This document shows, one piece after another, positions 1 through 64,000 of a stretch of DNA of 64,000 nt (its first letter is position 1; every line of letters begins with the position of its first letter). Below the pieces are notes generated by a model. That model worked only from the letters and a program-made list of their open reading frames with translations. It made no database searches and was not told where the DNA came from. Origin of the DNA: Chitinophagaceae bacterium (GTDB lineage: Bacteria; Bacteroidota; Bacteroidia; Chitinophagales; Chitinophagaceae); assembly GCA_947455605.1 (NCBI GenBank), contig CANGOX010000005.1:1-64000 (forward strand), written 5' to 3'. A program made the position numbers and the translations under genes.

Positions 1-706
1 CCCAATCAGTTGAAGAGATCCTGACAAATAGAGGCAGATCGGCAGGCCACACAGTTTGTACAGATTGAATGACCTCTACCAATAAACGGATCCGGTTCTC
101 AAAACTTCCCCCATATTCATCAGTACGAAAATTACTTAGTGGCGAATAGAACTCATGCAATAAATAACCATGCGCTGCATGTATCTCAACTACCTGAAAA
201 CCTGCTTTCGATGCACGTTGTGCCGCATTTGTAAAGTCTTCGATCAATTGTTTGATGGCTTCTTTGCTTAATGCAGCAGGTATCATCGTACCCTCTTTAA
301 ATGGAACCGCACTTGGTGCTACGATCTGCCAGCCCCCTTCTGCAATGGGTATTTGCTGGCCACCTTTCCAGGGTTGGGCACAGCTGGCTTTTCTTCCTGC
401 ATGTGCCAACTGGATCCCGGCAACTGCACCCTGACTTTTTATAAAATCAGTAATGCGTTTCAGATTGTCAATATGCGCATCCTTCCATATTCCTATATCC
501 TGTGCGGTGATCCTGCCTTCAGGCACAACAGCGCAGGCTTCTGAAAGGATCAAACCTGCACCACCCACAGCCCGGCTGCCAAGATGCACCAGATGCCAGT
601 CGTTGGCAAACCCATCCTCGCCTGAATATTCACACATAGGAGATACGGCTATCCTGTTTTTTAATTGTATCGAACGAATAGAAATTGGTTCAAAAAGCAA
701 TGCCAT
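1..706 (-). CDS. NADH:flavin oxidoreductase, Old Yellow Enzyme family (YqjM-like), 3' end cut by window
   Basis: Reading from the ATG at 704-706 toward base 1, the frame is open for 235 codons and runs off the window, so the C-terminal part is missing. The protein begins with the TIM-barrel strand typical of OYE enzymes. It has an SPMCEYS motif near residue 25, matching the Cys/Tyr pair of the YqjM subclass, and a later IHAAHGYLLHEF block containing substrate-binding histidines, followed by FRTDEYGGSFENR. These enzymes use FMN and NADPH to reduce activated alkenes in the cytoplasm. Family membership is clear; the natural substrate cannot be told from sequence. The gene diverges from the lipoprotein pair that starts at 860. 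Confidence 0.9.
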   Translation of the reverse strand, partial: MALLFEPISIRSIQLKNRIAVSPMCEYSGEDGFANDWHLVHLGSRAVGGAGLILSEACAVVPEGRITAQDIGIWKDAHIDNLKRITDFIKSQGAVAGIQLAHAGRKASCAQPWKGGQQIPIAEGGWQIVAPSAVPFKEGTMIPAALSKEAIKQLIEDFTNAAQRASKAGFQVVEIHAAHGYLLHEFYSPLSNFRTDEYGGSFENRIRLLVEVIQSVQTVWPADLPLFVRISSTDW

Positions 707-823
707 AAGATGATATTAGTAATGAAGGAGATCACAAAATTAACGATTACCGGATTTCTTCAGGAATTGACTTCAACAACAGGCTGCATAACCCATTGAT
801 TCTGCCTCTATCCTACTTCAAAT

Positions 824-850
824 GTTTTTTGTAGATTTATACAATTCAAT
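824..850 (+). promoter_or_regulatory. Duplicated upstream element, copy 1
   Basis: A T-rich stretch reading GTTTTTTGTAGATTTAT is followed by ACAATTCAA, ten bases before the ATG of the first lipoprotein gene. A closely similar stretch with the same spacing precedes the second paralogue (2047-2073). The two genes were therefore duplicated with their control region. Neither copy carries a clean TAnnTTTG box, so calling it a promoter is inference. Confidence 0.4.
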
Positions 851-859
851 GCCAGCACT

Positions 860-1975
860 ATGAAAAAGGCCTTCGCTATATGCTTTGCCGGTTTTGTATG
901 GTTGTCTACTGCATGCTCAAAAAGCAGCAGTAACAGCAGCAGCAATGATTCCGCAAATCCCATTTACGATCTGGTGAAAGGTGCTTTTACCGTGCCTCCT
1001 TTTGATACTACGGATGTAACCGGGTTGGTTCCTCTGGGTAACCTCAATCCGCCGGGACATACCTTCCCTTCAGATCACATGTATTTTTATTGTTTCACTT
1101 CACAGGCATCTTTGAACATTAAATCGCCGGGCAATGTACATATTGTAAGAATCGGAAGGACCCATTATAATGCCGGGTTAGCGAATGATCATTACGATTA
1201 TAATATTTCATTGGGGTCTGATAAAAGTTATATTCAATGGGGGCATGTAAGCAATCTTTCACCCCGCCTGCTTGCCGCTGTAAATAATTTTGCCGCCGCG
1301 CAATGCGAGCCACAATATTCAACGGGAGGCTCAACTTATATTCAATGTTACCTTACTGTTTCGTTAATGGCAACCCCCGGAGAAATATTGGGAATAGCCA
1401 ATGCAAACAACGGTTTGGCGGGTATGGACTTTGGTGCCTATATCAATGGATCGGGTGCTAACCCTTTAGAATATTTTGATGCCGGATCCCGTGCCATGAT
1501 GGAAGCCAAGCTGGGCAGATTTGATGGAAAAATAAGAAGAACCCTGCCCCCTCTTTGCGGCGAGTACAGCCAGGATATTGTTGGCACTGCACAAGGCAAC
1601 TGGATCAAACAAGGTGGCAGCAGAACACCAGAGGACAATAATATCGCTTTTGTAAAGGATAATGTAGAGCCTAACAAACAAGCCATTTCCGCCGGAAATA
1701 CACTGCCAGGTTTACCATCGGGTGTATATTATTTTGCAGAACAGACAACCGGTTTTACCAATCGCAATTTTGCTGATGTGAAACCGGATGGTAATATTTA
1801 TTGCTATACATTGGGACTACCCAATGCCCTATCACCGGGATTAAGTATACTCCCGGCTACTTCGGTCCTCATACGCATGGATAACGGCACTACCCTTTCT
1901 GCAGAAAAAAGAAATTGCGATTGTACTTGCGGGCCTTATTTGTTCAGTTCAAATAAAATAACCTATACCCGATAA
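860..1975 (+). CDS. Putative exported lipoprotein, intact tandem paralogue
   Basis: A 371-residue protein with a lipoprotein signal: a short basic start, a hydrophobic stretch and a lipobox LSTAC, so Cys19 should be lipidated. A Ser/Asn-rich linker follows. I do not recognise the mature family. It is rich in beta-type sequence, carries several cysteines, and ends with a distinctive EKRNCDCTCGPY cluster before the final TR. The pseudogene at 2083-3195 is its paralogue and shares the same blocks, including TVPPFDTTDVTGLVPLGNLN and the C-terminal Cys cluster. The pair looks like a recent tandem duplication. Likely location is the periplasmic or outer face of the outer membrane. No function is assigned. 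Confidence 0.75.
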   Translation: MKKAFAICFAGFVWLSTACSKSSSNSSSNDSANPIYDLVKGAFTVPPFDTTDVTGLVPLGNLNPPGHTFPSDHMYFYCFTSQASLNIKSPGNVHIVRIGRTHYNAGLANDHYDYNISLGSDKSYIQWGHVSNLSPRLLAAVNNFAAAQCEPQYSTGGSTYIQCYLTVSLMATPGEILGIANANNGLAGMDFGAYINGSGANPLEYFDAGSRAMMEAKLGRFDGKIRRTLPPLCGEYSQDIVGTAQGNWIKQGGSRTPEDNNIAFVKDNVEPNKQAISAGNTLPGLPSGVYYFAEQTTGFTNRNFADVKPDGNIYCYTLGLPNALSPGLSILPATSVLIRMDNGTTLSAEKRNCDCTCGPYLFSSNKITYTR

Positions 1976-2046
1976 CTTTCTTTCCTATCGCACTTATACT
2001 CAATACAGGCAACCTTTTCAAAAGAAAACGTATCTGACTTTCATTG

Positions 2047-2073
2047 GTTTTTGTACATTTAATACCATTGAAC
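2047..2073 (+). promoter_or_regulatory. Duplicated upstream element, copy 2
   Basis: Reads GTTTTTGTACATTTAATACC followed by ATTGAAC, ten bases before the ATG at 2083. It matches the element at 824-850 in sequence and spacing, which supports choosing the downstream MKKRVS start rather than the longer open frame from 2044. Confidence 0.4.
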
Positions 2074-2082
2074 CTGCTAATC

Positions 2083-3195
2083 ATGAAAAAAAGAGTATCG
2101 GTTATCATTTTGTGGGGGCTGATGATCAATGCCGGCTGTAACAAAAGCAGCAGTGATACTACCACAAATTCTGCCAATCCTTTATACGATCTAAAAATTG
2201 CTTCCCTCACAGTTCCTCCTTTGGATACTGCTGATGTTACTGGGCTGGTACCGCTTGGTAACCTGAATCCAACAGCACACGTTTTCCCATCCGACCATAT
2301 GTATTTTTACTGTTTTACATCCAAACCTTCTTTGGAAATCAAATCACCGGGTAATGTACATGTTCTCCGGATCAGCAGAACACGTCTCAATGCCGGCGCA
2401 TTTAATGATCATTATGAATATAAAATTGCTTTGGGCTCGGAAAACAGTTATATGTATTGGGATCATGTAAGCAGCCTATCAACAAAATTGCAGGCCGCGG
2501 TCAATAATTTTTCTGGAGCAACCTGCGAACCTGCTTACACTACCGGCGGTATCTCTTATCAGGGATGTTATGTAGAACCCGCCAACTTCATGGCAGCACC
2601 GGGCGATGTATTGGGTATTGCCAATAACAATGGCTGACTGGCTGGTATGTATATGGGAGTAAATGTTAATGGGATTGCTATGAACCCGTTAGATTATTTC
2701 GACGCAATATCCAGAACGAAACTGGAAGCCAAATTAAGCAGTGCTGATGGCAGAATCAAAAGAACAGCCGCACCCTTAGGTGGTGAATATAATTATGATA
2801 TAGCCGGAGCAGCCATCGGTAACTGGATCAAACAGGGCTATTCTAAATTTCCGGAAGACAATAACCTCGCGTTGGTAAAAGATAATATCACTCCTTCTAT
2901 ACAGGTTTTTTCGGCAGGCAATACCTTACCCGGTCTTACCAGCGGCACTTATTATTTTCTGCCCAAATCAAGCGGAATTATCAACCGCAATTTTGCTGAT
3001 GTAAAAGCTGATGGAACCATCTATTGCTATACACTCGATCTGTTGGGTTTTGTAAATTTTGGCAATTCCATTCCCGGCACATCAATCATTATCAAGATGG
3101 AGGGAAATGCTTCTATGTCGGCAGAAAAAAGAAATTGTGATTGCAGCTGCACCCCTTATGTTTTTACCACGAATAAGGTATCGTACACTAGATAA
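2083..3195 (+). pseudogene. Second lipoprotein paralogue interrupted by an in-frame TGA
   Basis: The start MKKRVS is placed by alignment with the upstream paralogue. The signal ends in a lipobox INAGC. The frame stops at TGA 2635-2637 and continues without any shift to 3195. Aligned with the intact copy, the TGA sits where the paralogue has a Gly codon (IANANNG-LAGM against IANNNG-stop-LAGM), so one GGA-to-TGA change explains it. Downstream residues remain well conserved, including NPLDYFDA, IGNWIKQG and the EKRNCDCSC tail, so the break is recent or is a sequence error. TGA is used as an ordinary stop elsewhere in the window (for example 10292-10294), so recoding is unlikely. A product of about 184 residues could still be made from the first half. 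Confidence 0.75.
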
Positions 3196-3231
3196 TTACA
3201 GGAATTACTCTGACAATTACGGATATAGATT

Positions 3232-3278
3232 GTTGAAAAAGTAAGCCCCGGCAAAATGCAGGGGCTTTCTTTTTCAAC
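3232..3278. terminator. Bidirectional rho-independent terminator
   Basis: Inner stem AAGCCCC (3243-3249) pairs with GGGGCTT (3261-3267). It is extended by an outer arm GTTGAAAAAG (3232-3241) pairing with CTTTTTCAAC (3269-3278). It lies between the convergent lipoprotein pseudogene and dnaK and offers U-rich tails on both strands, so it can end both transcripts. Confidence 0.85.
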
Positions 3279-3324
3279 GATATTAAATATTGCTTCATTT
3301 ACCTGAGGTTTCAGGTTGGTGAAG

Positions 3325-5241
3325 CTATTTTACTTCTTCAAACTCAGCGTCTGTAACGGTTTCGCCACCGGCGTGAGCACCTGCATTTGCTTGAGCACCT
3401 GCATCTGCACCAGTTTGTGCACCTGCCTGACCTGCTTCTGCCTGTGCTTTATAAATTTCTTCACTGGCAGCTGTCCATGCAGTATTCATCTCTGCCATAG
3501 CAGCATCTACACCGGCTATGTCCTGGTTCTTATGTGCTTCTTTCAATTTAGCGAGGGCAGCTTCGATCGGTGCTTTTTTATCAGCAGAGATCTTTTCACC
3601 AAACTCTTTAAATTGTTTTTCGGTCTGGAAGATCATACTGTCGGCAGCGTTCAGTTTTTCAACTTTTTCGCGAGCTTCTTTATCAGCCGTTTCATTGGCT
3701 TTTGCCTCAGCTTTCATTTTCTCAACTTCTTCCTTGTTCAAACCGCTACCGGCTTCAATGCGGATCTTTTGTTCTTTACCGGTGCCTTTGTCCTTTGCAC
3801 TTACATGCAACATTCCATTAGCATCAATATCAAACGTTACTTCAATCTGTGGTACACCGCGCGGTGCCGGTGGAATACCATCCAGATTGAACATGCCCAG
3901 GCTCTTATTCTGACTGGCCATTGGTCTTTCACCCTGCAATACATGGATCTGTACACCGGGTTGGTTATCGCTGGCAGTAGAGTATACTTCTGTTTTCTTA
4001 GTTGGAATGGTAGTGTTGGAAGGGATCATGGTTGTCATGATACCACCCATGGTTTCAATACCCAGACTCAATGGAGTTACATCGAGTAACAATACGTCTT
4101 TCACTTCTCCGGTTAATACAGCACCCTGTATAGCAGCACCTAAGGCAACTACTTCATCAGGATTCACTCCTTTGTTAGGTTTTTTTCCGAAAAATTTCTC
4201 AACGATCTCCTGTACTTTAGGAATACGTGTAGAACCACCCACCAATATCACTTCATCGATCTGTGTAATGTTATAACCGGCATCTTTCAATGCTTCTTCG
4301 CAAGGTTTTAAGCAACGGGCAAATAATTTATCAGCTAACTGCTCAAATTTTGCGCGGCTTAATTTTATCACTAAGTGTTTAGGTACACCATCTACTGCGG
4401 TAATATAAGGCAGGTTGATCTCAGTTTCTGAAGAAGAACTCAATTCAACTTTCGCTTTTTCTGAAGCTTCTTTCAAACGCTGTAAAGCCATCGGGTCTTT
4501 GCGCAGGTCGATCGCTTCCTGTGATTTGAACTCATCAGCCAGCCAATCCATGATCACTTTATCAAAGTCATCACCACCCAGGTGGGTATCACCATTGGTT
4601 GATTTTACTTCAAACACCCCGTCTCCCAATTCCAGGATAGAGATATCGAATGTACCACCACCCAGATCAAACACAGCAATCTTCTGATCAACATGTTTTT
4701 TATCCAGACCATAAGCCAATGCTGCTGCAGTTGGTTCATTTACAATACGGCGAACATTAAGTCCGGCAATTTCACCGGCTTCTTTGGTAGCCTGGCGTTG
4801 AGCATCATTAAAGTAGGCCGGAACGGTTATTACCGCTTCGTTTACTTCATGACCCAGATAGTCCTCAGCCGTTTTCTTCATTTTCTGAAGAATCATGGCA
4901 GAGATCTCCTGTGGCGTATATAAACGGTCATCTATCGCTACACGAACCGTATTATTGTCACCTTTGGCCACTTTATAGCTCCAATGGCTGATCTCTTCGG
5001 TCACTTCGTCGTAACGGCGGCCCATAAAACGCTTCACACTGCTGATGGTATTGGCAGGGTTGGTAATCGCCTGTCTTTTGGCAGGGTCCCCAACTTTACG
5101 CTCACCATTCTTTAAGAACGCCACTACCGATGGGGTGGTTCTACGCCCCTCGTCGTTGGCGATCACTACTGGCTCGTTACCTTCCATAACGGCAACACAA
5201 CTGTTTGTTGTTCCAAGGTCAATTCCTATTATTTTGCTCAT
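3325..5241 (-). CDS. dnaK: Chaperone protein DnaK (Hsp70)
   Basis: A 638-residue Hsp70, a normal length for bacterial DnaK. The start is the ATG at 5239-5241 giving [14 protein letters not shown]; the open frame extends 19 codons further upstream but that part is unlike DnaK. The nucleotide-binding domain shows the phosphate-1 motif DLGTTNS, the phosphate-2 motif [10 protein letters not shown] and [11 protein letters not shown] substrate-binding beta domain and helical lid follow, then a low-complexity Ala/Gly/Gln tail ending in EEVK. It folds client proteins in the cytoplasm with DnaJ and GrpE, which are not in this window. It stands alone and is transcribed away from 5538. I could not define a heat-shock promoter in 5242-5537. 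Confidence 0.98.
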
Positions 5242-5537
5242 AAAACTGAATTTCAGGTTAATAATCAGGTTTGTATAGTCAATCACCATGCCATCCACCC
5301 CGAAAATGCAAAAATGTCAGCCTCTTATCCACCCTTTTTCCCAATTCAGCAGTCCAATCAGGCAGCTCAGGTATTTTATGACAGAATTATTACCTAACAA
5401 AAGCCAGAATCCGTAGTTTTATACACCCCCCTACCAACCTAAGGATTCATTTCCCGATTGTATGATAAGGGGGTATCCGAAAATCCAATCCCTGATAAAC
5501 CTTTCGTTTATTTAACCCCTTTGCATTAAACTGTTGC

Positions 5538-8087
5538 GTGGAGAGAAATGATTTATTAAACCGGTTGGTGGTTTTGTGCTGTTGCGTCCTATTCCTGTGT
5601 TCCGGGGCATGGTCGCAACGCGGCAGCGTACGCGGCCATGTGATGAATGATTTCACCAAAGAGCGGGTTCCCTTTGCGAGTCTTTTCTGGAAAAAAGCGG
5701 GTTTTGGCATTACCTCAGACAGTGCCGGCAACTTTGTTATCAGATACAGTCATCACCCAATAGACACCCTTATTCTTAGCTATGTGGGTTATATGGAAGT
5801 CAATAAAGTATTTCACAGTACTGCAAAAGATACCGTTAATGTTGAGATGGTTTTAACACAGGTAAAACTCTCCAATACAGTAGAAGTCAGGTCAAAATTC
5901 AATAAAGGTCTTCGCTGGTGGAAAGCCATTGTGGCAAATAAAGGAAAGAACAATCCTTACAAATACGATAGCTATTCTTATGAGTTATATAATAAGGTGG
6001 AGCTCGATATGAGTAATGTAGACAAGCGGTATTTCACTGATAAGAAGTTACTACGCCCCTTTGCTTTTCTGCTGGATAATATTGACAGTGTTTCTGATCA
6101 CAAGCCTTTCTTACCGATCTATATGACAGAAGCGCTTTCTGATTATTACTATTCCAACGACCCTTATAAAGTTCGGGAAGAGATCAAAGCTGCGAAAACA
6201 GAAGGTTTGAAAAATGAAAGCATCCTCCAGTTCATTGGTGGCATGAACCAGAAAGTGAATGTGTATGAGAATTATGCCAATGCATTGGGAAAAGAGTTTA
6301 TCAGCCCGCTTAGTGATGTGGGCGACAGGTATTACAATTACAAAGGGGCCGACACACAATATATCAGCGGGCAACGATACCTGCACTTATTTTTTACACC
6401 CAAAAGAGAAGGTGAGAATACCTTTAGTGGCGATTGCTGGATACATGGCGGCAACTGGGGTATTTACCGGGTTAACCTCAACATCTCTGCTACCGCCAAT
6501 ATCAACTATGTGAACCGATTGAGTATTGTGCAGGAATTCAGTCTACGGCCCGATAGTGCCTGGATGTTTGCCAAGGATAAAACCATAATCGATTTTACTC
6601 CCTTTGGAAAAGAAAAACTTTCTTTCATTGCCCGCAGAACAAGTACGTACAAAGATGTTAGGTTAAATGATACCGCTATCCTGAGGAAGCTGGGAGAGAA
6701 TGTACAAAAAGAGGAAGTTATTGTATCAGAAACAGCAAGGGATAAAGATAACAGATTCTGGTCCGAACAACGCCATGAAGAACTGAGTGTGAATGAAAAG
6801 AAAGTGTATCAAATGATGGACACGATCAAGACCATCCCTGCATTCGTCAAATACACCAAAGCACTTAAATTTATTTTTGATGGTCATAAACAATATGGCA
6901 ATATTGAGATTGGCCCCTGGTACAAATGGGTAAGCGGTAACCAGCTGGAGCGGTTCCGTATGCGCTTTGATCTGGGAACCACAGAGCAATTCAGTAAATA
7001 CTTACGCCTGCATGGATATCTGGCCTATGGATTCAAAGACGGAAGATGGAAAGGAAGAATGGATGTTACGTATCATCTTCCTAATAATAAAGGGATCACT
7101 TTGTTTGGCTCCTATACACATGACCTGGATAATGGCCGTACCCGTTACAATGATGAAGATATCACCACTGATAATATTTTCAGTCAACTGATACGCAGAC
7201 CGGGCATCCCTCAAAAATTTCTGGGTGTAGAAGAAATAAAACTGGCTTTTACCAAGGAATGGAAGAGTAAATTTTCCTTACAGCCATTTATTACCAGAAC
7301 AACCTATGAAACATTTAACCCCCTTCCGGCTACCAATACCCTGCTTAGCCGTATTGCACAAAGCCAGATCACCAGTTCCGAACTGGGCGTTAAGATCAGG
7401 TATGCACCGGGAGAAAGAACCTTTGCCCGTCATAGAAAAGAAGTGAAACTGAAAAGCAACTTACCGGTATTGGAGATCAGACCGGCATGGGGTATCCAGG
7501 ATTTCCTGAAATCAGATTACCAGTATGTTCGTTTAGGCGTGAATATTTCGCAAAGCACACGTATTGCCGGCTGGGGTAAGCTTAACTATCTCCTGTATGC
7601 AGGAAAGATCTATACCAATGAATCATTACCCTTTATGTTATTGGAAACTCACCCGGGTAACGAGATCTATTATTACAACAAACAATCCTTCAACCTTATG
7701 AACCGGTTTGAATATGTGAGTGATAAATTTGCCGGTATCAACATCGAACATAATATTGAAAAGAAATTTCTGAATCTGCTTCCATTCATGCGCAAATCCA
7801 ATATGCGACAGTTTTGGAACTTTAAATCCGTATGGGGCGATCTTACTGATAAAAGCAGGGCATTGAACCGGATCGAATATTATAATGAATACCGCTTGCG
7901 CTCCTTACGTGGCGGCTTCTATACAGAGATCGGCACCGGTTTTGAAAACATCTTTAAACTGCTCCGCATAGACTTTGTATGGCGCAATGCACCTCTACGC
8001 AATATTCCACCGGGATTGAACCCCATGCTCTTCAAGTCTAACACCAATGATTTTGGTGTATTTGGCAGTGTACATTTACAATTTTAA
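5538..8087 (+). CDS. DUF5686 / carboxypeptidase-regulatory-like outer membrane protein
   Basis: An 849-residue exported protein. I use the GTG at 5538, because it gives a signal peptide (hydrophobic LVVLCCCVLFLC, cleavage near AWSQ) and no ATG lies in a sensible place. Residues about 30-110 form a CarboxypepD_reg-like Ig-type domain with the usual VPFASLFW and DSAGNFVI blocks. The long remainder matches the DUF5686 type found throughout Bacteroidota, ending in amphipathic strands and a terminal phenylalanine (VHLQF) as in outer-membrane beta barrels. The function of the family is not established. The gene is transcribed divergently from dnaK, and the beta-helix gene follows 44 bases later in the same direction. 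Confidence 0.8.
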   Translation: MERNDLLNRLVVLCCCVLFLCSGAWSQRGSVRGHVMNDFTKERVPFASLFWKKAGFGITSDSAGNFVIRYSHHPIDTLILSYVGYMEVNKVFHSTAKDTVNVEMVLTQVKLSNTVEVRSKFNKGLRWWKAIVANKGKNNPYKYDSYSYELYNKVELDMSNVDKRYFTDKKLLRPFAFLLDNIDSVSDHKPFLPIYMTEALSDYYYSNDPYKVREEIKAAKTEGLKNESILQFIGGMNQKVNVYENYANALGKEFISPLSDVGDRYYNYKGADTQYISGQRYLHLFFTPKREGENTFSGDCWIHGGNWGIYRVNLNISATANINYVNRLSIVQEFSLRPDSAWMFAKDKTIIDFTPFGKEKLSFIARRTSTYKDVRLNDTAILRKLGENVQKEEVIVSETARDKDNRFWSEQRHEELSVNEKKVYQMMDTIKTIPAFVKYTKALKFIFDGHKQYGNIEIGPWYKWVSGNQLERFRMRFDLGTTEQFSKYLRLHGYLAYGFKDGRWKGRMDVTYHLPNNKGITLFGSYTHDLDNGRTRYNDEDITTDNIFSQLIRRPGIPQKFLGVEEIKLAFTKEWKSKFSLQPFITRTTYETFNPLPATNTLLSRIAQSQITSSELGVKIRYAPGERTFARHRKEVKLKSNLPVLEIRPAWGIQDFLKSDYQYVRLGVNISQSTRIAGWGKLNYLLYAGKIYTNESLPFMLLETHPGNEIYYYNKQSFNLMNRFEYVSDKFAGINIEHNIEKKFLNLLPFMRKSNMRQFWNFKSVWGDLTDKSRALNRIEYYNEYRLRSLRGGFYTEIGTGFENIFKLLRIDFVWRNAPLRNIPPGLNPMLFKSNTNDFGVFGSVHLQF

Positions 8088-8131
8088 CAAATACGCCTGT
8101 GCACTTTTGCACATTTCCTATCTTTAAGGAT

Positions 8132-10294
8132 ATGAAATCGTTCATCAGTATCTGTTGCTTGCTATTTCTTCTGCCTAACCTCTATGCCGATCCCATAGAC
8201 TTAAAAGCCGGCATGAAAATAACAGCTTCCGTAACGATCAATCCCCGCACTTATAACCTGAATGGATTAACAAAGATTGATAATCCTGTGATCCTGATCG
8301 AAGGGCATGATATAGTGGTAGATTTCAATCATTCGGTTTTACAGGGATCGAATGATAAAAACAATCCGGATGAATTTTACGGTTTGGGTATCCTGATCAA
8401 AAAAGGGTCAAGCAACATCACGATTAAGAATGCCGTGATTCATGGTTACAAAGTAGCCATACTTGCAGACAGCACAGAGAACCTCAGCATAGAACACTGC
8501 GATCTGAGTTATAATTATCGCCAGCATTTACAAAGCAACCGCGAACGGGAAGATGTAAGCGACTGGATGAGTTATCATCATAATGAAAAAGATGAATGGT
8601 TGAGATATGGAGCTGCTATTTACCTTAGAAAATGTAATAAAGCAAGCATATCAAACAATATAGTTACCGGTGGACAATGCGCCTTAATGATGACCGGGAC
8701 CGAAAAAACAACCGTATTTGATAACGATTTCAGTTTTAACTCCGGGATCGGTATTGGCTTGTACAGAAGCAGTAACAACAATATATACCACAACCGGCTA
8801 GATTATAATATACGTGGGTATAGCGACGGTAAATACAAACGCGGCCAGGACAGTGCTGCCATTCTTGTGTTTGAGCAAAGCAGCAATAATATTTTCGCTT
8901 ATAATCTGGCTACACATAGCGGTGATGGATTTTTTTTATGGGCTGGTCAAACCACGATGGATTCGGGTAAGGGCGGCAGTAACGACAATTTTATTTATGG
9001 AAATGATTTTTCGTATGCCCCCACCAATGGAGTAGAGATCACATTCAGTAAGAACCTTGTGATGAAGAACATCATTAAGGAATGTGACCATGGGATATGG
9101 GGGGGATACAGTTATGATACCGATATAACCGATAATAGTTTTGAGAATAACCGGATTGCTATTGCCATAGAACACGGTCAGAATATCAATATCGCCCTCA
9201 ATGGTTTTACGGGTGATAAAACAGGGGTTAAATTATGGTCGAGGGAAAAACAACCCGAAGACTGGGCCTATGCAAAACTGCGCAACACCGAAAGCCGCAA
9301 TTACTGGATCGCAGCTAACCGCTTTACATCGAACAATATTGCCTATGATATTATGGGTACGGATACGGTAGTATTCAGTGGTAACACTAAACTAATGGTA
9401 AATCAGAACCTGGTATTAGGAGAACGTTGGGACAATGTTGACACTTCACGGGAAGGTGCGATTCTCGATATGGATTACAATAAAGATGAGCGCCTGCAAA
9501 AAATAAACGCCACTTCATTACCACCGGTAACGGTGCCGCAGACAAAAAATGAAATGCGGATCACCCAATGGGGGCCTTATGATTTTCGATATCCTTTGAT
9601 TTGGTTGAAAGATATTGATAAGACGGGTCTTTATCATTTTGAAGTACTGGCACCAAAAGGCAACTGGAGCATACAACAGATCAATGGCTTTGCTATTATC
9701 AGTAAAGGATCTGATAGTTTTCCTTCAACAATTATTGCAAAAGCCGATACTACGCAACAGCAGCTTGGAATTAAATTATTATATACTGGGCCCGCTTACC
9801 TGAATCAATTTGGTAAACAAACAACAGGCAATTCAGTATTTGAATACCGGTCCTTTCATCCACAAACCAAATGGGATGTGAATTGGTATAAATGGGATGG
9901 TGAATATGATCCTGCAAAAGATTTTTTACAGTTTACCCAATTATTCAACCAACAACCTGTGTATTCAACAACAACAGATAAAATAGATTATACCTGGTGG
10001 GGAGCTATCGGGAAGAATTTACCGGCAGATTCCTTTGCTACTGTTGCTGTCACCAAAATGAATCTGAAAGAAGGCAATTACCGTATAGGAATTACGGCTG
10101 ATGATTTTGTAAAATTATATATTGATGGCAAAGAATTCATAGATGCCTGGAACGCAAAGTATACGGAAAATGATGAAGACACCCATCACCGTAAACAGAT
10201 CCGTTTAAGTAAAGGAGAACATGAATTTAAAATTATACATGCTGAGAAAACCGGATTGGCTACACTGATGTTTTATATTGACCCGGAAAACTGA
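8132..10294 (+). CDS. Exported right-handed parallel beta-helix protein with C-terminal PA14-like domain
   Basis: A 720-residue protein. The ATG at 8132 is chosen because it is preceded by AAGGA and begins a good signal peptide ending near YADP. Residues about 40-440 hold many short turns of NosD/pectate-lyase type (repeated NNIxxNxL, GIGLYRSSNNN and SSNNIFAYN motifs), predicting a parallel beta-helix that usually binds or cleaves polysaccharides. The last 140 residues resemble a PA14 carbohydrate-binding domain (GNYRIGITADDFVKLYIDGK). This suggests an extracellular or periplasmic glycan-active protein; enzyme activity is not shown. It converges on the GtrA-like gene with one base between the stop codons. 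Confidence 0.8.
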   Translation: MKSFISICCLLFLLPNLYADPIDLKAGMKITASVTINPRTYNLNGLTKIDNPVILIEGHDIVVDFNHSVLQGSNDKNNPDEFYGLGILIKKGSSNITIKNAVIHGYKVAILADSTENLSIEHCDLSYNYRQHLQSNREREDVSDWMSYHHNEKDEWLRYGAAIYLRKCNKASISNNIVTGGQCALMMTGTEKTTVFDNDFSFNSGIGIGLYRSSNNNIYHNRLDYNIRGYSDGKYKRGQDSAAILVFEQSSNNIFAYNLATHSGDGFFLWAGQTTMDSGKGGSNDNFIYGNDFSYAPTNGVEITFSKNLVMKNIIKECDHGIWGGYSYDTDITDNSFENNRIAIAIEHGQNINIALNGFTGDKTGVKLWSREKQPEDWAYAKLRNTESRNYWIAANRFTSNNIAYDIMGTDTVVFSGNTKLMVNQNLVLGERWDNVDTSREGAILDMDYNKDERLQKINATSLPPVTVPQTKNEMRITQWGPYDFRYPLIWLKDIDKTGLYHFEVLAPKGNWSIQQINGFAIISKGSDSFPSTIIAKADTTQQQLGIKLLYTGPAYLNQFGKQTTGNSVFEYRSFHPQTKWDVNWYKWDGEYDPAKDFLQFTQLFNQQPVYSTTTDKIDYTWWGAIGKNLPADSFATVAVTKMNLKEGNYRIGITADDFVKLYIDGKEFIDAWNAKYTENDEDTHHRKQIRLSKGEHEFKIIHAEKTGLATLMFYIDPEN

Positions 10295-10295
10295 C

Positions 10296-10802
10296 CTAGG
10301 CCTCCACCTGTGAAGCCGGTTTGAATGTATAATTCTTCTGAGAGAGATAACTGAAGGCCACAACAAATACGGTTGTGAGTAATTTGGATGGGGTGGGATA
10401 CCAGCCAAACACATCCACAAATAATTTCAGGAAACCGTAATTCAGGAAAAGACAACCCAGAACCACGGTAAAATATTTGCGTAATTGTCTCCGCTTACCC
10501 ACAGTTGTCTCCTGAAAAACCACATAACGGCTCAGGTAAAATCCAATGGGAAAAGTAACCGTAAAACCTATCAGGAAAGCAGCAATATGGGGGCCGATGG
10601 TCAAAAAGCCATAATGCACCGCTTCTTTTTTCAGGATAAAATTGTAGGAAACGAAGAAAAGCGAGATGTCCAGTATCGTATTAAAACCGCCGCAGGCCGC
10701 ATAGCGAAAGGTTTGTAAAGGCATTACCCGTCGGAATAGCGGATAAAAAAGATCAACCATTCCTAATATGAGTTTCCGTAACAGGTCATGCAGTTTTCGC
10801 AT
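10296..10802 (-). CDS. GtrA-like membrane protein
   Basis: A 168-residue integral membrane protein with four hydrophobic segments in the spacing usual for the GtrA/DPMS family. It has the conserved FRYAACGG...N start of the first segment and a final YLSQKNYTF motif. Family members are thought to help move polyprenyl-linked sugars across the inner membrane or to assist glycosyltransferases. No partner transferase is adjacent, although two glycosyltransferase genes lie at 31.5-33.8 kb. Just upstream on its strand a box reading TACCTTCG (complement of 10812-10819) is one mismatch from the phylum's -7 element. It is divergent from argS. Confidence 0.85.
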   Translation of the reverse strand: MRKLHDLLRKLILGMVDLFYPLFRRVMPLQTFRYAACGGFNTILDISLFFVSYNFILKKEAVHYGFLTIGPHIAAFLIGFTVTFPIGFYLSRYVVFQETTVGKRRQLRKYFTVVLGCLFLNYGFLKLFVDVFGWYPTPSKLLTTVFVVAFSYLSQKNYTFKPASQVEA

Positions 10803-10832
10803 AAGTTGCAGCGAAGGTAGGGCATAATTGGT

Positions 10833-10840
10833 TACTTTTG
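10833..10840 (+). promoter_or_regulatory. -7 promoter box for argS
   Basis: TACTTTTG matches the Bacteroidota -7 consensus TAnnTTTG, 21 bases before the argS ATG, leaving a very short leader. I do not see a convincing TTTG at -33. Confidence 0.6.
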
Positions 10841-10861
10841 CCAGCCGAAAATGTTAAGAAT

Positions 10862-12649
10862 ATGAGCGTGGTTACACAGATAAAGGAAGCAACCGTTAAG
10901 GCTATCAGTCACTTATATGGCATCAACCTGCCAGGCAGGGAGATCCTGGTAAATGCCACCAAACCCGAATTTGAAGGCGATTATACCGTTGTCTTGTTTG
11001 CCTTTGTAAAACAATTGAAGAAATCGCCCGATGCACTGGGACAGGAACTGGGTGATACGATCGTTGCTCAAAACCCGGATCTGTTTACTTCCTATAATGT
11101 GATCAAAGGTTTTTTAAACCTGAGCATTGCTGATAGCTATTGGCTGCAATTTGTAACCAAAGAATTTACGAATGCTCATTTTGGATATGCTGATCCTAAC
11201 AACCAGCGGGTAATGGTTGAGTACTCCTCCCCCAATACCAATAAACCCTTACACCTGGGCCACTTAAGAAATAATTTTCTGGGAAGAAGTATTGCAGAGA
11301 TCCTCAAAGCCAATGGAAATGAAGTGGCCAAAACCTGTATCGTAAACGACCGGGGCATACATATCTGTAAAAGCATGATCGCCTGGCAGATGTATGCGAA
11401 TGGAGCAACACCAGCCAGCACAAATACCAAGGGTGATCATTTTGTTGGCGATTATTATGTGAAGTTCAATGATGAATATAAAAGGCAGATCAAAGAATTG
11501 ACCGAAAAGAATATACCGGAAGAACTGGCAGAAAAAGAAGCGCCCATTATGAAAGCAGCGCAGCAAATGCTGCTCGACTGGGAAGCCGGAAAGCCCGAAG
11601 TAAAAGAACTCTGGCAGCATATGAACAGCTGGGTATATGCGGGATTTGATGCTACTTATAAAAGGATCGGAAGTGATTTTGATAAGACCTATTATGAAAG
11701 CAGTACTTATCTTTTAGGGAAGGATCTGGTCACATCAGGACTGGAGAAAGGGGTCTTCTACCAAAAAGAAGATGGCAGTGTATGGATCGATCTGACGGCT
11801 GATGGACTGGATGAAAAATTAGTGAGAAGAAAAGACGGCACTTCTGTATACATCACCCAGGATATTGGCCTTGCCGAACAAAAACAAAAAGAATTTAATG
11901 CAGGGCAAAGCATTTATGTTGTGGGCGATGAACAGAATTATCATTTTAAAGTATTAAAACTGATCTGCCAGAAACTTGGGTTGCCTTCTGCTGATGGCAT
12001 CTATCATTTAAGTTATGGTATGGTGGAGTTGCCAACAGGTAAAATGAAAAGCAGGGAAGGAACCGTTGTAGATGCAGATGACCTGGTGGAAGAAATGGTA
12101 AATTTTGCCAAACAGAAAACAGAAGAACTGGGGAAAGTAAAAGATTTCACCCCGGAAGAACTCACTGAGCTATATGACATCATCGGTCTTGGTGCTTTGA
12201 AATTTTTCTTACTACGTGTGGATCCCAAAAAGAAAATGGTTTTCAACCCCGAAGAAAGTATCGATTTCCACGGTTTCACCGGCCCTTTCATTCAATACAC
12301 ACATGCAAGGATAAAAAGCATTTTAAGGAAAGCAGGTGGAGAAACCGTACTTCAGACATCAGACTCCAAACTCCAAACTTTGCTTCCATTAGAAAAAGAA
12401 CTCTCCATTCACTTAGAGATGTTCCCAAGTATATTACAGGATGCCGCTACTGAACAAGACCCTTCCAAAGTGGCCATTTATATATTTAACCTCGCTAAAA
12501 TCTTTAATTCTTTTTATACGGAACATTCTATCGGCAATGCCGAAAATGCAGAGAAAAAAGCATTACGATTACAACTGGCTCAATTAACCGCCCAGGTAAT
12601 TAAAAACGGGATGTCTGTTTTAGGGATCAGGGTTCCGGAAAGGATGTAA
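10862..12649 (+). CDS. argS: Arginine--tRNA ligase
   Basis: A 595-residue class I aminoacyl-tRNA synthetase that charges tRNA-Arg in the cytoplasm. The ATG at 10862 is preferred over the TTG at 10838 because it lies after the promoter box and gives a normal N-terminal Add1 domain. The HIGH signature appears as HLGH at about residues 131-134, after SSPNTNKPL. The KMSKS-equivalent loop is GKMKSREG. The C-terminal helical anticodon-binding (DALR) region begins near ARIKSILRKAG and ends in GIRVPERM. An oddity is the start of that domain: residues about 498-507 are encoded by a run of 7-base repeats (see 12353-12380) and look like a linker insertion. Confidence 0.97.
   Translation: MSVVTQIKEATVKAISHLYGINLPGREILVNATKPEFEGDYTVVLFAFVKQLKKSPDALGQELGDTIVAQNPDLFTSYNVIKGFLNLSIADSYWLQFVTKEFTNAHFGYADPNNQRVMVEYSSPNTNKPLHLGHLRNNFLGRSIAEILKANGNEVAKTCIVNDRGIHICKSMIAWQMYANGATPASTNTKGDHFVGDYYVKFNDEYKRQIKELTEKNIPEELAEKEAPIMKAAQQMLLDWEAGKPEVKELWQHMNSWVYAGFDATYKRIGSDFDKTYYESSTYLLGKDLVTSGLEKGVFYQKEDGSVWIDLTADGLDEKLVRRKDGTSVYITQDIGLAEQKQKEFNAGQSIYVVGDEQNYHFKVLKLICQKLGLPSADGIYHLSYGMVELPTGKMKSREGTVVDADDLVEEMVNFAKQKTEELGKVKDFTPEELTELYDIIGLGALKFFLLRVDPKKKMVFNPEESIDFHGFTGPFIQYTHARIKSILRKAGGETVLQTSDSKLQTLLPLEKELSIHLEMFPSILQDAATEQDPSKVAIYIFNLAKIFNSFYTEHSIGNAENAEKKALRLQLAQLTAQVIKNGMSVLGIRVPERM
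12353..12380 (+). repeat. Four 7-base repeats inside argS
   Basis: Reads CAGACAT, CAGACTC, CAAACTC, CAAACTT head to tail, within the argS frame. It uses the same word family as the run in front of lipA (61932-61966, opposite strand). The insert preserves the frame and encodes a polar linker. Confidence 0.7.
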
Positions 12650-12787
12650 ATAGTATCAGTACAGATTTCAAGGATAGGCACAGATTTTTACAGTGCTGGT
12701 CTGCGAAAACTGAGGCAAAAAAATCAGCAATCTTAGAACTAAGCCCCCAATATTTAACTGTTTTTCCTTTACTTTGCACCTCTCAAT

Positions 12788-12873
12788 GCGGAGGTGGCGA
12801 AATTGGTAGACGCACTACTTTGAGGTGGTAGCGCCTTTTACCGGGCGTGGGAGTTCGAATCTCCTCTTCCGCA
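12788..12873 (+). tRNA. tRNA-Leu (anticodon GAG)
   Basis: An 86-base class II tRNA with a long variable arm. Acceptor GCGGAGG pairs with CTTCCGC (one G-U) and discriminator A is at 12873. Anticodon stem CTACT pairs with GGTAG around the loop TTGAGGT, giving GAG, which reads CUC and CUU. The T arm GGAG-TTCGAAT-CTCC is canonical. The 3' CCA is not encoded and must be added. A near-consensus -7 box (TACTTTG at 12770-12776) lies just upstream, and a terminator follows, so the tRNA is probably its own unit. Confidence 0.96.
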
Positions 12874-12880
12874 CATGTTA

Positions 12881-12905
12881 AACCCGACTTAAACCAGGTC
12901 GGGTT
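12881..12905 (+). terminator. Rho-independent terminator after tRNA-Leu
   Basis: Stem AACCCGAC (12881-12888) pairs with GTCGGGTT (12898-12905) and is followed by TTTATTTT. It lies directly between the tRNA and the DUF2130 gene. Confidence 0.9.
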
Positions 12906-12947
12906 TTTATTTTCGCCGCCTTAAGCTTAATTTGTAAAAAAATATTC

Positions 12948-14198
12948 ATGGCAGGCTTTATCATAACATGTCCTAACTGCAATAACCAATTTGAACCCGG
13001 CGATTCTATCCGCGACGAGATCGAGAAAGAACTGCGCGGTAAAATGGTGGATTGGCAGAAAAAAAAGGACGAAGAATTCAAACTGAAAGAAACTGCATTT
13101 GCCCAGCAATTAAAATTGAAGGAAGAAGAAGCGGCCTTGCTGTTAGAGACTGAAAAAAAGAAACTCCAGTCAGAACTACAGGAATCTATCCGCAAATCGG
13201 TTGCTACTGATTTTGAGAACCAGTTGAAGATGCTGCAACAGAATGCAACTGATAATGAGGAAAAATTAAAAGAAGCCCGTAAAAAAGAATTGGAATTTCT
13301 GCAGAAAGAACAAAGCCTGAAAATAAAAGAAGAAGAATTACAGATCACCGTTCAGCGCCAGTTAATAGAAGAACGTGAAAAATTAAAGGAACAGTTACAA
13401 AAAGAAGAAACGGAAAGGCTGGGACTTAAAGAACAGGAGTACCAGTTACGCATGAAGGAACTGGAAAAACAACTGGACGATCAGAAAAAACTGGCCGAAG
13501 AAATGCGCCGAAAATCTGAGCAGGGCAGCATGCAGTTGCAAGGTGAGGTACAGGAACTGATGCTTGAAGAAATGTTACAGGCTGCATTTACATTTGATAA
13601 GATAGAGCCTGTAGGCAAAGGCGTACGGGGTGCGGATTGTATACAAACCGTACATAACCGTTTTGGCAATGAGGTGGGCAGGATCATTTATGAAAGTAAA
13701 CGGACCAAAGATTTCTCTAACGACTGGATAGAAAAACTAAAAGCGGATATGCGCACCTTAGGGGCTGATGTAGCAGTGATCGTTACCCAGGCATTTCCGA
13801 AAGACATGGACAGGTTTGGAGAGAAGGAGGGTGTTTACATCTGCTCATTTGCAGAAGTAAAAAGTGTAGCCTTATTATTACGCGATGCCTTGTTAAAAGT
13901 TTACGAAGCCAAAAAAAGCCAGGAGAATAAGGGCGATAAAATGGTTATGCTCTATGATTACCTTACAGGTGCCGAATTCAATGAACAGTGGAAAGCTATT
14001 CGCGAAGGATTCATGAGTATGAAACTGAGCATACAACGTGAACGTGATGCCATGGAAAAATTATGGAAGGCCCGAGAGAAACAATTAGAAAAAGTGTTGC
14101 TCAATGCCGCCTATATCCGTGGTTCTATTGAAGGCATTGCCGGTACCGATGTAAACCTAACTTTAACAGACGAAACCGATCCGCTGCTACTTGAATAA
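12948..14198 (+). CDS. DUF2130 domain-containing protein
   Basis: A 416-residue cytoplasmic protein. The N-terminus has a small zinc-ribbon half (CPNCNNQF), residues about 20-190 are a highly charged coiled coil rich in Glu, Lys and Gln, and the C-terminal half is the DUF2130 domain (EELMLEEMLQAAF, GADCIQTV, IYESKRTKDFSNDWI, YDYLTGAEF). This last domain has a nuclease-like feel, but no activity is established in my knowledge. The ATG at 12948 follows the tRNA terminator. The 3' end overlaps the next gene by 8 bases, so the two are probably translationally coupled. Confidence 0.85.
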   Translation: MAGFIITCPNCNNQFEPGDSIRDEIEKELRGKMVDWQKKKDEEFKLKETAFAQQLKLKEEEAALLLETEKKKLQSELQESIRKSVATDFENQLKMLQQNATDNEEKLKEARKKELEFLQKEQSLKIKEEELQITVQRQLIEEREKLKEQLQKEETERLGLKEQEYQLRMKELEKQLDDQKKLAEEMRRKSEQGSMQLQGEVQELMLEEMLQAAFTFDKIEPVGKGVRGADCIQTVHNRFGNEVGRIIYESKRTKDFSNDWIEKLKADMRTLGADVAVIVTQAFPKDMDRFGEKEGVYICSFAEVKSVALLLRDALLKVYEAKKSQENKGDKMVMLYDYLTGAEFNEQWKAIREGFMSMKLSIQRERDAMEKLWKAREKQLEKVLLNAAYIRGSIEGIAGTDVNLTLTDETDPLLLE

Positions 14199-15294
14199 TC
14201 TTTTCGACCATATCATCACCGGGCACCAGACAGATAAACCTTCGAAGAAAAAACCCATCTTCCCGGTTAATGCACGCTTGCGTGAATACCTGATGCGTTA
14301 TGGACGTGAAGTTTCTTTGCCGGTAAGTTATCAGGATCTGTTGCGTTTTACCTATACGGTTCCCATCAAAGATGCCATGGGTAATGATACTGCCTGGGAA
14401 AAAGTGTCGTATGACCTGAAAGAATGGGAATTCCTGCGTGAAAACCTGGTGCGTAATTATGCGATATTGAAAACAAAGGGCGATATGCGTTTTATCGATC
14501 ACCTGGATGTGGCCAGCATCGATTTCTGTTATTTTGGCAACAGTCAGCCTTTCCGGATCCGCATCATCAATAAATTCAACGACAACTATGATCACTATTA
14601 TATTAAACAGGCTGATGCCAGCAGGATCTACGGACTGGAGCTGGAACACCTGTTATCACCAAACAGGATGTCGTATTTTACGCATTACAGCACCCTTGTA
14701 GAAGAACATATCCCGGGTATCCCGGGCGATATTTTTATCAAAGATTATCTGAATGCCCCTAATACCAACCAGATCAGACTGGCCAAGGAATTTGTAAAAT
14801 TCAATGAACGCTGTTTTATTCACCTGTTGGGAGATATGCGTGCCTATAATTTTATTGTGAACATCACGCCCGATATCATGAATGTACAATACCGCATCCG
14901 TGCCATCGATTTTGATCAGCAATCCTATGAAGGACGAAAAAATTTATACCTGCCCCAGTTCTTCAAAGAGAACAAACCCTTTGTAGATATCGTACTCAAA
15001 CACCTCAACCGGGAATCCATCGAACAATACCAGGCAGAGGAGCGGACCATGATGACTTTCAGACTAGCTTCTTCAAGATACCGCATGAAAGAGATCGTAG
15101 ACATCATGATCAATGACACGATTTCCAAACCCGATAAAATAGAACAGCTAAAACAGGAACTAGGCGCACACTACGGAACCGATGTTTTTGATAAAGCAAA
15201 AACCATGGGTCAGCTTGTAAAGATCCAGATGAAACAACTTTTAGGAACCAGCCTCAAGCTCGTCCCAAAAATGAAAAAACATTTCGACGACTGA
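14191..15294 (+). CDS. Conserved hypothetical protein coupled to the DUF2130 gene
   Basis: A 367-residue soluble protein that I cannot assign to a named family. The TTG at 14191 is the only start codon between the upstream in-frame stop and residue 30, and it overlaps the stop region of the DUF2130 gene, a common coupling layout; an internal ATG (LREYLMRYG) is the alternative. Sequence features: no signal peptide or membrane segment, a basic N-terminus (TDKPSKKKP), many aromatic residues, the blocks FCYFGNSQPFRIR, IRAIDFDQQSYEG and ASSRYRMKEIVDIM. The IDFDQQ stretch and preceding DMRAYNF are loosely reminiscent of the catalytic and metal loops of kinase-like folds (HPS70/HipA type), but this is weak. 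A repeat region follows the stop. Confidence 0.75.
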   Translation: MNNLFDHIITGHQTDKPSKKKPIFPVNARLREYLMRYGREVSLPVSYQDLLRFTYTVPIKDAMGNDTAWEKVSYDLKEWEFLRENLVRNYAILKTKGDMRFIDHLDVASIDFCYFGNSQPFRIRIINKFNDNYDHYYIKQADASRIYGLELEHLLSPNRMSYFTHYSTLVEEHIPGIPGDIFIKDYLNAPNTNQIRLAKEFVKFNERCFIHLLGDMRAYNFIVNITPDIMNVQYRIRAIDFDQQSYEGRKNLYLPQFFKENKPFVDIVLKHLNRESIEQYQAEERTMMTFRLASSRYRMKEIVDIMINDTISKPDKIEQLKQELGAHYGTDVFDKAKTMGQLVKIQMKQLLGTSLKLVPKMKKHFDD

Positions 15295-15302
15295 GGGGGG
15301 AG

Positions 15303-15410
15303 GAGAATTTTGGAATTTTGGAATTGGGAAATTTTGAAATTGCCTTCTCATTCTATCATTCTATCATTCACTCATTCTATCATTCACTCATTCACTCATT
15401 CACTCATTCT
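15303..15410. repeat. Composite 8-base repeat region between convergent genes
   Basis: Left part (15303-15342) repeats GAATTTTG/GAATTGGG/AAATTTTG words with an 8-base step, the same family as at 35801-35929. Right part (15345-15410) repeats CATTCTAT and CATTCACT eight times, the family seen in the right arm at 27236-27270. The two halves do not pair with each other. The region fills the gap between the stops of 14191-15294 and 15413-16045. Confidence 0.85.
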
Positions 15411-15412
15411 TT

Positions 15413-16045
15413 CTATCCCTCACCTACCACCCAAGCCAAACTCAATCCTTCCGGCATTTGATAATGAATAGTGAGTGGAATCTGAATTTCTTCCTTTGTA
15501 AATATGGCAGGCATGATCCCTTCGTTTGAAAACTGAAAAGGGTTAATGCGTAATACCTCACTAAAATCCACATCGCCCCTACCCCACCATTTGAACATGG
15601 CTTCTTTGGTGCTCCAGAGCAGTGTTAACAGCGGTATCAGGTGATCAGGTTGATGGGTATGTACAAACAATAGTTCTTCGGGATGTAAAAATTTATGCTG
15701 GATCCTTTCTACCCTTGGTGTTACATTTTCAATATCGATCCCAACCCTTGCGGTACTGCTTACGAGTGCAGCTGCATAATTGCCACAGTGAGAAATGGAG
15801 AAGTGATATTGTTCATAGGGCAGAAAAGGTTTCCGGGTATCTGCGATCTCGATCTCTTCATTGGGAAAATCGGGAAAAAGAAAACGAAGCAGGTACCTGC
15901 CCGCTAAATGCTGTAATCGCTTATGCGGATGCGTAATGTCCTGCTTCAGCGGCACGGAACGTAAAAAGAAATCTTCTCCTTCTTCGATCTTCCATACCCC
16001 TAAACGGGTGGTCTCGTTAATATCTTGTTGATAAAACAGCGGCAC
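15413..16045 (-). CDS. 4'-phosphopantetheinyl transferase superfamily protein
   Basis: A 210-residue enzyme of the Sfp/AcpT type that moves the phosphopantetheine arm of coenzyme A to a carrier-protein serine. The two hallmark motifs are visible: GIDIE at about residue 103 (Mg-binding acids) and WSTKEAMFKWW at about residue 147. FSISHCGNYAAAL precedes the first motif, as in the family. The start is a GTG at 16043-16045, since no ATG fits. The target carrier protein is not in the window. The gene ends exactly at the repeat region 15303-15410 and is divergent from dcd. Confidence 0.9.
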   Translation of the reverse strand: MPLFYQQDINETTRLGVWKIEEGEDFFLRSVPLKQDITHPHKRLQHLAGRYLLRFLFPDFPNEEIEIADTRKPFLPYEQYHFSISHCGNYAAALVSSTARVGIDIENVTPRVERIQHKFLHPEELLFVHTHQPDHLIPLLTLLWSTKEAMFKWWGRGDVDFSEVLRINPFQFSNEGIMPAIFTKEEIQIPLTIHYQMPEGLSLAWVVGEG

Positions 16046-16117
16046 TGCGGAAATTTAGAAATTAGATTGCAGAACTAAGCATTTATTTGCATTTCATCTT
16101 ACAAAAATACGGCAGGC

Positions 16118-16654
16118 ATGATCCTCACAGACAAGCGCATACTCGAAGAAATGGACAAGGGAACGATCAAAATTGAACCTTATACCCGGGGAGATCTTGG
16201 CAGTAACAGCTACGATGTACACCTCGGTTCTACCCTTGCCACCTATGTGAATGCAGAACTGGATGCCAAAAAACACAATAAGATCGAATATTTCGAGATA
16301 CCCGATGAAGGCTTTGTATTACAACCCCATGCTTTCTATTTAGGTGTTACGCTCGAATACACAGAAACACATGCCCATGTTCCTTTTCTGGAAGGCAAAT
16401 CATCAACCGGCCGTTTGGGCATTGATATCCATGCCACTGCCGGTAAAGGCGATGTAGGTTTCTGTGGTAACTGGACCCTCGAAATTTCCTGCAAACAACC
16501 CGTACGTATCTACAAAGGCATGCCCATCGGTCAGCTGATCTATTTTCCCGTTGATGGAGAGATCGAGATCAAATACAACCAGAAAGGGAACGCCAAATAC
16601 AGTGGTCAGCCCAATAAGCCGGTGGAGAGCATGATGTGGAAGAACACGTTTTAG
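16118..16654 (+). CDS. dcd: dCTP deaminase
   Basis: A 178-residue member of the dCTP deaminase/dUTPase trimer family, which makes dUTP from dCTP for thymidylate synthesis. Conserved blocks are LGSNSYDVHLGS near residue 30, FLEGKSSTGRLGI near residue 93, the catalytic-region HATAGKGDVGFCGNWTLE and PIGQLIYF. The length and C-terminal YSGQPNKP fit Dcd rather than Dut. It converges on the tspO gene, with four bases of stop-codon overlap. Confidence 0.94.
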   Translation: MILTDKRILEEMDKGTIKIEPYTRGDLGSNSYDVHLGSTLATYVNAELDAKKHNKIEYFEIPDEGFVLQPHAFYLGVTLEYTETHAHVPFLEGKSSTGRLGIDIHATAGKGDVGFCGNWTLEISCKQPVRIYKGMPIGQLIYFPVDGEIEIKYNQKGNAKYSGQPNKPVESMMWKNTF

Positions 16655-17127
16655 GAATTTAATTTCCAGATAGCCGCATTCAATATCGCAGCAAAACTTA
16701 CCCAGGAAATATAAGGAACCAGCAGCCAGGAAGCTACGGACGACATTTTTCCGAACCAGATAATGGTTAACAAAATGAATATCCACATAACAATGATCTC
16801 AACCAAAGCCCATCCTAATTGATGCTGCTTGAAGAAAATGATCGACCAACAAAAGTTGAGTACAAACTGTAAAGCAAATAGCATCAAACCGATATTTCTT
16901 TCAGTCGATACCGGTTGTTTCCAGATAAGGTAAACGGAGATCCCCATAAGAATATACAATAGGGTCCAAACCGGGCCAAATAACCAGTTAGGCGGATTAA
17001 AAGAAGGTTTTTGTAACCCCGCATACCAGTTGGGTATCTCACTAATGGTAAATATGCCACCCAGCGAGCCAAGACCCACCGTTATGATCAATGAAATCAC
17101 CAATTTAATGATATTAGAGTTTGCCAT
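16651..17127 (-). CDS. TspO/MBR family tryptophan-rich sensory protein
   Basis: A 158-residue membrane protein with five transmembrane helices, the TspO fold. Typical motifs are WYAGLQKPSFNPPNWLFGPVW in the first loop and helix 2, and the WW/W-rich helices that bind porphyrins. Family members bind tetrapyrroles or sterols and act in stress signalling or porphyrin turnover. The start ATG (17125-17127) overlaps the end of the DUF3810 gene by 14 bases, so both are probably one transcript. Confidence 0.92.
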   Translation of the reverse strand: MANSNIIKLVISLIITVGLGSLGGIFTISEIPNWYAGLQKPSFNPPNWLFGPVWTLLYILMGISVYLIWKQPVSTERNIGLMLFALQFVLNFCWSIIFFKQHQLGWALVEIIVMWIFILLTIIWFGKMSSVASWLLVPYISWVSFAAILNAAIWKLNS

Positions 17128-18235
17128 ATTTTTTTTGATAGGCGATTAGCCACCCGATCACTTCATCATAACTGTTCACACCGGCTAATTGTTTATTCAT
17201 CTTTAAATATTGGTCATATAAACCCGATACAGCCGGTGAGATCCGGTTTCTTCTTTTGCGAAAGAACTCACGCACTTCCCTCCTGTCTTTTCTTACCAGG
17301 CTATCCAGATGCGTCCGGTTATATTGGAAAACACTTTCGAAGGCTTTAAAATCTTTTTCTTTCCCATAGAGCATGATCTCCTGACTTTGCGCATAGGAAA
17401 ACAGATCATTGTATACTGAGTAACGGAAATAAACATCCTCAGAGGAGGCGGCTGCGAGATAACCTACAAAATTAGCTTCACTTTCACTGGCATAACCCAA
17501 TTGGTGTGCCATTTCATGACAGGCGATATACGGTATCAGTACCCTAGGAATATCTGAACGTAACTGTGCTTCACCGGTAAATGGATTGTAATAACCGGAG
17601 AAACCCATGTAATCACCAATGCCGCTGAACAGACTGCCTTTGACTGATCGGTTACGATAATTCAGGAAAGCCAGTTCATTGGAAATATTGGCATAAGAAC
17701 TATACGCTTCCCGATAAATGGTATCAAGTGAAGGTGCCGGTAGTATCGTATCTTTTATCTGCCGCCGGCATTCATTCAGTTTATCGATCAGCTGATGCGT
17801 AAGTTCGGTTACTTCCTCCTTGGTATATTCCTTTTTTGAGAGCTGCAACTGGTGTGCAATGCCCAAACGATTATAATTTAAGCCCCATACGAGTTTAAAA
17901 ATGATGTAGATCCAGAGTACGGTTTTAGCTGCTTTAAAAAGAAAATGAATAAAATGCTGCCGCGTATATTCCTTCCGGTATAACCGGATCCCCCCTTTTA
18001 CCGCCCCTACCCCTAAGTAAATGGTGAGCAAGGCATACAGAATATCTCCGATACTGAAAGGAATCCATTTGGTGAAGATCCTGAGCAGGGAAGAAAGGCC
18101 GGGATAGACACCCACCGAATACACCCGCTCAACCATTTCGGGAAACCAGGAAAATACGCTGATCGCCAGCGCCATGGCGAACAAAATCCCCAATTTTACC
18201 CATAAATGGTCCGAAAGGCCCGATTCCTGCTTCAT
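17114..18235 (-). CDS. DUF3810 domain-containing membrane metalloprotease-like protein
   Basis: A 373-residue protein with three N-terminal hydrophobic segments (residues about 12-30, 55-75 and 95-115). The soluble part contains ACHEMAHQLGYASESEANF, i.e. an HExxH zinc-binding helix and a downstream Glu of gluzincin type. DUF3810 is common in Bacteroidota and has no established substrate. The sequence just before the ATG, read on its own strand, contains CATATTTG, one mismatch from the -7 box and only six bases from the start. It is co-directional and overlapping with tspO. Confidence 0.86.
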   Translation of the reverse strand: MKQESGLSDHLWVKLGILFAMALAISVFSWFPEMVERVYSVGVYPGLSSLLRIFTKWIPFSIGDILYALLTIYLGVGAVKGGIRLYRKEYTRQHFIHFLFKAAKTVLWIYIIFKLVWGLNYNRLGIAHQLQLSKKEYTKEEVTELTHQLIDKLNECRRQIKDTILPAPSLDTIYREAYSSYANISNELAFLNYRNRSVKGSLFSGIGDYMGFSGYYNPFTGEAQLRSDIPRVLIPYIACHEMAHQLGYASESEANFVGYLAAASSEDVYFRYSVYNDLFSYAQSQEIMLYGKEKDFKAFESVFQYNRTHLDSLVRKDRREVREFFRKRRNRISPAVSGLYDQYLKMNKQLAGVNSYDEVIGWLIAYQKKYGKL

Positions 18236-18304
18236 ATCTACAAATATGGAATAAAAAGGCCTATCATTGCCGCTCAGGCCGCAAAGCTTGGAAATTCAAT
18301 TTTC

Positions 18305-18337
18305 CTTTGGCATTTCGGCTGTTTTAGCCTACCTTTG
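18305..18337 (+). promoter_or_regulatory. Promoter of the DUF177-rpmF-plsX operon
   Basis: TTTG (18305-18308) and TACCTTTG (18330-18337) are separated by 21 bases. This matches the Bacteroidota -33 TTTG / -7 TAnnTTTG arrangement and is the best promoter in the window. The ATG at 18358 lies 20 bases beyond the -7 box. Confidence 0.75.
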
Positions 18338-18357
18338 CAAGCCCTTAAAAAACGGTT

Positions 18358-18900
18358 ATGAGTCAGCGCCGGGAATACGAGATAGCATTTGTGGGTTTGA
18401 AGCCGGGGATTCATGTATACGAATACAGGGTTGAGGACAAGTTCTTTGTACCATATGGTGAGCAGGATTTCGAAAACTGTATCGCCAATATCAAACTGAG
18501 TCTGGAGAAGAATACCGGATTCATGCAGTTGAAATTTGATGTTGACGGTAATGCAGATGTGATCTGCGACAGATGCGGAAACACCCTGCCCATGCAGCTT
18601 TGGGATGAATTCAACATCCTTGTAAAGATGGTGGATGAGCCCGAAGTAATGAACGAACAGGAAGAAGATCCTGATGTATATTATATAGGTCGTGGAGAGA
18701 GTCATCTTCACCTGGCCGACTGGATATTCGAGTTCATTAACCTGAGTATTCCTTTACAGAAAATGTGCAGGGAAGAAGAGATCGGTGGTCCAAAATGCAA
18801 CACCGAGGTACTGGAGAAACTGAGAAAGATGGAAGAAGAGGCCTTAAAAGACAGTAACAAACTGCTGAAAGGGCTGGATAAATTTAAAAACTTAGATTAA
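18358..18900 (+). CDS. DUF177 (YceD-like) protein
   Basis: A 180-residue cytoplasmic protein of the DUF177/YceD family. The core CDRCGNTLPMQLWDEF motif (residues about 69-85) is a typical half zinc site, and the family's tail has LQKMCREEEIGGPKCN. The family is genetically linked to 23S rRNA and L32 accumulation in other bacteria and almost always precedes rpmF, as here (28 bases upstream). First gene of the operon, with a clear promoter. Confidence 0.9.
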   Translation: MSQRREYEIAFVGLKPGIHVYEYRVEDKFFVPYGEQDFENCIANIKLSLEKNTGFMQLKFDVDGNADVICDRCGNTLPMQLWDEFNILVKMVDEPEVMNEQEEDPDVYYIGRGESHLHLADWIFEFINLSIPLQKMCREEEIGGPKCNTEVLEKLRKMEEEALKDSNKLLKGLDKFKNLD

Positions 18901-18928
18901 CTTTTTTTGATACTATAAATTCCGAGAT

Positions 18929-19123
18929 ATGCCGAATCCTAAACGCAGACATTCACAACAGCGTAGCGCTAAGAGAAGAACTCACTATGTTGCACAAGAG
19001 GTAACATTGAGCAAAGACAGCACCACTGGTGAACTACACGTGCGTCACCGCGCCCATGTAAGCGAAGGTAAATTGTTCTATAAAGGTAAACTGGTAGCTG
19101 AAAAAGCTCCTCTGAAAGCGTAA
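18929..19123 (+). CDS. rpmF: 50S ribosomal protein bL32
   Basis: A 64-residue basic protein starting MPNPKRRHSQQRSAKRRTHY, the L32 signature. It lacks the CxxC zinc pairs of some L32 forms, as is usual for the zinc-free type. It is part of the large ribosomal subunit. Middle gene of DUF177-rpmF-plsX. Confidence 0.97.
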   Translation: MPNPKRRHSQQRSAKRRTHYVAQEVTLSKDSTTGELHVRHRAHVSEGKLFYKGKLVAEKAPLKA

Positions 19124-19160
19124 CAACGTAACCTTTTAGTTCAACTAGACTTCCTGCCGA

Positions 19161-20105
19161 ATGAATATTGGTTTAGACATGATGGGTGGAGATTTTGCAC
19201 CGCTTGAAGCGGTGAAAGGCCTGCAATTATACTTGTCTGACAATACTCGTACGGCTTCTTTATTTTGTATAGGCGACGAAGCACAGGTAAAACCTTTGCT
19301 TGCAGAACATGGGGTAAACTCACCCAATGTTCATGTAATACATGCCCCCGAAGTAATTGGCTACCACGAACATCCAACCAAAGCGCTGAAAGAAAAACAG
19401 CGCTCATCCATCGCTATTGGTTTTCATATGCTGGCAACGGGTAAGATCGATGCCTTTCTGAGTGCAGGTAATACCGGTGCTATGATGGTGGGTGCTATGT
19501 TCAGCATTAAGACCATTGAAGGAATCCTCAGGCCAACGGTTGTAACCGTTGTTCCCAAAATTAATGGTGGTACCGGTGTTTTACTGGATGCCGGTCTGAA
19601 TGCCGATTGCAAACCGGAACATCTTAATCAATTTGCCATCCTGGGTAGTTTATATGCAGAGTATATCTACAATGTAAGCAACCCTAAGATCGGGTTGATG
19701 AATGTGGGTGAAGAAGAAGGCAAAGGCAATATTATAACCCAGGCAACCTATCCCCTGCTTAAAGAGAATACCCAGATCAATTTTATCGGTAATATTGAAG
19801 GCCGCGACCTGTTTAATGACAAGGCAGATGTGATCGTCTGTGACGGGTTTACCGGCAATATCATCCTCAAACTGGCAGAATCGGTTTACGATATAGCCGA
19901 GCAGCGCGGTTTTGGTAAAGACGCCTATTTTACCCGCTTCCATTACGAGAATTATGGCGGTTCCCCGGTTTTAGGTGTAAACAAACCTGTGATCATCGGT
20001 CACGGCATCAGTGAAGCCAAAGCTTTCAAGAACATGATCATCGTTGGTGAAAAAATGATCGAAAGCCAGCTTTGCGCTAAGATGACAGAGATGTTTAAAT
20101 CGTAG
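19161..20105 (+). CDS. plsX: Phosphate acyltransferase PlsX
   Basis: A 314-residue enzyme that makes acyl-phosphate from acyl-ACP, the first step of the PlsX/PlsY phospholipid pathway. Family blocks are GLDMMGGDFAPLEAVKG at the N-terminus, ALKEKQRSSIAIG, FLSAGNTGAMM, LDAGLNADCKPEHL, VCDGFTGNIILK and the C-terminal GHGISEAKAFKNMI. Start ATG 19161, 37 bases after rpmF. Usually followed by fabH; here a repeat hairpin (20181-20270) follows instead and may end the transcript. Confidence 0.96.
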   Translation: MNIGLDMMGGDFAPLEAVKGLQLYLSDNTRTASLFCIGDEAQVKPLLAEHGVNSPNVHVIHAPEVIGYHEHPTKALKEKQRSSIAIGFHMLATGKIDAFLSAGNTGAMMVGAMFSIKTIEGILRPTVVTVVPKINGGTGVLLDAGLNADCKPEHLNQFAILGSLYAEYIYNVSNPKIGLMNVGEEEGKGNIITQATYPLLKENTQINFIGNIEGRDLFNDKADVIVCDGFTGNIILKLAESVYDIAEQRGFGKDAYFTRFHYENYGGSPVLGVNKPVIIGHGISEAKAFKNMIIVGEKMIESQLCAKMTEMFKS

Positions 20106-20180
20106 CAGACCTTCTGGTTCTCTGTATTTCCTATTACTTATTACCGTAAATATACCTCCTGCCGTTAACGGCTGCGGAAG

Positions 20181-20270
20181 AGAATATTGAATATTGAACA
20201 AGGAATATCCAATGTTGAAGTGGTTTTTCGGTTCAAAATTCAATATCCCTTGTTCAATATTCGATATTCT
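20181..20270. repeat. Inverted pair of 7-base repeat arms after plsX
   Basis: Left arm (20181-20220) reads GAATATT, GAATATT, GAACAAG, GAATATC, CAATGTT, GAAG. The right arm (20231-20270), read on the other strand, gives GAATATC, GAATATT, GAACAAG, GGATATT, GAATTTT. The arms pair almost fully around a loop near GTGGTTTTTCGG. The same word order recurs at 43167-43250. Confidence 0.9.
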
Positions 20271-20424
20271 GCCCCTATCTCCCGTACATCATCCCGGCTT
20301 TTTTACCGCTCATCACAATATAAAATTTCCATTTTTCCAGTCCCAAAACCGCCAAACCCCCGTATTTACTTCATTCCAAAGCATAACTCACTATTATCCT
20401 ATGGAAAATACTACCCTTTAGTTG

Positions 20425-20465
20425 GTACTATTTATTGCATAGTACTGTTATTCTCTATATCTTTG
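20425..20465 (+). promoter_or_regulatory. Promoter with overlapping dyad upstream of the small exported protein
   Basis: TATCTTTG (20458-20465) fits the -7 consensus. Twenty bases upstream ATTG (20434-20437) stands for the -33 box and lies inside a perfect dyad, GTACTAT (20425-20431) and ATAGTAC (20439-20445). A dimeric regulator bound there would cover the -33 box. Regulation is inferred. The rest of the 398-base gap 20106-20503 holds the repeat 20181-20270 and otherwise nothing I recognise. Confidence 0.55.
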
Positions 20466-20503
20466 TTCTATCAAAGTAAATAAACCATCAAAAACAACCT
20501 TTT

Positions 20504-20686
20504 ATGAAAAAGTTCATTTTTACCGCCAACATGATCGCCATTATCGCCCTGGTTCCTGCTTTAGTATTTGGATACCTGCATAATGATAACAAAGCATCAG
20601 ACAACAAAACCAATACGGAAACAGCCAAGGATGTGACCAATGGCCAGGAAGACGGTACCACTATTCACCTGGTAAAAAGCTTTTAA
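20504..20686 (+). CDS. Small exported or membrane-anchored hypothetical protein
   Basis: A 60-residue peptide: N-terminal hydrophobic segment (residues about 4-24, FIFTANMIAIIALVPALVFG) followed by a hydrophilic Asn/Asp/Thr-rich tail. It may be a signal-anchor or a secreted peptide, and no family is recognised. Coding is supported by the good promoter upstream, the ATG context and biased codon use. It stands between the plsX operon and the cystathionine beta-synthase gene. Confidence 0.65.
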   Translation: MKKFIFTANMIAIIALVPALVFGYLHNDNKASDNKTNTETAKDVTNGQEDGTTIHLVKSF

Positions 20687-20703
20687 TCTTGCAAAAAAGT
20701 AAA

Positions 20704-20779
20704 CGGTGCCACTCCCCCGCACCGGCAAACCAAGATCTCCAAGGGTAGCGGATCATACACGCAGAGGATGTAAATCCGC
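20704..20779 (+). other. Two GC-rich hairpins in the gap before the cystathionine synthase gene
   Basis: CGGTGC (20704-20709) pairs with GCACCG (20719-20724), and GCGGAT (20748-20753) pairs with ATCCGC (20774-20779). Neither is followed by a U-run, so they do not look like terminators. They could be a structured leader of 20880-22235 or a 3' end of the small gene. No known riboswitch is recognised. Confidence 0.4.
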
Positions 20780-20879
20780 CCCCCTTTATAATTTCCCTAT
20801 TTCGTAGTACCTATTTTATAATTGACCCCAATCCGGAAGTGCAAAACTTTACCTTTACGCAAACAAGCGTTAGTAAATT

Positions 20880-22235
20880 ATGTGGCTCAACAACATTCTG
20901 GAAACAATAGGTAACACCCCTCTCATCAGGCTTAACAAGATCACAAAAGATATTCCTGCCACTGTGCTGGCTAAAGTGGATTATTTCAACCCCGGTAATT
21001 CCATCAAAGACCGAATGGCTTTGAAAATGGTGGAAGTAGCCGAAAAAGAAGGCAAACTCAAACCCGGCGGCACCATCATTGAAGGAACCAGCGGTAATAC
21101 CGGTATGGGTCTGGCACTCGCTGCCTGTGTAAAAGGATACAAATGCATATTTGTTACAACCGATAAACAATCCAAAGAAAAAGCAGACATTCTGAAAGCC
21201 GTAGGTGCAGAAGTGATCGTTTGCCCTACCAACGTACTCCCCGAAGATCCCAGAAGTTATTATAGCGTGGCCAAACGTTTGGGCAAAGAGATCCCTAATT
21301 CCATGTACATGAACCAGTACGATAATCTGGCCAACCGTCAGGCACATTATGAAAGTACCGGACCGGAAATATGGGAGCAAACAGAAGGTAAGATCACCCA
21401 CCTGGTTTGTACAGCCGGCACGGGTGGTACCATTACAGGAACAGCTATGTACCTGAAAGAGAAAAATCCGAATATCAAGATCTGGGCAATAGATGTATAT
21501 GGCTCATTACTTACAAAATATTATAACACAGGTGAGATTGATATGAATGAAGTGCATCCTTATATCTCAGAAGGTTTTGGGGAAGATTTTGTTCCGCTGA
21601 ATTATGATATGAGCGTGATAGATAAGTTTGAACAGGTAACCGATAAAGACGGTGCGGTAATGGCCAGAAGGATCGCAAAAGAAGAAGGCCTTTTCTGTGG
21701 ATACAGTGCCGGCAGTTGTTTGCAGGGATTGATGCAGTTAAAATCATCTCTCACCAAAGATGATGTAGTGGTTTGTATCTTCCATGATCATGGCAGCCGT
21801 TATGTTGGAAAGATCTATAACGATGAATGGATGATGGAACGTGGATTCTTAGATGTGAAAACCTTTAAAGACATTGTTAATGGCAGAAGTGCGAAAAGAC
21901 TTGTGACCATTGAACCCACCAATACAGTAGCAGAAGCTGTGGAATTGATGAAGCGATACGATATCGAACAGATCCCTGTGATGCAGAACGGAGAACTTGC
22001 CGGCGCGGTAAGTGAAAGCGGATTATTCCAGAAAGTATTTAATAACCCCGAGATCAGAAATGCCACCGTAGAAAGTGTGATGGAACATGCTTATCCGATC
22101 GTTGATTTTGATACACCGGTAGAAAGACTGGGGCATCTGATCACCAAAGAGAACGGAGCGGTGATCGCAAAAGATGAAAAAGGTGATTATCATATTGTAA
22201 CCAAATACGATGTGCTACAGAGCCTTGCGAAATAG
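20880..22235 (+). CDS. Cystathionine beta-synthase / PLP-dependent cysteine synthase with CBS domain pair
   Basis: A 451-residue fold-type II PLP enzyme. The PLP lysine sits in NSIKDRM (Lys43). The phosphate-binding/substrate loop is GTSGNTG at 69-75, and GTGGTITG is the second phosphate loop. Residues about 330-451 form two CBS modules (VTIEPTNTVAEAVELM; YPIVDFDTPVERLG), the arrangement of cystathionine beta-synthase rather than plain CysK. It condenses serine or an activated serine with homocysteine or sulfide in the cytoplasm; CBS domains often bind adenosyl ligands. The LysR-type regulator follows 40 bases downstream, so sulfur-responsive control is plausible but not shown. Confidence 0.88.
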   Translation: MWLNNILETIGNTPLIRLNKITKDIPATVLAKVDYFNPGNSIKDRMALKMVEVAEKEGKLKPGGTIIEGTSGNTGMGLALAACVKGYKCIFVTTDKQSKEKADILKAVGAEVIVCPTNVLPEDPRSYYSVAKRLGKEIPNSMYMNQYDNLANRQAHYESTGPEIWEQTEGKITHLVCTAGTGGTITGTAMYLKEKNPNIKIWAIDVYGSLLTKYYNTGEIDMNEVHPYISEGFGEDFVPLNYDMSVIDKFEQVTDKDGAVMARRIAKEEGLFCGYSAGSCLQGLMQLKSSLTKDDVVVCIFHDHGSRYVGKIYNDEWMMERGFLDVKTFKDIVNGRSAKRLVTIEPTNTVAEAVELMKRYDIEQIPVMQNGELAGAVSESGLFQKVFNNPEIRNATVESVMEHAYPIVDFDTPVERLGHLITKENGAVIAKDEKGDYHIVTKYDVLQSLAK

Positions 22236-22275
22236 CAGGTAAGCATCCTATGCTGAATTTTTACGTACCACTGAT

Positions 22276-23175
22276 ATGATCTCAACACGCCACGATGTTT
22301 TCATGACTGTTGCCCAACAGAAAAGCTTTTCGAAGGCCAGTCAGGTATTGTATATATCACAACCGGCAATCAGCAAACACATCAAATCGCTTGAAGAGTA
22401 TTATAAAACCAAGTTGTTCGACAGGAAAGGTATGCTGATTGAACTCACAGCTGCCGGAAAGATCCTTTTAGAAAAACTGCTGGAAGTAAAACGCATAGAA
22501 GAACAGGCCGAGTTTGATATATCTACCCTTAAAGATGTATTACAGGCAAAGGGCTTTCTGAAACTGGGTGCCAGTAGTACCGTAGCCTTGTATATCCTGC
22601 CAAAAATATTATCGGCATTTAATCAGCATTACCCTTTGGTAAATATCAATTCACTTAACCGAAATTCAGAATTGATCATCGATGCCTTACTTAACCAGGA
22701 TATCAATATCGGCATTATAGAAGGAAAAGTAAAACTGAATCAGGTAGACTATCAATCCTTTCTTACTGACAATGTAATTGCCGTATGCAGCAGTAAAAGT
22801 CCCATTGCCAAAAAAAAATATTACACTTTGAAAGACCTCGTTACTATGCCATTGGCATTCAGGGAAAGAGGCAGTGGCACATTAACCGCACTGAAAAATG
22901 CTTTAGAAAAGAATAAGATCAAAATGAGTGATCTGGATATTAAAGTGCGATTGGGCGGAACAGAATCTTTAAAGAATTTCCTTATTGAATCTGACATGCT
23001 TGGATTCCTGCCGCAAAGGTCCATTATTAAAGAATTACAATACGGTGAACTCTCAGAAGTGCATTTTGAAGGATTGGATATACAGCGAAACTTCTATTTT
23101 GTACAACGCAAGGGAGAGAACAGCGATCTGAATAAGAGCTTTATTAAAATGGCGCAAAAGATCTATAATGTGTAG
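22276..23175 (+). CDS. LysR family transcriptional regulator
   Basis: A 299-residue LTTR. The N-terminal winged helix-turn-helix is clear (FMTVAQQKSFSKASQVLYISQPAISKHI, residues 9-36), followed by the linker helix and a two-lobed periplasmic-binding-like effector domain starting near GFLKLGASSTVALYILP. LTTRs activate or repress a nearby promoter in response to a small molecule. It is co-directional with the PLP enzyme, and CysB/CbL-type regulators act on sulfur genes, so a role in cysteine or methionine metabolism is a reasonable guess. Confidence 0.9.
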   Translation: MISTRHDVFMTVAQQKSFSKASQVLYISQPAISKHIKSLEEYYKTKLFDRKGMLIELTAAGKILLEKLLEVKRIEEQAEFDISTLKDVLQAKGFLKLGASSTVALYILPKILSAFNQHYPLVNINSLNRNSELIIDALLNQDINIGIIEGKVKLNQVDYQSFLTDNVIAVCSSKSPIAKKKYYTLKDLVTMPLAFRERGSGTLTALKNALEKNKIKMSDLDIKVRLGGTESLKNFLIESDMLGFLPQRSIIKELQYGELSEVHFEGLDIQRNFYFVQRKGENSDLNKSFIKMAQKIYNV

Positions 23176-23233
23176 TTATGGGTCATAATAACATAACATC
23201 AACCAGGGTATTTGCATAGTCTACCTTTATGGT

Positions 23234-23452
23234 ATGAAAAGCCTGATACAAATCACCCGCACCGAAAACGTCCGAAATTTTACAGAATCCGTAAGCAAGC
23301 TAATGGATATCCGGCGTTTACAAAACCAGCTCATGCTTTCCCAGATCTTATCCCCCGAATGGGGTGCATTAAAAAGCGGTTTAAAGAAACTCATTGAGAA
23401 AGATTATTTCAGAGAAGAGGATCCGGAATTCATATCGCTCACCAATAACTGA
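23234..23452 (+). CDS. Small hypothetical protein
   Basis: A 72-residue, mostly helical, charged protein (MKSLIQITRTENVRNF... ending FISLTNN) that I do not recognise. The ATG is preceded by a TACCTTTA box, one mismatch from the -7 consensus. The frame is long for a chance ORF in this gap and the composition is protein-like, but there is no homology evidence. An overlapping frame at 23212-23397 is Pro/His-rich and less protein-like. Confidence 0.5.
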   Translation: MKSLIQITRTENVRNFTESVSKLMDIRRLQNQLMLSQILSPEWGALKSGLKKLIEKDYFREEDPEFISLTNN

Positions 23453-23515
23453 CCGCAACCCTTACTATTGCTGGTATTATCACATGTTTATTTACACAGT
23501 TTCTCTGTTTAAGGG

Positions 23516-23523
23516 TATTTTTG
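23516..23523 (+). promoter_or_regulatory. -7 promoter box almost touching the start codon
   Basis: TATTTTTG matches TAnnTTTG and ends three bases before the ATG at 23527. If it is used, transcription would begin at or next to the start codon, giving a leaderless message. Confidence 0.55.
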
Positions 23524-23526
23524 TAC

Positions 23527-24321
23527 ATGCCCTTTTATACAGATCAACTGAACCGTGTAATTGAGATCACAAAGTATCCCGAACGGATCATTTCACTCGT
23601 TCCCTCACAGACTGAATTATTATTTGATCTGGGCCTAACCAGAGAAGTCAAGGGTATCACCAAATTCTGTGTACACCCGCATGATTGGTTCCTGCATAAA
23701 CAAAAGGTGGGTGGTACAAAGAACATCGATATCGCGAAAGTTACTGCACTCGAACCTGATCTCATCATTGCCAATAAAGAAGAGAATACCAAAGAACAGA
23801 TCGAAGCATTAGAGAAGATAGCACCGGTCTGGATCAGTGATGTAAATACTATCCCGAATGCCTTACAGATGATCTGCAGCATCGGTACCATCACAGGCAA
23901 AGAAAAAAATGCAGACAGGATCATTCAACAGATCGAAGCAGATTTTGAAAAGTTCCGTTTAGCGGTCAATTCTCCTTTACACAAGTCCTGCAAAACAGCA
24001 TACCTCATCTGGAAAGATCCCTATATGGCAGCCGGTGGCGGCACTTTTATTGATTCGATGCTGGAACTGATCGGGCTGGAAAATGTATTGGCCGATCAGG
24101 AAAGATATCCCACAATCGATTGCGCTGAATTAGTGAAGAGAGATACAGAATTGGTATTGCTTTCTTCTGAACCTTATCCCTTTAAACAAACCCATATGGA
24201 AGCCATCAGCCGTGAAATGCCCGGAATCCGCATCTTGATCGTTGATGGTGAGATGTTCAGCTGGTATGGCAGCCGTATGTTACAGGCGGGTAATTATTTT
24301 ACACAACTACTGTATGCTTAA
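23527..24321 (+). CDS. BtuF-like helical-backbone metal receptor / cobalamin-binding protein, without signal peptide
   Basis: A 264-residue periplasmic-binding-protein-fold protein of the BtuF/FhuD helical-backbone group (RIISLVPSQTELLFDLGL; LEPDLIIANKEENTKEQIEAL; AAGGGTFIDSMLELIGLENV). The ATG at 23527 is preferred over the TTG at 23521. No signal peptide or lipobox precedes the domain, so the protein seems cytoplasmic, unlike classic BtuF. No btuC or btuD gene is near. Ligand could be a corrinoid, a metal chelate or haem; its role is unknown. Confidence 0.82.
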   Translation: MPFYTDQLNRVIEITKYPERIISLVPSQTELLFDLGLTREVKGITKFCVHPHDWFLHKQKVGGTKNIDIAKVTALEPDLIIANKEENTKEQIEALEKIAPVWISDVNTIPNALQMICSIGTITGKEKNADRIIQQIEADFEKFRLAVNSPLHKSCKTAYLIWKDPYMAAGGGTFIDSMLELIGLENVLADQERYPTIDCAELVKRDTELVLLSSEPYPFKQTHMEAISREMPGIRILIVDGEMFSWYGSRMLQAGNYFTQLLYA

Positions 24322-24418
24322 GATCTGATAATGTGTAAAAATGCCCTTATCCAATTGGGCCAAGTGCAGTATCTTGCTCACGCTTAAATATCCATTTTTT
24401 AAATAAACAACTTACACA

Positions 24419-25486
24419 ATGAAAAAGTACCGTGCCGGGGTTTTATTCGGTGATGAATTAGAAGCCTTATACAACGACGCAAAAGATAACCAGTTTGCCC
24501 TACCAGCCGTAAATACCATCGGTACCAATACCATCAATGCGGTTTTGGAAACAGCTGCTAAAGTAAACTCACCCGTTATCATCCAGTTCTCAAATGGTGG
24601 TGCCCAATTCATTGCCGGTAAAGGAATGCCGAATGATAAACTCCAGGGAAATATTTCAGGTGGTATCTCAGGTGCTTTGCATATTCATAATGTAGCAAAA
24701 TATTATGGCGTACCGGTTGTATTGCATACAGATCATGCTGCAAAAAAATGGTTGCCATGGATAAGCGGTCTGATAGATGCCGGTGAACAATTCTATAAAG
24801 AAAAAGGCCAGCCGCTTTTCAGCTCACACATGCTGGATCTTTCTGAAGAACCAATCGAAGAAAATATTCATACATCTGTTGAATTCTACAAACGCATGGC
24901 CCCATTGGGTATGAGTATTGAGATTGAACTGGGTGTTACAGGTGGTGAGGAAGATGGCGTTGATAACAGCGGTGTAGAGAATGATAAATTATATACACAA
25001 CCACAACACGTTGCCTACTCTTATACAGAACTGAGCAAAGTTGGTAAACTATTTACCGTTGCTGCGGCTTTTGGTAATGTGCACGGTGTGTACAGTCCGG
25101 GTAATGTGGAGCTTCGCCCAGAGATCCTGAAAAACAGTCAGGATTATATTGAGAAAGAATTAAAGACCGGACCTAAGCCTGTATACTTTGTATTTCATGG
25201 CGGAAGCGGTTCACCACAAAACCAGATCAGGGAAGCCATCAGTTATGGTGCGATAAAAATGAACATTGATACCGATCTGCAATGGGCATTCTGGGAAGGC
25301 ATCAGGGATTTCTATCAAAAAAATGAAGGGTACCTGCAGGGACAATTAGGCAATCCGGAAGGAGCCGACAAGCCCAACAAAAAACACTACGATCCAAGGG
25401 TTTGGCTGCGTAAAGCGGAAGAGAGTTTCAGCAAACGTTTGGAAGTAGCCTTTGAAGATCTGAATTGTATCAACAGAAACGCATAG
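24419..25486 (+). CDS. fbaA: Class II fructose-bisphosphate aldolase
   Basis: A 355-residue zinc-dependent aldolase that splits fructose 1,6-bisphosphate in glycolysis and runs in reverse in gluconeogenesis. Visible blocks: VVLHTDHAAKKWLPW with the catalytic Asp and zinc His, IEIELGVTGGEEDGVDN, AAFGNVHGVY and FVFHGGSGSP with the remaining zinc histidines, and the phosphate-site KMNIDTDLQWAFW. Length and blocks fit the class IIA (E. coli FbaA) type. A terminator follows the stop. Confidence 0.95.
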   Translation: MKKYRAGVLFGDELEALYNDAKDNQFALPAVNTIGTNTINAVLETAAKVNSPVIIQFSNGGAQFIAGKGMPNDKLQGNISGGISGALHIHNVAKYYGVPVVLHTDHAAKKWLPWISGLIDAGEQFYKEKGQPLFSSHMLDLSEEPIEENIHTSVEFYKRMAPLGMSIEIELGVTGGEEDGVDNSGVENDKLYTQPQHVAYSYTELSKVGKLFTVAAAFGNVHGVYSPGNVELRPEILKNSQDYIEKELKTGPKPVYFVFHGGSGSPQNQIREAISYGAIKMNIDTDLQWAFWEGIRDFYQKNEGYLQGQLGNPEGADKPNKKHYDPRVWLRKAEESFSKRLEVAFEDLNCINRNA

Positions 25487-25492
25487 AACAAG

Positions 25493-25516
25493 GGGCCCGA
25501 TAAGAATATCGGGCCC
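25493..25516 (+). terminator. Rho-independent terminator after fbaA
   Basis: GGGCCCGAT (25493-25501), loop AAGAAT, ATCGGGCCC (25508-25516), then TTTTCTCTT. Confidence 0.92.
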
Positions 25517-25622
25517 TTTTCTCTTCAGACAGGCTTAAAACGCTGTTTTTCAACGTATGAGATAAATTATCATACTTTATCTGTTGATTTTATTGAAAAA
25601 AGGTATTTTAGAGAAAGGTTCC

Positions 25623-25664
25623 AACAGGCCAAAACAGCGTTTTTATAGCTGTAAATAGCCTGTT
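25623..25664 (+). promoter_or_regulatory. Nested hairpin with U-run ahead of accD
   Basis: Outer stem AACAGGC (25623-25629) pairs with GCCTGTT (25658-25664); inner stem ACAGC (25634-25638) pairs with GCTGT (25648-25652); a T-run continues to 25668. Further upstream AAAACGCTGTTTTT (about 25537-25550) is the inverse of AAAACAGCGTTTTT (25631-25644), so two exclusive folds are possible. It could be an attenuator for accD or a second terminator. Confidence 0.45.
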
Positions 25665-25707
25665 TTTTGTAATTATCGTTTATCTTCGACCCCCCAACGA
25701 TTTTTCT

Positions 25708-26628
25708 ATGAAAAAAGAACGTGAAGAAGATCTGGAAGCCAATTTAACCGGTGAGGAAAGCCAGGGTGGTGATCCTGCGAAACCGAGATGGTTTAAACGC
25801 ATCAGAAAAGGTATCCTCACATCCACTGCGGATAAAAAGGAAACCCCGGAAGGTTTGTGGAATAAATGCCCTGAATGTAATTATATCTGTACCACTTCAG
25901 AATTAAGGGAAAACCTATTTGTTTGCCCAAAATGCAATTACCACCACCGAATTGGCAGTGATGAGTATTTTGATATCCTGTTCGATAACAGCGAGTACAA
26001 AGAACTTTTTGATAATATCCGCAGCAAAGATGCCCTCGGTTTTACCGATCTGAAATCTTACCAGAAACGCCTGGATGATATCCATACAAAGACCGATCTG
26101 AAAGACTCTATGCGCGTGGCTGCAGGCTCCGTTAATGGAGAAGGCCTCGTGATTGCCTGTATGGATTTTGAATTCATCGGCGGATCATTGGGAAGTGTGA
26201 TGGGAGAAAAATTCAGCAGAGCTGTTGACTATTGCATCCAGCACAAAATGGCTTACCTCGTGATCAGTAAGAGTGGTGGTGCCCGTATGATGGAGAGCGC
26301 TTTCAGCTTGATGCAATTGGCAAAAACAAGCGGTAAACTTTCTCAATTAAGTGATGCAAAGCTTCCTTATATCTCACTCCTTACCGACCCAACTTTTGGT
26401 GGCATCTCAGCCAGCTTTGGCATGCTCGGTGATCTGAATATTGCCGAACCCGGCGCCCTGATTGGGTTTGCGGGCCCGCGTGTGATCAAAGAAACCATAA
26501 AAAAAGACCTGCCCGAAGGTTTTCAGCGCAGCGAATTTTTATTGGATCATGGTTTTCTTGATTTTATCATAGACAGAAAAGCCCTGAAAGACAAATTAGC
26601 GCAGGTGGTACTTTTGTTTAGAAGCTGA
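25708..26628 (+). CDS. accD: Acetyl-CoA carboxylase, carboxyltransferase beta subunit
   Basis: A 306-residue subunit that, with AccA, carboxylates acetyl-CoA to malonyl-CoA for fatty acid synthesis. The four-cysteine zinc ribbon is CPECNYIC...CPKCNYHH (residues about 53-78). The carboxyltransferase core has [34 protein letters not shown] and [16 protein letters not shown] likely -7 box TATCTTCG (25681-25688, one mismatch) lies 19 bases before the ATG. A repeat hairpin begins just after the stop. Confidence 0.96.
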
Positions 26629-26630
26629 TA

Positions 26631-26755
26631 TTTTTAATTAAAAATTAGAAATTAATAATTAAAAATTGAAAGAGTATAACCTTTCAATAAGCTAAAGAAA
26701 TTACAGTCAGCACATCTGTAATTTTTAATTTCTAATTCTTAATTTTTAATTCCAG
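26631..26755. repeat. Inverted pair of 7-base AT-rich repeat arms between accD and smpB
   Basis: Left arm (26631-26670) reads AAAAATT, AGAAATT, AATAATT, AAAAATT. Right arm (26715-26755), read on the other strand, reads AAAAATT, AAGAATT, AGAAATT, AAAAATT. A 44-base loop with no obvious content separates them. The right arm ends eight bases before the smpB ATG. The words match those flanking the four-helix-bundle gene at 59611. Confidence 0.88.
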
Positions 26756-26763
26756 TAGGTGTT

Positions 26764-27204
26764 ATGGCAAATGAGATGAATAACAGACAGGCATACTTTC
26801 ACTACTTCATAGAAGATAAATATGTAGCCGGCATTGCTTTGATGGGTACGGAAGTGAAATCGATCCGTGATGGTAAGCTAAGCTTTAATGATGCGTTCTG
26901 TTTGTTTGATGAAGGAGAACTATGGGTAAGAGGCTTATTCATTGCCAGCTACTCACATGGTACTGCCAATAACCATATTGAAGTTCACGACAGAAAGCTA
27001 TTACTAAACAAACGCGAGCTTCATAAAATACAGGCGAAGATGAAAGAGAAAGGATACACCATTGTTCCCCTGAAAGTATTCTTTAACGAAAAGAACTTTG
27101 TAAAAATTGAGATAGGTCTTGGCAAGGGAAAGAAACTCTATGATAAACGCGAGACCATCAAGAGCAGGGATGTAGAAAAAGATATTAAACGATACCTGAA
27201 GTAA
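26764..27204 (+). CDS. smpB: SsrA-binding protein SmpB
   Basis: A 146-residue RNA-binding protein required for tmRNA rescue of stalled ribosomes. Typical blocks: RQAYFHYFIEDKYVAGIALMGTEVKSIR, ASYSHG, HDRKLLLNKRE and the basic C-terminal tail GKKLYDKRETIKSRD. The tmRNA gene is not in this window. It is flanked on both sides by repeat arms (26631-26755 and 27205-27270). Confidence 0.97.
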   Translation: MANEMNNRQAYFHYFIEDKYVAGIALMGTEVKSIRDGKLSFNDAFCLFDEGELWVRGLFIASYSHGTANNHIEVHDRKLLLNKRELHKIQAKMKEKGYTIVPLKVFFNEKNFVKIEIGLGKGKKLYDKRETIKSRDVEKDIKRYLK

Positions 27205-27270
27205 TATTGAATATAGAATGATGAAGTAAAATCCCACTCTATCATTTACTCATGCTATCATTCTGTCATT
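27205..27270. repeat. Mixed 7/8-base repeat hairpin after smpB
   Basis: The left side just after the stop reads GAATATA, GAATGAT, GAAGTAA (7-base step). The right side (27236-27270), read on the other strand, reads AATGACAG, AATGATAG, CATGAGTA, AATGATAG (8-base step). The arms pair through AGAATGAT and GAGTAAA with a few bases missing from the left. It fills the space between smpB and the convergent gene ending at 27278. Confidence 0.75.
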
Positions 27271-27277
27271 AATTACC

Positions 27278-27715
27278 TTACTCCTCGTATTTTTTCTTCT
27301 TCTCCGGCTTAAACGCTAGCTGTTCCAATAATGCTTCCGGTGTAGGATTTTTTGTTAATGAGAGAGCTATCTGGAACAATGCAAAATAGATCAGTACCGT
27401 AGCCAATAGTTCTCCCCACAACATCCAGTAACCCCAAAATGCATAAACAGTCCCTTTCTCGGGATGTTCTGTTTCATAGATCACTTCTGTTCTATCCCCT
27501 TGTTTCCATTCGCGCAGAAAATAACGGGCATCCACTGCATATTTTTTTCCGGCCTCCTGAAAAACAGCTTTGGGGATCTTTATGCCTGCAGCACTATCGG
27601 GTAACCATTCTATGTAGGCCGGTGATTTTTCCCCATCAAGATAATCTGGCTGGCGGGTGAAAAAAAGATAACATCCGAAACAAACCAGATATAGTATAGT
27701 GATTGATTTATACAA
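27278..27715 (-). CDS. Small membrane protein, hypothetical
   Basis: A 145-residue protein with two hydrophobic segments: residues about 4-20, and 95-118 (WGYWMLWGELLATVLIYFALFQIALSL), with a roughly 70-residue exposed part between and a Lys/Glu tail. The start is TTG at 27713-27715; no ATG lies nearby in frame. The exposed region (AYIEWLPDSAAGIKIPKAVF) is consistent with a small periplasmic domain. I do not recognise the family. It lies downstream of smc in the same direction, 76 bases after it. Confidence 0.65.
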   Translation of the reverse strand: MYKSITILYLVCFGCYLFFTRQPDYLDGEKSPAYIEWLPDSAAGIKIPKAVFQEAGKKYAVDARYFLREWKQGDRTEVIYETEHPEKGTVYAFWGYWMLWGELLATVLIYFALFQIALSLTKNPTPEALLEQLAFKPEKKKKYEE

Positions 27716-27791
27716 AACTGCTACTGAGGTTTACATGAAAACAGGATCAGAAGTATTGCTCCTGATCCTGTAAATATTTACAAAATGCAAA

Positions 27792-30700
27792 TTAATTTGC
27801 CAGACTTCTGAAATCCACCGGTACCAGTTTACTTACACCCGGCTCCTGCATGGTTACCCCATAGATCACATCTACCGCACTCATAGTCTGTTTGTTGTGC
27901 GTTACAATGATGAACTGTGAGTTATCACTGAACTTCTTGATCATCTGTGTAAACTTGCCTACGTTAGCATCATCCAGTGGTGCATCCACCTCATCCAGTA
28001 TACAGAACGGTGCTGGTTTGATCAGGTAGATAGAGAACAATAATGCCGTTGCGGTCAAAGTTTTCTCACCACCACTTAACTGGGTGATGGATGATGGACG
28101 TTTACCCTTTGGTTTGGCAATGATCTCAATCCCGGTTTCGGCAAGGTTCTCCGGATTAACCAGGATCATATCTGCCGTATCTTCTTCTGTAAACAATGCC
28201 TTGAACACTTTCTGGAAATTCTCACGCACCTGGTTGAAAGTATCCAGAAACTGCTGGTTGGCAGTTGCTTCTACTTCCTGTATGGTTTGTAAGAGACTTT
28301 CTTTGGCAGAAACAAGATCATTCTTCTGTTCGAGGATGAACTCGTAACGTTTTTTCATTTCCGTATACGCTTCAATAGCCGTAGGGTTTACCTCACCCAT
28401 ATTATCAAGGCGCTTGCGCATTCTGTCTGAGCTTGCCTGTAATTCTTCCAGGGCAATATTGGTTGTTCTTTCCTGATCCAGAATTTCATCCAGTTCAACT
28501 TTGAATTCAACAATCAACCTTTCTTTCATACCGGCCAGCTGCAGTTTCAATTCATTCAGTCTGTCTTTGATACCGGTTACAAGGTGATCGATATTCTCCT
28601 TACTCTTCACTTTCATCCGAAGTTCACTTTCCTTTTCCTGTAAAGCATTACGAAGATTATAGTAGGCCTGATCTGCTTCATTCAGTTTCTTCTCTTCCTC
28701 ATCTTTTTTACGCATCATTTCCAGCAACAGTTCTTCAGAGCCGATCAATGCTTTTTCACCTTCGGTGATATCTGCAGAAGCTTCCGACAACTGAGTGGTA
28801 TTGGTAGTGATCTGGATATGCAGATCATTCAATTGATTTTCTTTGAAAACCAGTTCCTGCTGCAGTGTAGTGATCTTACTTTGCTGGCGTGTAAATTGGA
28901 GATTGGTTTCATTATACTGAACCGATGCAAAATTATAATCGTACTCAGATGATTGATAATCCTGTTCAACCGTTTTCAATTCTTCCGTGGTAGCTTGTAA
29001 CTGTTCATTCAGCGACTGGAACTCTTCACGGGTTGATGCGATTGCATCATGCTCTGCCTGCAAACGCATATCAATATCTTCCAGTCTCTGTAAACCATTC
29101 TGCTGTGCAGCCTGCAGGTTTTCAATGCGGTTCTTGGCTGCGAACACCTGGTTGGTTAACTGGTTGATCTCGTTCTCGGTCTGTTTGATCAGGTTCTCTT
29201 TCAACTGGTCGTTGAAAGCGATCACTTCATTGTGTTTTGCCTGGATATCAGATTTCAGCAGATTTACAATAGATTCCTGGTCAGCGATCTCTTCAGATAA
29301 TTTTTCCAGATTCTTGGCACGACCGATCTTCTTCCCTTCAAACAAACCAATGCTTCCTCCGGTTAATGTGTATTTACCTTTTACGTATTTACCATGTTTC
29401 TCCAGTACCACAGAACCATTACTGTTGGCCATCGCTTCATCATTCTCTGCGATATATACATTGCCCAACAGGTATTCTGCCAGTTTCCAGTATTGGGTAT
29501 CTACTTCAACAACATCCAATGCTTTGATGGTACCGGCAGGCTGGTGTGTATCCAGTCTGAAATCAGCAAACTTCTCCAACATGAAGAAATTGGCTTTTCC
29601 TTTTTTATGTGCATCCAGCAGGTGAACGGCTTGTAAACCTTCCTCCAGATTGTTTACTACGTAATAGTTAAGGTATGGTTCCAGTACATTCTCAACGGCA
29701 GTACGGTATTCTTCTTTTACATAAATGATATCGGAAAGGATCGGCGCTGCATGATTCCATTCAGGGTTCTTGTGCAGGAACTTGATACTCTCGGGATAGC
29801 CTTCCATTGAATCGATCAGGCTTTTCAACAGATTGAACTCATTACGTTTTGAATCGAGTTTACGGTTCTCCTCGTTCAACTCATTGCGTAATACTTCCAG
29901 TTGTGCCTGTGTTTCGAAGATCTGTTCTTTGGTCTTTTCCTGGTGTTCCTGTAATTGTTGAAGATCTATGCGTTTGGCATCGAGCGTGGCTTCTTTTTCT
30001 TCCAGCTCAACACTTAACTGCTGTAATTGTGCTTCGCGGTTTTGTTTTTCATCATTCAGCTGTGCCTGCGCTCTTTGCAGGTTAAGGATAGACGTATCAG
30101 CCACGGCTACTTTCTTCTCAGCATCAAACTGGTTGCGCTGGATCTGTTGGTAGCGGTTACGTAATGCATCCACACCACTTCTTTTTTCATCAAACACACG
30201 GCGCTTATCTTCTACATCAAATTTGGCGGCCTCTACTTTTTCGCTGAGGGTAGCCAGGTTAGCCTGCTCCTCACCTACCTGCATTTGTGTAAATTCAATC
30301 GAATCACCAATGGTCTTTAACTGCCCTTCTGCTTTTTCGAGGAATTCTTTTAATCCGGCTTCTTTTTCTTTCAGATAATGAAGTTTCTGTGTAGCCAGAT
30401 TTTTTTCGTTCTCCTTGGTACGCAGATCCTGTAAGTAATCATTGAACTCATGCTGCATACTCTGCAAAGCCCTTTCTTTTTCAATGAATCCTACTTTTTC
30501 CTGTTCAATGGCAGCTTCTTCCGTAGCGATCTCAGCTTCCAGCTGAAACTTCTTATTGGTTTCATCTTCCTGTTGTTCGTTCAGTTCTTTATAGGTAACA
30601 TTGAACCCTTCCAAAGCGGCTTTGGCCAGTTCAATGGCTACTTCTTTGTATTCTTTTTTGATCTCGTAGAACTTCTCAGCTTTTTTAGCCTGGCTCTCAA

Positions 30701-31313
30701 GGGTCTTTAACTGGTTATTGATCTCGAACAACAGATCTTCAATACGTGCCAGATCCTGCTCGGTTGCATCCAGTTTATTCTTGGCTTCCTTCTTACGGGT
30801 TTTGTAGATGGTGATTCCGGCTGCCTGTTCCAACATTCGGCGGCGGCTGTTCTCTTTATCTTTGATGATATCATCCACCATTCCCAATTCGATGATGGCA
30901 TAACTATCGGTGCTCACACCGGTATCGAGAAAAAGATTATGGATATCTTTTAACCTGCAGGTAACATCATTCAAACGATATTCACTTTCCCCATTCTTAT
31001 AAAAACGACGGGTTACGGTTACCGTATTAAATTCTGTTGGCAGCAGGTTTTTGGTATTCTCAAAAGTGAGACTCACCTCGGCCAATCCGCTAGGGCTTCT
31101 TGTTTTACTTCCATTGAATACGAGTGCCTCGAGGTTTTCACTTCTGAGTGCAGATATTTTCTGTTCACCAATTACCCAGCGGATGCTATCAATGATATTC
31201 GATTTTCCACAACCATTTGGACCGATGATACCGGTTATACCTTCGTCGAAGCTGACCACAGTTTTATCAGCAAAACTTTTGAACCCTTTGATTTCTAACG
31301 ACTTTAATCTCAC
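27792..31313 (-). CDS. smc: Chromosome segregation protein SMC
   Basis: A 1173-residue SMC ATPase, normal length. Walker A GPNGCGKSNIIDSI is near residue 32. Long coiled coils run about 170-500 and 680-1000 around a hinge (LNYYVVNNLEEGLQAVHLL...KYTLTGGSIGLFEG). The C-terminal head has the signature LSGGEKTLTATALLF, Walker B CILDEVDAPLDDANV and the D/H-loop FIIVTHNK. It forms the condensin-like ring that organises and segregates chromosomes; ScpA and ScpB partners are not here. Divergent from the glycosyltransferase pair; the 239-base gap is AT-rich without a feature I can name. Confidence 0.97.
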   Translation of the reverse strand: MRLKSLEIKGFKSFADKTVVSFDEGITGIIGPNGCGKSNIIDSIRWVIGEQKISALRSENLEALVFNGSKTRSPSGLAEVSLTFENTKNLLPTEFNTVTVTRRFYKNGESEYRLNDVTCRLKDIHNLFLDTGVSTDSYAIIELGMVDDIIKDKENSRRRMLEQAAGITIYKTRKKEAKNKLDATEQDLARIEDLLFEINNQLKTLESQAKKAEKFYEIKKEYKEVAIELAKAALEGFNVTYKELNEQQEDETNKKFQLEAEIATEEAAIEQEKVGFIEKERALQSMQHEFNDYLQDLRTKENEKNLATQKLHYLKEKEAGLKEFLEKAEGQLKTIGDSIEFTQMQVGEEQANLATLSEKVEAAKFDVEDKRRVFDEKRSGVDALRNRYQQIQRNQFDAEKKVAVADTSILNLQRAQAQLNDEKQNREAQLQQLSVELEEKEATLDAKRIDLQQLQEHQEKTKEQIFETQAQLEVLRNELNEENRKLDSKRNEFNLLKSLIDSMEGYPESIKFLHKNPEWNHAAPILSDIIYVKEEYRTAVENVLEPYLNYYVVNNLEEGLQAVHLLDAHKKGKANFFMLEKFADFRLDTHQPAGTIKALDVVEVDTQYWKLAEYLLGNVYIAENDEAMANSNGSVVLEKHGKYVKGKYTLTGGSIGLFEGKKIGRAKNLEKLSEEIADQESIVNLLKSDIQAKHNEVIAFNDQLKENLIKQTENEINQLTNQVFAAKNRIENLQAAQQNGLQRLEDIDMRLQAEHDAIASTREEFQSLNEQLQATTEELKTVEQDYQSSEYDYNFASVQYNETNLQFTRQQSKITTLQQELVFKENQLNDLHIQITTNTTQLSEASADITEGEKALIGSEELLLEMMRKKDEEEKKLNEADQAYYNLRNALQEKESELRMKVKSKENIDHLVTGIKDRLNELKLQLAGMKERLIVEFKVELDEILDQERTTNIALEELQASSDRMRKRLDNMGEVNPTAIEAYTEMKKRYEFILEQKNDLVSAKESLLQTIQEVEATANQQFLDTFNQVRENFQKVFKALFTEEDTADMILVNPENLAETGIEIIAKPKGKRPSSITQLSGGEKTLTATALLFSIYLIKPAPFCILDEVDAPLDDANVGKFTQMIKKFSDNSQFIIVTHNKQTMSAVDVIYGVTMQEPGVSKLVPVDFRSLAN

Positions 31314-31552
31314 GTCTATCCTGTTTAAGTACCTGCGAACATACAGTAAAAACAGCGACTATTTGCCTGTGCAAAAATTTCCTGTGTATAAGAGGTGGAG
31401 AAGTAACCCGATTGAAAAAGAAGATATTAATAAAATAATTGCAATTATCTGACTATCAACAAAATGCAATACATTTATTCCTGTTAAATTGTACATAAAT
31501 TTGGATAAACCGGTGTACAAAAACAAATACCAAAACATCAATTCCGTCTATT

Positions 31553-32638
31553 TTGTCAAAGATCATTTTTACGGTTACCAATGACCTGAGTTACGACCAG
31601 CGGATGCACCGGATTGCCGCCACGATGGCCGCGGCGGGGTATGCCGTTTTGTTGATCGGGAGAAAACGGAAAGATTCTATTCCTTTACAAACGGAATCCT
31701 ATTCTCAGGAGCGGCTCAGTTGTTTTTTTGATCGGGGTTTTTTGTTTTACCTGGAATATAACCTGAGGTTGTTCTTCTTCCTTTTATTTCAAAAAGCAGA
31801 AATCATTTGTGCGATCGATCTGGATACCATCCTGCCGGTTTATTTGGTTACCCTGTTGAAAAGAGAGAAACGGGTATATGATGCTCATGAAATCTTTACA
31901 GAGCAGAAAGAGATACTTACCCGGCCATTCATTCATTCCATCTGGCTGATGATCGAACGTTTTGCAGTTCCGAAATTTAAAAACGGATATACGGTTAACC
32001 ATTCCATTGCAAATGAATTGGAGAAAAGATATGCAGTGAAATATGTGTTGATCAGAAACTTGCCAAAAACGTATACGCTACCTGTTATTCCTCCACAACC
32101 AGAGCCATGGTTCTTATACCAGGGAGCCGTGAATGAGGGCCGTTGTTTTGAAACCTTGATACCCGCCATGAGAGAGGTGAATGCCAAACTGCTAATCTGT
32201 GGTAAGGGTAATTTTTTTGAACAAACCAGACAATTGATCATAAAATATGGTGTAGAGAACAAGGTGGCATTAAGAGGATATGTATCTCCGCAGGATCTTA
32301 TCAATATAACCCCATTTGCCTTTGCGGGTATTACCTTATTTGAGCGGGAAGGAATGAACCAGTATTATTCGCTATGCAACCGTTTCTTTGATTATACTAT
32401 GGCAGGCATCCCCCAGTTATGTGTGAACTATCCGGAATATGCGGTTTTCAATAAAGAATACCCGGTTGCCCTGCTCGTTGATAGTACAGATCCCAAAACC
32501 ATAGCTGAGGCGTTGAACAATTTACTTATGGATACTGTTCTATATTCAACACGCAGGGAAAACTGTCTGAAAGCAAGGGAAAAATGGAACTGGAAGCAGG
32601 AGCAGAACACCCTTATTCATTTCTATCATAATATATAA
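31553..32638 (+). CDS. Glycosyltransferase, GT-B fold (family 4-like)
   Basis: A 361-residue cytoplasmic GT-B enzyme. The N-terminal Rossmann half starts with IIFTVTNDLSYDQRMHRIAATM and includes YDAHEIFTE. The C-terminal donor-sugar half includes LLICGKGNFFEQ, LRGYVSPQDL and a final MAGIPQLCVNYPEY loop in place of the usual EAMAxGxPVI. The start is the TTG at 31553; upstream in-frame codons offer none. It forms a two-gene unit with the next glycosyltransferase, two bases downstream. The acceptor is unknown; surface glycan or lipid-linked sugar synthesis is likely. Confidence 0.86.
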   Translation: MSKIIFTVTNDLSYDQRMHRIAATMAAAGYAVLLIGRKRKDSIPLQTESYSQERLSCFFDRGFLFYLEYNLRLFFFLLFQKAEIICAIDLDTILPVYLVTLLKREKRVYDAHEIFTEQKEILTRPFIHSIWLMIERFAVPKFKNGYTVNHSIANELEKRYAVKYVLIRNLPKTYTLPVIPPQPEPWFLYQGAVNEGRCFETLIPAMREVNAKLLICGKGNFFEQTRQLIIKYGVENKVALRGYVSPQDLINITPFAFAGITLFEREGMNQYYSLCNRFFDYTMAGIPQLCVNYPEYAVFNKEYPVALLVDSTDPKTIAEALNNLLMDTVLYSTRRENCLKAREKWNWKQEQNTLIHFYHNI

Positions 32639-32640
32639 GA

Positions 32641-33777
32641 TTGGAGAAGCATTTACATATCATTTCTTTCAATGTGCCTTATCCCGCTGATTATGGCGGA
32701 GTGATCGACGTATTTTATAAACTACCTGCTTTTCAGGCGTTGGGGATAAAGATTCATTTACACTGTTTTGACTATGGCAGAGGCGCTCAACCCGAGCTGA
32801 ATAAATACTGCGAAACGGTTACATATTATGAAAGATATATCGGCCATAAAGGGATCTCCAACACAATGCCCTATATCGTTTCGAGCAGAAAGAATGAACA
32901 ATTGCTGGAGAACCTTTTAAAAGATGATCATCCCATTTTTATGGAAGGTGTGCATTGCACCTATCCTCTACTGGATGAGCGTTTCAAAAACAGAAAATGT
33001 TTTGTGCGGGTACATAATGTGGAATACCAATATTATCTCGACCTGTGCCGCAACACTTCATCCCCCGTTAAAAAATTATATTACTGGATGGAGAGTAAAC
33101 TCCTGAAAAAATACGAGAAGAAGATCGCTTCCAAAGCCGTTTTTTGGGGCACTACGGAAAAAGATGATGATGTATATAAAAAGGAACTCGGATGCAAGAA
33201 TATTGAACCTTTATCCTTGTATCTGCCCGATTGGAAAGTGCAATGTCTGGAGGGAATGGGCACCTATTGTTTCTATCATGGAGACCTGAGTGTGGATGCC
33301 AATGATAAAGCTGCTACCTGGTTATTAGAGAAAGTATTCTCACAAATGAAAGTGCCTTTTGTGATTGCCGGAAAAAATCCCTCAGGGAAATTAATGGAAC
33401 TGGCACATGCACAAACCCATACCTGTCTGGTAGCCAATCCCTCCGATAAAGAGATGCAGGATATGATCGCCAAAGCACATATCAATATCCTTCCTTCCTA
33501 TACCACAACCGGAATGAAAGTAAAACTGGTAAACAGTCTATTCAACGGACGACATTGCCTTGTAAATGAAGCTACGGTTGCCGGCAGCGGACTGGAATCT
33601 GCCTGTCATATCGGTACCACAGCCAACGCCTTCCGCGAGATCATTGCGCAATTATATCATCAGCCATTTACTGAGCATGAAATAACGTTGAGAAAAAGAT
33701 TGCTGGAAGGAATGTTCAACAATGAAGCCAATGCCAAGAAGCAGGTGAAATGGATCTGGGGGGAAGAGGTTTATTAG
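32641..33777 (+). CDS. Glycosyltransferase, GT-B fold
   Basis: A 378-residue protein with the N-terminus of GT4-like enzymes, HIISFNVPYPADYGGVIDVF, a central VRVHNVEYQYY motif (common in Bacteroidota mannosyltransferase-like proteins) and a C-terminal half with FVIAGKNPSGKL and INILPSYTTTGMKVKLVNSLF. It starts with TTG at 32641, two bases after the previous stop, so both are one operon. Likely adds a sugar to a surface polymer; donor and acceptor unknown. The stop codon lies inside the left arm of the repeat at 33776-33864. Confidence 0.85.
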   Translation: MEKHLHIISFNVPYPADYGGVIDVFYKLPAFQALGIKIHLHCFDYGRGAQPELNKYCETVTYYERYIGHKGISNTMPYIVSSRKNEQLLENLLKDDHPIFMEGVHCTYPLLDERFKNRKCFVRVHNVEYQYYLDLCRNTSSPVKKLYYWMESKLLKKYEKKIASKAVFWGTTEKDDDVYKKELGCKNIEPLSLYLPDWKVQCLEGMGTYCFYHGDLSVDANDKAATWLLEKVFSQMKVPFVIAGKNPSGKLMELAHAQTHTCLVANPSDKEMQDMIAKAHINILPSYTTTGMKVKLVNSLFNGRHCLVNEATVAGSGLESACHIGTTANAFREIIAQLYHQPFTEHEITLRKRLLEGMFNNEANAKKQVKWIWGEEVY

Positions 33778-33864
33778 TTCATTGGTTTACTCGTTTACTG
33801 GTTTATTAGTAGGAAACCCGCTTATTGGGCATACCAATAAACGAGTAAACCAATAAACTATCCA
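33776..33864. repeat. Inverted pair of 8-base repeat arms between convergent genes
   Basis: Left arm reads TTCATTGG, TTTACTCG, TTTACTGG, TTTATTAG (33779-33810). Right arm (33831-33864), on the other strand, reads TTTATTGG, TTTACTCG, TTTATTGG. The arms would form a long stem with a loop holding AAACCCGCTTATTGGGC. The left arm overlaps the last codon of 32641-33777; the right arm contains the stop of the FtsE-like gene (33858-33860). Confidence 0.9.
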
Positions 33865-34547
33865 ACAGCAACTGCGGCGCTATCAATCACCTTGCCACCT
33901 TCTGTTTTCAACATTCGTGAAGGATAGCGGTTGATGACAATAAAATCGTGGGTGGCCATGATTACCGTAGTTCCATAATCTTTGGCGATCTGGATGAGTA
34001 ACTGCATGATCTCATCACTGGTTTCGGGATCGAGGTTACCGGTTGGCTCATCGGCCAGTATTAATTTGGGAGAGTTTAGTAAGGCACGGGCAATATCTAC
34101 ACGCTGCTGCTCGCCTCCGCTCATTTCAAAAGGCATTTTGAATCCCTTGCTTTTCAATCCCACTTTATCCAATACATCATTGATCTTTTCCTCCATCAAA
34201 CGCTCGTCTTTCCACCCTGTGGCTTTTAATACAAAGCGGAGGTTCTCCTGCACATTTCTATCAGTAAGCAATTGAAAATCCTGAAACACCACACCCAGGT
34301 TTCGGCGCAGAAAGGGCACTTTTTTCCAATCCATATCACGCAGATCAAAGCCAACAACAGAAGCCTGACCCTCTTTCAAGGTAAGCTCACCATACAGGGT
34401 CTTCAGCAAACTGCTTTTACCTGTTCCTGTTTTACCAACAAGGTATACGAACTCACCTTTGTTAACGGTAAAATTCACGTTCTGCAATACCAGGTTATCG
34501 CCCTGGTAAATATTTGCCTGCTGGATGGATACAACGATGTCTGACAT
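33858..34547 (-). CDS. FtsE-like ABC transporter ATP-binding protein
   Basis: A 229-residue ABC ATPase. Walker [16 protein letters not shown] is near residue 37, signature [15 protein letters not shown], Walker [17 protein letters not shown] and switch His MATHD. It resembles FtsE and LolD/MacB-type subunits; the length and absence of a fused membrane part fit FtsE. In Bacteroidota the partner FtsX-like permease is often elsewhere, as here. FtsE/X transmits a signal to peptidoglycan hydrolases at division; the exact role here is inferred. Confidence 0.85.
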
Positions 34548-34624
34548 AAGGCTAAATTACAATTTCTAACCAAGATTTCACCCGATACAGGTCTGAATAA
34601 AGGATTGCGCAGGTGAAAAGGCTG

Positions 34625-35800
34625 TTAATATTCATATTTCAACTCACCAAAACTCCCTTTAAGGGTGAGTATAGATTTCGCAGCGGGTTCTACTCTTCCG
34701 ATGATCTTTGCTTCAATGTTGAATGTTTCGGCTACTTTGATCATTTTTTCAGCGGCTGCCGCATTGGTAAACACTTCTAACCTGTGGCCCATATTAAACA
34801 CCTGGTACATTTCCCTGAAATCGGCACCTGAATTTTTCTGGATCAGTTGAAATATGGGTGGAATGGCAAATAGATTGTCTTTGATAATGGATAATGGCTG
34901 TGGCAGGTATTTCATGCATTTGGTTTGTCCGCCACCACTGCAATGGATCACACCGTTGATATCCTCAAAATATTCATCCACCAATAATTTCAATAAAGGT
35001 GCATAGGTTCTGGTAGGTGATAATAATAATTTACCAACGCTGATCTTTTCGCCATCGATTTCCAGTAAATCAGTCATTTTATTTTTACCGATATATACCA
35101 CTTCCTCACTCAGTTTTGGCTCGAATGTTTCGGGATATTTTTCTGCATAATATTTACTCAGCACATCATGTCTTGCGCTGGTCAATCCATTACTTCCCAA
35201 TCCGCTGTTGTATTCCGTTTCATAAGAAGCTTTCCCCGAACTGCCAAAACCCACGATCACATTACCTGAGGCGATCTTATCGTTGGTAACCAGTTTCGAT
35301 TTGGGCCAGCGTGCCGTCATGGTGCCGTTTACCGCAATGGTTCTAACCACATCTCCTACATCTGCTGTTTCACCGCCGAGGTATTGAATGTTTACACCAA
35401 AACTTTTGAGTACATCAAAGAATTCCTGTGTGCCATTGATCACGGCCTGTAATACTTCACCGGTAATGAGTAATTTATTTCTGTCGATGGTAGAGGAGAA
35501 CAATAGATTATCGGTAACGCCCACACAGAGCAGGTCATCCAGGTTCATTGCTACCGCATCCTGCGCTATGCCCTTCCAAACGCTCACGTCGCCGGTTTCT
35601 TTCCAGTAGAGATAGGCAAGGATACTTTTGGTGCCTGCGCCATCTGCATGCATGATATTTACCCAGTCCTGCTCGCCACATAAATAATCTGCATATATCT
35701 TACAAAAAGCATGGGGGTACAGGCCCTGGTCCAGCTTCTGGATCGCAGCATGTACTTCTTCTTTTTGAGCGGAAACACCTCGTTGAGCGTAGAGAGACAT
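34625..35800 (-). CDS. purM: Phosphoribosylformylglycinamidine cyclo-ligase (AIR synthase)
   Basis: A 391-residue PurM-type enzyme that closes the imidazole ring in purine synthesis. The ATG at 35798-35800 gives MSLYAQRGV; the open frame continues upstream only through repeat sequence. Blocks: HADGAGTKSILAYLY, AQDAVAMNLDDLLCVG, YLGGETADVGDVVRT, VIVGFGSSGKASYETEYNSG and VFNMGHRLEVF. It is the longer form seen in Bacteroidota. The start codon directly abuts the left arm of the repeat 35801-35929, so its leader is made of repeat sequence. Divergent from ribF. Confidence 0.93.
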   Translation of the reverse strand: MSLYAQRGVSAQKEEVHAAIQKLDQGLYPHAFCKIYADYLCGEQDWVNIMHADGAGTKSILAYLYWKETGDVSVWKGIAQDAVAMNLDDLLCVGVTDNLLFSSTIDRNKLLITGEVLQAVINGTQEFFDVLKSFGVNIQYLGGETADVGDVVRTIAVNGTMTARWPKSKLVTNDKIASGNVIVGFGSSGKASYETEYNSGLGSNGLTSARHDVLSKYYAEKYPETFEPKLSEEVVYIGKNKMTDLLEIDGEKISVGKLLLSPTRTYAPLLKLLVDEYFEDINGVIHCSGGGQTKCMKYLPQPLSIIKDNLFAIPPIFQLIQKNSGADFREMYQVFNMGHRLEVFTNAAAAEKMIKVAETFNIEAKIIGRVEPAAKSILTLKGSFGELKYEY

Positions 35801-35929
35801 TTTGGAATTTTGAAATTGGGAAATTGGGAAATTTTGGAATTGCTGCAAATGTAAGGATTAGCCATGAGGTCAAAAGAAACCAGCCCTTTCAATTTCCCAA
35901 TTTCCCAATTCCAAAATTTCCCAATTTTG
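35801..35929. repeat. Inverted pair of 8-base repeat arms between purM and ribF
   Basis: Left arm (35801-35842) reads GAATTTTG, AAATTGGG, AAATTGGG, AAATTTTG, GAATTGC. Right arm (35889-35929), on the other strand, reads AAATTGGG, AAATTTTG, GAATTGGG, AAATTGGG, AAATTG. They are separated by about 45 unique bases. The element sits between divergent genes, touching the purM start and ending six bases before the ribF promoter box. Confidence 0.92.
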
Positions 35930-35934
35930 TCCCT

Positions 35935-35942
35935 TACTTTTG
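35935..35942 (+). promoter_or_regulatory. -7 promoter box for ribF
   Basis: TACTTTTG fits TAnnTTTG and ends seven bases before the ribF ATG, leaving almost no leader. The upstream -33 region lies in the repeat arm. Confidence 0.6.
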
Positions 35943-35949
35943 CCCAACT

Positions 35950-36891
35950 ATGAGGGTACATCGTGAATTAGCGGGCTCATTGCCGGAATTTAACAGGGCC
36001 GTGGTTACTATCGGAACTTTTGACGGGCTGCATATGGGCCACCGGAAGATCATTGCACAGCTGAAAGAAGAAGCTGCCCGTATCGGTGGCGAAACGGTGA
36101 TCATTACTTTTCATCCTCACCCCAGAAAGATCGTTTCCTCTGTACCGGGGGATATTAAATTACTCACTACTTTACAGGAAAAGATCAGCCTGCTGGAAGC
36201 TGCAGGTATCGATCATCTGGTGGTGGTGCCCTTTGACCATATTTTTTCGAACCAAACGGCTGAACAATATGTAAAGGATTTTCTGTACGCATACTTTAAG
36301 CCGCATACTGTGATCATTGGATATGACCACCGTTTTGGTAAAGGGCGGGAAGGTAATTATCAGCTGATGAAGGAGTATGGTAAAACGCTGGGATTTGAGG
36401 TGAAAGAGATATCAGAACAGATCATCAATGAGATCGTGATCAGTTCAACAAGGATACGGCATGCTTTAAAAGGCAATGATATTGCTGCCGCCAATCAGTT
36501 TTTGGGTTATCCTTATTTTTTTGAGGGAGTGGTGATCGAGGGAAATAAACTGGGGCGTACCATTGGTTACCCAACAGCCAATCTGCATATTTCCAGTGAG
36601 GAGAAACTGATTCCGGGCAATGGTGTATATGCTGTTACTGTAATAATCCCGAAAACATCTGAAACGAAAGTATACAAAGGCATGATGAATATTGGTCTCA
36701 GACCAACCGTTGATGGTAAGAAAAAAGTGATCGAGGTAAATATTTTTGATTTCGATGCAGATATCTACGGTCAAACCATTCAGGTACATCTTCAGGAATA
36801 CCTGCGCGGCGAAGTAAAATTTAACGGGCTGGATGAACTAAAGGAACAGCTACGAAAAGATAAACTCGCTGCCATAAATGTTCTGGCTTAA
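35950..36891 (+). CDS. ribF: Bifunctional riboflavin kinase / FAD synthetase
   Basis: A 313-residue enzyme making FMN and FAD from riboflavin. The start MRVHREL at 35950 follows the promoter box; the longer frame from 35824 is translated repeat. The N-terminal adenylyltransferase has TIGTFDGLHMGHRKI (HxGH) and GYDHRFGKGREGN, and ISSTRIRHAL. The C-terminal kinase has GRTIGYPTANL, GVYAVTV, GMMNIGLRPTV and HLQEYLRGEVKF. Single gene; RibF is cytoplasmic. Confidence 0.96.
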   Translation: MRVHRELAGSLPEFNRAVVTIGTFDGLHMGHRKIIAQLKEEAARIGGETVIITFHPHPRKIVSSVPGDIKLLTTLQEKISLLEAAGIDHLVVVPFDHIFSNQTAEQYVKDFLYAYFKPHTVIIGYDHRFGKGREGNYQLMKEYGKTLGFEVKEISEQIINEIVISSTRIRHALKGNDIAAANQFLGYPYFFEGVVIEGNKLGRTIGYPTANLHISSEEKLIPGNGVYAVTVIIPKTSETKVYKGMMNIGLRPTVDGKKKVIEVNIFDFDADIYGQTIQVHLQEYLRGEVKFNGLDELKEQLRKDKLAAINVLA

Positions 36892-36908
36892 ACAGCGCAT
36901 TCACGGCC

Positions 36909-37331
36909 TTAGTCGTTAACAGGAACGATGGTTACTTTACGTATTCTCACCACATCAGGAACATCCTGGTTGTTTTGATTGCTGAATCCAGTATTCAGAA
37001 CAACCTCTGCGGTATTGGGGGCAATCACCATTACTACAATAGTATTGTCATTTACATTCTGCCGTTATAATTCAATATGAATTTCTGAAGCCAATGGTGT
37101 ACTCAGATGTACAGTTGCATACACAAAAATATTACAGGGCGGAGCTGTTTCACCATCTTTATAAGCATAACATACCACAGTAGGTTCTAAGGTTATGGAC
37201 AGTTGTGTGCTGTCGAGATCCTGTACCAGAAAGCTACTGATCAAAACATTATTATTCTTTTTAACGATGGTTGTATTCTCTGCAGATTTGGCACAGGATA
37301 TGAACAGGAATGCAATTACTAAATATTTCAT
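36909..37331 (-). pseudogene. Small lipoprotein gene interrupted by an in-frame TAA
   Basis: The frame starts at the ATG 37329-37331 with a lipoprotein signal (lipobox FISC, Cys13). It runs 88 codons to TAA (37065-37067). The same frame continues for 51 more codons to a TAA at 36909-36911. That second part is strongly protein-like (TIVVMVIAPNTAEVVLN, VRIRKVTIVPVND). A CAA-to-TAA change would account for the stop. No family is recognised; the beta-rich pattern suggests a small Ig-like periplasmic domain. It lies in a small accessory patch between ribF and holA. Confidence 0.6.
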
Positions 37332-37405
37332 TAGTGATAAGGTTTACATGATAATGAGAAGAAACACATGCAAACCAGCGAAAGAAATGTTTGAACCGAT
37401 CAATA

Positions 37406-37570
37406 TTAGCGGGGTGAAGAGTATTTTATTAAAACAAAGAGGCTATTGTTTGCTGAGACTTTTGATAGCTGATCCCATTCACTGATTATTTCAATAGCAA
37501 AGTTCAGGGAATAAGAAGCATTATTTGTTATAGCAGAGATTGGATTAATTGCAGATTTTACTGCTTTCAT
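37406..37570 (-). CDS. Possible small protein downstream of the XRE regulator
   Basis: A 54-residue frame starting with the ATG at 37568-37570, 13 bases after the regulator's stop. A longer form begins at 37618 and would overlap the regulator. Composition is protein-like (SYSLNFAIEIISEWDQLSK) but there is no recognisable domain. The position suggests co-transcription with the regulator. Confidence is low. Confidence 0.35.
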   Translation of the reverse strand: MKAVKSAINPISAITNNASYSLNFAIEIISEWDQLSKVSANNSLFVLIKYSSPR

Positions 37571-37583
37571 CCCCAATAAATGA

Positions 37584-37844
37584 TCAATCTTTCTTAGACT
37601 GATTTTTAAATAATGCATTGGGGTCAAAATCAATGATCTGGCGGTAATTATCCAGTGCGAATATTTCAGCCAGCCGTATCAGGCTTTCGATCTTTACTTC
37701 AGAAACACCATTTTCCCAGGTAGACAAAGTTGAGCGACCGATCCCCAATTCTGAAGCAACATAGCGTTGATTATAATTACGCAGTTCCCGTATCAGCCGG
37801 ATATTACTGGCAATCCGCATTCTTTCCTCACTCCTCTTATACAT
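37584..37844 (-). CDS. XRE-type helix-turn-helix transcriptional regulator
   Basis: An 86-residue Cro/CI-type DNA-binding protein. The HTH runs from about residue 12 to 66 (IRLIRELRNYNQRYVASELG, IGRSTLSTWENG, LIRLAEIF), followed by a short charged tail. Such single-domain regulators control neighbouring accessory genes. The three microproteins transcribed away from it (38090-38444) and the possible small gene just downstream are candidate targets. The 245-base gap 37845-38089 has no recognisable gene. Confidence 0.88.
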   Translation of the reverse strand: MYKRSEERMRIASNIRLIRELRNYNQRYVASELGIGRSTLSTWENGVSEVKIESLIRLAEIFALDNYRQIIDFDPNALFKNQSKKD

Positions 37845-38089
37845 GGATATCTATTTAAGTGATCTGTTTTCTGCTGTAATAATAAGGCGGTACTATTTAC
37901 CGAAATAGGGTGTAAATACGCTAGCCGGGATAGTATTTTCACTGTACTTTTCGCCCCGTAAATACCTGTCAACAATACTGACATTTTGCTGATACAGATA
38001 TTTTGTTCTTCTTTTTGGGGTTTTGAATTTTATCTCATCATTTGGCCAATGACTGGGCTTGAATCACTCTGACAACTTTGCCCCATTAA

Positions 38090-38173
38090 ATGAAAAAAAG
38101 TAAGGTAAGAACCAGCGTTGAACTGGGTATTGAGCCAAAGCTTATTCAACAGAATCAAAACCTACTAATATGA
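38090..38173 (+). CDS. Possible 27-residue leader peptide of the microprotein chain
   Basis: ATG AAA AAA AGT start; 27 codons ending in TGA that overlaps the next ATG as ATGA (38170-38173), a layout typical of translational coupling. The product is basic at the start, then polar (VELGIEPKLIQQNQNLLI). A box CAACTTTG (38073-38080), one mismatch from the -7 consensus, lies nine bases upstream. It could be a real peptide or only a leader. Coding evidence is limited to the layout. Confidence 0.4.
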   Translation: MKKSKVRTSVELGIEPKLIQQNQNLLI

Positions 38174-38259
38174 AAAAGTTATTGTGTATTGTATTCAGTA
38201 TTGTTGTAACATCTGCCTTCTTATATTTCTGCAAAAAGAATCATTTGACTAAATCCTGA
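38170..38259 (+). CDS. 29-residue hydrophobic microprotein
   Basis: Starts MKKLLCIVF, with one hydrophobic segment (residues about 4-20) and a basic tail CKKNHLTKS. The form is that of a single-span membrane peptide such as small regulatory peptides or type I toxins, but nothing specific identifies it. Its start overlaps the stop of the 27-residue frame by four bases and its stop is two bases before the next gene. Confidence 0.5.
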   Translation: MKKLLCIVFSIVVTSAFLYFCKKNHLTKS

Positions 38260-38261
38260 AT

Positions 38262-38444
38262 ATGAGAAAATTTTTAATTGCTATGGCAATCCTGGTTATC
38301 GTTTTACCCATATTGTTGATTGTACAAAGAAATTCCAACTGGGAAATCATTTCTGTTAAAGAATACTTTTATCTGGTTGTTGGTTTCCTGGCAGGGTTTC
38401 TCATGTATGATAAAAGAAAAAAAGATCAGACGAAAACCAATTAA
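38262..38444 (+). CDS. 60-residue two-span membrane microprotein
   Basis: Two hydrophobic segments (residues about 4-22 and 35-50; LIAMAILVIVLPILLIV and FYLVVGFLAGFLMY) flank a short loop, and the tail is basic and polar (DKRKKDQTKTN). No family recognised. It follows the 29-residue gene by two bases and is followed by a strong terminator, so it is the last gene of a short unit facing away from the XRE regulator. Confidence 0.6.
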   Translation: MRKFLIAMAILVIVLPILLIVQRNSNWEIISVKEYFYLVVGFLAGFLMYDKRKKDQTKTN

Positions 38445-38450
38445 AATTAT

Positions 38451-38493
38451 CGATCCGTGTTCTGGCTTTACAAACCGGACCGGATCGTTTTTT
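38451..38493 (+). terminator. Rho-independent terminator of the microprotein unit
   Basis: CGATCCG (38451-38457) pairs with CGGATCG (38481-38487), followed by TTTTTT. It begins seven bases after the stop of 38262-38444. Confidence 0.8.
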
Positions 38494-38534
38494 GTTTTGT
38501 TTTCATTCTGAAACGGGGTTATATGACAATCCTT

Positions 38535-39533
38535 TTAGGCCATCATCTTCACCGTCATCTCTTTCATCAAACCTGCATCAGAAGTATTGCCATCATGTAC
38601 TCCCACACTTCGGAGATTGTATTGATGAAGCAGGAGGAGGATCTTTTCTACACTGGGGTAATCATATTTTTTTGCCGCACTGATATAGTCTTTTACAAAG
38701 TAAGGATTCACACCTAAAGCAGCTGCTACGGTCTTTTCATCAGGGCTTGACACATTGTAGATCATGTATAATTTACTGAAGAAATTATACAATGCCGGCA
38801 GGATCATCTGGATAGGTCCGGCTTTGGGGTTGGCCTCAAAATATTGAATGATCCGGATGGCTTTCTGCATATTTTTTTGCGCAATGGCTGCCTGCAGTTC
38901 AAATACATTGAATTCTTTACTTACGCCGATATAGTTCTCAATATCATCTTCGGTAATATTCTTTCGGGCTCCCAGGTTAACGGCTAGTTTTTCTATTTCG
39001 TTTTTTATACGGCTCAGATCGTTACCAATATGGTCTACCAATATAAAAAGTGCTTTCTGTGTGATACTTAACCCATGCTGTTGTACCATCTCTCCTGCCC
39101 ATACCGGTAACTGACTATCGTACATTTTTTTGGTAGTGAGTACCTCGGCTTTTTGCTTCAGCAGTTTGGCTATTTTACCGCGTCCATCTACTTTTTTCTC
39201 TTTATGACTTACCACAAATATGGTTGAGGGCAGGGGATTCTCAATATAACCCTCCAGTTTTTCCAGCTCTCGCATCTGTTGAGCTTCTTTCAACAGAACT
39301 ACCTGCCGTTCAGCAAACATGGGATAACGCATACAGGCATTTACCACAGAAGCCCAATCGGCATCTTTTCCATAGAAAATAGTTAGGTTAAAGCCGGCTT
39401 CAGCCTCGCTGAGGATGTGGTGCTCAGCATAATCCACCACCTGGTCTATAAAAAAAGACTCTTCCCCCTCCAGCCAATAGATGGGTTTAAACTGCTTTTT
39501 CTTCCAATCTGCTATGATCTTTTCGGCCGACAT
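38535..39533 (-). CDS. holA: DNA polymerase III subunit delta
   Basis: A 332-residue clamp-loader delta subunit, the wrench that opens the sliding clamp. Typical Bacteroidota HolA features are MSAEKIIADWKKKQFKPIYWLEGEESFFIDQV at the start, the TIFVVSHKEKKVDGRGKIAKLL block, GNDLSRIKNEIEKLA and a C-terminal helical collar. It has no P-loop, as expected. A start-proximal CATCTTTG, read on its own strand, is one mismatch from the -7 box. The repeat hairpin 39604-39666 lies upstream. Confidence 0.93.
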   Translation of the reverse strand: MSAEKIIADWKKKQFKPIYWLEGEESFFIDQVVDYAEHHILSEAEAGFNLTIFYGKDADWASVVNACMRYPMFAERQVVLLKEAQQMRELEKLEGYIENPLPSTIFVVSHKEKKVDGRGKIAKLLKQKAEVLTTKKMYDSQLPVWAGEMVQQHGLSITQKALFILVDHIGNDLSRIKNEIEKLAVNLGARKNITEDDIENYIGVSKEFNVFELQAAIAQKNMQKAIRIIQYFEANPKAGPIQMILPALYNFFSKLYMIYNVSSPDEKTVAAALGVNPYFVKDYISAAKKYDYPSVEKILLLLHQYNLRSVGVHDGNTSDAGLMKEMTVKMMA

Positions 39534-39603
39534 GGCTGCAAAGATGTGGCAGGAACCAGTAATGGCGAAAAAATGGTTGCGAAAGTTGTAAACATCGGGT
39601 GGT

Positions 39604-39666
39604 GTCCATAGACCATGGTCTATAGTCCATAGAAGGAAGAATGGGCTTTATTATAGACTATGGACC
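39604..39666. repeat. 7-base repeat hairpin between holA and the exonuclease gene
   Basis: Left side reads TCCATAG, ACCATGG, TCTATAG, TCCATAG. Right side (39650-39666), on the other strand, reads TCCATAG, TCTATAA. The same words occur in the palindrome at 55445-55467. Confidence 0.85.
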
Positions 39667-39669
39667 TCT

Positions 39670-40380
39670 TCATACCACAACAACCCTTTCATCCGTAAGC
39701 AAAGGTTTATCTAAGAATCGAAGGATCACATTCGCCGTTACCACCACATCCCGCTGGCAGTAGGCGGCTATCCGGGGTAGATCATGGTCTTTGTAGTAAA
39801 CATTCTGTACCATGCTTCCATCGATATCTGATTTAGAGGAGGGGATGCCCAGCACATTGGCAAGCAGGTGCAAGGATACATAGTTCTTATTGTCGCCAAA
39901 TTTCCACCAGTTAAGGGTATCGAACATTTTTACTTCCCAGGGCTTTTTATCGTGCAGTTGCAGATATTCGGGAAGCGGCATCCTGTTGATAAGCAGACGG
40001 CGGCAGATATACGGAATATCAAATTCTTTAATATTATGCCCGGCAAAGCGGAACTGGCGGTTATGTTGGTACATTTTATTGCACAGATCCGTAAAAATAC
40101 TGAGTACTGCTACCTCATCATCCCCATAGATATTTTTCATTTTCAGGCAGAGACCGTTTTGCTCATCCTCATAAAAAAAGGCGGTGGAGATACAAATGAT
40201 CTTGCCAAATTCGGCCAGGATCCCGGCTTTTTTCCGGTATCCTTCTTCCATGTCCATATCTTCTGGCACGGTTTTGGCAATCTTGTCGTGAAACAGGGTT
40301 TGCCAGTTGGAATCCATACGGTCAAAGGATGGATACTGAGGCACGGTCTCAATATCCAATAATAAAAGTTCTGTTATCAT
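39670..40380 (-). CDS. DEDD-type 3'-5' exonuclease (PolB-exonuclease-like)
   Basis: A 236-residue RNase H-fold exonuclease. I take the ATG at 40378-40380 (MITELLLLDIETVP), since the 13 extra codons upstream are not conserved-looking. The three exonuclease motifs are visible: DIETVP (ExoI), AGHNIKEFDIPYI (ExoII) and AYCQRDVVVTANVI (ExoIII). The family is annotated as predicted PolB-like exonuclease and is common in this phylum; its in vivo substrate is not established. The divergent coiled-coil gene starts 43 bases away. Confidence 0.88.
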   Translation of the reverse strand: MITELLLLDIETVPQYPSFDRMDSNWQTLFHDKIAKTVPEDMDMEEGYRKKAGILAEFGKIICISTAFFYEDEQNGLCLKMKNIYGDDEVAVLSIFTDLCNKMYQHNRQFRFAGHNIKEFDIPYICRRLLINRMPLPEYLQLHDKKPWEVKMFDTLNWWKFGDNKNYVSLHLLANVLGIPSSKSDIDGSMVQNVYYKDHDLPRIAAYCQRDVVVTANVILRFLDKPLLTDERVVVV

Positions 40381-40423
40381 ACCATAAAAAGTAATAATTT
40401 TCGAAATCCAAAACCCCAATCAC

Positions 40424-41416
40424 ATGAGCTACAACGACGCTTCAAATGGAGGTGCTGAGAACCCGTATTCTCAGCCAAATGACAACCGCAAACTAATATA
40501 CGGTATTCTGATCGCGGCATTGGTAGGCACCTGGGCTTACATCTTTTACGATAAAAGCAAGACAAAAGAAACAGTAGCTACTTTACAGACCAAAATTGTA
40601 AATGTAGACAGTGCCCGCAATGCCATTCAGCAGGAATTCCTGTCGGTTTCAGCTAAGGCAGATTCTTTAACCCAGACCAATATTCAACTTCAGGGTGACC
40701 TGGCAGATAAAAGTTCAGCCATCCAGAAACTGAAAGGCAATATCGGCAGCATTCTGAAGAAAAAGAATGCGAGCGATGCCGAACTGGCCGAAGCCAAACA
40801 GATGATCTTTGAACTGAATGGTAAAGTAGATGGTCTGTTTGCAGAGATCGATAAACTGAAAGGCGAGAATAAGCAACTGAGTTCTGCCAACGAGCAATTG
40901 AACACAGAAAAAACTAAGCTTACAGCCGATAAACAGGATCTGGAACAGAACCTGAACACAACTAAAACAGAAAAGAAGCAACTGGAAGAAAAAGTGGATG
41001 TGGCTACCACCCTGCATGCCTCAAATATCGGCATTGCCGCTATTAAGGTAAACAGCAATGGTAAAGAAAAGGAAACTACTACCGCAAAAAGAGCTAACCT
41101 GATACGTATCGCTTTTGTACTGGATGAGAACAGGGTAACCCCTACCGGCCCGAAAGACATTTATGTTATTGTTACCGGTCCGGATGGTAAAGTGATCACC
41201 GAAGGCGGCACGTTTAACACCCGTGAAGAAGGCAGTAAATCTTTCACCAGCAAAGTACCTGTAAATTATGAGCAGGGTAAAATAACACCCGTAAGCTTTG
41301 ACTGCAGACAAAATGATAAATACAAAGAAGGCGATTATAAAGTTGAGATCTATAATAATGGCTTTAAAATAGGCCAGGGTGTGAAAACCCTTAAGAAAGG
41401 CGGGTTATTCAGTTAA
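40424..41416 (+). CDS. Membrane-anchored coiled-coil protein, conserved hypothetical
   Basis: A 330-residue protein with a Ser/Asn-rich N-terminus, one transmembrane segment (residues about 23-41, LIYGILIAALVGTWAYIFY), a long coiled coil (about 45-190) and a beta-type C-terminal domain of about 130 residues starting NIGIAAIKVN. The topology suggests the coiled coil and final domain are in the periplasm. The type is widespread in Bacteroidota but has no assigned function. A terminator follows. Confidence 0.8.
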   Translation: MSYNDASNGGAENPYSQPNDNRKLIYGILIAALVGTWAYIFYDKSKTKETVATLQTKIVNVDSARNAIQQEFLSVSAKADSLTQTNIQLQGDLADKSSAIQKLKGNIGSILKKKNASDAELAEAKQMIFELNGKVDGLFAEIDKLKGENKQLSSANEQLNTEKTKLTADKQDLEQNLNTTKTEKKQLEEKVDVATTLHASNIGIAAIKVNSNGKEKETTTAKRANLIRIAFVLDENRVTPTGPKDIYVIVTGPDGKVITEGGTFNTREEGSKSFTSKVPVNYEQGKITPVSFDCRQNDKYKEGDYKVEIYNNGFKIGQGVKTLKKGGLFS

Positions 41417-41438
41417 GAGCACCTGTTATACAAAACAT

Positions 41439-41470
41439 AAGAGGCGGTTACCGGATGGTGGCTGCCTCTT
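41439..41470 (+). terminator. Rho-independent terminator after the coiled-coil gene
   Basis: AAGAGGC (41439-41445) pairs with GCCTCTT (41464-41470), followed by TTG. Confidence 0.75.
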
Positions 41471-41478
41471 TTGTTATG

Positions 41479-41586
41479 AATTAGCGGATTGGCGGACCTG
41501 TCTGCCGACAGACAGGTTGCGGATTAGCGGATTGAACCCCGAAACCTTTAAATTTACTCCAAAAAAAATCTGCTAATCCGCTAATT
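41479..41586. repeat. 8-base repeat element with a nested perfect hairpin, abutting the histidine kinase start
   Basis: Left side reads TTAGCGGA, TTGGCGGA, then a perfect hairpin CCTGTCTG-CCGA-CAGACAGG (41497-41516), then TTGCGGA, TTAGCGGA. The right arm (41568-41586), on the other strand, reads TTAGCGGA, TTAGCAGA and ends directly at the ATG of 41587. The hairpin looks inserted into an older repeat. Confidence 0.88.
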
Positions 41587-42765
41587 ATGCTCCCACAATG
41601 GTTTAACTGGAAGGTTCTGCTTATCTGTATTGCCATCGTGCTGGTTAGTGGTACTATTTTTTATTCTCAATATGTGGCAGGAAAAATAGCCAGAGAAGAA
41701 AGAAAGAATGTGGAAGCCTGGGTGGAAGCACAAAGAACCATTCTTAACTCATCTGATAGTGCCAGTATCAACCTCGCTACAAAGATTTCTACAGAAAATA
41801 ACCAGATACCTATTATTGAAACCAATGAGAAAGACAGCATTTCAGGGAATTACCTGAATCTGGATACGGCTAAGGTAAAAGATGAAAAAAACTATCTCAA
41901 TCGAAAACTCGAAGAATTTAAACGGTACCGGCACCAACCGATCATTCTGGTATTAAAAGAAAACCCCTATACAGCCAATCAATATTATTACGGTGAGAGT
42001 GATCTTTTGAAAGAGGTCAAGCTCTACCCCATCATCCAGTTGATCATTGTAGCCTTATTTATCACTATTGCCATCGTTGCTTTACAAACTTCTTACCGGA
42101 GCGCCCAGAACCAGCTTTGGGCTTCTATGGCCAAGGAAACAGCACATCAGCTGGGTACACCGGTTTCCAGTTTGCAGGGCTGGCTGGAGATATTGAAAGA
42201 ACATGAAGTGAACAAGTTGATTGTACCCGAGATAGCCAAAGATGTAAACCGTTTATTACTGGTAACCGACCGGTTTGGAAAAATAGGCAGTCAGCCGCAA
42301 TTTGAAATGAGTAATCCGGCACAACAGATCCATTATATGCTGGAGTACATGAAGAAAAGAACCGGTGGTCATGTGCGCATCAGTTTTGATGATCAACCGA
42401 TCAAAGAATTAAATACGATGCTCTCTCCCCCATTGTTCGACTGGGTGATGGAGAACCTGATCAAGAATGCACTGGATGCAATAGAAGGCAATGGACAGAT
42501 CAGTATAACTACAAGTGTGAATGAAGGCTATTTATTAATTGATGTGACCGATACAGGAAAAGGCATTGCTAAAAATCACCTGAACAATGTATTTAACCCG
42601 GGATTCACGACTAAAAAACGGGGCTGGGGACTGGGCCTTTCTTTGAGTAAAAGGATAATTGAGCAGTACCACAAAGGAAAACTCTTTGTGAAGTGGAGTG
42701 AACAGGGCAAGGGCAGTACCTTCCGGATTATTCTGCCTCTTCAGCCACAGCCTCAGTCTGCTTAG
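41587..42765 (+). CDS. Sensor histidine kinase
   Basis: A 392-residue membrane kinase. Transmembrane helices at about residues 9-29 and 150-168 bracket a periplasmic sensor region of about 120 residues. The H-box AKETAHQLGTPVSSLQGW holds the phospho-accepting His. The ATPase has the N-box ENLIKNALDAI, G1 DTGKGIAKNHL and G2 GWGLGLSLSKRI. No response regulator is adjacent, so it is an orphan here. The start codon is preceded by a repeat arm. The last 38 bases overlap the convergent gene 42728-43033. Confidence 0.92.
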   Translation: MLPQWFNWKVLLICIAIVLVSGTIFYSQYVAGKIAREERKNVEAWVEAQRTILNSSDSASINLATKISTENNQIPIIETNEKDSISGNYLNLDTAKVKDEKNYLNRKLEEFKRYRHQPIILVLKENPYTANQYYYGESDLLKEVKLYPIIQLIIVALFITIAIVALQTSYRSAQNQLWASMAKETAHQLGTPVSSLQGWLEILKEHEVNKLIVPEIAKDVNRLLLVTDRFGKIGSQPQFEMSNPAQQIHYMLEYMKKRTGGHVRISFDDQPIKELNTMLSPPLFDWVMENLIKNALDAIEGNGQISITTSVNEGYLLIDVTDTGKGIAKNHLNNVFNPGFTTKKRGWGLGLSLSKRIIEQYHKGKLFVKWSEQGKGSTFRIILPLQPQPQSA

Positions 42766-43033
42766 ACGCCATCAGATCAAAATAACTCATAGCTGCATAC
42801 CATTGATGCAAAGACTGAGTGGTAGTGGTTTCCACATACAGGTTTGCCTCACTGCATAAACTCAGCAGTTCTGTTTCAGCATGTGCCATTTCCGCATTAT
42901 TGTCTGTTTCACCAATCCTGCGTATACAACTATGCATCCTTGATAATTTCTCATCTGAGAGATGATCAAACGCATGCTGTTGCATCAATTGGCCTGCGGC
43001 ATTCACCAGTAATTCATACGATGTCGTTTTCAT
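42728..43033 (-). CDS. Small hypothetical protein overlapping the kinase 3' end
   Basis: A 101-residue helical protein; start ATG at 43031-43033 (MKTTSYELL). It has Leu/Ala-rich helices, three Cys and an acidic Glu/Ala tail. The last 38 bases overlap the convergent kinase gene, so both 3' ends code on opposite strands. I recognise no domain. Coding is supported by length, composition and start position. Confidence 0.65.
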   Translation of the reverse strand: MKTTSYELLVNAAGQLMQQHAFDHLSDEKLSRMHSCIRRIGETDNNAEMAHAETELLSLCSEANLYVETTTTQSLHQWYAAMSYFDLMASKQTEAVAEEAE

Positions 43034-43166
43034 ATACTTGTGTTTAGTGTGCAATTACCTATATAGACAACAAAAACTGGGCAAACGTGCATTACCGAAT
43101 TGTTAACGGCTCAAACAAGTGCATAAGATGTGAATAGCGGGCGTATGCAAAGGATTGCGCCAGGGG

Positions 43167-43250
43167 AGGAATATCGAATATTGAACAAGGAATATTGAAT
43201 GAAGAAGTGAATTTTTACTACGAAATTCAATATTCCTTGTTCGATATTCA
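43167..43250. repeat. Inverted pair of 7-base repeat arms, same family as after plsX
   Basis: Left arm reads GAATATC, GAATATT, GAACAAG, GAATATT, GAATGAA, GAAGTGA. Right arm, on the other strand, reads GAATATC, GAACAAG, GAATATT, GAATTTC: one unit fewer. The right arm includes the stop codon (43248-43250) of the DUF6629 gene. Confidence 0.92.
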
Positions 43251-43904
43251 TACCGCCGGTTCTACTGATTTCTGATGTCCATCAATGATCAGATAAATGA
43301 TGATACTCAGGATGGCGGCAAAAAAGCACCAAACGGATAACAGATGTGCCTGGTAGAACCAGGCAGAAAATATAAGCGATGCAGTGAAGCAGCTGCCTAA
43401 TAACCACATTTTTTTTACACTAGATACAAAGCAGGGCAAAATGGTTACTAATCCGTAAAGAATATCCGTTATGATCACATACACTTTGGGATATTCAAAA
43501 ACATATTTTACATGATGCCCGCTGATCTCGGCAGTAATGGTTGTTTGCAACATATAATAGACTTCACTGCCAGAGAGGAGAATGGCCAGCGCAAACAGAA
43601 CAGACAGTATTTTTTTTCGCGTCGTACCCTTTTCTAATAACCATGCAGACAGACTAATCCATATAGGCCAGACAATATGTGCAAAGACCATGAATACATA
43701 CGTGGGAAAAGATTGCCAACGGGCATAATCTTCATTTTGCAGGGTAAGCCATACAAAACCTTCACTGATCTGTTGAACTGCAAAAAGTATGGGAATAAAA
43801 GCAAAGACCAGATGTGAGGGCTTACGCGTAATTTTCAAAGTAACAACGCCAATAATGGCAAGCACTACTCCCGATCCGAAACTGGCTGTTGCTGAAAAAC
43901 ACAT
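43248..43904 (-). CDS. DUF6629 family membrane protein
   Basis: A 218-residue polytopic membrane protein with about seven hydrophobic segments. The start MCFSATASFGSG is the signature of the DUF6629 group, followed by IPILFAVQQISEGFVWL. The function is unknown. The stop codon is inside the repeat arm 43167-43250. Confidence 0.82.
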   Translation of the reverse strand: MCFSATASFGSGVVLAIIGVVTLKITRKPSHLVFAFIPILFAVQQISEGFVWLTLQNEDYARWQSFPTYVFMVFAHIVWPIWISLSAWLLEKGTTRKKILSVLFALAILLSGSEVYYMLQTTITAEISGHHVKYVFEYPKVYVIITDILYGLVTILPCFVSSVKKMWLLGSCFTASLIFSAWFYQAHLLSVWCFFAAILSIIIYLIIDGHQKSVEPAV

Positions 43905-44009
43905 ATAGATGGTATAAGTATCGAATATACACTGTTGCAGCCGCCGAATGAGAACTTCCGGAAATAATTAAAGTTGGAAAAATGCCACAGTCAATATTTC
44001 CCGTCTGGG

Positions 44010-44033
44010 CGGGATTCAATATTCGATATTCCC
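44010..44033. repeat. Solo half-arm of the GAATATT family
   Basis: GGGATTCAATATTCGATATTCC on the plus strand equals GAATATC, GAATATT, GAATCCC words on the other strand. A small hairpin CCCG-TCTGGG-CGGG (about 44000-44013) precedes it. No matching opposite arm is present. It ends one base before the stop codon of the DUF2807 gene. Confidence 0.65.
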
Positions 44034-44693
44034 TCAGCTTTGTCTCTTTACAGATCCCCCACTATTCACATTAATATCACGGATCAGTGCATCACCTTTA
44101 AACCGTACAAACCCGCCGCTATTGGCTTTGGCGGAAATTTCCTTGCTCACATTTACCTGTACACCGGCACCACTGCTGGCTTCTACCTTGCAATTGGTTA
44201 TGGTTAATGAATAGCCATGAAACATGGCACCACTGCTGCCGGCAACTTCCAATGAAGCAACCGAACCTGATAAATTGATCGAGCCGCCGCTGTTCAGTCT
44301 TGCCGCTAATTTTTCAAGCTTCACATCAGCCCCTTCAATTGAACCGCCACTACTGGCTCTTATTGCATCAAGGTTCTTATAAGAAACATACACTTTTACT
44401 TTCCAGTTCTTCCATTTGTTCCAGAATTTCCAGTCACCTTTCCGGTTAATTTTTAAAACACCGTTATTTACTTCTGTTACCACTTCATCAACATACTCTT
44501 TATTTCCAACGCTAACTGCCAGCTCTTCTTTTTCTCCTTTGCTGATGATCACTTCAATACCCGCTGAGGTTTCGATGGCATGAAAAGAACTGATATTCCT
44601 TTTCTGAACATTATCATCGTACACTACTTTCTGGGCAACTACTATTGAAAGCGAGAATACCGTGGCAACCAATGAGATCCATATCTTTTTCAT
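44034..44693 (-). CDS. Head GIN domain (DUF2807) exported protein
   Basis: A 219-residue protein with a signal peptide (ISLVATVFSLSIVVA, cleavage near AQK) and the right-handed repetitive beta-solenoid of the head-GIN/DUF2807 family (NSGGSINLSGSVASLEVAGSSGAMFHG, ANSGGFVRFKGDALI). It lacks a lipobox. The family is common in Bacteroidota with no settled role; probable location is the periplasm or outer surface. Confidence 0.86.
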   Translation of the reverse strand: MKKIWISLVATVFSLSIVVAQKVVYDDNVQKRNISSFHAIETSAGIEVIISKGEKEELAVSVGNKEYVDEVVTEVNNGVLKINRKGDWKFWNKWKNWKVKVYVSYKNLDAIRASSGGSIEGADVKLEKLAARLNSGGSINLSGSVASLEVAGSSGAMFHGYSLTITNCKVEASSGAGVQVNVSKEISAKANSGGFVRFKGDALIRDINVNSGGSVKRQS

Positions 44694-44750
44694 GAACTGA
44701 TTTTAGGGTGTAACGGGCAGAAAAAAGAAAAGTTACATCTTTAAAAAAAA

Positions 44751-44861
44751 TCAGCGTAACTCATAAACTCACAGACTCTGCGTTGATAAGAATACAATAC
44801 CGAATAGGGTATTTTCTTATCACCGCAGAACCGCTGAGAAGCAGAGCTTACGCAGATATTT
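44751..44861. repeat. Inverted 8-base repeat arms downstream of glgB
   Basis: Left arm (44751-44793) includes AACTCATA, AACTCACA, GACTCTGC, GTTGATAAG. Right arm (44813-44856), on the other strand, reads AGCTCTGC, TTCTCAGC, GGTTCTGC, GGTGATAAG. The arms close on TTGATAAGA/TCTTATCA with an inner AATACC/GGTATT stem. It ends one base before the glgB stop codon. Confidence 0.85.
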
Positions 44862-46904
44862 TTAGCGAAGAACGATGGCTCCCAGGGCCGGCAGGTTTAC
44901 TTTCAGTTTGTAGCATTTTGATGGCTTATCCACCAGCTCGCTTCTGATCTCGGGGTTATAAACATCTCCGGTTCCCCAAAACTCTTTACTATCGCTGTTG
45001 AATACTTCGGCCCATTTGCCTTTTCCGTGAACATATACTTCCCAGTCGTGACGAACCACCGGTGTTACATTCAGGATGATCAAGACATCATCTTTTTCTT
45101 TTTTCCCCTTCCTGCCGTAGATCAAGACCGATTCGCTGCGGTGGTTCAGATCAACCCACTCAAATCCACCGGGCTCAAATTGTTTTTCGTACAATGCAGG
45201 TTCTGATTTATACAGTTCATTTAATTTCTGTACACAAAATTTCATGCCGCCATGGCTGGGGTGTTGTAACAGTTCCCATTGCAGTTCGCTTTTATAATTC
45301 CACTCATTGGTGGCACCAAACTCATCTCCCATGAATAATAACTTAGCTCCGGGGTGTGTGAACATATACGTATAGAGGATACGCAGATTGGCGAATTTCT
45401 GCCATTCATCTCCGGGCATTTTGTAAAGCATGGGGCTTTTACCATGTACCACTTCATCATGACTTAGCGGCAGCATAAAATTCTCATCGTAGAAATACAT
45501 CATACTGAAAGAGAACTTATCCTGCTGAAACTGGCGGAAGATCGGATCCAGTTTAAAATAATCGAGTGTATCATGCATCCAGCCCATCATCCATTTCATA
45601 CCAAAACCCAGTCCGCCTTCAAATGTAGGCTTACTGGTTTGCGGCCAGTCGGTAGATTCTTCTGCTATGGTTTGAATATCGGGGAAATCGCGGTAAAGTG
45701 TTTCATTCAGGTCTTTGATGAATGCGATGGCTTCTAAATTTCCGTTACCACCGTATTCATTAGGCTCCCACTGACTGGCATTACGGCTGTAATCCAGTCG
45801 CAGCATAGAACTCACGGCATCCACACGGATCCCATCTGTATGAAACTGATCGCACCAGAAACGCGCACTGCTGATCAGAAATGATTTTACTTCACCACGT
45901 TTATAATTAAAGATGTAGGAATTCCAGTCGGGGTGATAGCCCTTACGCATATCTGCATACTCGTAGGTATGGGTTCCGTCGAACATGAACAGGCCATGTG
46001 CATCATAGGGAAAATGCGAAGGCACCCAATCCAGTATCACACCTATACCTGCTTCATGAAAAGCATCCACCATGGCGGCATAGTCCTGCGGCGACCCAAA
46101 GCGTGATGTAGGTGCAAAATATCCGGTACCCTGGTAACCCCAGGAGCCATCAAAGGGGTGTTCCATTACGGGCATGAATTCAACGTGTGTAAAACCCATT
46201 TCTTTTACATATGGAACCAGTCGTTCTGTGATCTGTTGATAGGTATTATACACTTCTTCATCATGTTTATCAGGCCGCATCCAGCTGGCAAGGTGTACTT
46301 CGTAAACGGAATAAGGAGAAGTAAGCGCATTATGCTTTTTTCTTTCCTTCATCCATTTTTCATCCTTCCACTCAAAGTTGGTTTGCCAGGTAATGGATGC
46401 TGTAAATGGGCGCTTCTCCCAATAATGGGCAAAGGGATCTCCTTTATCGAGTTTGATACCCATGTAACCATGGATATGGTATTTATAAGCTTCACCTGCA
46501 TGTACACCGGGTATAAATCCTTCCCAGATCCCTGAATTATCCTGGCGTACTTTTAAAGGATGTGATGTTTTGTTCCACTCGTTAAAATAACCCACAACCG
46601 AAACAAATGTGGCATTGGGTGCCCATACAGCAAAATAAGTACCCCATTCATCCAGCACCTGTAATTGTTTGTTTCCAAAGAATTTATACAAAGTATAATG
46701 GGTTCCCTGCTGAAAATTTTTGATATCCTCATCAGTAAATACCGAGTAATTCCAAACAGACTGTTGTTTATCTACAAAATGGATCTCTTCATATTTTTTT
46801 GCTGCAGGTTTTCCAACTTTTGAAGCAGACCTATCTCCTTCTTTTGTGTTTTGAGAAGAAGATCCCTGTAACAATGACAAATCCTTATCGTTAGTTGAAC
46901 TCAT
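44862..46904 (-). CDS. glgB: 1,4-alpha-glucan branching enzyme (GH13)
   Basis: A 680-residue enzyme that puts alpha-1,6 branches into glycogen. An N-terminal CBM48 starts around residue 70 (TYFAVWAPNATFVSVVGYFNEW) after a Ser/Lys-rich extension of about 40 residues. The GH13 barrel motifs are DWVPSHF, DGIRVDAVSSML (nucleophile Asp), IAEEST (acid Glu) and LSHDEVVHGK. The C-terminal beta domain ends LPALGAIVLR. It is separate from glgA and glgC but 8 kb away in the same cluster, divergent from the outer membrane protein gene at 47026. Confidence 0.96.
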   Translation of the reverse strand: MSSTNDKDLSLLQGSSSQNTKEGDRSASKVGKPAAKKYEEIHFVDKQQSVWNYSVFTDEDIKNFQQGTHYTLYKFFGNKQLQVLDEWGTYFAVWAPNATFVSVVGYFNEWNKTSHPLKVRQDNSGIWEGFIPGVHAGEAYKYHIHGYMGIKLDKGDPFAHYWEKRPFTASITWQTNFEWKDEKWMKERKKHNALTSPYSVYEVHLASWMRPDKHDEEVYNTYQQITERLVPYVKEMGFTHVEFMPVMEHPFDGSWGYQGTGYFAPTSRFGSPQDYAAMVDAFHEAGIGVILDWVPSHFPYDAHGLFMFDGTHTYEYADMRKGYHPDWNSYIFNYKRGEVKSFLISSARFWCDQFHTDGIRVDAVSSMLRLDYSRNASQWEPNEYGGNGNLEAIAFIKDLNETLYRDFPDIQTIAEESTDWPQTSKPTFEGGLGFGMKWMMGWMHDTLDYFKLDPIFRQFQQDKFSFSMMYFYDENFMLPLSHDEVVHGKSPMLYKMPGDEWQKFANLRILYTYMFTHPGAKLLFMGDEFGATNEWNYKSELQWELLQHPSHGGMKFCVQKLNELYKSEPALYEKQFEPGGFEWVDLNHRSESVLIYGRKGKKEKDDVLIILNVTPVVRHDWEVYVHGKGKWAEVFNSDSKEFWGTGDVYNPEIRSELVDKPSKCYKLKVNLPALGAIVLR

Positions 46905-46914
46905 AAATGGGTGA

Positions 46915-46965
46915 TTATCAAATGATAAATTTTTTTAACACTAGTTTACAACTAATAATTTAGTT
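46915..46965. promoter_or_regulatory. Two dyads in the glgB / outer-membrane-protein divergent gap
   Basis: TTATCA-AA-TGATAA (46915-46928) and AACTAA-TAAT-TTAGTT (46950-46965) are both perfect dyads in a 121-base divergent gap. They could be operators or simple AT-rich coincidence; no regulator gene is adjacent. Confidence 0.4.
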
Positions 46966-47025
46966 ATAGCAATACAATTTATGGAATTTGTGTTGCATTG
47001 CATCCTATTCACTAACCTGCTTATA

Positions 47026-49809
47026 ATGAGAAAATTACAGCCAATACTTGTTTTCTTCTGCTTTTTTTTGCTATCCGCAAGCTTTGCGCAAAAAAGCTCT
47101 CTTAAAGGTACAGTAACCGATACCTTAAACAAGCAAAATCTTCGCAATGCGGTGGTTTCAGTTTTAAGGGCAAAGGATTCGGTTTTGGTAAAATTTACCA
47201 GAACAGATGCCAAAGGCGCGTTTGAGATTAAGGACCTGCCGGCAGGGAAATTTGTGTTACTATCTTCCTACCCAAATTATGCAGATTATGCAGACCTGAT
47301 CACGCTATCTGAAGCAAACCCACTCGAGCTAGGACAGATCTCCATGATCACCAAAGCCCATTTGCTGGAAGAAGTGGTTGTAAAACAAACCATCGGTGCC
47401 ATCAAGATGAAAGGAGATACGACAGAGTATCGTGCAGATAGTTTTAAAGTGCAGGCCAATGCTACTGTAGAAGAATTATTAAAAAGATTACCGGGTATAC
47501 AGGTAGATAAAAATGGACAGATAACCGCACAGGGACAAAAAGTGCAGAAGGTATTGGTTGATGGAGAAGAGTTTTTTGGAGATGATCCAACACTTGTTAC
47601 ACAGAATATACGTGCCGATATGGTAGATAAGGTGCAGGTATTTGACAAGAAAAGTGATCAGGCAACCTTTACGGGTATTGATGACGGACAGAAAACCAAG
47701 ACCATCAATCTGAAACTGAAAGACGATAAGAAAAAAGGTTATTTCGGAAAAATAGATGCCAGTGTGGGGAGCAATAGCTTTTACAATGAGCAGTTGATGT
47801 TCAATAAATTCAGAAAAAAAGAGAAACTATCTTTCTACGGAATTTTATCCAATACAGGAAAAACCGGTTTGAACTGGCAGGATGCGCGTAGTTATGGGGA
47901 AGATAATTCAAGTTCCTTCATCATGGAAGATAGTGGCGGTGGGATGATGATGATATCTTCTTCCAGCGACGGACTTGATAGCTGGAGCGGGAGTTATAAC
48001 GGCCAGGGATACCCCAAAGTACAAACAGGTGGATTGCATTACAACAATAAATGGGGTGATGACAAACAATCCATCAATGGTAACTATAAGATACTTGATC
48101 TGTCGGTAACCGGTACCACTGCCACGCGTTCACAATATATTTTGCCTGACACGATGTATTTTAATAACCAGAAACAAACTTTCACCAACCAGATCACAAG
48201 ACATAAGGGGAATGCCACTTATGATATAGATTTTGATTCCAGTTCTTCACTTAAAGTGATCATGGATGGAACACTTGACCATAAGCTTACCTATAATGAG
48301 TATTTAACCGAAGCTTTGGCCAGAGATAGTTCTCTCGTGAACCAGGGTAACCGTAAGATTTCTACCACAGGCGATGTGAATGGATTTAATACCAGCATGC
48401 TTTGGAGAAAGAAAATGAAGAAAAAAGGAAGAACACTTTCACTGAATATCAAAGAGAACTATTCTACCACCAATACCAACGGGTTCCTCTATGCCAATAA
48501 TAATTTCTACAAAGGGGGTGCCATAGTACAAAATCAGGTAACCGATCAATTCAAGACATCTGAGAACAAAACACTGGCTTTTGATTCAAAACTTACTTAT
48601 ACTGAACCCTTAAGTGCCAGCGCATCGCTCGTATTCAATTACGGGATACTGATCAATAACAGTTCTTCCTACCGTAATTCTTATAACAAATCAGTTGCCG
48701 GTAAGTATGAGTCTTTGGATACGGTATATAGTAACAATTACCAGTTCAATATCTTTAGTCAGAAAGGAGGTGCCAGTTATTCACTGATGAAAAAGAAATA
48801 CACGGTCAACTTCGGTACCAATATCGGGTACACCAATTTCGCACAAACCGATCTTAAAAATAATATCGAAGCGAAAAGAGATTTTGTGAACTGGTTTCCT
48901 CAAGCCAATTTTTCTTACTCCTTTACCAGTCAGCGCAGGGTAAATATGTATTACAGCGGCTCTACTTCACAACCCAGTTTACAGCAGATACAGCCTTTAC
49001 GAACTAATGATGACCCTTTAAATATCACCATCGGTAACCCAAACCTGAAGCCTTCCTTCAGAAATAATATCAGCCTGAGTTTTTATGATTTTAAAGCCAT
49101 GTCGGGCAGGAATGTTAACCTGGGCATCAATTATAGCACTACCAACAATGCCTTTACCAATAGAGACTCTGTAGATGCATCGGGCAGAAGGGTTTCACAG
49201 GCGATCAATGTAGATGGCAATCATTCGGTAAGCGGTTATTTCGGTTATGGATTGAAACTGCTGGGTGCAACGATTGGTTTGAACGGTAATGTGAACTCTT
49301 CCCGCTATGTGAATATTGTAAACAATCTTCAAAACATCACCAACAGTAACAGTTATTCGTTCGGCACGTATCTTTTTAAACAGAAGGAAAAAGTATACAA
49401 CAACAGTATTTCTGCAAGTGCCTCCTATACAACCAGTAATTCATCCATTCAAAAAAATGTGTCTATGCATTACTGGACCTACAGCATCAGGCCGGATTTT
49501 GATTTCTATCTGCCCGGAAAAATACAATTGCATAGCGACTGGGATTTTATCTACCGTCAAAAGACCAGTGCTTTCGACAACGATAACAAAGTGATCATCT
49601 GGAATGCCTGGATAGGCAAAAAATTACTGAAGGGAGATGACATGCTGATCAAAGCTGCGGCCAATGATATCCTGAATAATAATATCGGCTTTAACCGGTC
49701 TGTGAATACCAATTACATTACCGAGAATACTTACTCAACCATACAAAGGTATTTTCTGCTTTCTGTAGTATGGAATTTCAATAAGAACGGTGGTAAACCG
49801 GCACAATAA
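47026..49809 (+). CDS. Outer membrane beta-barrel protein with N-terminal CarboxypepD_reg domain (TonB-receptor-like)
   Basis: A 927-residue exported protein. The ATG at 47026 gives a clean signal peptide (LQPILVFFCFFLLSASFAQ). Residues about 25-115 are a CarboxypepD_reg-like domain. A plug-like segment follows (VDKNGQITAQGQKVQKVLVDGEEFFGDDPTLV), then a long region of amphipathic strands. The final part resembles the outer-membrane beta-barrel family of Bacteroidota rather than a SusC protein. No SusD partner is present; the GLPGLI gene follows in the same direction, as often seen. A role in uptake of glucans or other nutrients is plausible given the sugar cluster but not shown. Confidence 0.85.
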   Translation: MRKLQPILVFFCFFLLSASFAQKSSLKGTVTDTLNKQNLRNAVVSVLRAKDSVLVKFTRTDAKGAFEIKDLPAGKFVLLSSYPNYADYADLITLSEANPLELGQISMITKAHLLEEVVVKQTIGAIKMKGDTTEYRADSFKVQANATVEELLKRLPGIQVDKNGQITAQGQKVQKVLVDGEEFFGDDPTLVTQNIRADMVDKVQVFDKKSDQATFTGIDDGQKTKTINLKLKDDKKKGYFGKIDASVGSNSFYNEQLMFNKFRKKEKLSFYGILSNTGKTGLNWQDARSYGEDNSSSFIMEDSGGGMMMISSSSDGLDSWSGSYNGQGYPKVQTGGLHYNNKWGDDKQSINGNYKILDLSVTGTTATRSQYILPDTMYFNNQKQTFTNQITRHKGNATYDIDFDSSSSLKVIMDGTLDHKLTYNEYLTEALARDSSLVNQGNRKISTTGDVNGFNTSMLWRKKMKKKGRTLSLNIKENYSTTNTNGFLYANNNFYKGGAIVQNQVTDQFKTSENKTLAFDSKLTYTEPLSASASLVFNYGILINNSSSYRNSYNKSVAGKYESLDTVYSNNYQFNIFSQKGGASYSLMKKKYTVNFGTNIGYTNFAQTDLKNNIEAKRDFVNWFPQANFSYSFTSQRRVNMYYSGSTSQPSLQQIQPLRTNDDPLNITIGNPNLKPSFRNNISLSFYDFKAMSGRNVNLGINYSTTNNAFTNRDSVDASGRRVSQAINVDGNHSVSGYFGYGLKLLGATIGLNGNVNSSRYVNIVNNLQNITNSNSYSFGTYLFKQKEKVYNNSISASASYTTSNSSIQKNVSMHYWTYSIRPDFDFYLPGKIQLHSDWDFIYRQKTSAFDNDNKVIIWNAWIGKKLLKGDDMLIKAAANDILNNNIGFNRSVNTNYITENTYSTIQRYFLLSVVWNFNKNGGKPAQ

Positions 49810-49833
49810 TATCATTTATTAAAAACGCTGAAT

Positions 49834-50568
49834 ATGAAAAATATTTTGTTTGTTTTCTTTATTTCTCTTTTGATCCAAAACAGTTTTGGACAGACCCGAT
49901 TTATTACAGAAGGAAAAATCGAATTTGAAAGAAAAGTGAACCTGCATGCTGATATGAAGGGAGATGATGCATGGATCGCGGAATGGAAGAAGAACATACC
50001 CCAGTTCAAAACAACTTATTTCGATCTGTCGTTCACCAATAACAAAACATTCTACCGGCCGGGCAAAGAGAACGAGGAGAACAACCGTTTACGCTGGGAG
50101 CAGCCTGCAGAGGATAATATCATTTACAGCGAGCTGGACAAACATGCGGTTACCAGCCAGAAAAGGATCTTTGAAAAAACATTTTTGATCCAGGACAGTA
50201 CAAAAAACATTCAATGGAAAATAACAGATGAAAAAAGGACCATTGCCGGTTTTGAATGCAGGCGTGCCAATGCATTGATCATGGATTCGATCTACATTGT
50301 AGCTTTCTATACCGATGAAATTATCACACCGGGGGGACCGGAATCATTTGCAGGTTTACCGGGTATGATCTTAGGACTGGCTATTCCGCATGAACATGTA
50401 ACCTGGTTTGCCACAAAATTATTTGCTACGCCGGTTACTGAAACAGAATTCAAAGTTCCTGCAAAGGGTACCAAAACAACCAATACGGCTATGAAGGATT
50501 ATATACAATCCAGCCTGAAGGATTGGGGCAGATGGGCAGACAGGTATGTGAAAGCCGCTTTGCTTTAG
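49834..50568 (+). CDS. GLPGLI family exported protein
   Basis: A 244-residue protein with a signal peptide (ILFVFFISLLIQNSFGQ) and the motif FAGLPGMILGL, which names the GLPGLI family. These proteins are commonly encoded beside outer membrane beta-barrel proteins in Bacteroidota, as here (24 bases after the barrel gene). Probably periplasmic. Function unknown. Confidence 0.9.
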   Translation: MKNILFVFFISLLIQNSFGQTRFITEGKIEFERKVNLHADMKGDDAWIAEWKKNIPQFKTTYFDLSFTNNKTFYRPGKENEENNRLRWEQPAEDNIIYSELDKHAVTSQKRIFEKTFLIQDSTKNIQWKITDEKRTIAGFECRRANALIMDSIYIVAFYTDEIITPGGPESFAGLPGMILGLAIPHEHVTWFATKLFATPVTETEFKVPAKGTKTTNTAMKDYIQSSLKDWGRWADRYVKAALL

Positions 50569-50592
50569 AACCCACTATCCTGTCAATAAAAA

Positions 50593-50618
50593 AAGTGATG
50601 ATCATTCGATCATCACTT
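50593..50618 (-). terminator. Rho-independent terminator after the cold shock gene
   Basis: AAGTGATGATC (50593-50603) pairs with GATCATCACTT (50608-50618). On the minus strand it is followed by a T-run (complement of the A-run at 50588-50592), so it ends the leftward unit. Confidence 0.85.
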
Positions 50619-50652
50619 GAAAATGCATTTACTATTAATCAATTACCTGTTT

Positions 50653-50844
50653 CTATAGTTTTTGAACACGTACAGCATTCAATCCTTTTTTACCTTGTTC
50701 TGTTTCATAAGAAACTTTGTCGTTCTCTTTAATTGTTTGTCCACTTAAGCCGGTTACGTGTACAAAGATTTCTTCTCCAGTGTCGGCCTTGATAAAGCCA
50801 AATCCCTTGGCTTCATTAAAAAATTTTACGGTTCCTGTTGGCAT
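50653..50844 (-). CDS. Cold shock domain protein
   Basis: A 63-residue OB-fold nucleic-acid chaperone. RNP1 is KGFGFI near residue 13 and RNP2 is IFVHV near residue 26. Starts MPTGTVKFF. It follows the GH13 amylase gene by seven bases on the same strand and is the last gene before a terminator, so it is probably co-transcribed with it, which is unusual for a csp gene. No long 5' leader is possible in that arrangement. Confidence 0.94.
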   Translation of the reverse strand: MPTGTVKFFNEAKGFGFIKADTGEEIFVHVTGLSGQTIKENDKVSYETEQGKKGLNAVRVQKL

Positions 50845-50851
50845 TGTTTTT

Positions 50852-52693
50852 TTATTTAATTAATTCTAAGATAATCATTTTTTTGGCGGGAATAGCAAAA
50901 TGACCTGATTTAAAAGTGCCTGTAATAATATCTTTCCCTTGCGTAAATCCTTTGGTTCTCTCATCAAAATCAGAAAAATCAACGGGTTTATCTTTTTCTG
51001 AAGTATTCATCACACACATGATGGTTTGTTTTGCATCATACCGAAAATAAACATATAAGCCATCATTGGGCAGGTATTGCATCAACTTACCGGTTCTAAG
51101 GGCACTTGACTGCTTTCTGTAATTCCCCAGTATCCTCACATATTGTTGAATAGCTTTTTCGTCTTCTGTAAGTCCTTCACCCGAAAAGGCATTCTTCTTA
51201 TCTCCCTTCCATCCACCCGGAAAATCCAGGCGTACCCAGCCATCGGGGTTGCTGATACCTTTCATGAGGATCTCGGTACCGTAATATAACTGCGGAATTC
51301 CTCTGCAGGTCATTAACCAGGCAAGGCCCATTTTATGTTTTTCAATATCTTCTCCTACGGTTGAGAAGAATCTTGTCATATCATGATTATCGAGAAAGAT
51401 CACATTCTGCATCGGATCTTTATACACCAGGTCATTACTTAGTGTATTGTAAAGTTTATTTACGCCTTCTGTCCAGCCAAATTTTTCATTCAGTGCGGGC
51501 TGAATTCCGTAAAATAATAATTGAAAATCGATGGCACCCTGCAGATTGCTTTTGAAAGGGACATCCATTTTATTCTGTACAAAAAATGCCTGGTTAATCA
51601 CACCATGAACCCAGTTCTCTCCGAACAGGGTTATCCTGGGATATTCATCCGTTAATGCTTTGTTGCATCGGTTCATGAAGGTAAGATCATTGTAGATATA
51701 GGTATCGATACGCCATCCATCCACACCAAATTCTTCTACACTCCAGATGGCATGCTGGATCAGGAAGTTTGCTACATAAGGATTGCTTTGATCCAGATCT
51801 GGCATGTGTGTAGTGAACCATCCATCCGCTGTTCTTTTGGCATCAGACCTTGCGGCATAGGGATCAAAAAGCGGTTGATCCTTATAGCTTGTTTGTGTAA
51901 ATTTTGGCCATTGGTGTAACCAGTTCTTTGCGGGTGCATCGTTAACTATAAAATGATAACTGCCAACATGGTTGTATACAGCATCCTGTATGAGTTTCAT
52001 GCCACGCTTATGCAAGGCATCACTTAATTTTTTATACGCAGCTTCGCCACCAAAACGTGGTTCAATGGTATAATGATCGGTGAATGCATACCCATGCTCT
52101 GTGCGGTCAGGCATATCATTTTCGAGAACAGGTGTCATCCATAATGTGGTTACACCCAACCCCTGCAGATAATCCAGATGATCCGTCACACCCTGCAGAT
52201 CGCCGCCATGACGTAAAAAAATAGAATCACGATCTAGGCTTTGATCATGCATACCCGCAACTCGGTCATTGGTTACATCACCGTTACTGAAACGATCAGG
52301 CATCAGAAAATAAATAAAATCTGATGAGGTAACACCCTGTGCAAAGGTTTTACCGCGGCCTTCTCTTCGGGGTTTCAGCGGCCAGTTAACGGTATGCGCT
52401 TTTACACCTTGAATAAATTCTATGGGAACATTTCCGGGTTTAGCAGAAGAAGTAATGGTGAGATCCAATGCAAAGTATTTGCCATTTTCAAATGTGCTGA
52501 TCTTATCCAGTGTTACACCGGGATATTGTATCCTCACTTTCTCATTTTTAAACCCTTCATATTCTCCACGAACCAGGATCTGCACTTTGTTCCATCTCAT
52601 TCCGGTATACCAATTTGAGGGATACAGTTTTGCATATTGGGAGAAAGCATGGATAGATACCAGTAATGCTGCCAAAAAAAACCACTTCTTCAT
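50852..52693 (-). CDS. Exported GH13 alpha-amylase / neopullulanase-type enzyme
   Basis: A 613-residue exported glucanase with a signal peptide ending near HAFSQ. An N-terminal beta domain of cyclomaltodextrinase/neopullulanase type covers about residues 20-115. The barrel motifs are DAVYNH, GWRIDTYIY (nucleophile Asp), FGENWV (acid Glu) and FLDNHDMTRF. It should hydrolyse alpha-1,4 glucans or maltodextrins in the periplasm or on the surface, as SusA does. The MFS gene sits two bases upstream on the same strand, so products are probably imported by it. Confidence 0.93.
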   Translation of the reverse strand: MKKWFFLAALLVSIHAFSQYAKLYPSNWYTGMRWNKVQILVRGEYEGFKNEKVRIQYPGVTLDKISTFENGKYFALDLTITSSAKPGNVPIEFIQGVKAHTVNWPLKPRREGRGKTFAQGVTSSDFIYFLMPDRFSNGDVTNDRVAGMHDQSLDRDSIFLRHGGDLQGVTDHLDYLQGLGVTTLWMTPVLENDMPDRTEHGYAFTDHYTIEPRFGGEAAYKKLSDALHKRGMKLIQDAVYNHVGSYHFIVNDAPAKNWLHQWPKFTQTSYKDQPLFDPYAARSDAKRTADGWFTTHMPDLDQSNPYVANFLIQHAIWSVEEFGVDGWRIDTYIYNDLTFMNRCNKALTDEYPRITLFGENWVHGVINQAFFVQNKMDVPFKSNLQGAIDFQLLFYGIQPALNEKFGWTEGVNKLYNTLSNDLVYKDPMQNVIFLDNHDMTRFFSTVGEDIEKHKMGLAWLMTCRGIPQLYYGTEILMKGISNPDGWVRLDFPGGWKGDKKNAFSGEGLTEDEKAIQQYVRILGNYRKQSSALRTGKLMQYLPNDGLYVYFRYDAKQTIMCVMNTSEKDKPVDFSDFDERTKGFTQGKDIITGTFKSGHFAIPAKKMIILELIK

Positions 52694-52695
52694 AG

Positions 52696-54030
52696 TTACG
52701 CTGATTCTTTATTTTCTTTCACAATTACTGCGCAGGCAACGGCAGCAAGACATAATAAACATCCCCCGATCTGCACAGCCAGCAACCTGTCGTTATGTAA
52801 AACATTTTCCATGATCTTTCCAAAGAAAAGGGATGCGATGATCTCTGGTAACACGATAAAGAAATTAAAGATCCCCATATAGATCCCGATCTTTCCTTCC
52901 GGCAAACAGCCCGCCAACATGGAATAGGGCATAGATAAGATAGAAGCCCAGGCAATACCCACCATTCCCATAGCTACATATAAAAGTGATGCATCATGAA
53001 TATGATTCACCATGATCAGTCCGGCACCACCCACTAATAAGCAAACGGTATGCGTATATTTTTTCCCAAGTTTACTTACCCAGAAAGGTAGCGTGAATGA
53101 GAAAGCGAACGTAACTAAATTCAATATCGCAGAAGTAGTATTGGCATACTCTAATCCTTTTGTATATACATCACTCGTGTTTTTAGGGTCACCACCAAAA
53201 ATATCTGCAGCAACACCCGTGCTGTAATAGAACCACATCAGGAACAGTCCCGGCCAGGTAAGAAAATTAACCAGTGCCAGCCGTTTCATCTGATCGGGCA
53301 TCTCTTTAATAGATGTAATAATTTCTTTGATCCCGCCACCAATACCTTTACCCGATTCGTTCAGTTTCTCTTTCCAGTCTGGATCTGCAGGTGGATATTC
53401 CTTGCTTTTGAAAACAGTATATAAAACAGAGATCAGAAATACTGCACCACCGATATAAAATGACAACATAATATTCTGTGGAATTGCTCCACCTGATTTA
53501 TCTCTCGACACACCAAACCATTCTACTAATTTCTGCGGGAGGTAGCCGGCAATAAAAGAAGCCAGTCCGATAAACATACTCTGCATGGCAAAACCGAAGG
53601 GCCTTTGTTTTTCATCCAGGTTATCTGCTACAAATGCACGGAAGGGCTCCATACTTATATTGATACAGGAATCGAGGATCCATAGCGTTCCTGCGGCCAT
53701 CCAGATCACAGAGGCATTGGGCATAACAAATAAAGCCAATGAACTGAGTATTGCTCCAATTAAAAAATAAGGGCGTCTGCGGCCGAGCCTGGGATGCCAG
53801 GTCCTGTCGATCATATACCCACTGATGGGTTGTACGATCAAGCCTGTCATGGGTGCCGCCAACCATAAACCGGGTATCTGTTCGGGAGAGGCACCCAGGT
53901 ATTCATAGATGGCACTCATGTTTCCCATCTGCAGGCTCCAGCCAAACTGGATCCCGAAAAAACCAAAACACATGTTCCAAATCTGCCAGAAGCCAAGACG
54001 GGGTTTAGTACCGGTGGAGGTAGTAGACAT
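52696..54030 (-). CDS. MFS transporter of the SLC45 / GPH type, probable maltose or maltodextrin importer
   Basis: A 444-residue inner membrane protein with about 12 hydrophobic segments. Typical blocks are FGFFGIQFGWSLQMGNMSAIYEYLG, LIVQPISGYMIDRTWHPRLGRRRPYFLIGA and PFRAFVADNLDEKQRPFGFA, which resemble SLC45/sucrose-type and maltose MFS carriers. It lies directly upstream of the exported amylase (two-base gap). A glgC terminator and a dyad (54053-54065) precede it, so it likely has its own promoter. Confidence 0.88.
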   Translation of the reverse strand: MSTTSTGTKPRLGFWQIWNMCFGFFGIQFGWSLQMGNMSAIYEYLGASPEQIPGLWLAAPMTGLIVQPISGYMIDRTWHPRLGRRRPYFLIGAILSSLALFVMPNASVIWMAAGTLWILDSCINISMEPFRAFVADNLDEKQRPFGFAMQSMFIGLASFIAGYLPQKLVEWFGVSRDKSGGAIPQNIMLSFYIGGAVFLISVLYTVFKSKEYPPADPDWKEKLNESGKGIGGGIKEIITSIKEMPDQMKRLALVNFLTWPGLFLMWFYYSTGVAADIFGGDPKNTSDVYTKGLEYANTTSAILNLVTFAFSFTLPFWVSKLGKKYTHTVCLLVGGAGLIMVNHIHDASLLYVAMGMVGIAWASILSMPYSMLAGCLPEGKIGIYMGIFNFFIVLPEIIASLFFGKIMENVLHNDRLLAVQIGGCLLCLAAVACAVIVKENKESA

Positions 54031-54052
54031 AGCAATCGTTTAAGAGGTATCA

Positions 54053-54065
54053 TGTAATTATTACA
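54053..54065. promoter_or_regulatory. Perfect 13-base dyad in front of the maltose MFS gene
   Basis: TGTAAT-T-ATTACA, 22 bases before the transporter start on its strand. A possible operator for a sugar-responsive regulator; none is encoded next to it. Confidence 0.4.
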
Positions 54066-54083
54066 CGTACTCTAAAATACAAT

Positions 54084-54108
54084 AAAAAAACATCCACAAA
54101 GGGATGTT
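54084..54108 (-). terminator. Rho-independent terminator after glgC
   Basis: AACATCC (54089-54095) pairs with GGATGTT (54102-54108); on the minus strand it is followed by a T-run (complement of 54084-54090). It separates glgC from the MFS-amylase-csp unit. Confidence 0.85.
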
Positions 54109-54136
54109 TTCGAATTTAGTTATAGGGCGTTTAGAC

Positions 54137-55420
54137 TTATATCACAAATCCATCGGGCAATACAGCTGTTTTCTTAACCACAACAATACCATCTTTTACA
54201 GTATAAAGTGCATGGTCTGTATTGGCCAAATGACTTCCTCCATTGATGCGTACATCATTTCCGATCCGGCAGTTCTTATCAATGATGGCATCTTTGATAT
54301 AACAGCGTTCGCCAATACCTATTTTAGGTAAGCCATGACGCAGGTTGGTTTCCATTTCTTCAAGGGTTTCGTAATAATCGTTACCCATGATATAGGTGCT
54401 CACAACGGTGGTGCCATGTCCGATACGTGCCCGGATACCCACCACACTTTGCTCTATGCGGCTTGCATGAATAATTGAACCTTCGGCAATGATCGTTTTC
54501 TCCAATGTGGTTCCGCTGATCTTGGCGGGTGGCAACATTCTGGCGCGACTGTACACCGTTTTATTATTATCAAATAAATTAAAGGGAGGAACTTCCTGTG
54601 TTAAAGCCAGGTTGGCTTCGTAGAAAGAATAGATATTTCCAATATCGGTCCAGTAACCATCATATTGGAAGCTGGTTACTTTATAATGAGCGATGGAATC
54701 CGGTATGATCTCCTTACCAAAATCGGTTGCCTGCGGATGGGCTTTGTTCAGCAGGTCATACAATACCTGTTTGCTGAATACATAGATACCCATGGATGCG
54801 AGATAATTCCTTCCTTCACCCTGCATGGCGGCACCTGTATCACTTGTCCATTCAGGTAACAGCTCTTTCTTGGGTTTTTCTATAAATGAGGTGATAAAAC
54901 TTTTCTCATCTGTTTTGAGGATCCCGAATTCAGGTGCGTCGCGGTCGTTCACCGGGATGGTGGCAATAGAAATATCAGCGCCTGTTGCTTTGTGTGCATC
55001 CATCATTTCGCTAAAATCCATTTGGTATAACTGGTCGCCACTGAGGATCAGGATATATTCAAATTCGAGGTTGGAAATATGACGTAATGATTGTCTTACC
55101 GCATCTGCCGTACCCTGAAACCAGCCCGGGTTATCGGGTGTTTGCTCGGCGGCAAGTATGTCTACAAATCCGGTACTGAAAGCACTGAAATGATAGGTAT
55201 TCTTGATATGCTTATTCAAAGAGGCCGAGTTGAACTGTGTTAACACAAACATCCGGTTGATGTTGCTGTTGATACAGTTACTGATAGGGATGTCTACCAA
55301 TCGATATTTACCTGCAATAGGAACGGCTGGCTTGGAACGGCTGGAAGTGAGCGGGTACAGGCGACTGCCTGCGCCACCGCCAAGGATCACAGCAACTACT
55401 GATTTGGAGATCGTATTCAT
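54137..55420 (-). CDS. glgC: Glucose-1-phosphate adenylyltransferase
   Basis: A 427-residue ADP-glucose pyrophosphorylase. N-terminal GGGAGSRLYPLTSSRSKPAVPIAGKYR is the nucleotide-binding signature; ILSGDQLYQMDF, FIEKPKKE and YWTDIGNIYSFYEANL are the substrate-site blocks. A left-handed beta-helix forms the C-terminus. It supplies ADP-glucose to GlgA, which lies 58 bases upstream on the same strand. Confidence 0.96.
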   Translation of the reverse strand: MNTISKSVVAVILGGGAGSRLYPLTSSRSKPAVPIAGKYRLVDIPISNCINSNINRMFVLTQFNSASLNKHIKNTYHFSAFSTGFVDILAAEQTPDNPGWFQGTADAVRQSLRHISNLEFEYILILSGDQLYQMDFSEMMDAHKATGADISIATIPVNDRDAPEFGILKTDEKSFITSFIEKPKKELLPEWTSDTGAAMQGEGRNYLASMGIYVFSKQVLYDLLNKAHPQATDFGKEIIPDSIAHYKVTSFQYDGYWTDIGNIYSFYEANLALTQEVPPFNLFDNNKTVYSRARMLPPAKISGTTLEKTIIAEGSIIHASRIEQSVVGIRARIGHGTTVVSTYIMGNDYYETLEEMETNLRHGLPKIGIGERCYIKDAIIDKNCRIGNDVRINGGSHLANTDHALYTVKDGIVVVKKTAVLPDGFVI

Positions 55421-55444
55421 AATGGCAATTTAGCTTTAGGTTTG

Positions 55445-55467
55445 TTCATAGACTATGGTCTATGAAC
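55445..55467. repeat. Near-perfect palindrome between glgC and glgA
   Basis: TTCATAG, ACTATGG, TCTATGA words with a 7-base step form a palindrome of about 22 bases. The words match those at 39604-39666, a short member of that family. Confidence 0.75.
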
Positions 55468-55478
55468 TAAAATATATA

Positions 55479-56894
55479 TCACTGTAAACTCTGATACAAT
55501 TGTGTGTACTGATCCACCGTACTCTCCCAGCTATGATCGATCTGCATCATGTATTGACGCATCTTTTTCATGTGGGCTTTGTCTTTGTAAACAGAAACCG
55601 CACGGCCGATCGAATAATCTACATCACTAACACTGGCATGGTTAAAACGGATACCAAACCCATCCGGTTCACCCATATCAACCACCGTATCCTGCAAACC
55701 ACCGGTACTTCTTACCACGGGTACGGTTCCATAACGCATAGCATACATCTGGTTCAGTCCGCAAGGTTCTACCCTACTTGGCATTAACAGAAAATCAGCA
55801 CCGGCATACATTCTATGGCTAAGGGTTTCATCATAACCGATCACGGTATTAAATAAACCTTTATACGGTTCTACCATTTGCTGAAACGCCCATTCTACTT
55901 GGGTTTCACCACTACCTAACACCAGAAAACAGGCTTCACCCTGCGTATGGTGGATAGCAGATTTGATAGCATCGGGTAAAATTTCGGCAGCTTTCTCCCC
56001 TACCAAACGGCCAATGAAAACAAACAGAGGTTTAGCAGGGTCCAGTCCAAACTGATTACAAAGCGACTCCTTATTCTTTTGTTTTCCTTCGGAAACGGTT
56101 TTCACCGAAAAATGTTCTGTAAGGTATTTATCAGTTGCAGGATCCCACACTTCATTATCGATTCCATTCAGAATACCGGAACATTTACCCCGCTCATACT
56201 CAAATAATTTCTCCATACCATTGGAGTTGTACCTGAGTTCGTCCATATAACTGTGACTAACGGTTGTTACTTTCCCGGCACATTTTACGGCAGAAGCTAA
56301 TGGATTAATGGTGTCTGCCCATTCGAGCATTCCCCTTTTCCATAGATCCCAGCGTGGTATATAACGGCTTTTATCCCATCCCATCTGGCCCTGGTATTGG
56401 GCATTATGGATGGTAAAAACCGTAGGTATATGACTGAGTTTATTATAATCGTAGCAATACTGCATCATAAAAGGAACGAGGCCTGTATGATGGTCGTGGC
56501 AATGCACTATATCAGGTTGATGCTCCCAGCTGCTCATCCAGTTTACCAGTGCGATCTGGAAGGCAGTAAAGCGTTCGGTATCATCATCATATCCATAAAC
56601 TTTCTGTCTGTCGAGCAACCCATTGATATCTATGAGGAAGAGGTCAAATCCCAGCTTATTAGTGGTTTCTTTAATAACTGTGTATTCAAAAAACCAGTTG
56701 CCCAGATTGGAAGAGCCTTTAAAGTCAACCGTCCACTCATTTTCATACAGGAACTTGGTGCGGTACATGGGCATCACAACTTTGGCAATATGGCCGGCTT
56801 TAACCTGATATTTGGGCAAGGCCCCTACCACATCTCCTAAACCACCGGCTTTGGCTATGGGATAACACTCGGCACTTACATGAATGATCTCCAT
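55479..56894 (-). CDS. glgA: Glycogen synthase
   Basis: A 471-residue GT5 enzyme adding glucose from ADP-glucose to glycogen. The start MEIIHVSAECYPIAKAGGLGDVVGALP has the KxGGL-type motif, and further blocks are HCHDHHTGLVPFMM, IPTVFTIHNAQYQG and the C-terminal FLLMPSRVEPCGLNQMYAMRYGTVPVVRSTGGL. It is slightly shorter than E. coli GlgA and fits the Bacteroidota form. Divergent from the sugar MFS gene at 57037. Confidence 0.95.
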   Translation of the reverse strand: MEIIHVSAECYPIAKAGGLGDVVGALPKYQVKAGHIAKVVMPMYRTKFLYENEWTVDFKGSSNLGNWFFEYTVIKETTNKLGFDLFLIDINGLLDRQKVYGYDDDTERFTAFQIALVNWMSSWEHQPDIVHCHDHHTGLVPFMMQYCYDYNKLSHIPTVFTIHNAQYQGQMGWDKSRYIPRWDLWKRGMLEWADTINPLASAVKCAGKVTTVSHSYMDELRYNSNGMEKLFEYERGKCSGILNGIDNEVWDPATDKYLTEHFSVKTVSEGKQKNKESLCNQFGLDPAKPLFVFIGRLVGEKAAEILPDAIKSAIHHTQGEACFLVLGSGETQVEWAFQQMVEPYKGLFNTVIGYDETLSHRMYAGADFLLMPSRVEPCGLNQMYAMRYGTVPVVRSTGGLQDTVVDMGEPDGFGIRFNHASVSDVDYSIGRAVSVYKDKAHMKKMRQYMMQIDHSWESTVDQYTQLYQSLQ

Positions 56895-57036
56895 GAGAGA
56901 ATAATCGTTATTTAATGATCAAGCCTAATTTCCGCATGAATTTAATGAATAAGTGCATAAAGATTTAAAATTTTTAAAAATGCAAAATGTACTTACTTTA
57001 GGCTGTCATATTATGAAAACCCTCTAACGATTACTT

Positions 57037-58485
57037 ATGAATCAAAAAACCAACTGGTCGCAATTCGGCACCCTTATCTCTGTGTTCTTTTTCTGGGGAT
57101 TTGTTGCAGCTTCCAATGATATCCTGATCCCTGTTTTCAAAAAAGCGTTTGATCTATCACAGGCCCAAAGCCAGTTGGTATCACTTGCCTTTTATGTTGC
57201 CTATACTGTAGGCTCCATCATATACTTTGCTGTTTCCAAGATGATAGGTGGAGATGTATTGAACCGGATTGGCTATAAAAATGGTATTGCCCTAGGACTG
57301 ATCATATCAGCGATTGGTACTTTGTTGTTTTACCCTGCTGCCAACGACAGATCATTCACATTAATGATCACCGGTTTATTCATTGTAGGACTTGGTTTTT
57401 CACTACAACAGATTGCAGCCAACCCATTGGCGATTGTGATCGGAGATCCTAAAACAGGTTCACAGCGTTTGAACATGGCAGGTGGAGTGAATAATTTCGG
57501 AACAACAATCGGACCTTTGCTGGTAAGCTTTGCCATTTTCGGCAGTGTGGCAGCCGGCTCTACCGAAGCCAGTATTGAAAGTGTAAAAACCCCTTACCTG
57601 GTATTGGGTGTGGCGTTTGTACTGGTGGCCATCTTCTTTAAGTTCTCAAGTATTCCCAATAAGATCGATCTGGATGCGGTTGCAGATAGTGAAGCAGAAA
57701 CAGACAGTAAAGTATTACACAAAGCTTCTGTATTCCAATATCCGCAACTGGTATTAGGCATGATTGGCATCTTTGTATATGTAGGCGTGGAAGTGGCAAC
57801 CGCCAGTAACCTGCCTGAATATATGAAGCAGCACCTGAATATGCCTACCAACCAGGTAGCCCCATATATCTCTCTTTACTGGGCAAGTTTGATGATGGGC
57901 AGGTGGACCGGTGCCGTAGGTGCTTTTGATGTAAGTGCAGGAGCCAAGAAGATCCTGAATTTCTTAATGCCCTATCTGGCATTTGGTGTATTCTTAGCCG
58001 TGAACGCTATAGCACAACATGATGTGAGTTCTTTTTATGTATACGGTTTTGTGATCGTTACTATGATCGCAGGTGATATTTTAAGTAAGGGCAACCCTGC
58101 CAGAATGTTGCTGATCTTTTCAACACTCGGAATTATTGCTTTGGTAATCGGAATGTTTACTTCTGGCATGACCAGTGTATTTGCCTTTACCAGTGTAGGC
58201 TTATTCTGCAGTACATTATGGCCTTGTATCTTTACATTGGCAATTGCCGGTCTGGGCAAACACACCAACCAGGGAAGCAGCCTTTTGATCATGATGATCA
58301 TGGGTGGTGGTATCATTAGCTGGTTACAGGGTTATGTAGCAGCAGATCATATTCTGGGTATCCAATTCAGTTATATTGTGGGTGCACTTTGTTTCGCTTA
58401 TCTGGCGTTTTATGCCATCCGTTGTAAATCTATCTTACGATCACAGGGTATTGATTATGATATAAAGACGAGCGGAGGCCATTAA
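57037..58485 (+). CDS. Sugar MFS transporter (FucP / glucose-galactose permease type)
   Basis: A 482-residue inner membrane proton symporter with about 12 transmembrane segments. Motifs include FFFWGFVAASNDILIPVFKKAF in helix 1 and LGFSLQQIAANPLAIVIGDP, typical of the FucP/GluP family, and a large central loop of about 30 residues with many Asp/Glu. Likely imports glucose or a related hexose. The ROK kinase gene follows 26 bases later in the same direction. Confidence 0.9.
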   Translation: MNQKTNWSQFGTLISVFFFWGFVAASNDILIPVFKKAFDLSQAQSQLVSLAFYVAYTVGSIIYFAVSKMIGGDVLNRIGYKNGIALGLIISAIGTLLFYPAANDRSFTLMITGLFIVGLGFSLQQIAANPLAIVIGDPKTGSQRLNMAGGVNNFGTTIGPLLVSFAIFGSVAAGSTEASIESVKTPYLVLGVAFVLVAIFFKFSSIPNKIDLDAVADSEAETDSKVLHKASVFQYPQLVLGMIGIFVYVGVEVATASNLPEYMKQHLNMPTNQVAPYISLYWASLMMGRWTGAVGAFDVSAGAKKILNFLMPYLAFGVFLAVNAIAQHDVSSFYVYGFVIVTMIAGDILSKGNPARMLLIFSTLGIIALVIGMFTSGMTSVFAFTSVGLFCSTLWPCIFTLAIAGLGKHTNQGSSLLIMMIMGGGIISWLQGYVAADHILGIQFSYIVGALCFAYLAFYAIRCKSILRSQGIDYDIKTSGGH

Positions 58486-58496
58486 ACTTTGTTGTA

Positions 58497-58504
58497 TAAC
58501 TTTG
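58497..58504 (+). promoter_or_regulatory. -7 promoter box for the ROK kinase
   Basis: TAACTTTG fits TAnnTTTG and ends seven bases before the ATG at 58512, so the kinase may have its own near-leaderless transcript in addition to read-through from the MFS gene. Confidence 0.5.
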
Positions 58505-58511
58505 ATCCATC

Positions 58512-59516
58512 ATGTCAGTTAAGGAAAATTCTAGCAATATGCCCAGGACAACATCCAGTTTAGAACAATTAGCAATCGGTATCGATATCGGCGGTACCGG
58601 AACCAAATTCGGTATTGTAGACAGGCTAGGCAACCTTCTTTTTTCAAGCGAAATGTCTACCCGCAAACACAAAGAGGTAGAAAGTTTTATAGACGAGTTG
58701 CATGCCAACCTTGTTCCGATGCTGGAACAGGCAGGTGGTATCGGAAGGATCAAAGGAATTGGAGTAGGAGCCCCTAATGGAAATTATTATACAGGTACAG
58801 TTGAATATGCCCCTAATCTTCCCTGGAAAGGGATCCTGCCTTTGGCAAAAATGTTTGAAGATAAATTCAAGCTTCCTGTTGTACTAACCAATGATGCCAA
58901 TGCGGCTGCTTTGGGAGAGATGATGTATGGTGCAGCAAAGGATATGAAAGACTTTATACTGATTGCGCTCGGTACCGGCGTAGGCAGCGGCATAGTAGCC
59001 AATGGTAAACTGATCTATGGACACGATGGATTTGCCGGCGAACTCGGCCACACCATCATCATACCCGATGGCCGCATGCATGCGGGCACCGGTAAAAAAG
59101 GTTCCCTCGAAAGCTATGCATCAGCCACCGGTGTGAGAGCCACAGCCATTGAATTATTGGCCAACAGCAAAACACCCAGCTTGCTGAGAAAAGTGCCCAA
59201 TGAAGAAATGGACTCTAAAAAAGTATATGAAGCTGCTGTTGAAGGCGATGAACTGGCTAAAGAAATATTTGAATTTACAGGAAAGATTTTGGGAATGGCT
59301 CTTGCCAATTTTGTTATGTTCTCAAGTCCGGAAGCGATCATTTTGTTTGGCGGACTAACCAAGGCGGGAGAGTTAATTCTCAAACCTACCAGAGAACATA
59401 TGGAAGCAAACCTGATCCAGGTATTTCAGAACAAAGTAAAAATATTAGTGAGCCATTTGAAAGAATCTGATGCAGCGATACTTGGAGCTAGTGCATTAGT
59501 ATGGGAGCTGAAATAG
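58512..59516 (+). CDS. ROK family sugar kinase (glucokinase-like) lacking the zinc cysteines
   Basis: A 334-residue ROK kinase, probably phosphorylating glucose. The ATP phosphate loop GIDIGGTGTKFGIVD starts near residue 24. The catalytic region has VLTNDANAAALGEMMYG and the next phosphate loop LGTGVGSGIV. The ROK signature ELGHTII keeps its zinc-ligand His. The CxCGxxGCxE zinc motif is replaced by AGTGKKGSLE, so all three cysteines are missing. This loss is known in polyphosphate-type and some other ROK glucokinases. The enzyme should feed imported hexose into metabolism next to glycogen genes. Confidence 0.92.
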   Translation: MSVKENSSNMPRTTSSLEQLAIGIDIGGTGTKFGIVDRLGNLLFSSEMSTRKHKEVESFIDELHANLVPMLEQAGGIGRIKGIGVGAPNGNYYTGTVEYAPNLPWKGILPLAKMFEDKFKLPVVLTNDANAAALGEMMYGAAKDMKDFILIALGTGVGSGIVANGKLIYGHDGFAGELGHTIIIPDGRMHAGTGKKGSLESYASATGVRATAIELLANSKTPSLLRKVPNEEMDSKKVYEAAVEGDELAKEIFEFTGKILGMALANFVMFSSPEAIILFGGLTKAGELILKPTREHMEANLIQVFQNKVKILVSHLKESDAAILGASALVWELK

Positions 59517-59552
59517 TAATTAATAATTAAAAATTAAGAATTAAAAATTAGG
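59517..59552. repeat. Left 7-base repeat arm flanking the four-helix-bundle gene
   Basis: Reads AATAATT, AAAAATT, AAGAATT, AAAAATT immediately after the kinase stop. It pairs with the arm at 59979-60008 on the far side of 59611-59964. Same words as 26631-26755. Confidence 0.9.
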
Positions 59553-59577
59553 TATTTATACGCTATTTTGATAAAAA

Positions 59578-59604
59578 GGGATTTGCTAGTTTGTAGCAAA
59601 TCCC
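59578..59604 (+). terminator. Rho-independent terminator between the ROK kinase and the four-helix-bundle gene
   Basis: GGGATTTGC (59578-59586) pairs with GCAAATCCC (59596-59604), flanked by AAAAA and TTTTTT. The U-run ends exactly at the ATG of 59611, so the downstream gene has no ribosome-binding site of its own. Confidence 0.85.
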
Positions 59605-59610
59605 TTTTTT

Positions 59611-59964
59611 ATGAAGCAGGATAACATCATTCTTAACAAAAGCTATCTTTTCGCTTTGCGCGTTGTAAAACTGTTTCGTTATCTGTCTAACGAAAAGAAG
59701 GAATACCATCTATCCAAACAACTCATCCGTTCAGGCACATCAATTGGAGCCAATGTTGAAGAAGCCATGGGAGGGTCTTCCAGAAATGATTTTAAAGCAA
59801 AGTTAGACATTGCTCATAAAGAAGCCAGAGAAACCCGGTTCTGGCTAAAACTAATACGGGATAGCAGCATCTTAGAACCTAAGGCAGCCAATTCAATGAT
59901 AGAAGATTGTGAAGAAATAATACGTATACTCGCCACCATCCTCAAAACACTTAAGCAGGTATAA
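59611..59964 (+). CDS. Four-helix-bundle protein of the 23S rRNA intervening-sequence (IVP/S23) family
   Basis: A 117-residue helical protein. Family marks are KSYLFALRVVKLFRYL at the start, LSKQLIRSGTSIGANVEEAMGGSSRNDF in the centre and a Glu/Ala-rich third helix (ETRFWLKLIRDS). It has the same fold as the Avd accessory protein of diversity-generating retroelements. In some bacteria such proteins lie inside 23S rRNA spacers, but here it lies between protein genes, flanked by inverted 7-base repeats. No reverse transcriptase is nearby. Function is not established. Confidence 0.88.
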   Translation: MKQDNIILNKSYLFALRVVKLFRYLSNEKKEYHLSKQLIRSGTSIGANVEEAMGGSSRNDFKAKLDIAHKEARETRFWLKLIRDSSILEPKAANSMIEDCEEIIRILATILKTLKQV

Positions 59965-59978
59965 CCTCTCCGGCTGCC

Positions 59979-60008
59979 AATTTTTAATTTTTAATTCTTA
60001 ATTAAAAA
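59979..60008. repeat. Right 7-base repeat arm flanking the four-helix-bundle gene
   Basis: On the other strand it reads TTTTTAATT, AAGAATT, AAAAATT, AAAAATT, inverse to 59517-59552. It overlaps the end of 59991-60944, so the last codons of that gene are repeat sequence. Confidence 0.9.
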
Positions 60009-60944
60009 CACCGCCGGCACCGCTCTCTCTCCTTCCTTATCACTCGGCGTAATGGTTTGTTTTCCATTGATGAGTAAACAACTGCTTCCTCCTCCGTCTA
60101 AATTCAATGCTTCTATGCAACCTGCCTGTTTCAGCATTTGTGCTTCCTGGGTAAGTGTAGCTCCTTCAGCCTTTCCAGGAAAACGGCCTTCGATGATGAG
60201 GAATATCAATTTACCATCTGCTGTATAACCCATAGCAGAACGGGGATGTTTATCGTTGATGGCTTTACCTGCAAATTTGATCTCTTCATTATTGGTGATC
60301 TGTATCTCTCCATTCTGAATTAACACAGGGCCACCGCCTACCGCTGTCTGCATTTTCCATTTTCTGAAATCTCCTTTTGCCACCATGTCTTTTTCAGTAT
60401 GTTTTGCAACGGAATCTTTAAAGTAATTGATCACTTTTTGTGTAGCATAAATATTTGCATCCGATGTATCTGTATATAACCAGGCCACATCTGCTTTTCT
60501 TTTTTTATCAATGCCAATAGCACTTCCAAATGTATGTTTAAACGTTAGCGTGTCTTTTCCTTTTCCGGCAAGCGTGTGTAACTGGTAAGCCTGTAAGTTT
60601 CCGTCTTTGATCACTACATTCAGATTACTGTTATGAACAAACTCAAAAAATGTGGTGTTCATTACTAATAAGGGCTTCTGCTCCTGTGCATAATATTGAT
60701 CCGGCGTATATCTTTTACCATTGCCAACCTGTGTTGTAAAACTGAGTGACTTATCTTTTAATTCGGCACTAACATAGTAAGCAATATTGGGTTTCCCTTC
60801 CGTAAGATCATGGGTCATATATACATGCACAGATGCGGGCAACGGCTGAAAAAGAGAATCCACATTTTTCCAGTTCCATTGCGCATGTACAGAAGAAGTG
60901 GTTATGAGGGTTACAAGAATGTGTAAGCAGGTTGTTTTTCTCAT
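59991..60944 (-). CDS. Phosphodiester glycosidase (NAGPA domain) exported protein
   Basis: A 317-residue exported protein with a signal peptide ending near SVHAQ. The NAGPA-type domain shows VMNTTFFEF, TAVGGGPVLIQNGE, HPRSAMGYTADGKLIFL and CIEALNLDGGGSSCLL, the hallmark pattern of phosphodiester glycosidases (uncovering enzyme-like). It should cleave a GlcNAc-type phosphodiester from surface or cell-wall material. The last four codons (LIKN) and the stop lie in a repeat arm, so the C-terminus may have been altered by the repeat. Confidence 0.86.
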   Translation of the reverse strand: MRKTTCLHILVTLITTSSVHAQWNWKNVDSLFQPLPASVHVYMTHDLTEGKPNIAYYVSAELKDKSLSFTTQVGNGKRYTPDQYYAQEQKPLLVMNTTFFEFVHNSNLNVVIKDGNLQAYQLHTLAGKGKDTLTFKHTFGSAIGIDKKRKADVAWLYTDTSDANIYATQKVINYFKDSVAKHTEKDMVAKGDFRKWKMQTAVGGGPVLIQNGEIQITNNEEIKFAGKAINDKHPRSAMGYTADGKLIFLIIEGRFPGKAEGATLTQEAQMLKQAGCIEALNLDGGGSSCLLINGKQTITPSDKEGERAVPAVFLIKN

Positions 60945-60958
60945 ATACTAAACATAAA

Positions 60959-60982
60959 AAACGCCGGGCATAGCCGACGTTT
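60959..60982 (-). terminator. Rho-independent terminator after lipA
   Basis: AAACGCCGG (60959-60967) pairs with CCGACGTTT (60974-60982), with one mismatch, followed on the minus strand by TTTTTT. It separates lipA from the phosphodiester glycosidase gene. Confidence 0.82.
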
Positions 60983-60986
60983 ATCA

Positions 60987-61925
60987 TTATGATTGAATCG
61001 TTATTTGTTTTTCTTCCATCCATTTATTTTTTCCATACCCGGCTATCACATGTTTTTCACTATGGTAAGAAGAACGCACCAGCGGACCGCTTTCCACATA
61101 ATCAAATCCGATCTGGTACCCAATTTCACGCAGTTCTGCAAACTCATCGGGATGCACAAAGCGCTGAACAGGTAGATGTTTTTTTGTGGGTTGTAAGTAT
61201 TGTCCGAGTGTAAGCACATCTGTGCCCACAGCCACCAGGTCTTCCATGGTTTGGATCACTTCTTCTTTGGTTTCACCCAGGCCCAGCATCATGCCGGTCT
61301 TGGTACGCATGCCCCCTTCTTTGAGCATCCTTAATACATCCAGGCTTCGGCGGTACTTGGCCTGTACACGAACCTGTTTGGTTAAGCGTTCACAGGTTTC
61401 CATATTATGGCTTACTACATGTGGGGCTGCATTAATAATTCGCTGTACCTGGTCGGCCCTGCCCTGGAAATCGGGGATCAGGGTTTCCATTGTAGTATCT
61501 GGGTTCAGTCCTTTAACGGCTTCAATGGTATTGTACCAGATAATAGAGCCGCCATCTTTCAGTTCATCACGGTCAACACTGGTGAGTACTGCGTGCTTCA
61601 CTTTCATCAGGTGAATGGCTTCTGCCACACGTTGCGGCTCGTTCCAGTCAACTGCTTCCGGCCTTCCGGTAGCTACGGCACAAAAACCACAGCTTCGGGT
61701 ACAAACATTGCCAAGGATCATAAAAGTGGCCGTTCCTTCGCCCCAGCATTCACCCATATTGGGGCAATTGCCGCTTTCACAGATCGTATGCAGTTTATGG
61801 GTATCCACCAGGCCACGCACATGTTTATAGCTTTCGCCAATAGGCAGTTTTACGCGGAGCCAGTTGGGCTTTTTGAGAGGGGTATCGGTCGTTTCAATTT
61901 TGGTCACTACGGGTAATTCCAGCAT
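60987..61925 (-). CDS. lipA: Lipoyl synthase
   Basis: A 312-residue radical-SAM enzyme that inserts two sulfurs into octanoyl groups. Two iron-sulfur motifs are present: [12 protein letters not shown] for the auxiliary cluster and CTRSCGFC for the SAM cluster. The start MLELPVVTK at 61923-61925 is chosen; the frame extends 37 codons upstream, but that part is encoded by the repeat 61932-61966 and looks unlike LipA. The outer membrane protein gene lies 94 bases upstream on the same strand. Confidence 0.96.
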
Positions 61926-61931
61926 GCTGAA

Positions 61932-61966
61932 GGGTTTGGTATTTGGGGTTTGGAGTTTGGGGTTGA
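61932..61966. repeat. 7-base repeats in the lipA leader
   Basis: Reads GGGTTTG, GTATTTG, GGGTTTG, GAGTTTG, GGGTTGA on the plus strand; on the lipA strand these are CAAACTC/CAAACCC words, as in argS. It ends six bases before the lipA start. Confidence 0.75.
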
Positions 61967-62019
61967 GAAACCATTGGGTATTCTCTACCTGACTAAAAAC
62001 CTCCGGCTGCAAAAATAGC

Positions 62020-62847
62020 TTACTTTCTTTTACCAAAAACGAGGGCGATATAAGCGTTGAAAAAGAATTTCTTTTCCTTGTTTAGGAGCAGAATAGGCAT
62101 GGTTTGAGAATAATACTCTGCATTAACCCCTACTTCCATAGCGGAAAGCACTTCATTGTAACGGCCATAATCAAAACGGAGGGCGGCCCTTGCATGTGCA
62201 CCGGGAACGAATTTGATCTCGTTAAACCCTTTGCCAAAACTGCCTTTCCCGAGTATGATGGTGGGATCGAGGAAGAGGTTATCGTTGTTATTGTATTTGA
62301 TCTCTTCCTTCTTATTGGTAGAAGGATTCACGATCTCCAGATAATAAGGTTTCAGCAAGCCGGCAGAAAAGCCTCCACCATAGATGGCGGAAACCGCTAC
62401 CCCGTTCTTATTGCCTTTACCACCGATCAATGTTTGCTGTCCAAGGCCCGCTTTCAGGTAATAAAAATTATTGCGCTTACCGTAGATATAACTGGATATG
62501 ATCAGAAATCCCTGCTGTGCATTAAGGGTAGGAACTTTTTCTTCCTTAGGGTGTTTTCTTTCGCCTAATTCGAGCCACCATAAACTGGTTTTGTTGATGG
62601 TCTTGTATTTTCCATGTTCATAGAACATACTCCAGGCATCGGTATTGAATTTAAAACCAAATGCACCCTGTTTCTGATAGATCAAGGCCCCTTCTTCTTC
62701 CTGTTTGATCAACTGGTTGATCTTTTCACGGCGGTCGGCTTTCTTCTGCTGCTTGGTGTCCGTATTAGTAGATTTTACGGTCTGCTGCGCAGAAACAAAC
62801 ACTGAACTCAGGATGAATGACATTAATAATAGCTTCTTCACTTCCAT
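62020..62847 (-). CDS. Exported protein, probable outer membrane protein
   Basis: A 275-residue protein. The ATG at 62845-62847 ([15 protein letters not shown]) gives a signal peptide cleaved near SAQQ. A Lys/Gln/Asp-rich stretch follows, then many short alternating strands ([52 protein letters not shown]) ending in [13 protein letters not shown]. The pattern suggests a small outer membrane barrel without a recognisable family. It lies 94 bases upstream of lipA and is divergent from the OsmC gene. Confidence 0.75.
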
Positions 62848-62885
62848 TTGATTTGTTACTTGTAAATTTATGGCAAAATGATACA

Positions 62886-63290
62886 ATGACTTCACAAATT
62901 ATTTATAAAGGCGATCTCCGCACCAGTGCTACCCATATTCAAAGCGGCACCGTTATTGAAACCGATGCCCCTACCGATAACCAGGGCAAGGGCGAACGTT
63001 TTTCCCCTACCGATATGGTAGCTGTGGCCCTAGGTACCTGTATGATCACCACCATGGGTATTAAGGCAAGGACCATGGATATCCAACTCGATGGAACCCG
63101 TGTGGATATTACCAAAGTGATGGTGAGCGATCCCCGTCGTATTGGTAAGATCGTTGCCCATCTTTATTTCCCTTCCGGATTGAACCTTGATGATAAGACC
63201 AAAGAAATTCTCGAGAGAACGGCCCGTACCTGCCCTGTTGAAAGAACTTTACATCCCGATGTTGAACTGGATATGCAGTTCAACTGGTAA
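62886..63290 (+). CDS. OsmC family protein
   Basis: A 134-residue OsmC/Ohr-fold protein. The ATG at 62886 (MTSQIIYKGDL) is chosen; upstream frame is not conserved-like. Two cysteines sit as in the family: MVAVALGTCMITTMG (peroxidatic) and RTCPVERTLHP (resolving), with a conserved Glu/Arg set around them. It detoxifies organic peroxides or other electrophiles in the cytoplasm. Single gene converging on the DUF2851 gene. Confidence 0.92.
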   Translation: MTSQIIYKGDLRTSATHIQSGTVIETDAPTDNQGKGERFSPTDMVAVALGTCMITTMGIKARTMDIQLDGTRVDITKVMVSDPRRIGKIVAHLYFPSGLNLDDKTKEILERTARTCPVERTLHPDVELDMQFNW

Positions 63291-63298
63291 TTGTAAGC

Positions 63299-64000
63299 TT
63301 AGACGTAGTTTTTGAGAATTTTGTTGCCTACGGCACAATCCAGACAGCGTTTATTAACACAATATTGATTTGTAAGTTCTATCAATGCCTGCGAATCCAG
63401 CGCTGAGCGATGGGTAATGCCTTTATTTTGCCAGGATAGGGTGATCCGGTTCTGCTCGGCAGGCAGGTGATACAGCCATTGGATGCATCTTTCTTTATAC
63501 GCCTCTTCTTTGCTGTACAACCCATAGGCAAACAATAGCGGGATCACCGAATTGATCAGGATATTCTCTGCCATCTGTTTGCCCAGATGCTTGGGTTGCC
63601 GGGTACTGATCTCATCAAAACGGTAATGATCGTTCCAGTAATCATTAGCAGTGACCATAAACAGTTCCATAGCTTTCTCCGCATGCACAGATTCCTTCAG
63701 CATGGAAAAAAGATTGGACGAACCATTTATTAAGATGGCCAGCTGTGCCAATCGAACTGTTGGAAAAGCCGCAGGCCGCATCCGCAAAAAAGCGGGTTGT
63801 TTTGATACCGGATGTAAGCCATATTTCTTTTTCAGAAAACGATATTCCTTCTGCAACATAATGGGATAGGCTTCTTCATATTTGCCTGAGAGAAGATTGG
63901 CCTGTCCTAATAAAAGGGCTTCCAGCTGGTGTAACTGGTTCTTATGTTTTGCGATCGTGTTGATGGGAATACTTTTGGCTACCATCTCAAATAATACATG
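63299..64000 (-). CDS. DUF2851 family protein, 5' end cut by window
   Basis: The frame is open from the stop at 63299 to the window edge, so the N-terminal part is missing. The visible 234 codons show the DUF2851 C-terminal region: KKYGLHPVSKQPAFLRMRPAAFPTVRLAQLA, a helical core, and a C-terminal cysteine set CVNKRCLDCAVGNKIL. The family is almost confined to Bacteroidota; its function is unknown. The ATG at 63983-63985 is internal. Confidence 0.85.
   Translation of the reverse strand, partial: HVLFEMVAKSIPINTIAKHKNQLHQLEALLLGQANLLSGKYEEAYPIMLQKEYRFLKKKYGLHPVSKQPAFLRMRPAAFPTVRLAQLAILINGSSNLFSMLKESVHAEKAMELFMVTANDYWNDHYRFDEISTRQPKHLGKQMAENILINSVIPLLFAYGLYSKEEAYKERCIQWLYHLPAEQNRITLSWQNKGITHRSALDSQALIELTNQYCVNKRCLDCAVGNKILKNYV

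Follow-up and report, generated by a model that had tools for sequence, protein, structure and literature searches.

What is a gene for an S23 (IVP) family protein doing between two protein-coding genes, enclosed by inverted arrays of a 7-nt word? The locus lies in what we call the window, the whole 64,000-nt stretch analyzed here (contig CANGOX010000005.1, positions 1 to 64,000), and it has a ROK-type gene on one side and a convergent gene on the other; it is not within a 23S rRNA gene (Table 1). Structures of S23/IVP proteins have been solved, and we know of no function or enzyme activity for them. We consider it probable, though by no means assured, that the gene and its arms form a REPIN-like element whose S23 protein recognizes its own word and aids the dispersal of hairpins built from that word.

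Table 1 Features of the S23 locus and ORF-less hairpins of the window, in window coordinates
Feature	Position	Strand	Remark
ROK-type gene	58512-59516		upstream neighbor of the S23 element
5′ arm, tandem word AATTAAN, period 7	59517..59549	+	begins directly after the stop codon of the upstream ROK-type gene
Palindrome GTATTTATAC	59552..59561	.	59 nt 5′ of the S23 ATG; same motif precedes dprA and comEC
Terminator-type hairpin, T-run ending at the S23 ATG	59573..59610	+	also in orthologues L342 and L343
S23/IVP gene, 117 aa, predicted four-helix bundle	59611..59964	+	PF05635, TIGR02436
3′ arm, inverse of the 5′ arm	59979..60003	-	overlaps the end of the convergent gene
Convergent gene	59991-60944		downstream of the S23 element
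ORF-less hairpin, word of S23 locus L014	20181..20270	.	
ORF-less hairpin, word AATTAAN of the window S23 gene	26636..26751	.	before smpB
ORF-less hairpin, word of S23 locus L008	33775..33860	.	
ORF-less hairpin, word of S23 locus L013	35806..35918	.	
ORF-less hairpin, word of S23 locus L014	43176..43249	.	

A first-pass annotation, made from the letters alone, had described inverse arms around a complete S23-family gene, a terminator T-run abutting its ATG, the same word in a hairpin with no ORF, and a fold shared with the Avd protein of diversity-generating retroelements; all four descriptions stand. The arms are mutually inverse at 92% over 26 nt and enclose one complete ORF (59611-59964), the T-run closes a hairpin with a 16-bp perfect stem (59573-59609; z -4.7 against mononucleotide shuffles), and the ORF-less hairpin has its arms at 26636-26667 and 26720-26751. 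In profile searches the protein matches PF05635 with 93.2 bits (cut-off 33.8, E=1.5e-26) and TIGR02436 with 106 bits (cut-off 24, E=1.1e-30); PF05635 is its sole match in Pfam, with no hit to a transposase family. Its AF2 model (pLDDT 94.7) resembles S23 structure 2RLD at TM 0.85–0.90 with 46% identity, S23 structure 2GSC at TM about 0.7, and Avd (4DWL, 8UB8) at TM about 0.7–0.8 with E-values of 0.05–0.2, and the modeled structure is a four-helix bundle with the Avd/IVP fold. Same-site orthologues in two other Chitinophagaceae records, at 85% and 73% identity, have retained arms, palindrome, T-run hairpin and protein alike. Since pN is 0.09–0.17 and pS 0.70–0.79 in comparisons with these orthologues, the window gene is under purifying selection.

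Bracketing by arms extends to every S23 gene of the genome to which the window belongs (G000; 4.1 Mb, 99.4% complete). All 15 of its PF05635 genes lie between inverted arms of short, imperfect tandem words of 7–9 nt, with another word at each gene (AATTAAN, CGTGAGT, GGAGTCT, GTTTGGG, GAATGATA, GTACGAA and others) and no word shared between any two (best pair score 17 over 105 pairs). An inverted flank score of at least 22 was reached by 15 of 15 S23 genes vs 5 of 271 control ORFs; three of the high-scoring controls (in L020, L032 and L028) have an ORF-less hairpin of this type next to them. The window locus itself scores 22, a value that the five controls also reach; taken singly it makes a moderate case against chance, and S23 genes as a class make a decisive one.

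S23 genes are present in 87 of 117 genomes of the family Chitinophagaceae, with a maximum of 16 per genome. We compared 145 S23 loci, namely the 15 of G000 and 130 elsewhere, the latter being among the best-scoring matches listed and not a random draw. Bracketing above chance, which the first-pass annotation had proposed looking for around S23 genes of related genomes, is seen in this set: the own flank pair lies above the 95% quantile of mismatched flanks at 105 loci and above the 99% quantile at 65, the own flank is the best among 145 possible partners at 50 loci, and 40 of the 145 fall below the 95% quantile. Among the 111 clear-armed loci, the arm period is 7 in 77, 8 in 26, 9 in 4 and some other value in 4, the outer length of the element ranges from 407 to 753 bp (median 488 bp), and the 5′ arms have a C content of only 10%. 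The S23 frame holds a stop at 3 of the 145 loci (L014, L063 and L111). A literature search covering titles and abstract beginnings of open PMC papers found no paper linking S23 genes with short-period arms. Separately, a different small ORF, not S23, is enclosed at L022:3217-3803 by inverted arms whose word is that of S23 locus L006.

The T-run hairpin has a narrower distribution. It ends exactly at the S23 ATG in the window, at L008 and at L009 (3 of the 15 own loci), as well as in the two orthologues (L342 and L343), where, judged by eye, the stem letters differ and pairing is retained. We rejected it as a general S23 trait, since it passed both criteria at three of the 15 G000 loci and at none of the 130 from other genomes.

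Comparison with other genomes of the genus, of which only 3 of 21 (one draw) have any S23 match, yielded empty sites. At the orthologous sites of thiL and agmatine deiminase, arms and gene are absent in four of four congeners each (G010, G011, G017 and G107), at recQ in two of two, at pyrB in three of four, the fourth slice being short of the junction, and at deoC in two of four, the other two showing another neighborhood and a GTGAAGA array. At the sdhB, hypD, fabD and nitronate-monooxygenase sites no arms were seen in the slices obtained, some of which are short of the junction or have other neighbors (L069 and L075 are short of the junction; L073 and L080 end at the stop codon). At the site of the window element itself, the two neighbor genes meet closely in G017, G011 and G008, G006 and G010 have another downstream gene, and G107 has a GTGAAGA hairpin; the ORF-less hairpin at 26636-26751 is absent from the smpB site in six of six congeners. 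Because a uniform whole-locus scan found a periodic inverted pair at 1 of 42 orthologous congener loci (the G107 hairpin) vs 15 of 15 S23 loci of G000, we take arms plus gene to be one insertion of about 490 bp, its junctions being approximate at the distance of these congeners. Arms and gene are absent together, and the flanks are not kept where the gene is missing. Elements with a AAGTCGGAA-type word (L001, L115, L127, L160 and L188) occur in several genera beside related neighboring genes and represent an old or recurrent insertion site; the L001 element is missing from the four congeners examined.

The words of S23 genes also occur with no gene between the arms. In the window, five ORF-less hairpins use words that belong to four different S23 genes. 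In 457 kb of G000 (20 stretches, five of them picked to include S23 loci) there are 43 periodic inverted pairs vs 1 after plain reversal, and 36 of the 43 have no S23 gene; when the five S23-picked stretches are removed, 29 ORF-less hairpins are left in about 364 kb by hand count. Twenty-eight of the 36 score at least 30 against one of the 15 resident arms; some of the 36 are neighbors (four in L032, two in L027), so that not all are independent. Random sets of 15 foreign arms, drawn from 96 of the 130 other loci, matched 1.4 +/- 1.3 hairpins (maximum 6 in 5000 draws). Eleven of the 15 G000 S23 genes have an ORF-less partner in the sample and 4 do not, and 8 of the 36 hairpins match no resident arm, five of these being of a CTGCG type that resembles classical REPs. 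Internal sequence of the element was not seen in the ORF-less hairpins by eye. Four other genomes with 12–14 S23 genes each (G024, G047, G103 and G088) have 4 periodic pairs in 400 kb, and six S23-free genomes have 1 in 356 kb. An S23 gene alone therefore does not yield a word family, and simple S23-driven dispersal has its main counterevidence in how few ORF-less copies the other S23-rich genomes contain. The earlier suggestion of an autonomous element with an ORF-less derivative, as with transposons and MITEs, stands in part: there is one insertion, and there are hairpins with resident S23 words, but the fixed terminal repeat of transposons and MITEs is missing. We accordingly rejected a single transposon family with fixed ends, as the 15 S23 genes have no common terminal repeat and the word differs at each.

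Words of this kind are private to single genomes. Congener G107 has GTGAAGA arrays at two sites and a single S23 gene, for which GTGAAGA arms were predicted before its flanks were inspected; the prediction held, with (GTGAAGA)x10 right after the upstream stop codon and TCTTCAC words downstream. Counting overlapping matches inside arrays, GTGAAGAGTGAAGA has 159+168 matches in G107 (327) and 0 in 11 other genomes of the genus including G000, and the GTTTGG word of L004 has 43+64 in G000 and 0 in 11 other genomes of the genus. Eighteen of 20 GTGAAGA places fetched in G107 qualify as arrays, mostly between long open frames and several starting right after one.

Whether word and protein travel together was assessed among the 111 loci with an arm score of at least 30. 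Over all pairs, word and protein similarity are uncorrelated (rho 0.03, permutation sd 0.03); with this Mantel test nil we rejected a global correlation and kept only a restricted statement on close proteins. Among pairs of close S23 proteins (at least 120 bits) from different genomes and with unrelated neighbors, 34 of 163 have a common word, compared with 4.0 +/- 2.0 under permutation (maximum 16 in 5000). Similar words also accompany distant S23 proteins in 45 pairs, and the word is therefore no strict label of the protein. With the single window protein as query, relatives from Pirellulaceae (57% identity) and Cloacimonetes (55%) were found to have AATTAAN-type arms beside quite different neighbor genes. 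The arms around a Hymenobacter relative (59%) are built of the related word AATTATG and score lower, and those around a Chitinophagales relative (51%) form no more than a weak pair. The S23 clade of the window protein keeps arms of AATTAAN type at other positions, in records from two further phyla; the taxon labels carry risk because most of the records are metagenome bins.

We propose that the S23 gene acts together with its pair of inverted short-period arms as one intergenic element, which often begins right after an upstream stop codon. Each S23 lineage would be tied to its own word, dispersed in some genomes as ORF-less hairpins or arrays, in a pairing that resembles that of RAYT genes with REPINs. 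The S23 protein would recognize its word when folded into a hairpin, be it in RNA or in single-stranded DNA, and would help copies of the hairpin enter new intergenic sites; dispersal is most likely driven by the S23 protein itself. The arms may also fold in the transcript, so that the element could be excised from polycistronic RNA in the way that RNase III removes intervening sequences (IVS) from 23S rRNA; this would allow the element to sit within operons.

Among other explanations, the best surviving, which we nonetheless judge unlikely, is that the hairpins came first, spread by an unknown host or element machinery, with S23 genes as passengers that landed in or were captured by them. That S23 has no known enzyme activity, that the four other S23-rich genomes have few ORF-less copies and that distant S23 proteins can have similar words would all fit such a history, as would a DUF-type gene and GxxExxY genes that likewise lie between short-period arms. 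Random landing, however, should repeatedly hit large word families, and no word is common to two of the 15 S23 genes; arms are present at S23 loci of genomes without ORF-less copies, and in two other phyla the window protein has relatives whose arms are still of AATTAAN type.

Somewhat less credible still is a role in host RNA processing or regulation, in which the arms would be transcript hairpins (RNase III sites or mRNA stabilizers), the S23 protein a domesticated RNA-binding protein, and the copies spread by recombination and kept by selection. The position after stop codons, moderate fold energies (z -2.4 and -2.2), purifying selection on the window gene and the Coxiella burnetii 23S rRNA IVS with S23p, which has a 28-bp terminal stem and 428–444 nt and is cut by RNase III (PMC4990558), are consistent with such a role. 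Against it, each word is confined to one genome and has no match in the congeners searched, and with an arm pair missing at 41 of 42 orthologous loci there is no sign of a conserved function of the site.

A Y1 (RAYT-type) transposase is very improbable as the mover of the hairpins, which would then be REPINs with an incidental link to S23. The single Y1 gene of G000 does lie between inverted repeats, and there are hairpins in G000 that resemble classical REPs, but the repeat of that Y1 gene differs; G107 combines its 327 GTGAAGA matches with no PF01797 match, so that a Y1/RAYT mover is not supported there, and G047, G024, G103 and G088 have 2–4 Y1 genes each and few hairpins. Reverse transcription by a resident enzyme likewise found no support in G000, where PF00078 has no match. 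Chance inverted repeats in AT-rich spacers can be dismissed, for although the window arms are almost all A/T and their score is equaled by 5 of 271 controls, the other 14 G000 S23 loci have different, often G-containing words, and the comparison with control ORFs (15 of 15 S23 genes bracketed), the reversed-sequence null (one periodic pair) and the congener-locus scan exclude it.

The S23 elements resemble several known systems in part. According to PMC4990558, 23S rRNA IVS likewise have an S23 ORF inside inverted arms able to form a stem, are of similar size (428–444 nt, compared with our median of 488 bp) and have been proposed to be of mobile origin, and their functionality and origin are called unclear. 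Unlike the IVS described there, the elements reported here lie between protein-coding genes, number up to 16 per genome, have arms of gene-specific 7–9 nt words, and are accompanied by ORF-less word families. With RAYT/REPIN systems (PMC3116915) they share a single-copy gene whose flanking repeat has copies dispersed through the genome, intergenic inverted doublets that contain no ORF, and differing repeat types with differing genes; unlike those systems, the S23 protein is a predicted four-helix bundle without HUH/Y1 transposase, and the arms are tandem words (GTGAAGA, GGAGTCT) rather than the imperfect palindromes of REPs. Avd has the fold predicted for the S23 protein but low sequence identity to it, and no reverse transcriptase gene was found in G000. 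The TAACTGA repeats of Beggiatoaceae (PMC4679880) are also heptamer arrays between genes with a patchy distribution and a mechanism given as not known; unlike the arms here they are nearly all direct, and the terms S23 and four helix are absent from that text. We file the locus as an S23 element working like REPINs because it fails a defining test both of IVS and of RAYT/REPIN systems.

If this REPIN-like reading is true, the IVS of 23S rRNA would be S23 elements that chanced to land in an rRNA gene, and the S23 family would gain its first function. The pairing of S23 lineage and word makes S23 function and IVS origin accessible to binding and dispersal experiments. It may also explain similar word-like repeats between genes, and it suggests that mobile DNA can operate without a recognizable transposase.

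A further feature of the G000 elements is the palindrome GTATWWATAC. Of the 15 S23 genes, 8 have it in the 200 nt upstream (9 if one substitution is allowed), compared with 0 of the 130 S23 loci of other genomes. The pattern has 46 places in G000, of which 35 were examined and 5 further ones are known as S23 sites; many are due to chance, since the reversed control pattern has 32. It precedes dprA (+72), comEC (+62), a yifB/comM-type gene (+156) and a Y1 transposase gene (+53), as well as three GxxExxY (PDDEXK_3) genes, a GIY-YIG gene and ORF6N genes, and other sites are inside reading frames. The loci concerned are L239, L253, L241, L247, L250, L255, L268, L260 and L242; a second ORF6N gene (L269) was named by eye, and L256, Y1-like by eye only, has no Pfam match. 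In congeners the palindrome precedes dprA of G010, G011 and G006 (and of G017 with one change) and comEC of G011 and G017, and it is absent before dprA of G107 and G008 and before comEC of G010, G107 and G008. Eight G000 S23 genes therefore share a motif with the DNA-uptake genes of the genus. Given its absence from the 130 other loci and its position before dprA or comEC in some congeners, we rejected the palindrome as a part of all S23 elements. From its placement we infer a candidate operator responding to competence, and the genes behind it possibly constitute a DNA-uptake regulon that includes many small nuclease-like genes. With the operator at 8 of 15 S23 genes, expression, and perhaps mobilization, would coincide with competence and incoming single-stranded DNA. 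The fullest version of this model, which we put forward tentatively and regard as less likely than not to hold in all its parts, is that S23 proteins are word-specific, nucleic-acid-binding dispersers of short-period hairpins that have no transposase domain and, in this genus, are switched on with the DNA-uptake machinery.

Several of the genes behind the palindrome have repeats of their own. Two of the GxxExxY genes (L250 and L255) lie between inverted short words (CATAGGGT; AAAGGCAC), the GIY-YIG gene (L260) between inverted copies of the REP-like sequence GTCATTGCGAGGA, and the Y1 gene (L247) between inverted GAGCGTGG palindromes, and at L253 an array of CCTTGATTCTTG, the word of S23 locus L015, stands directly before the putative comEC operator.
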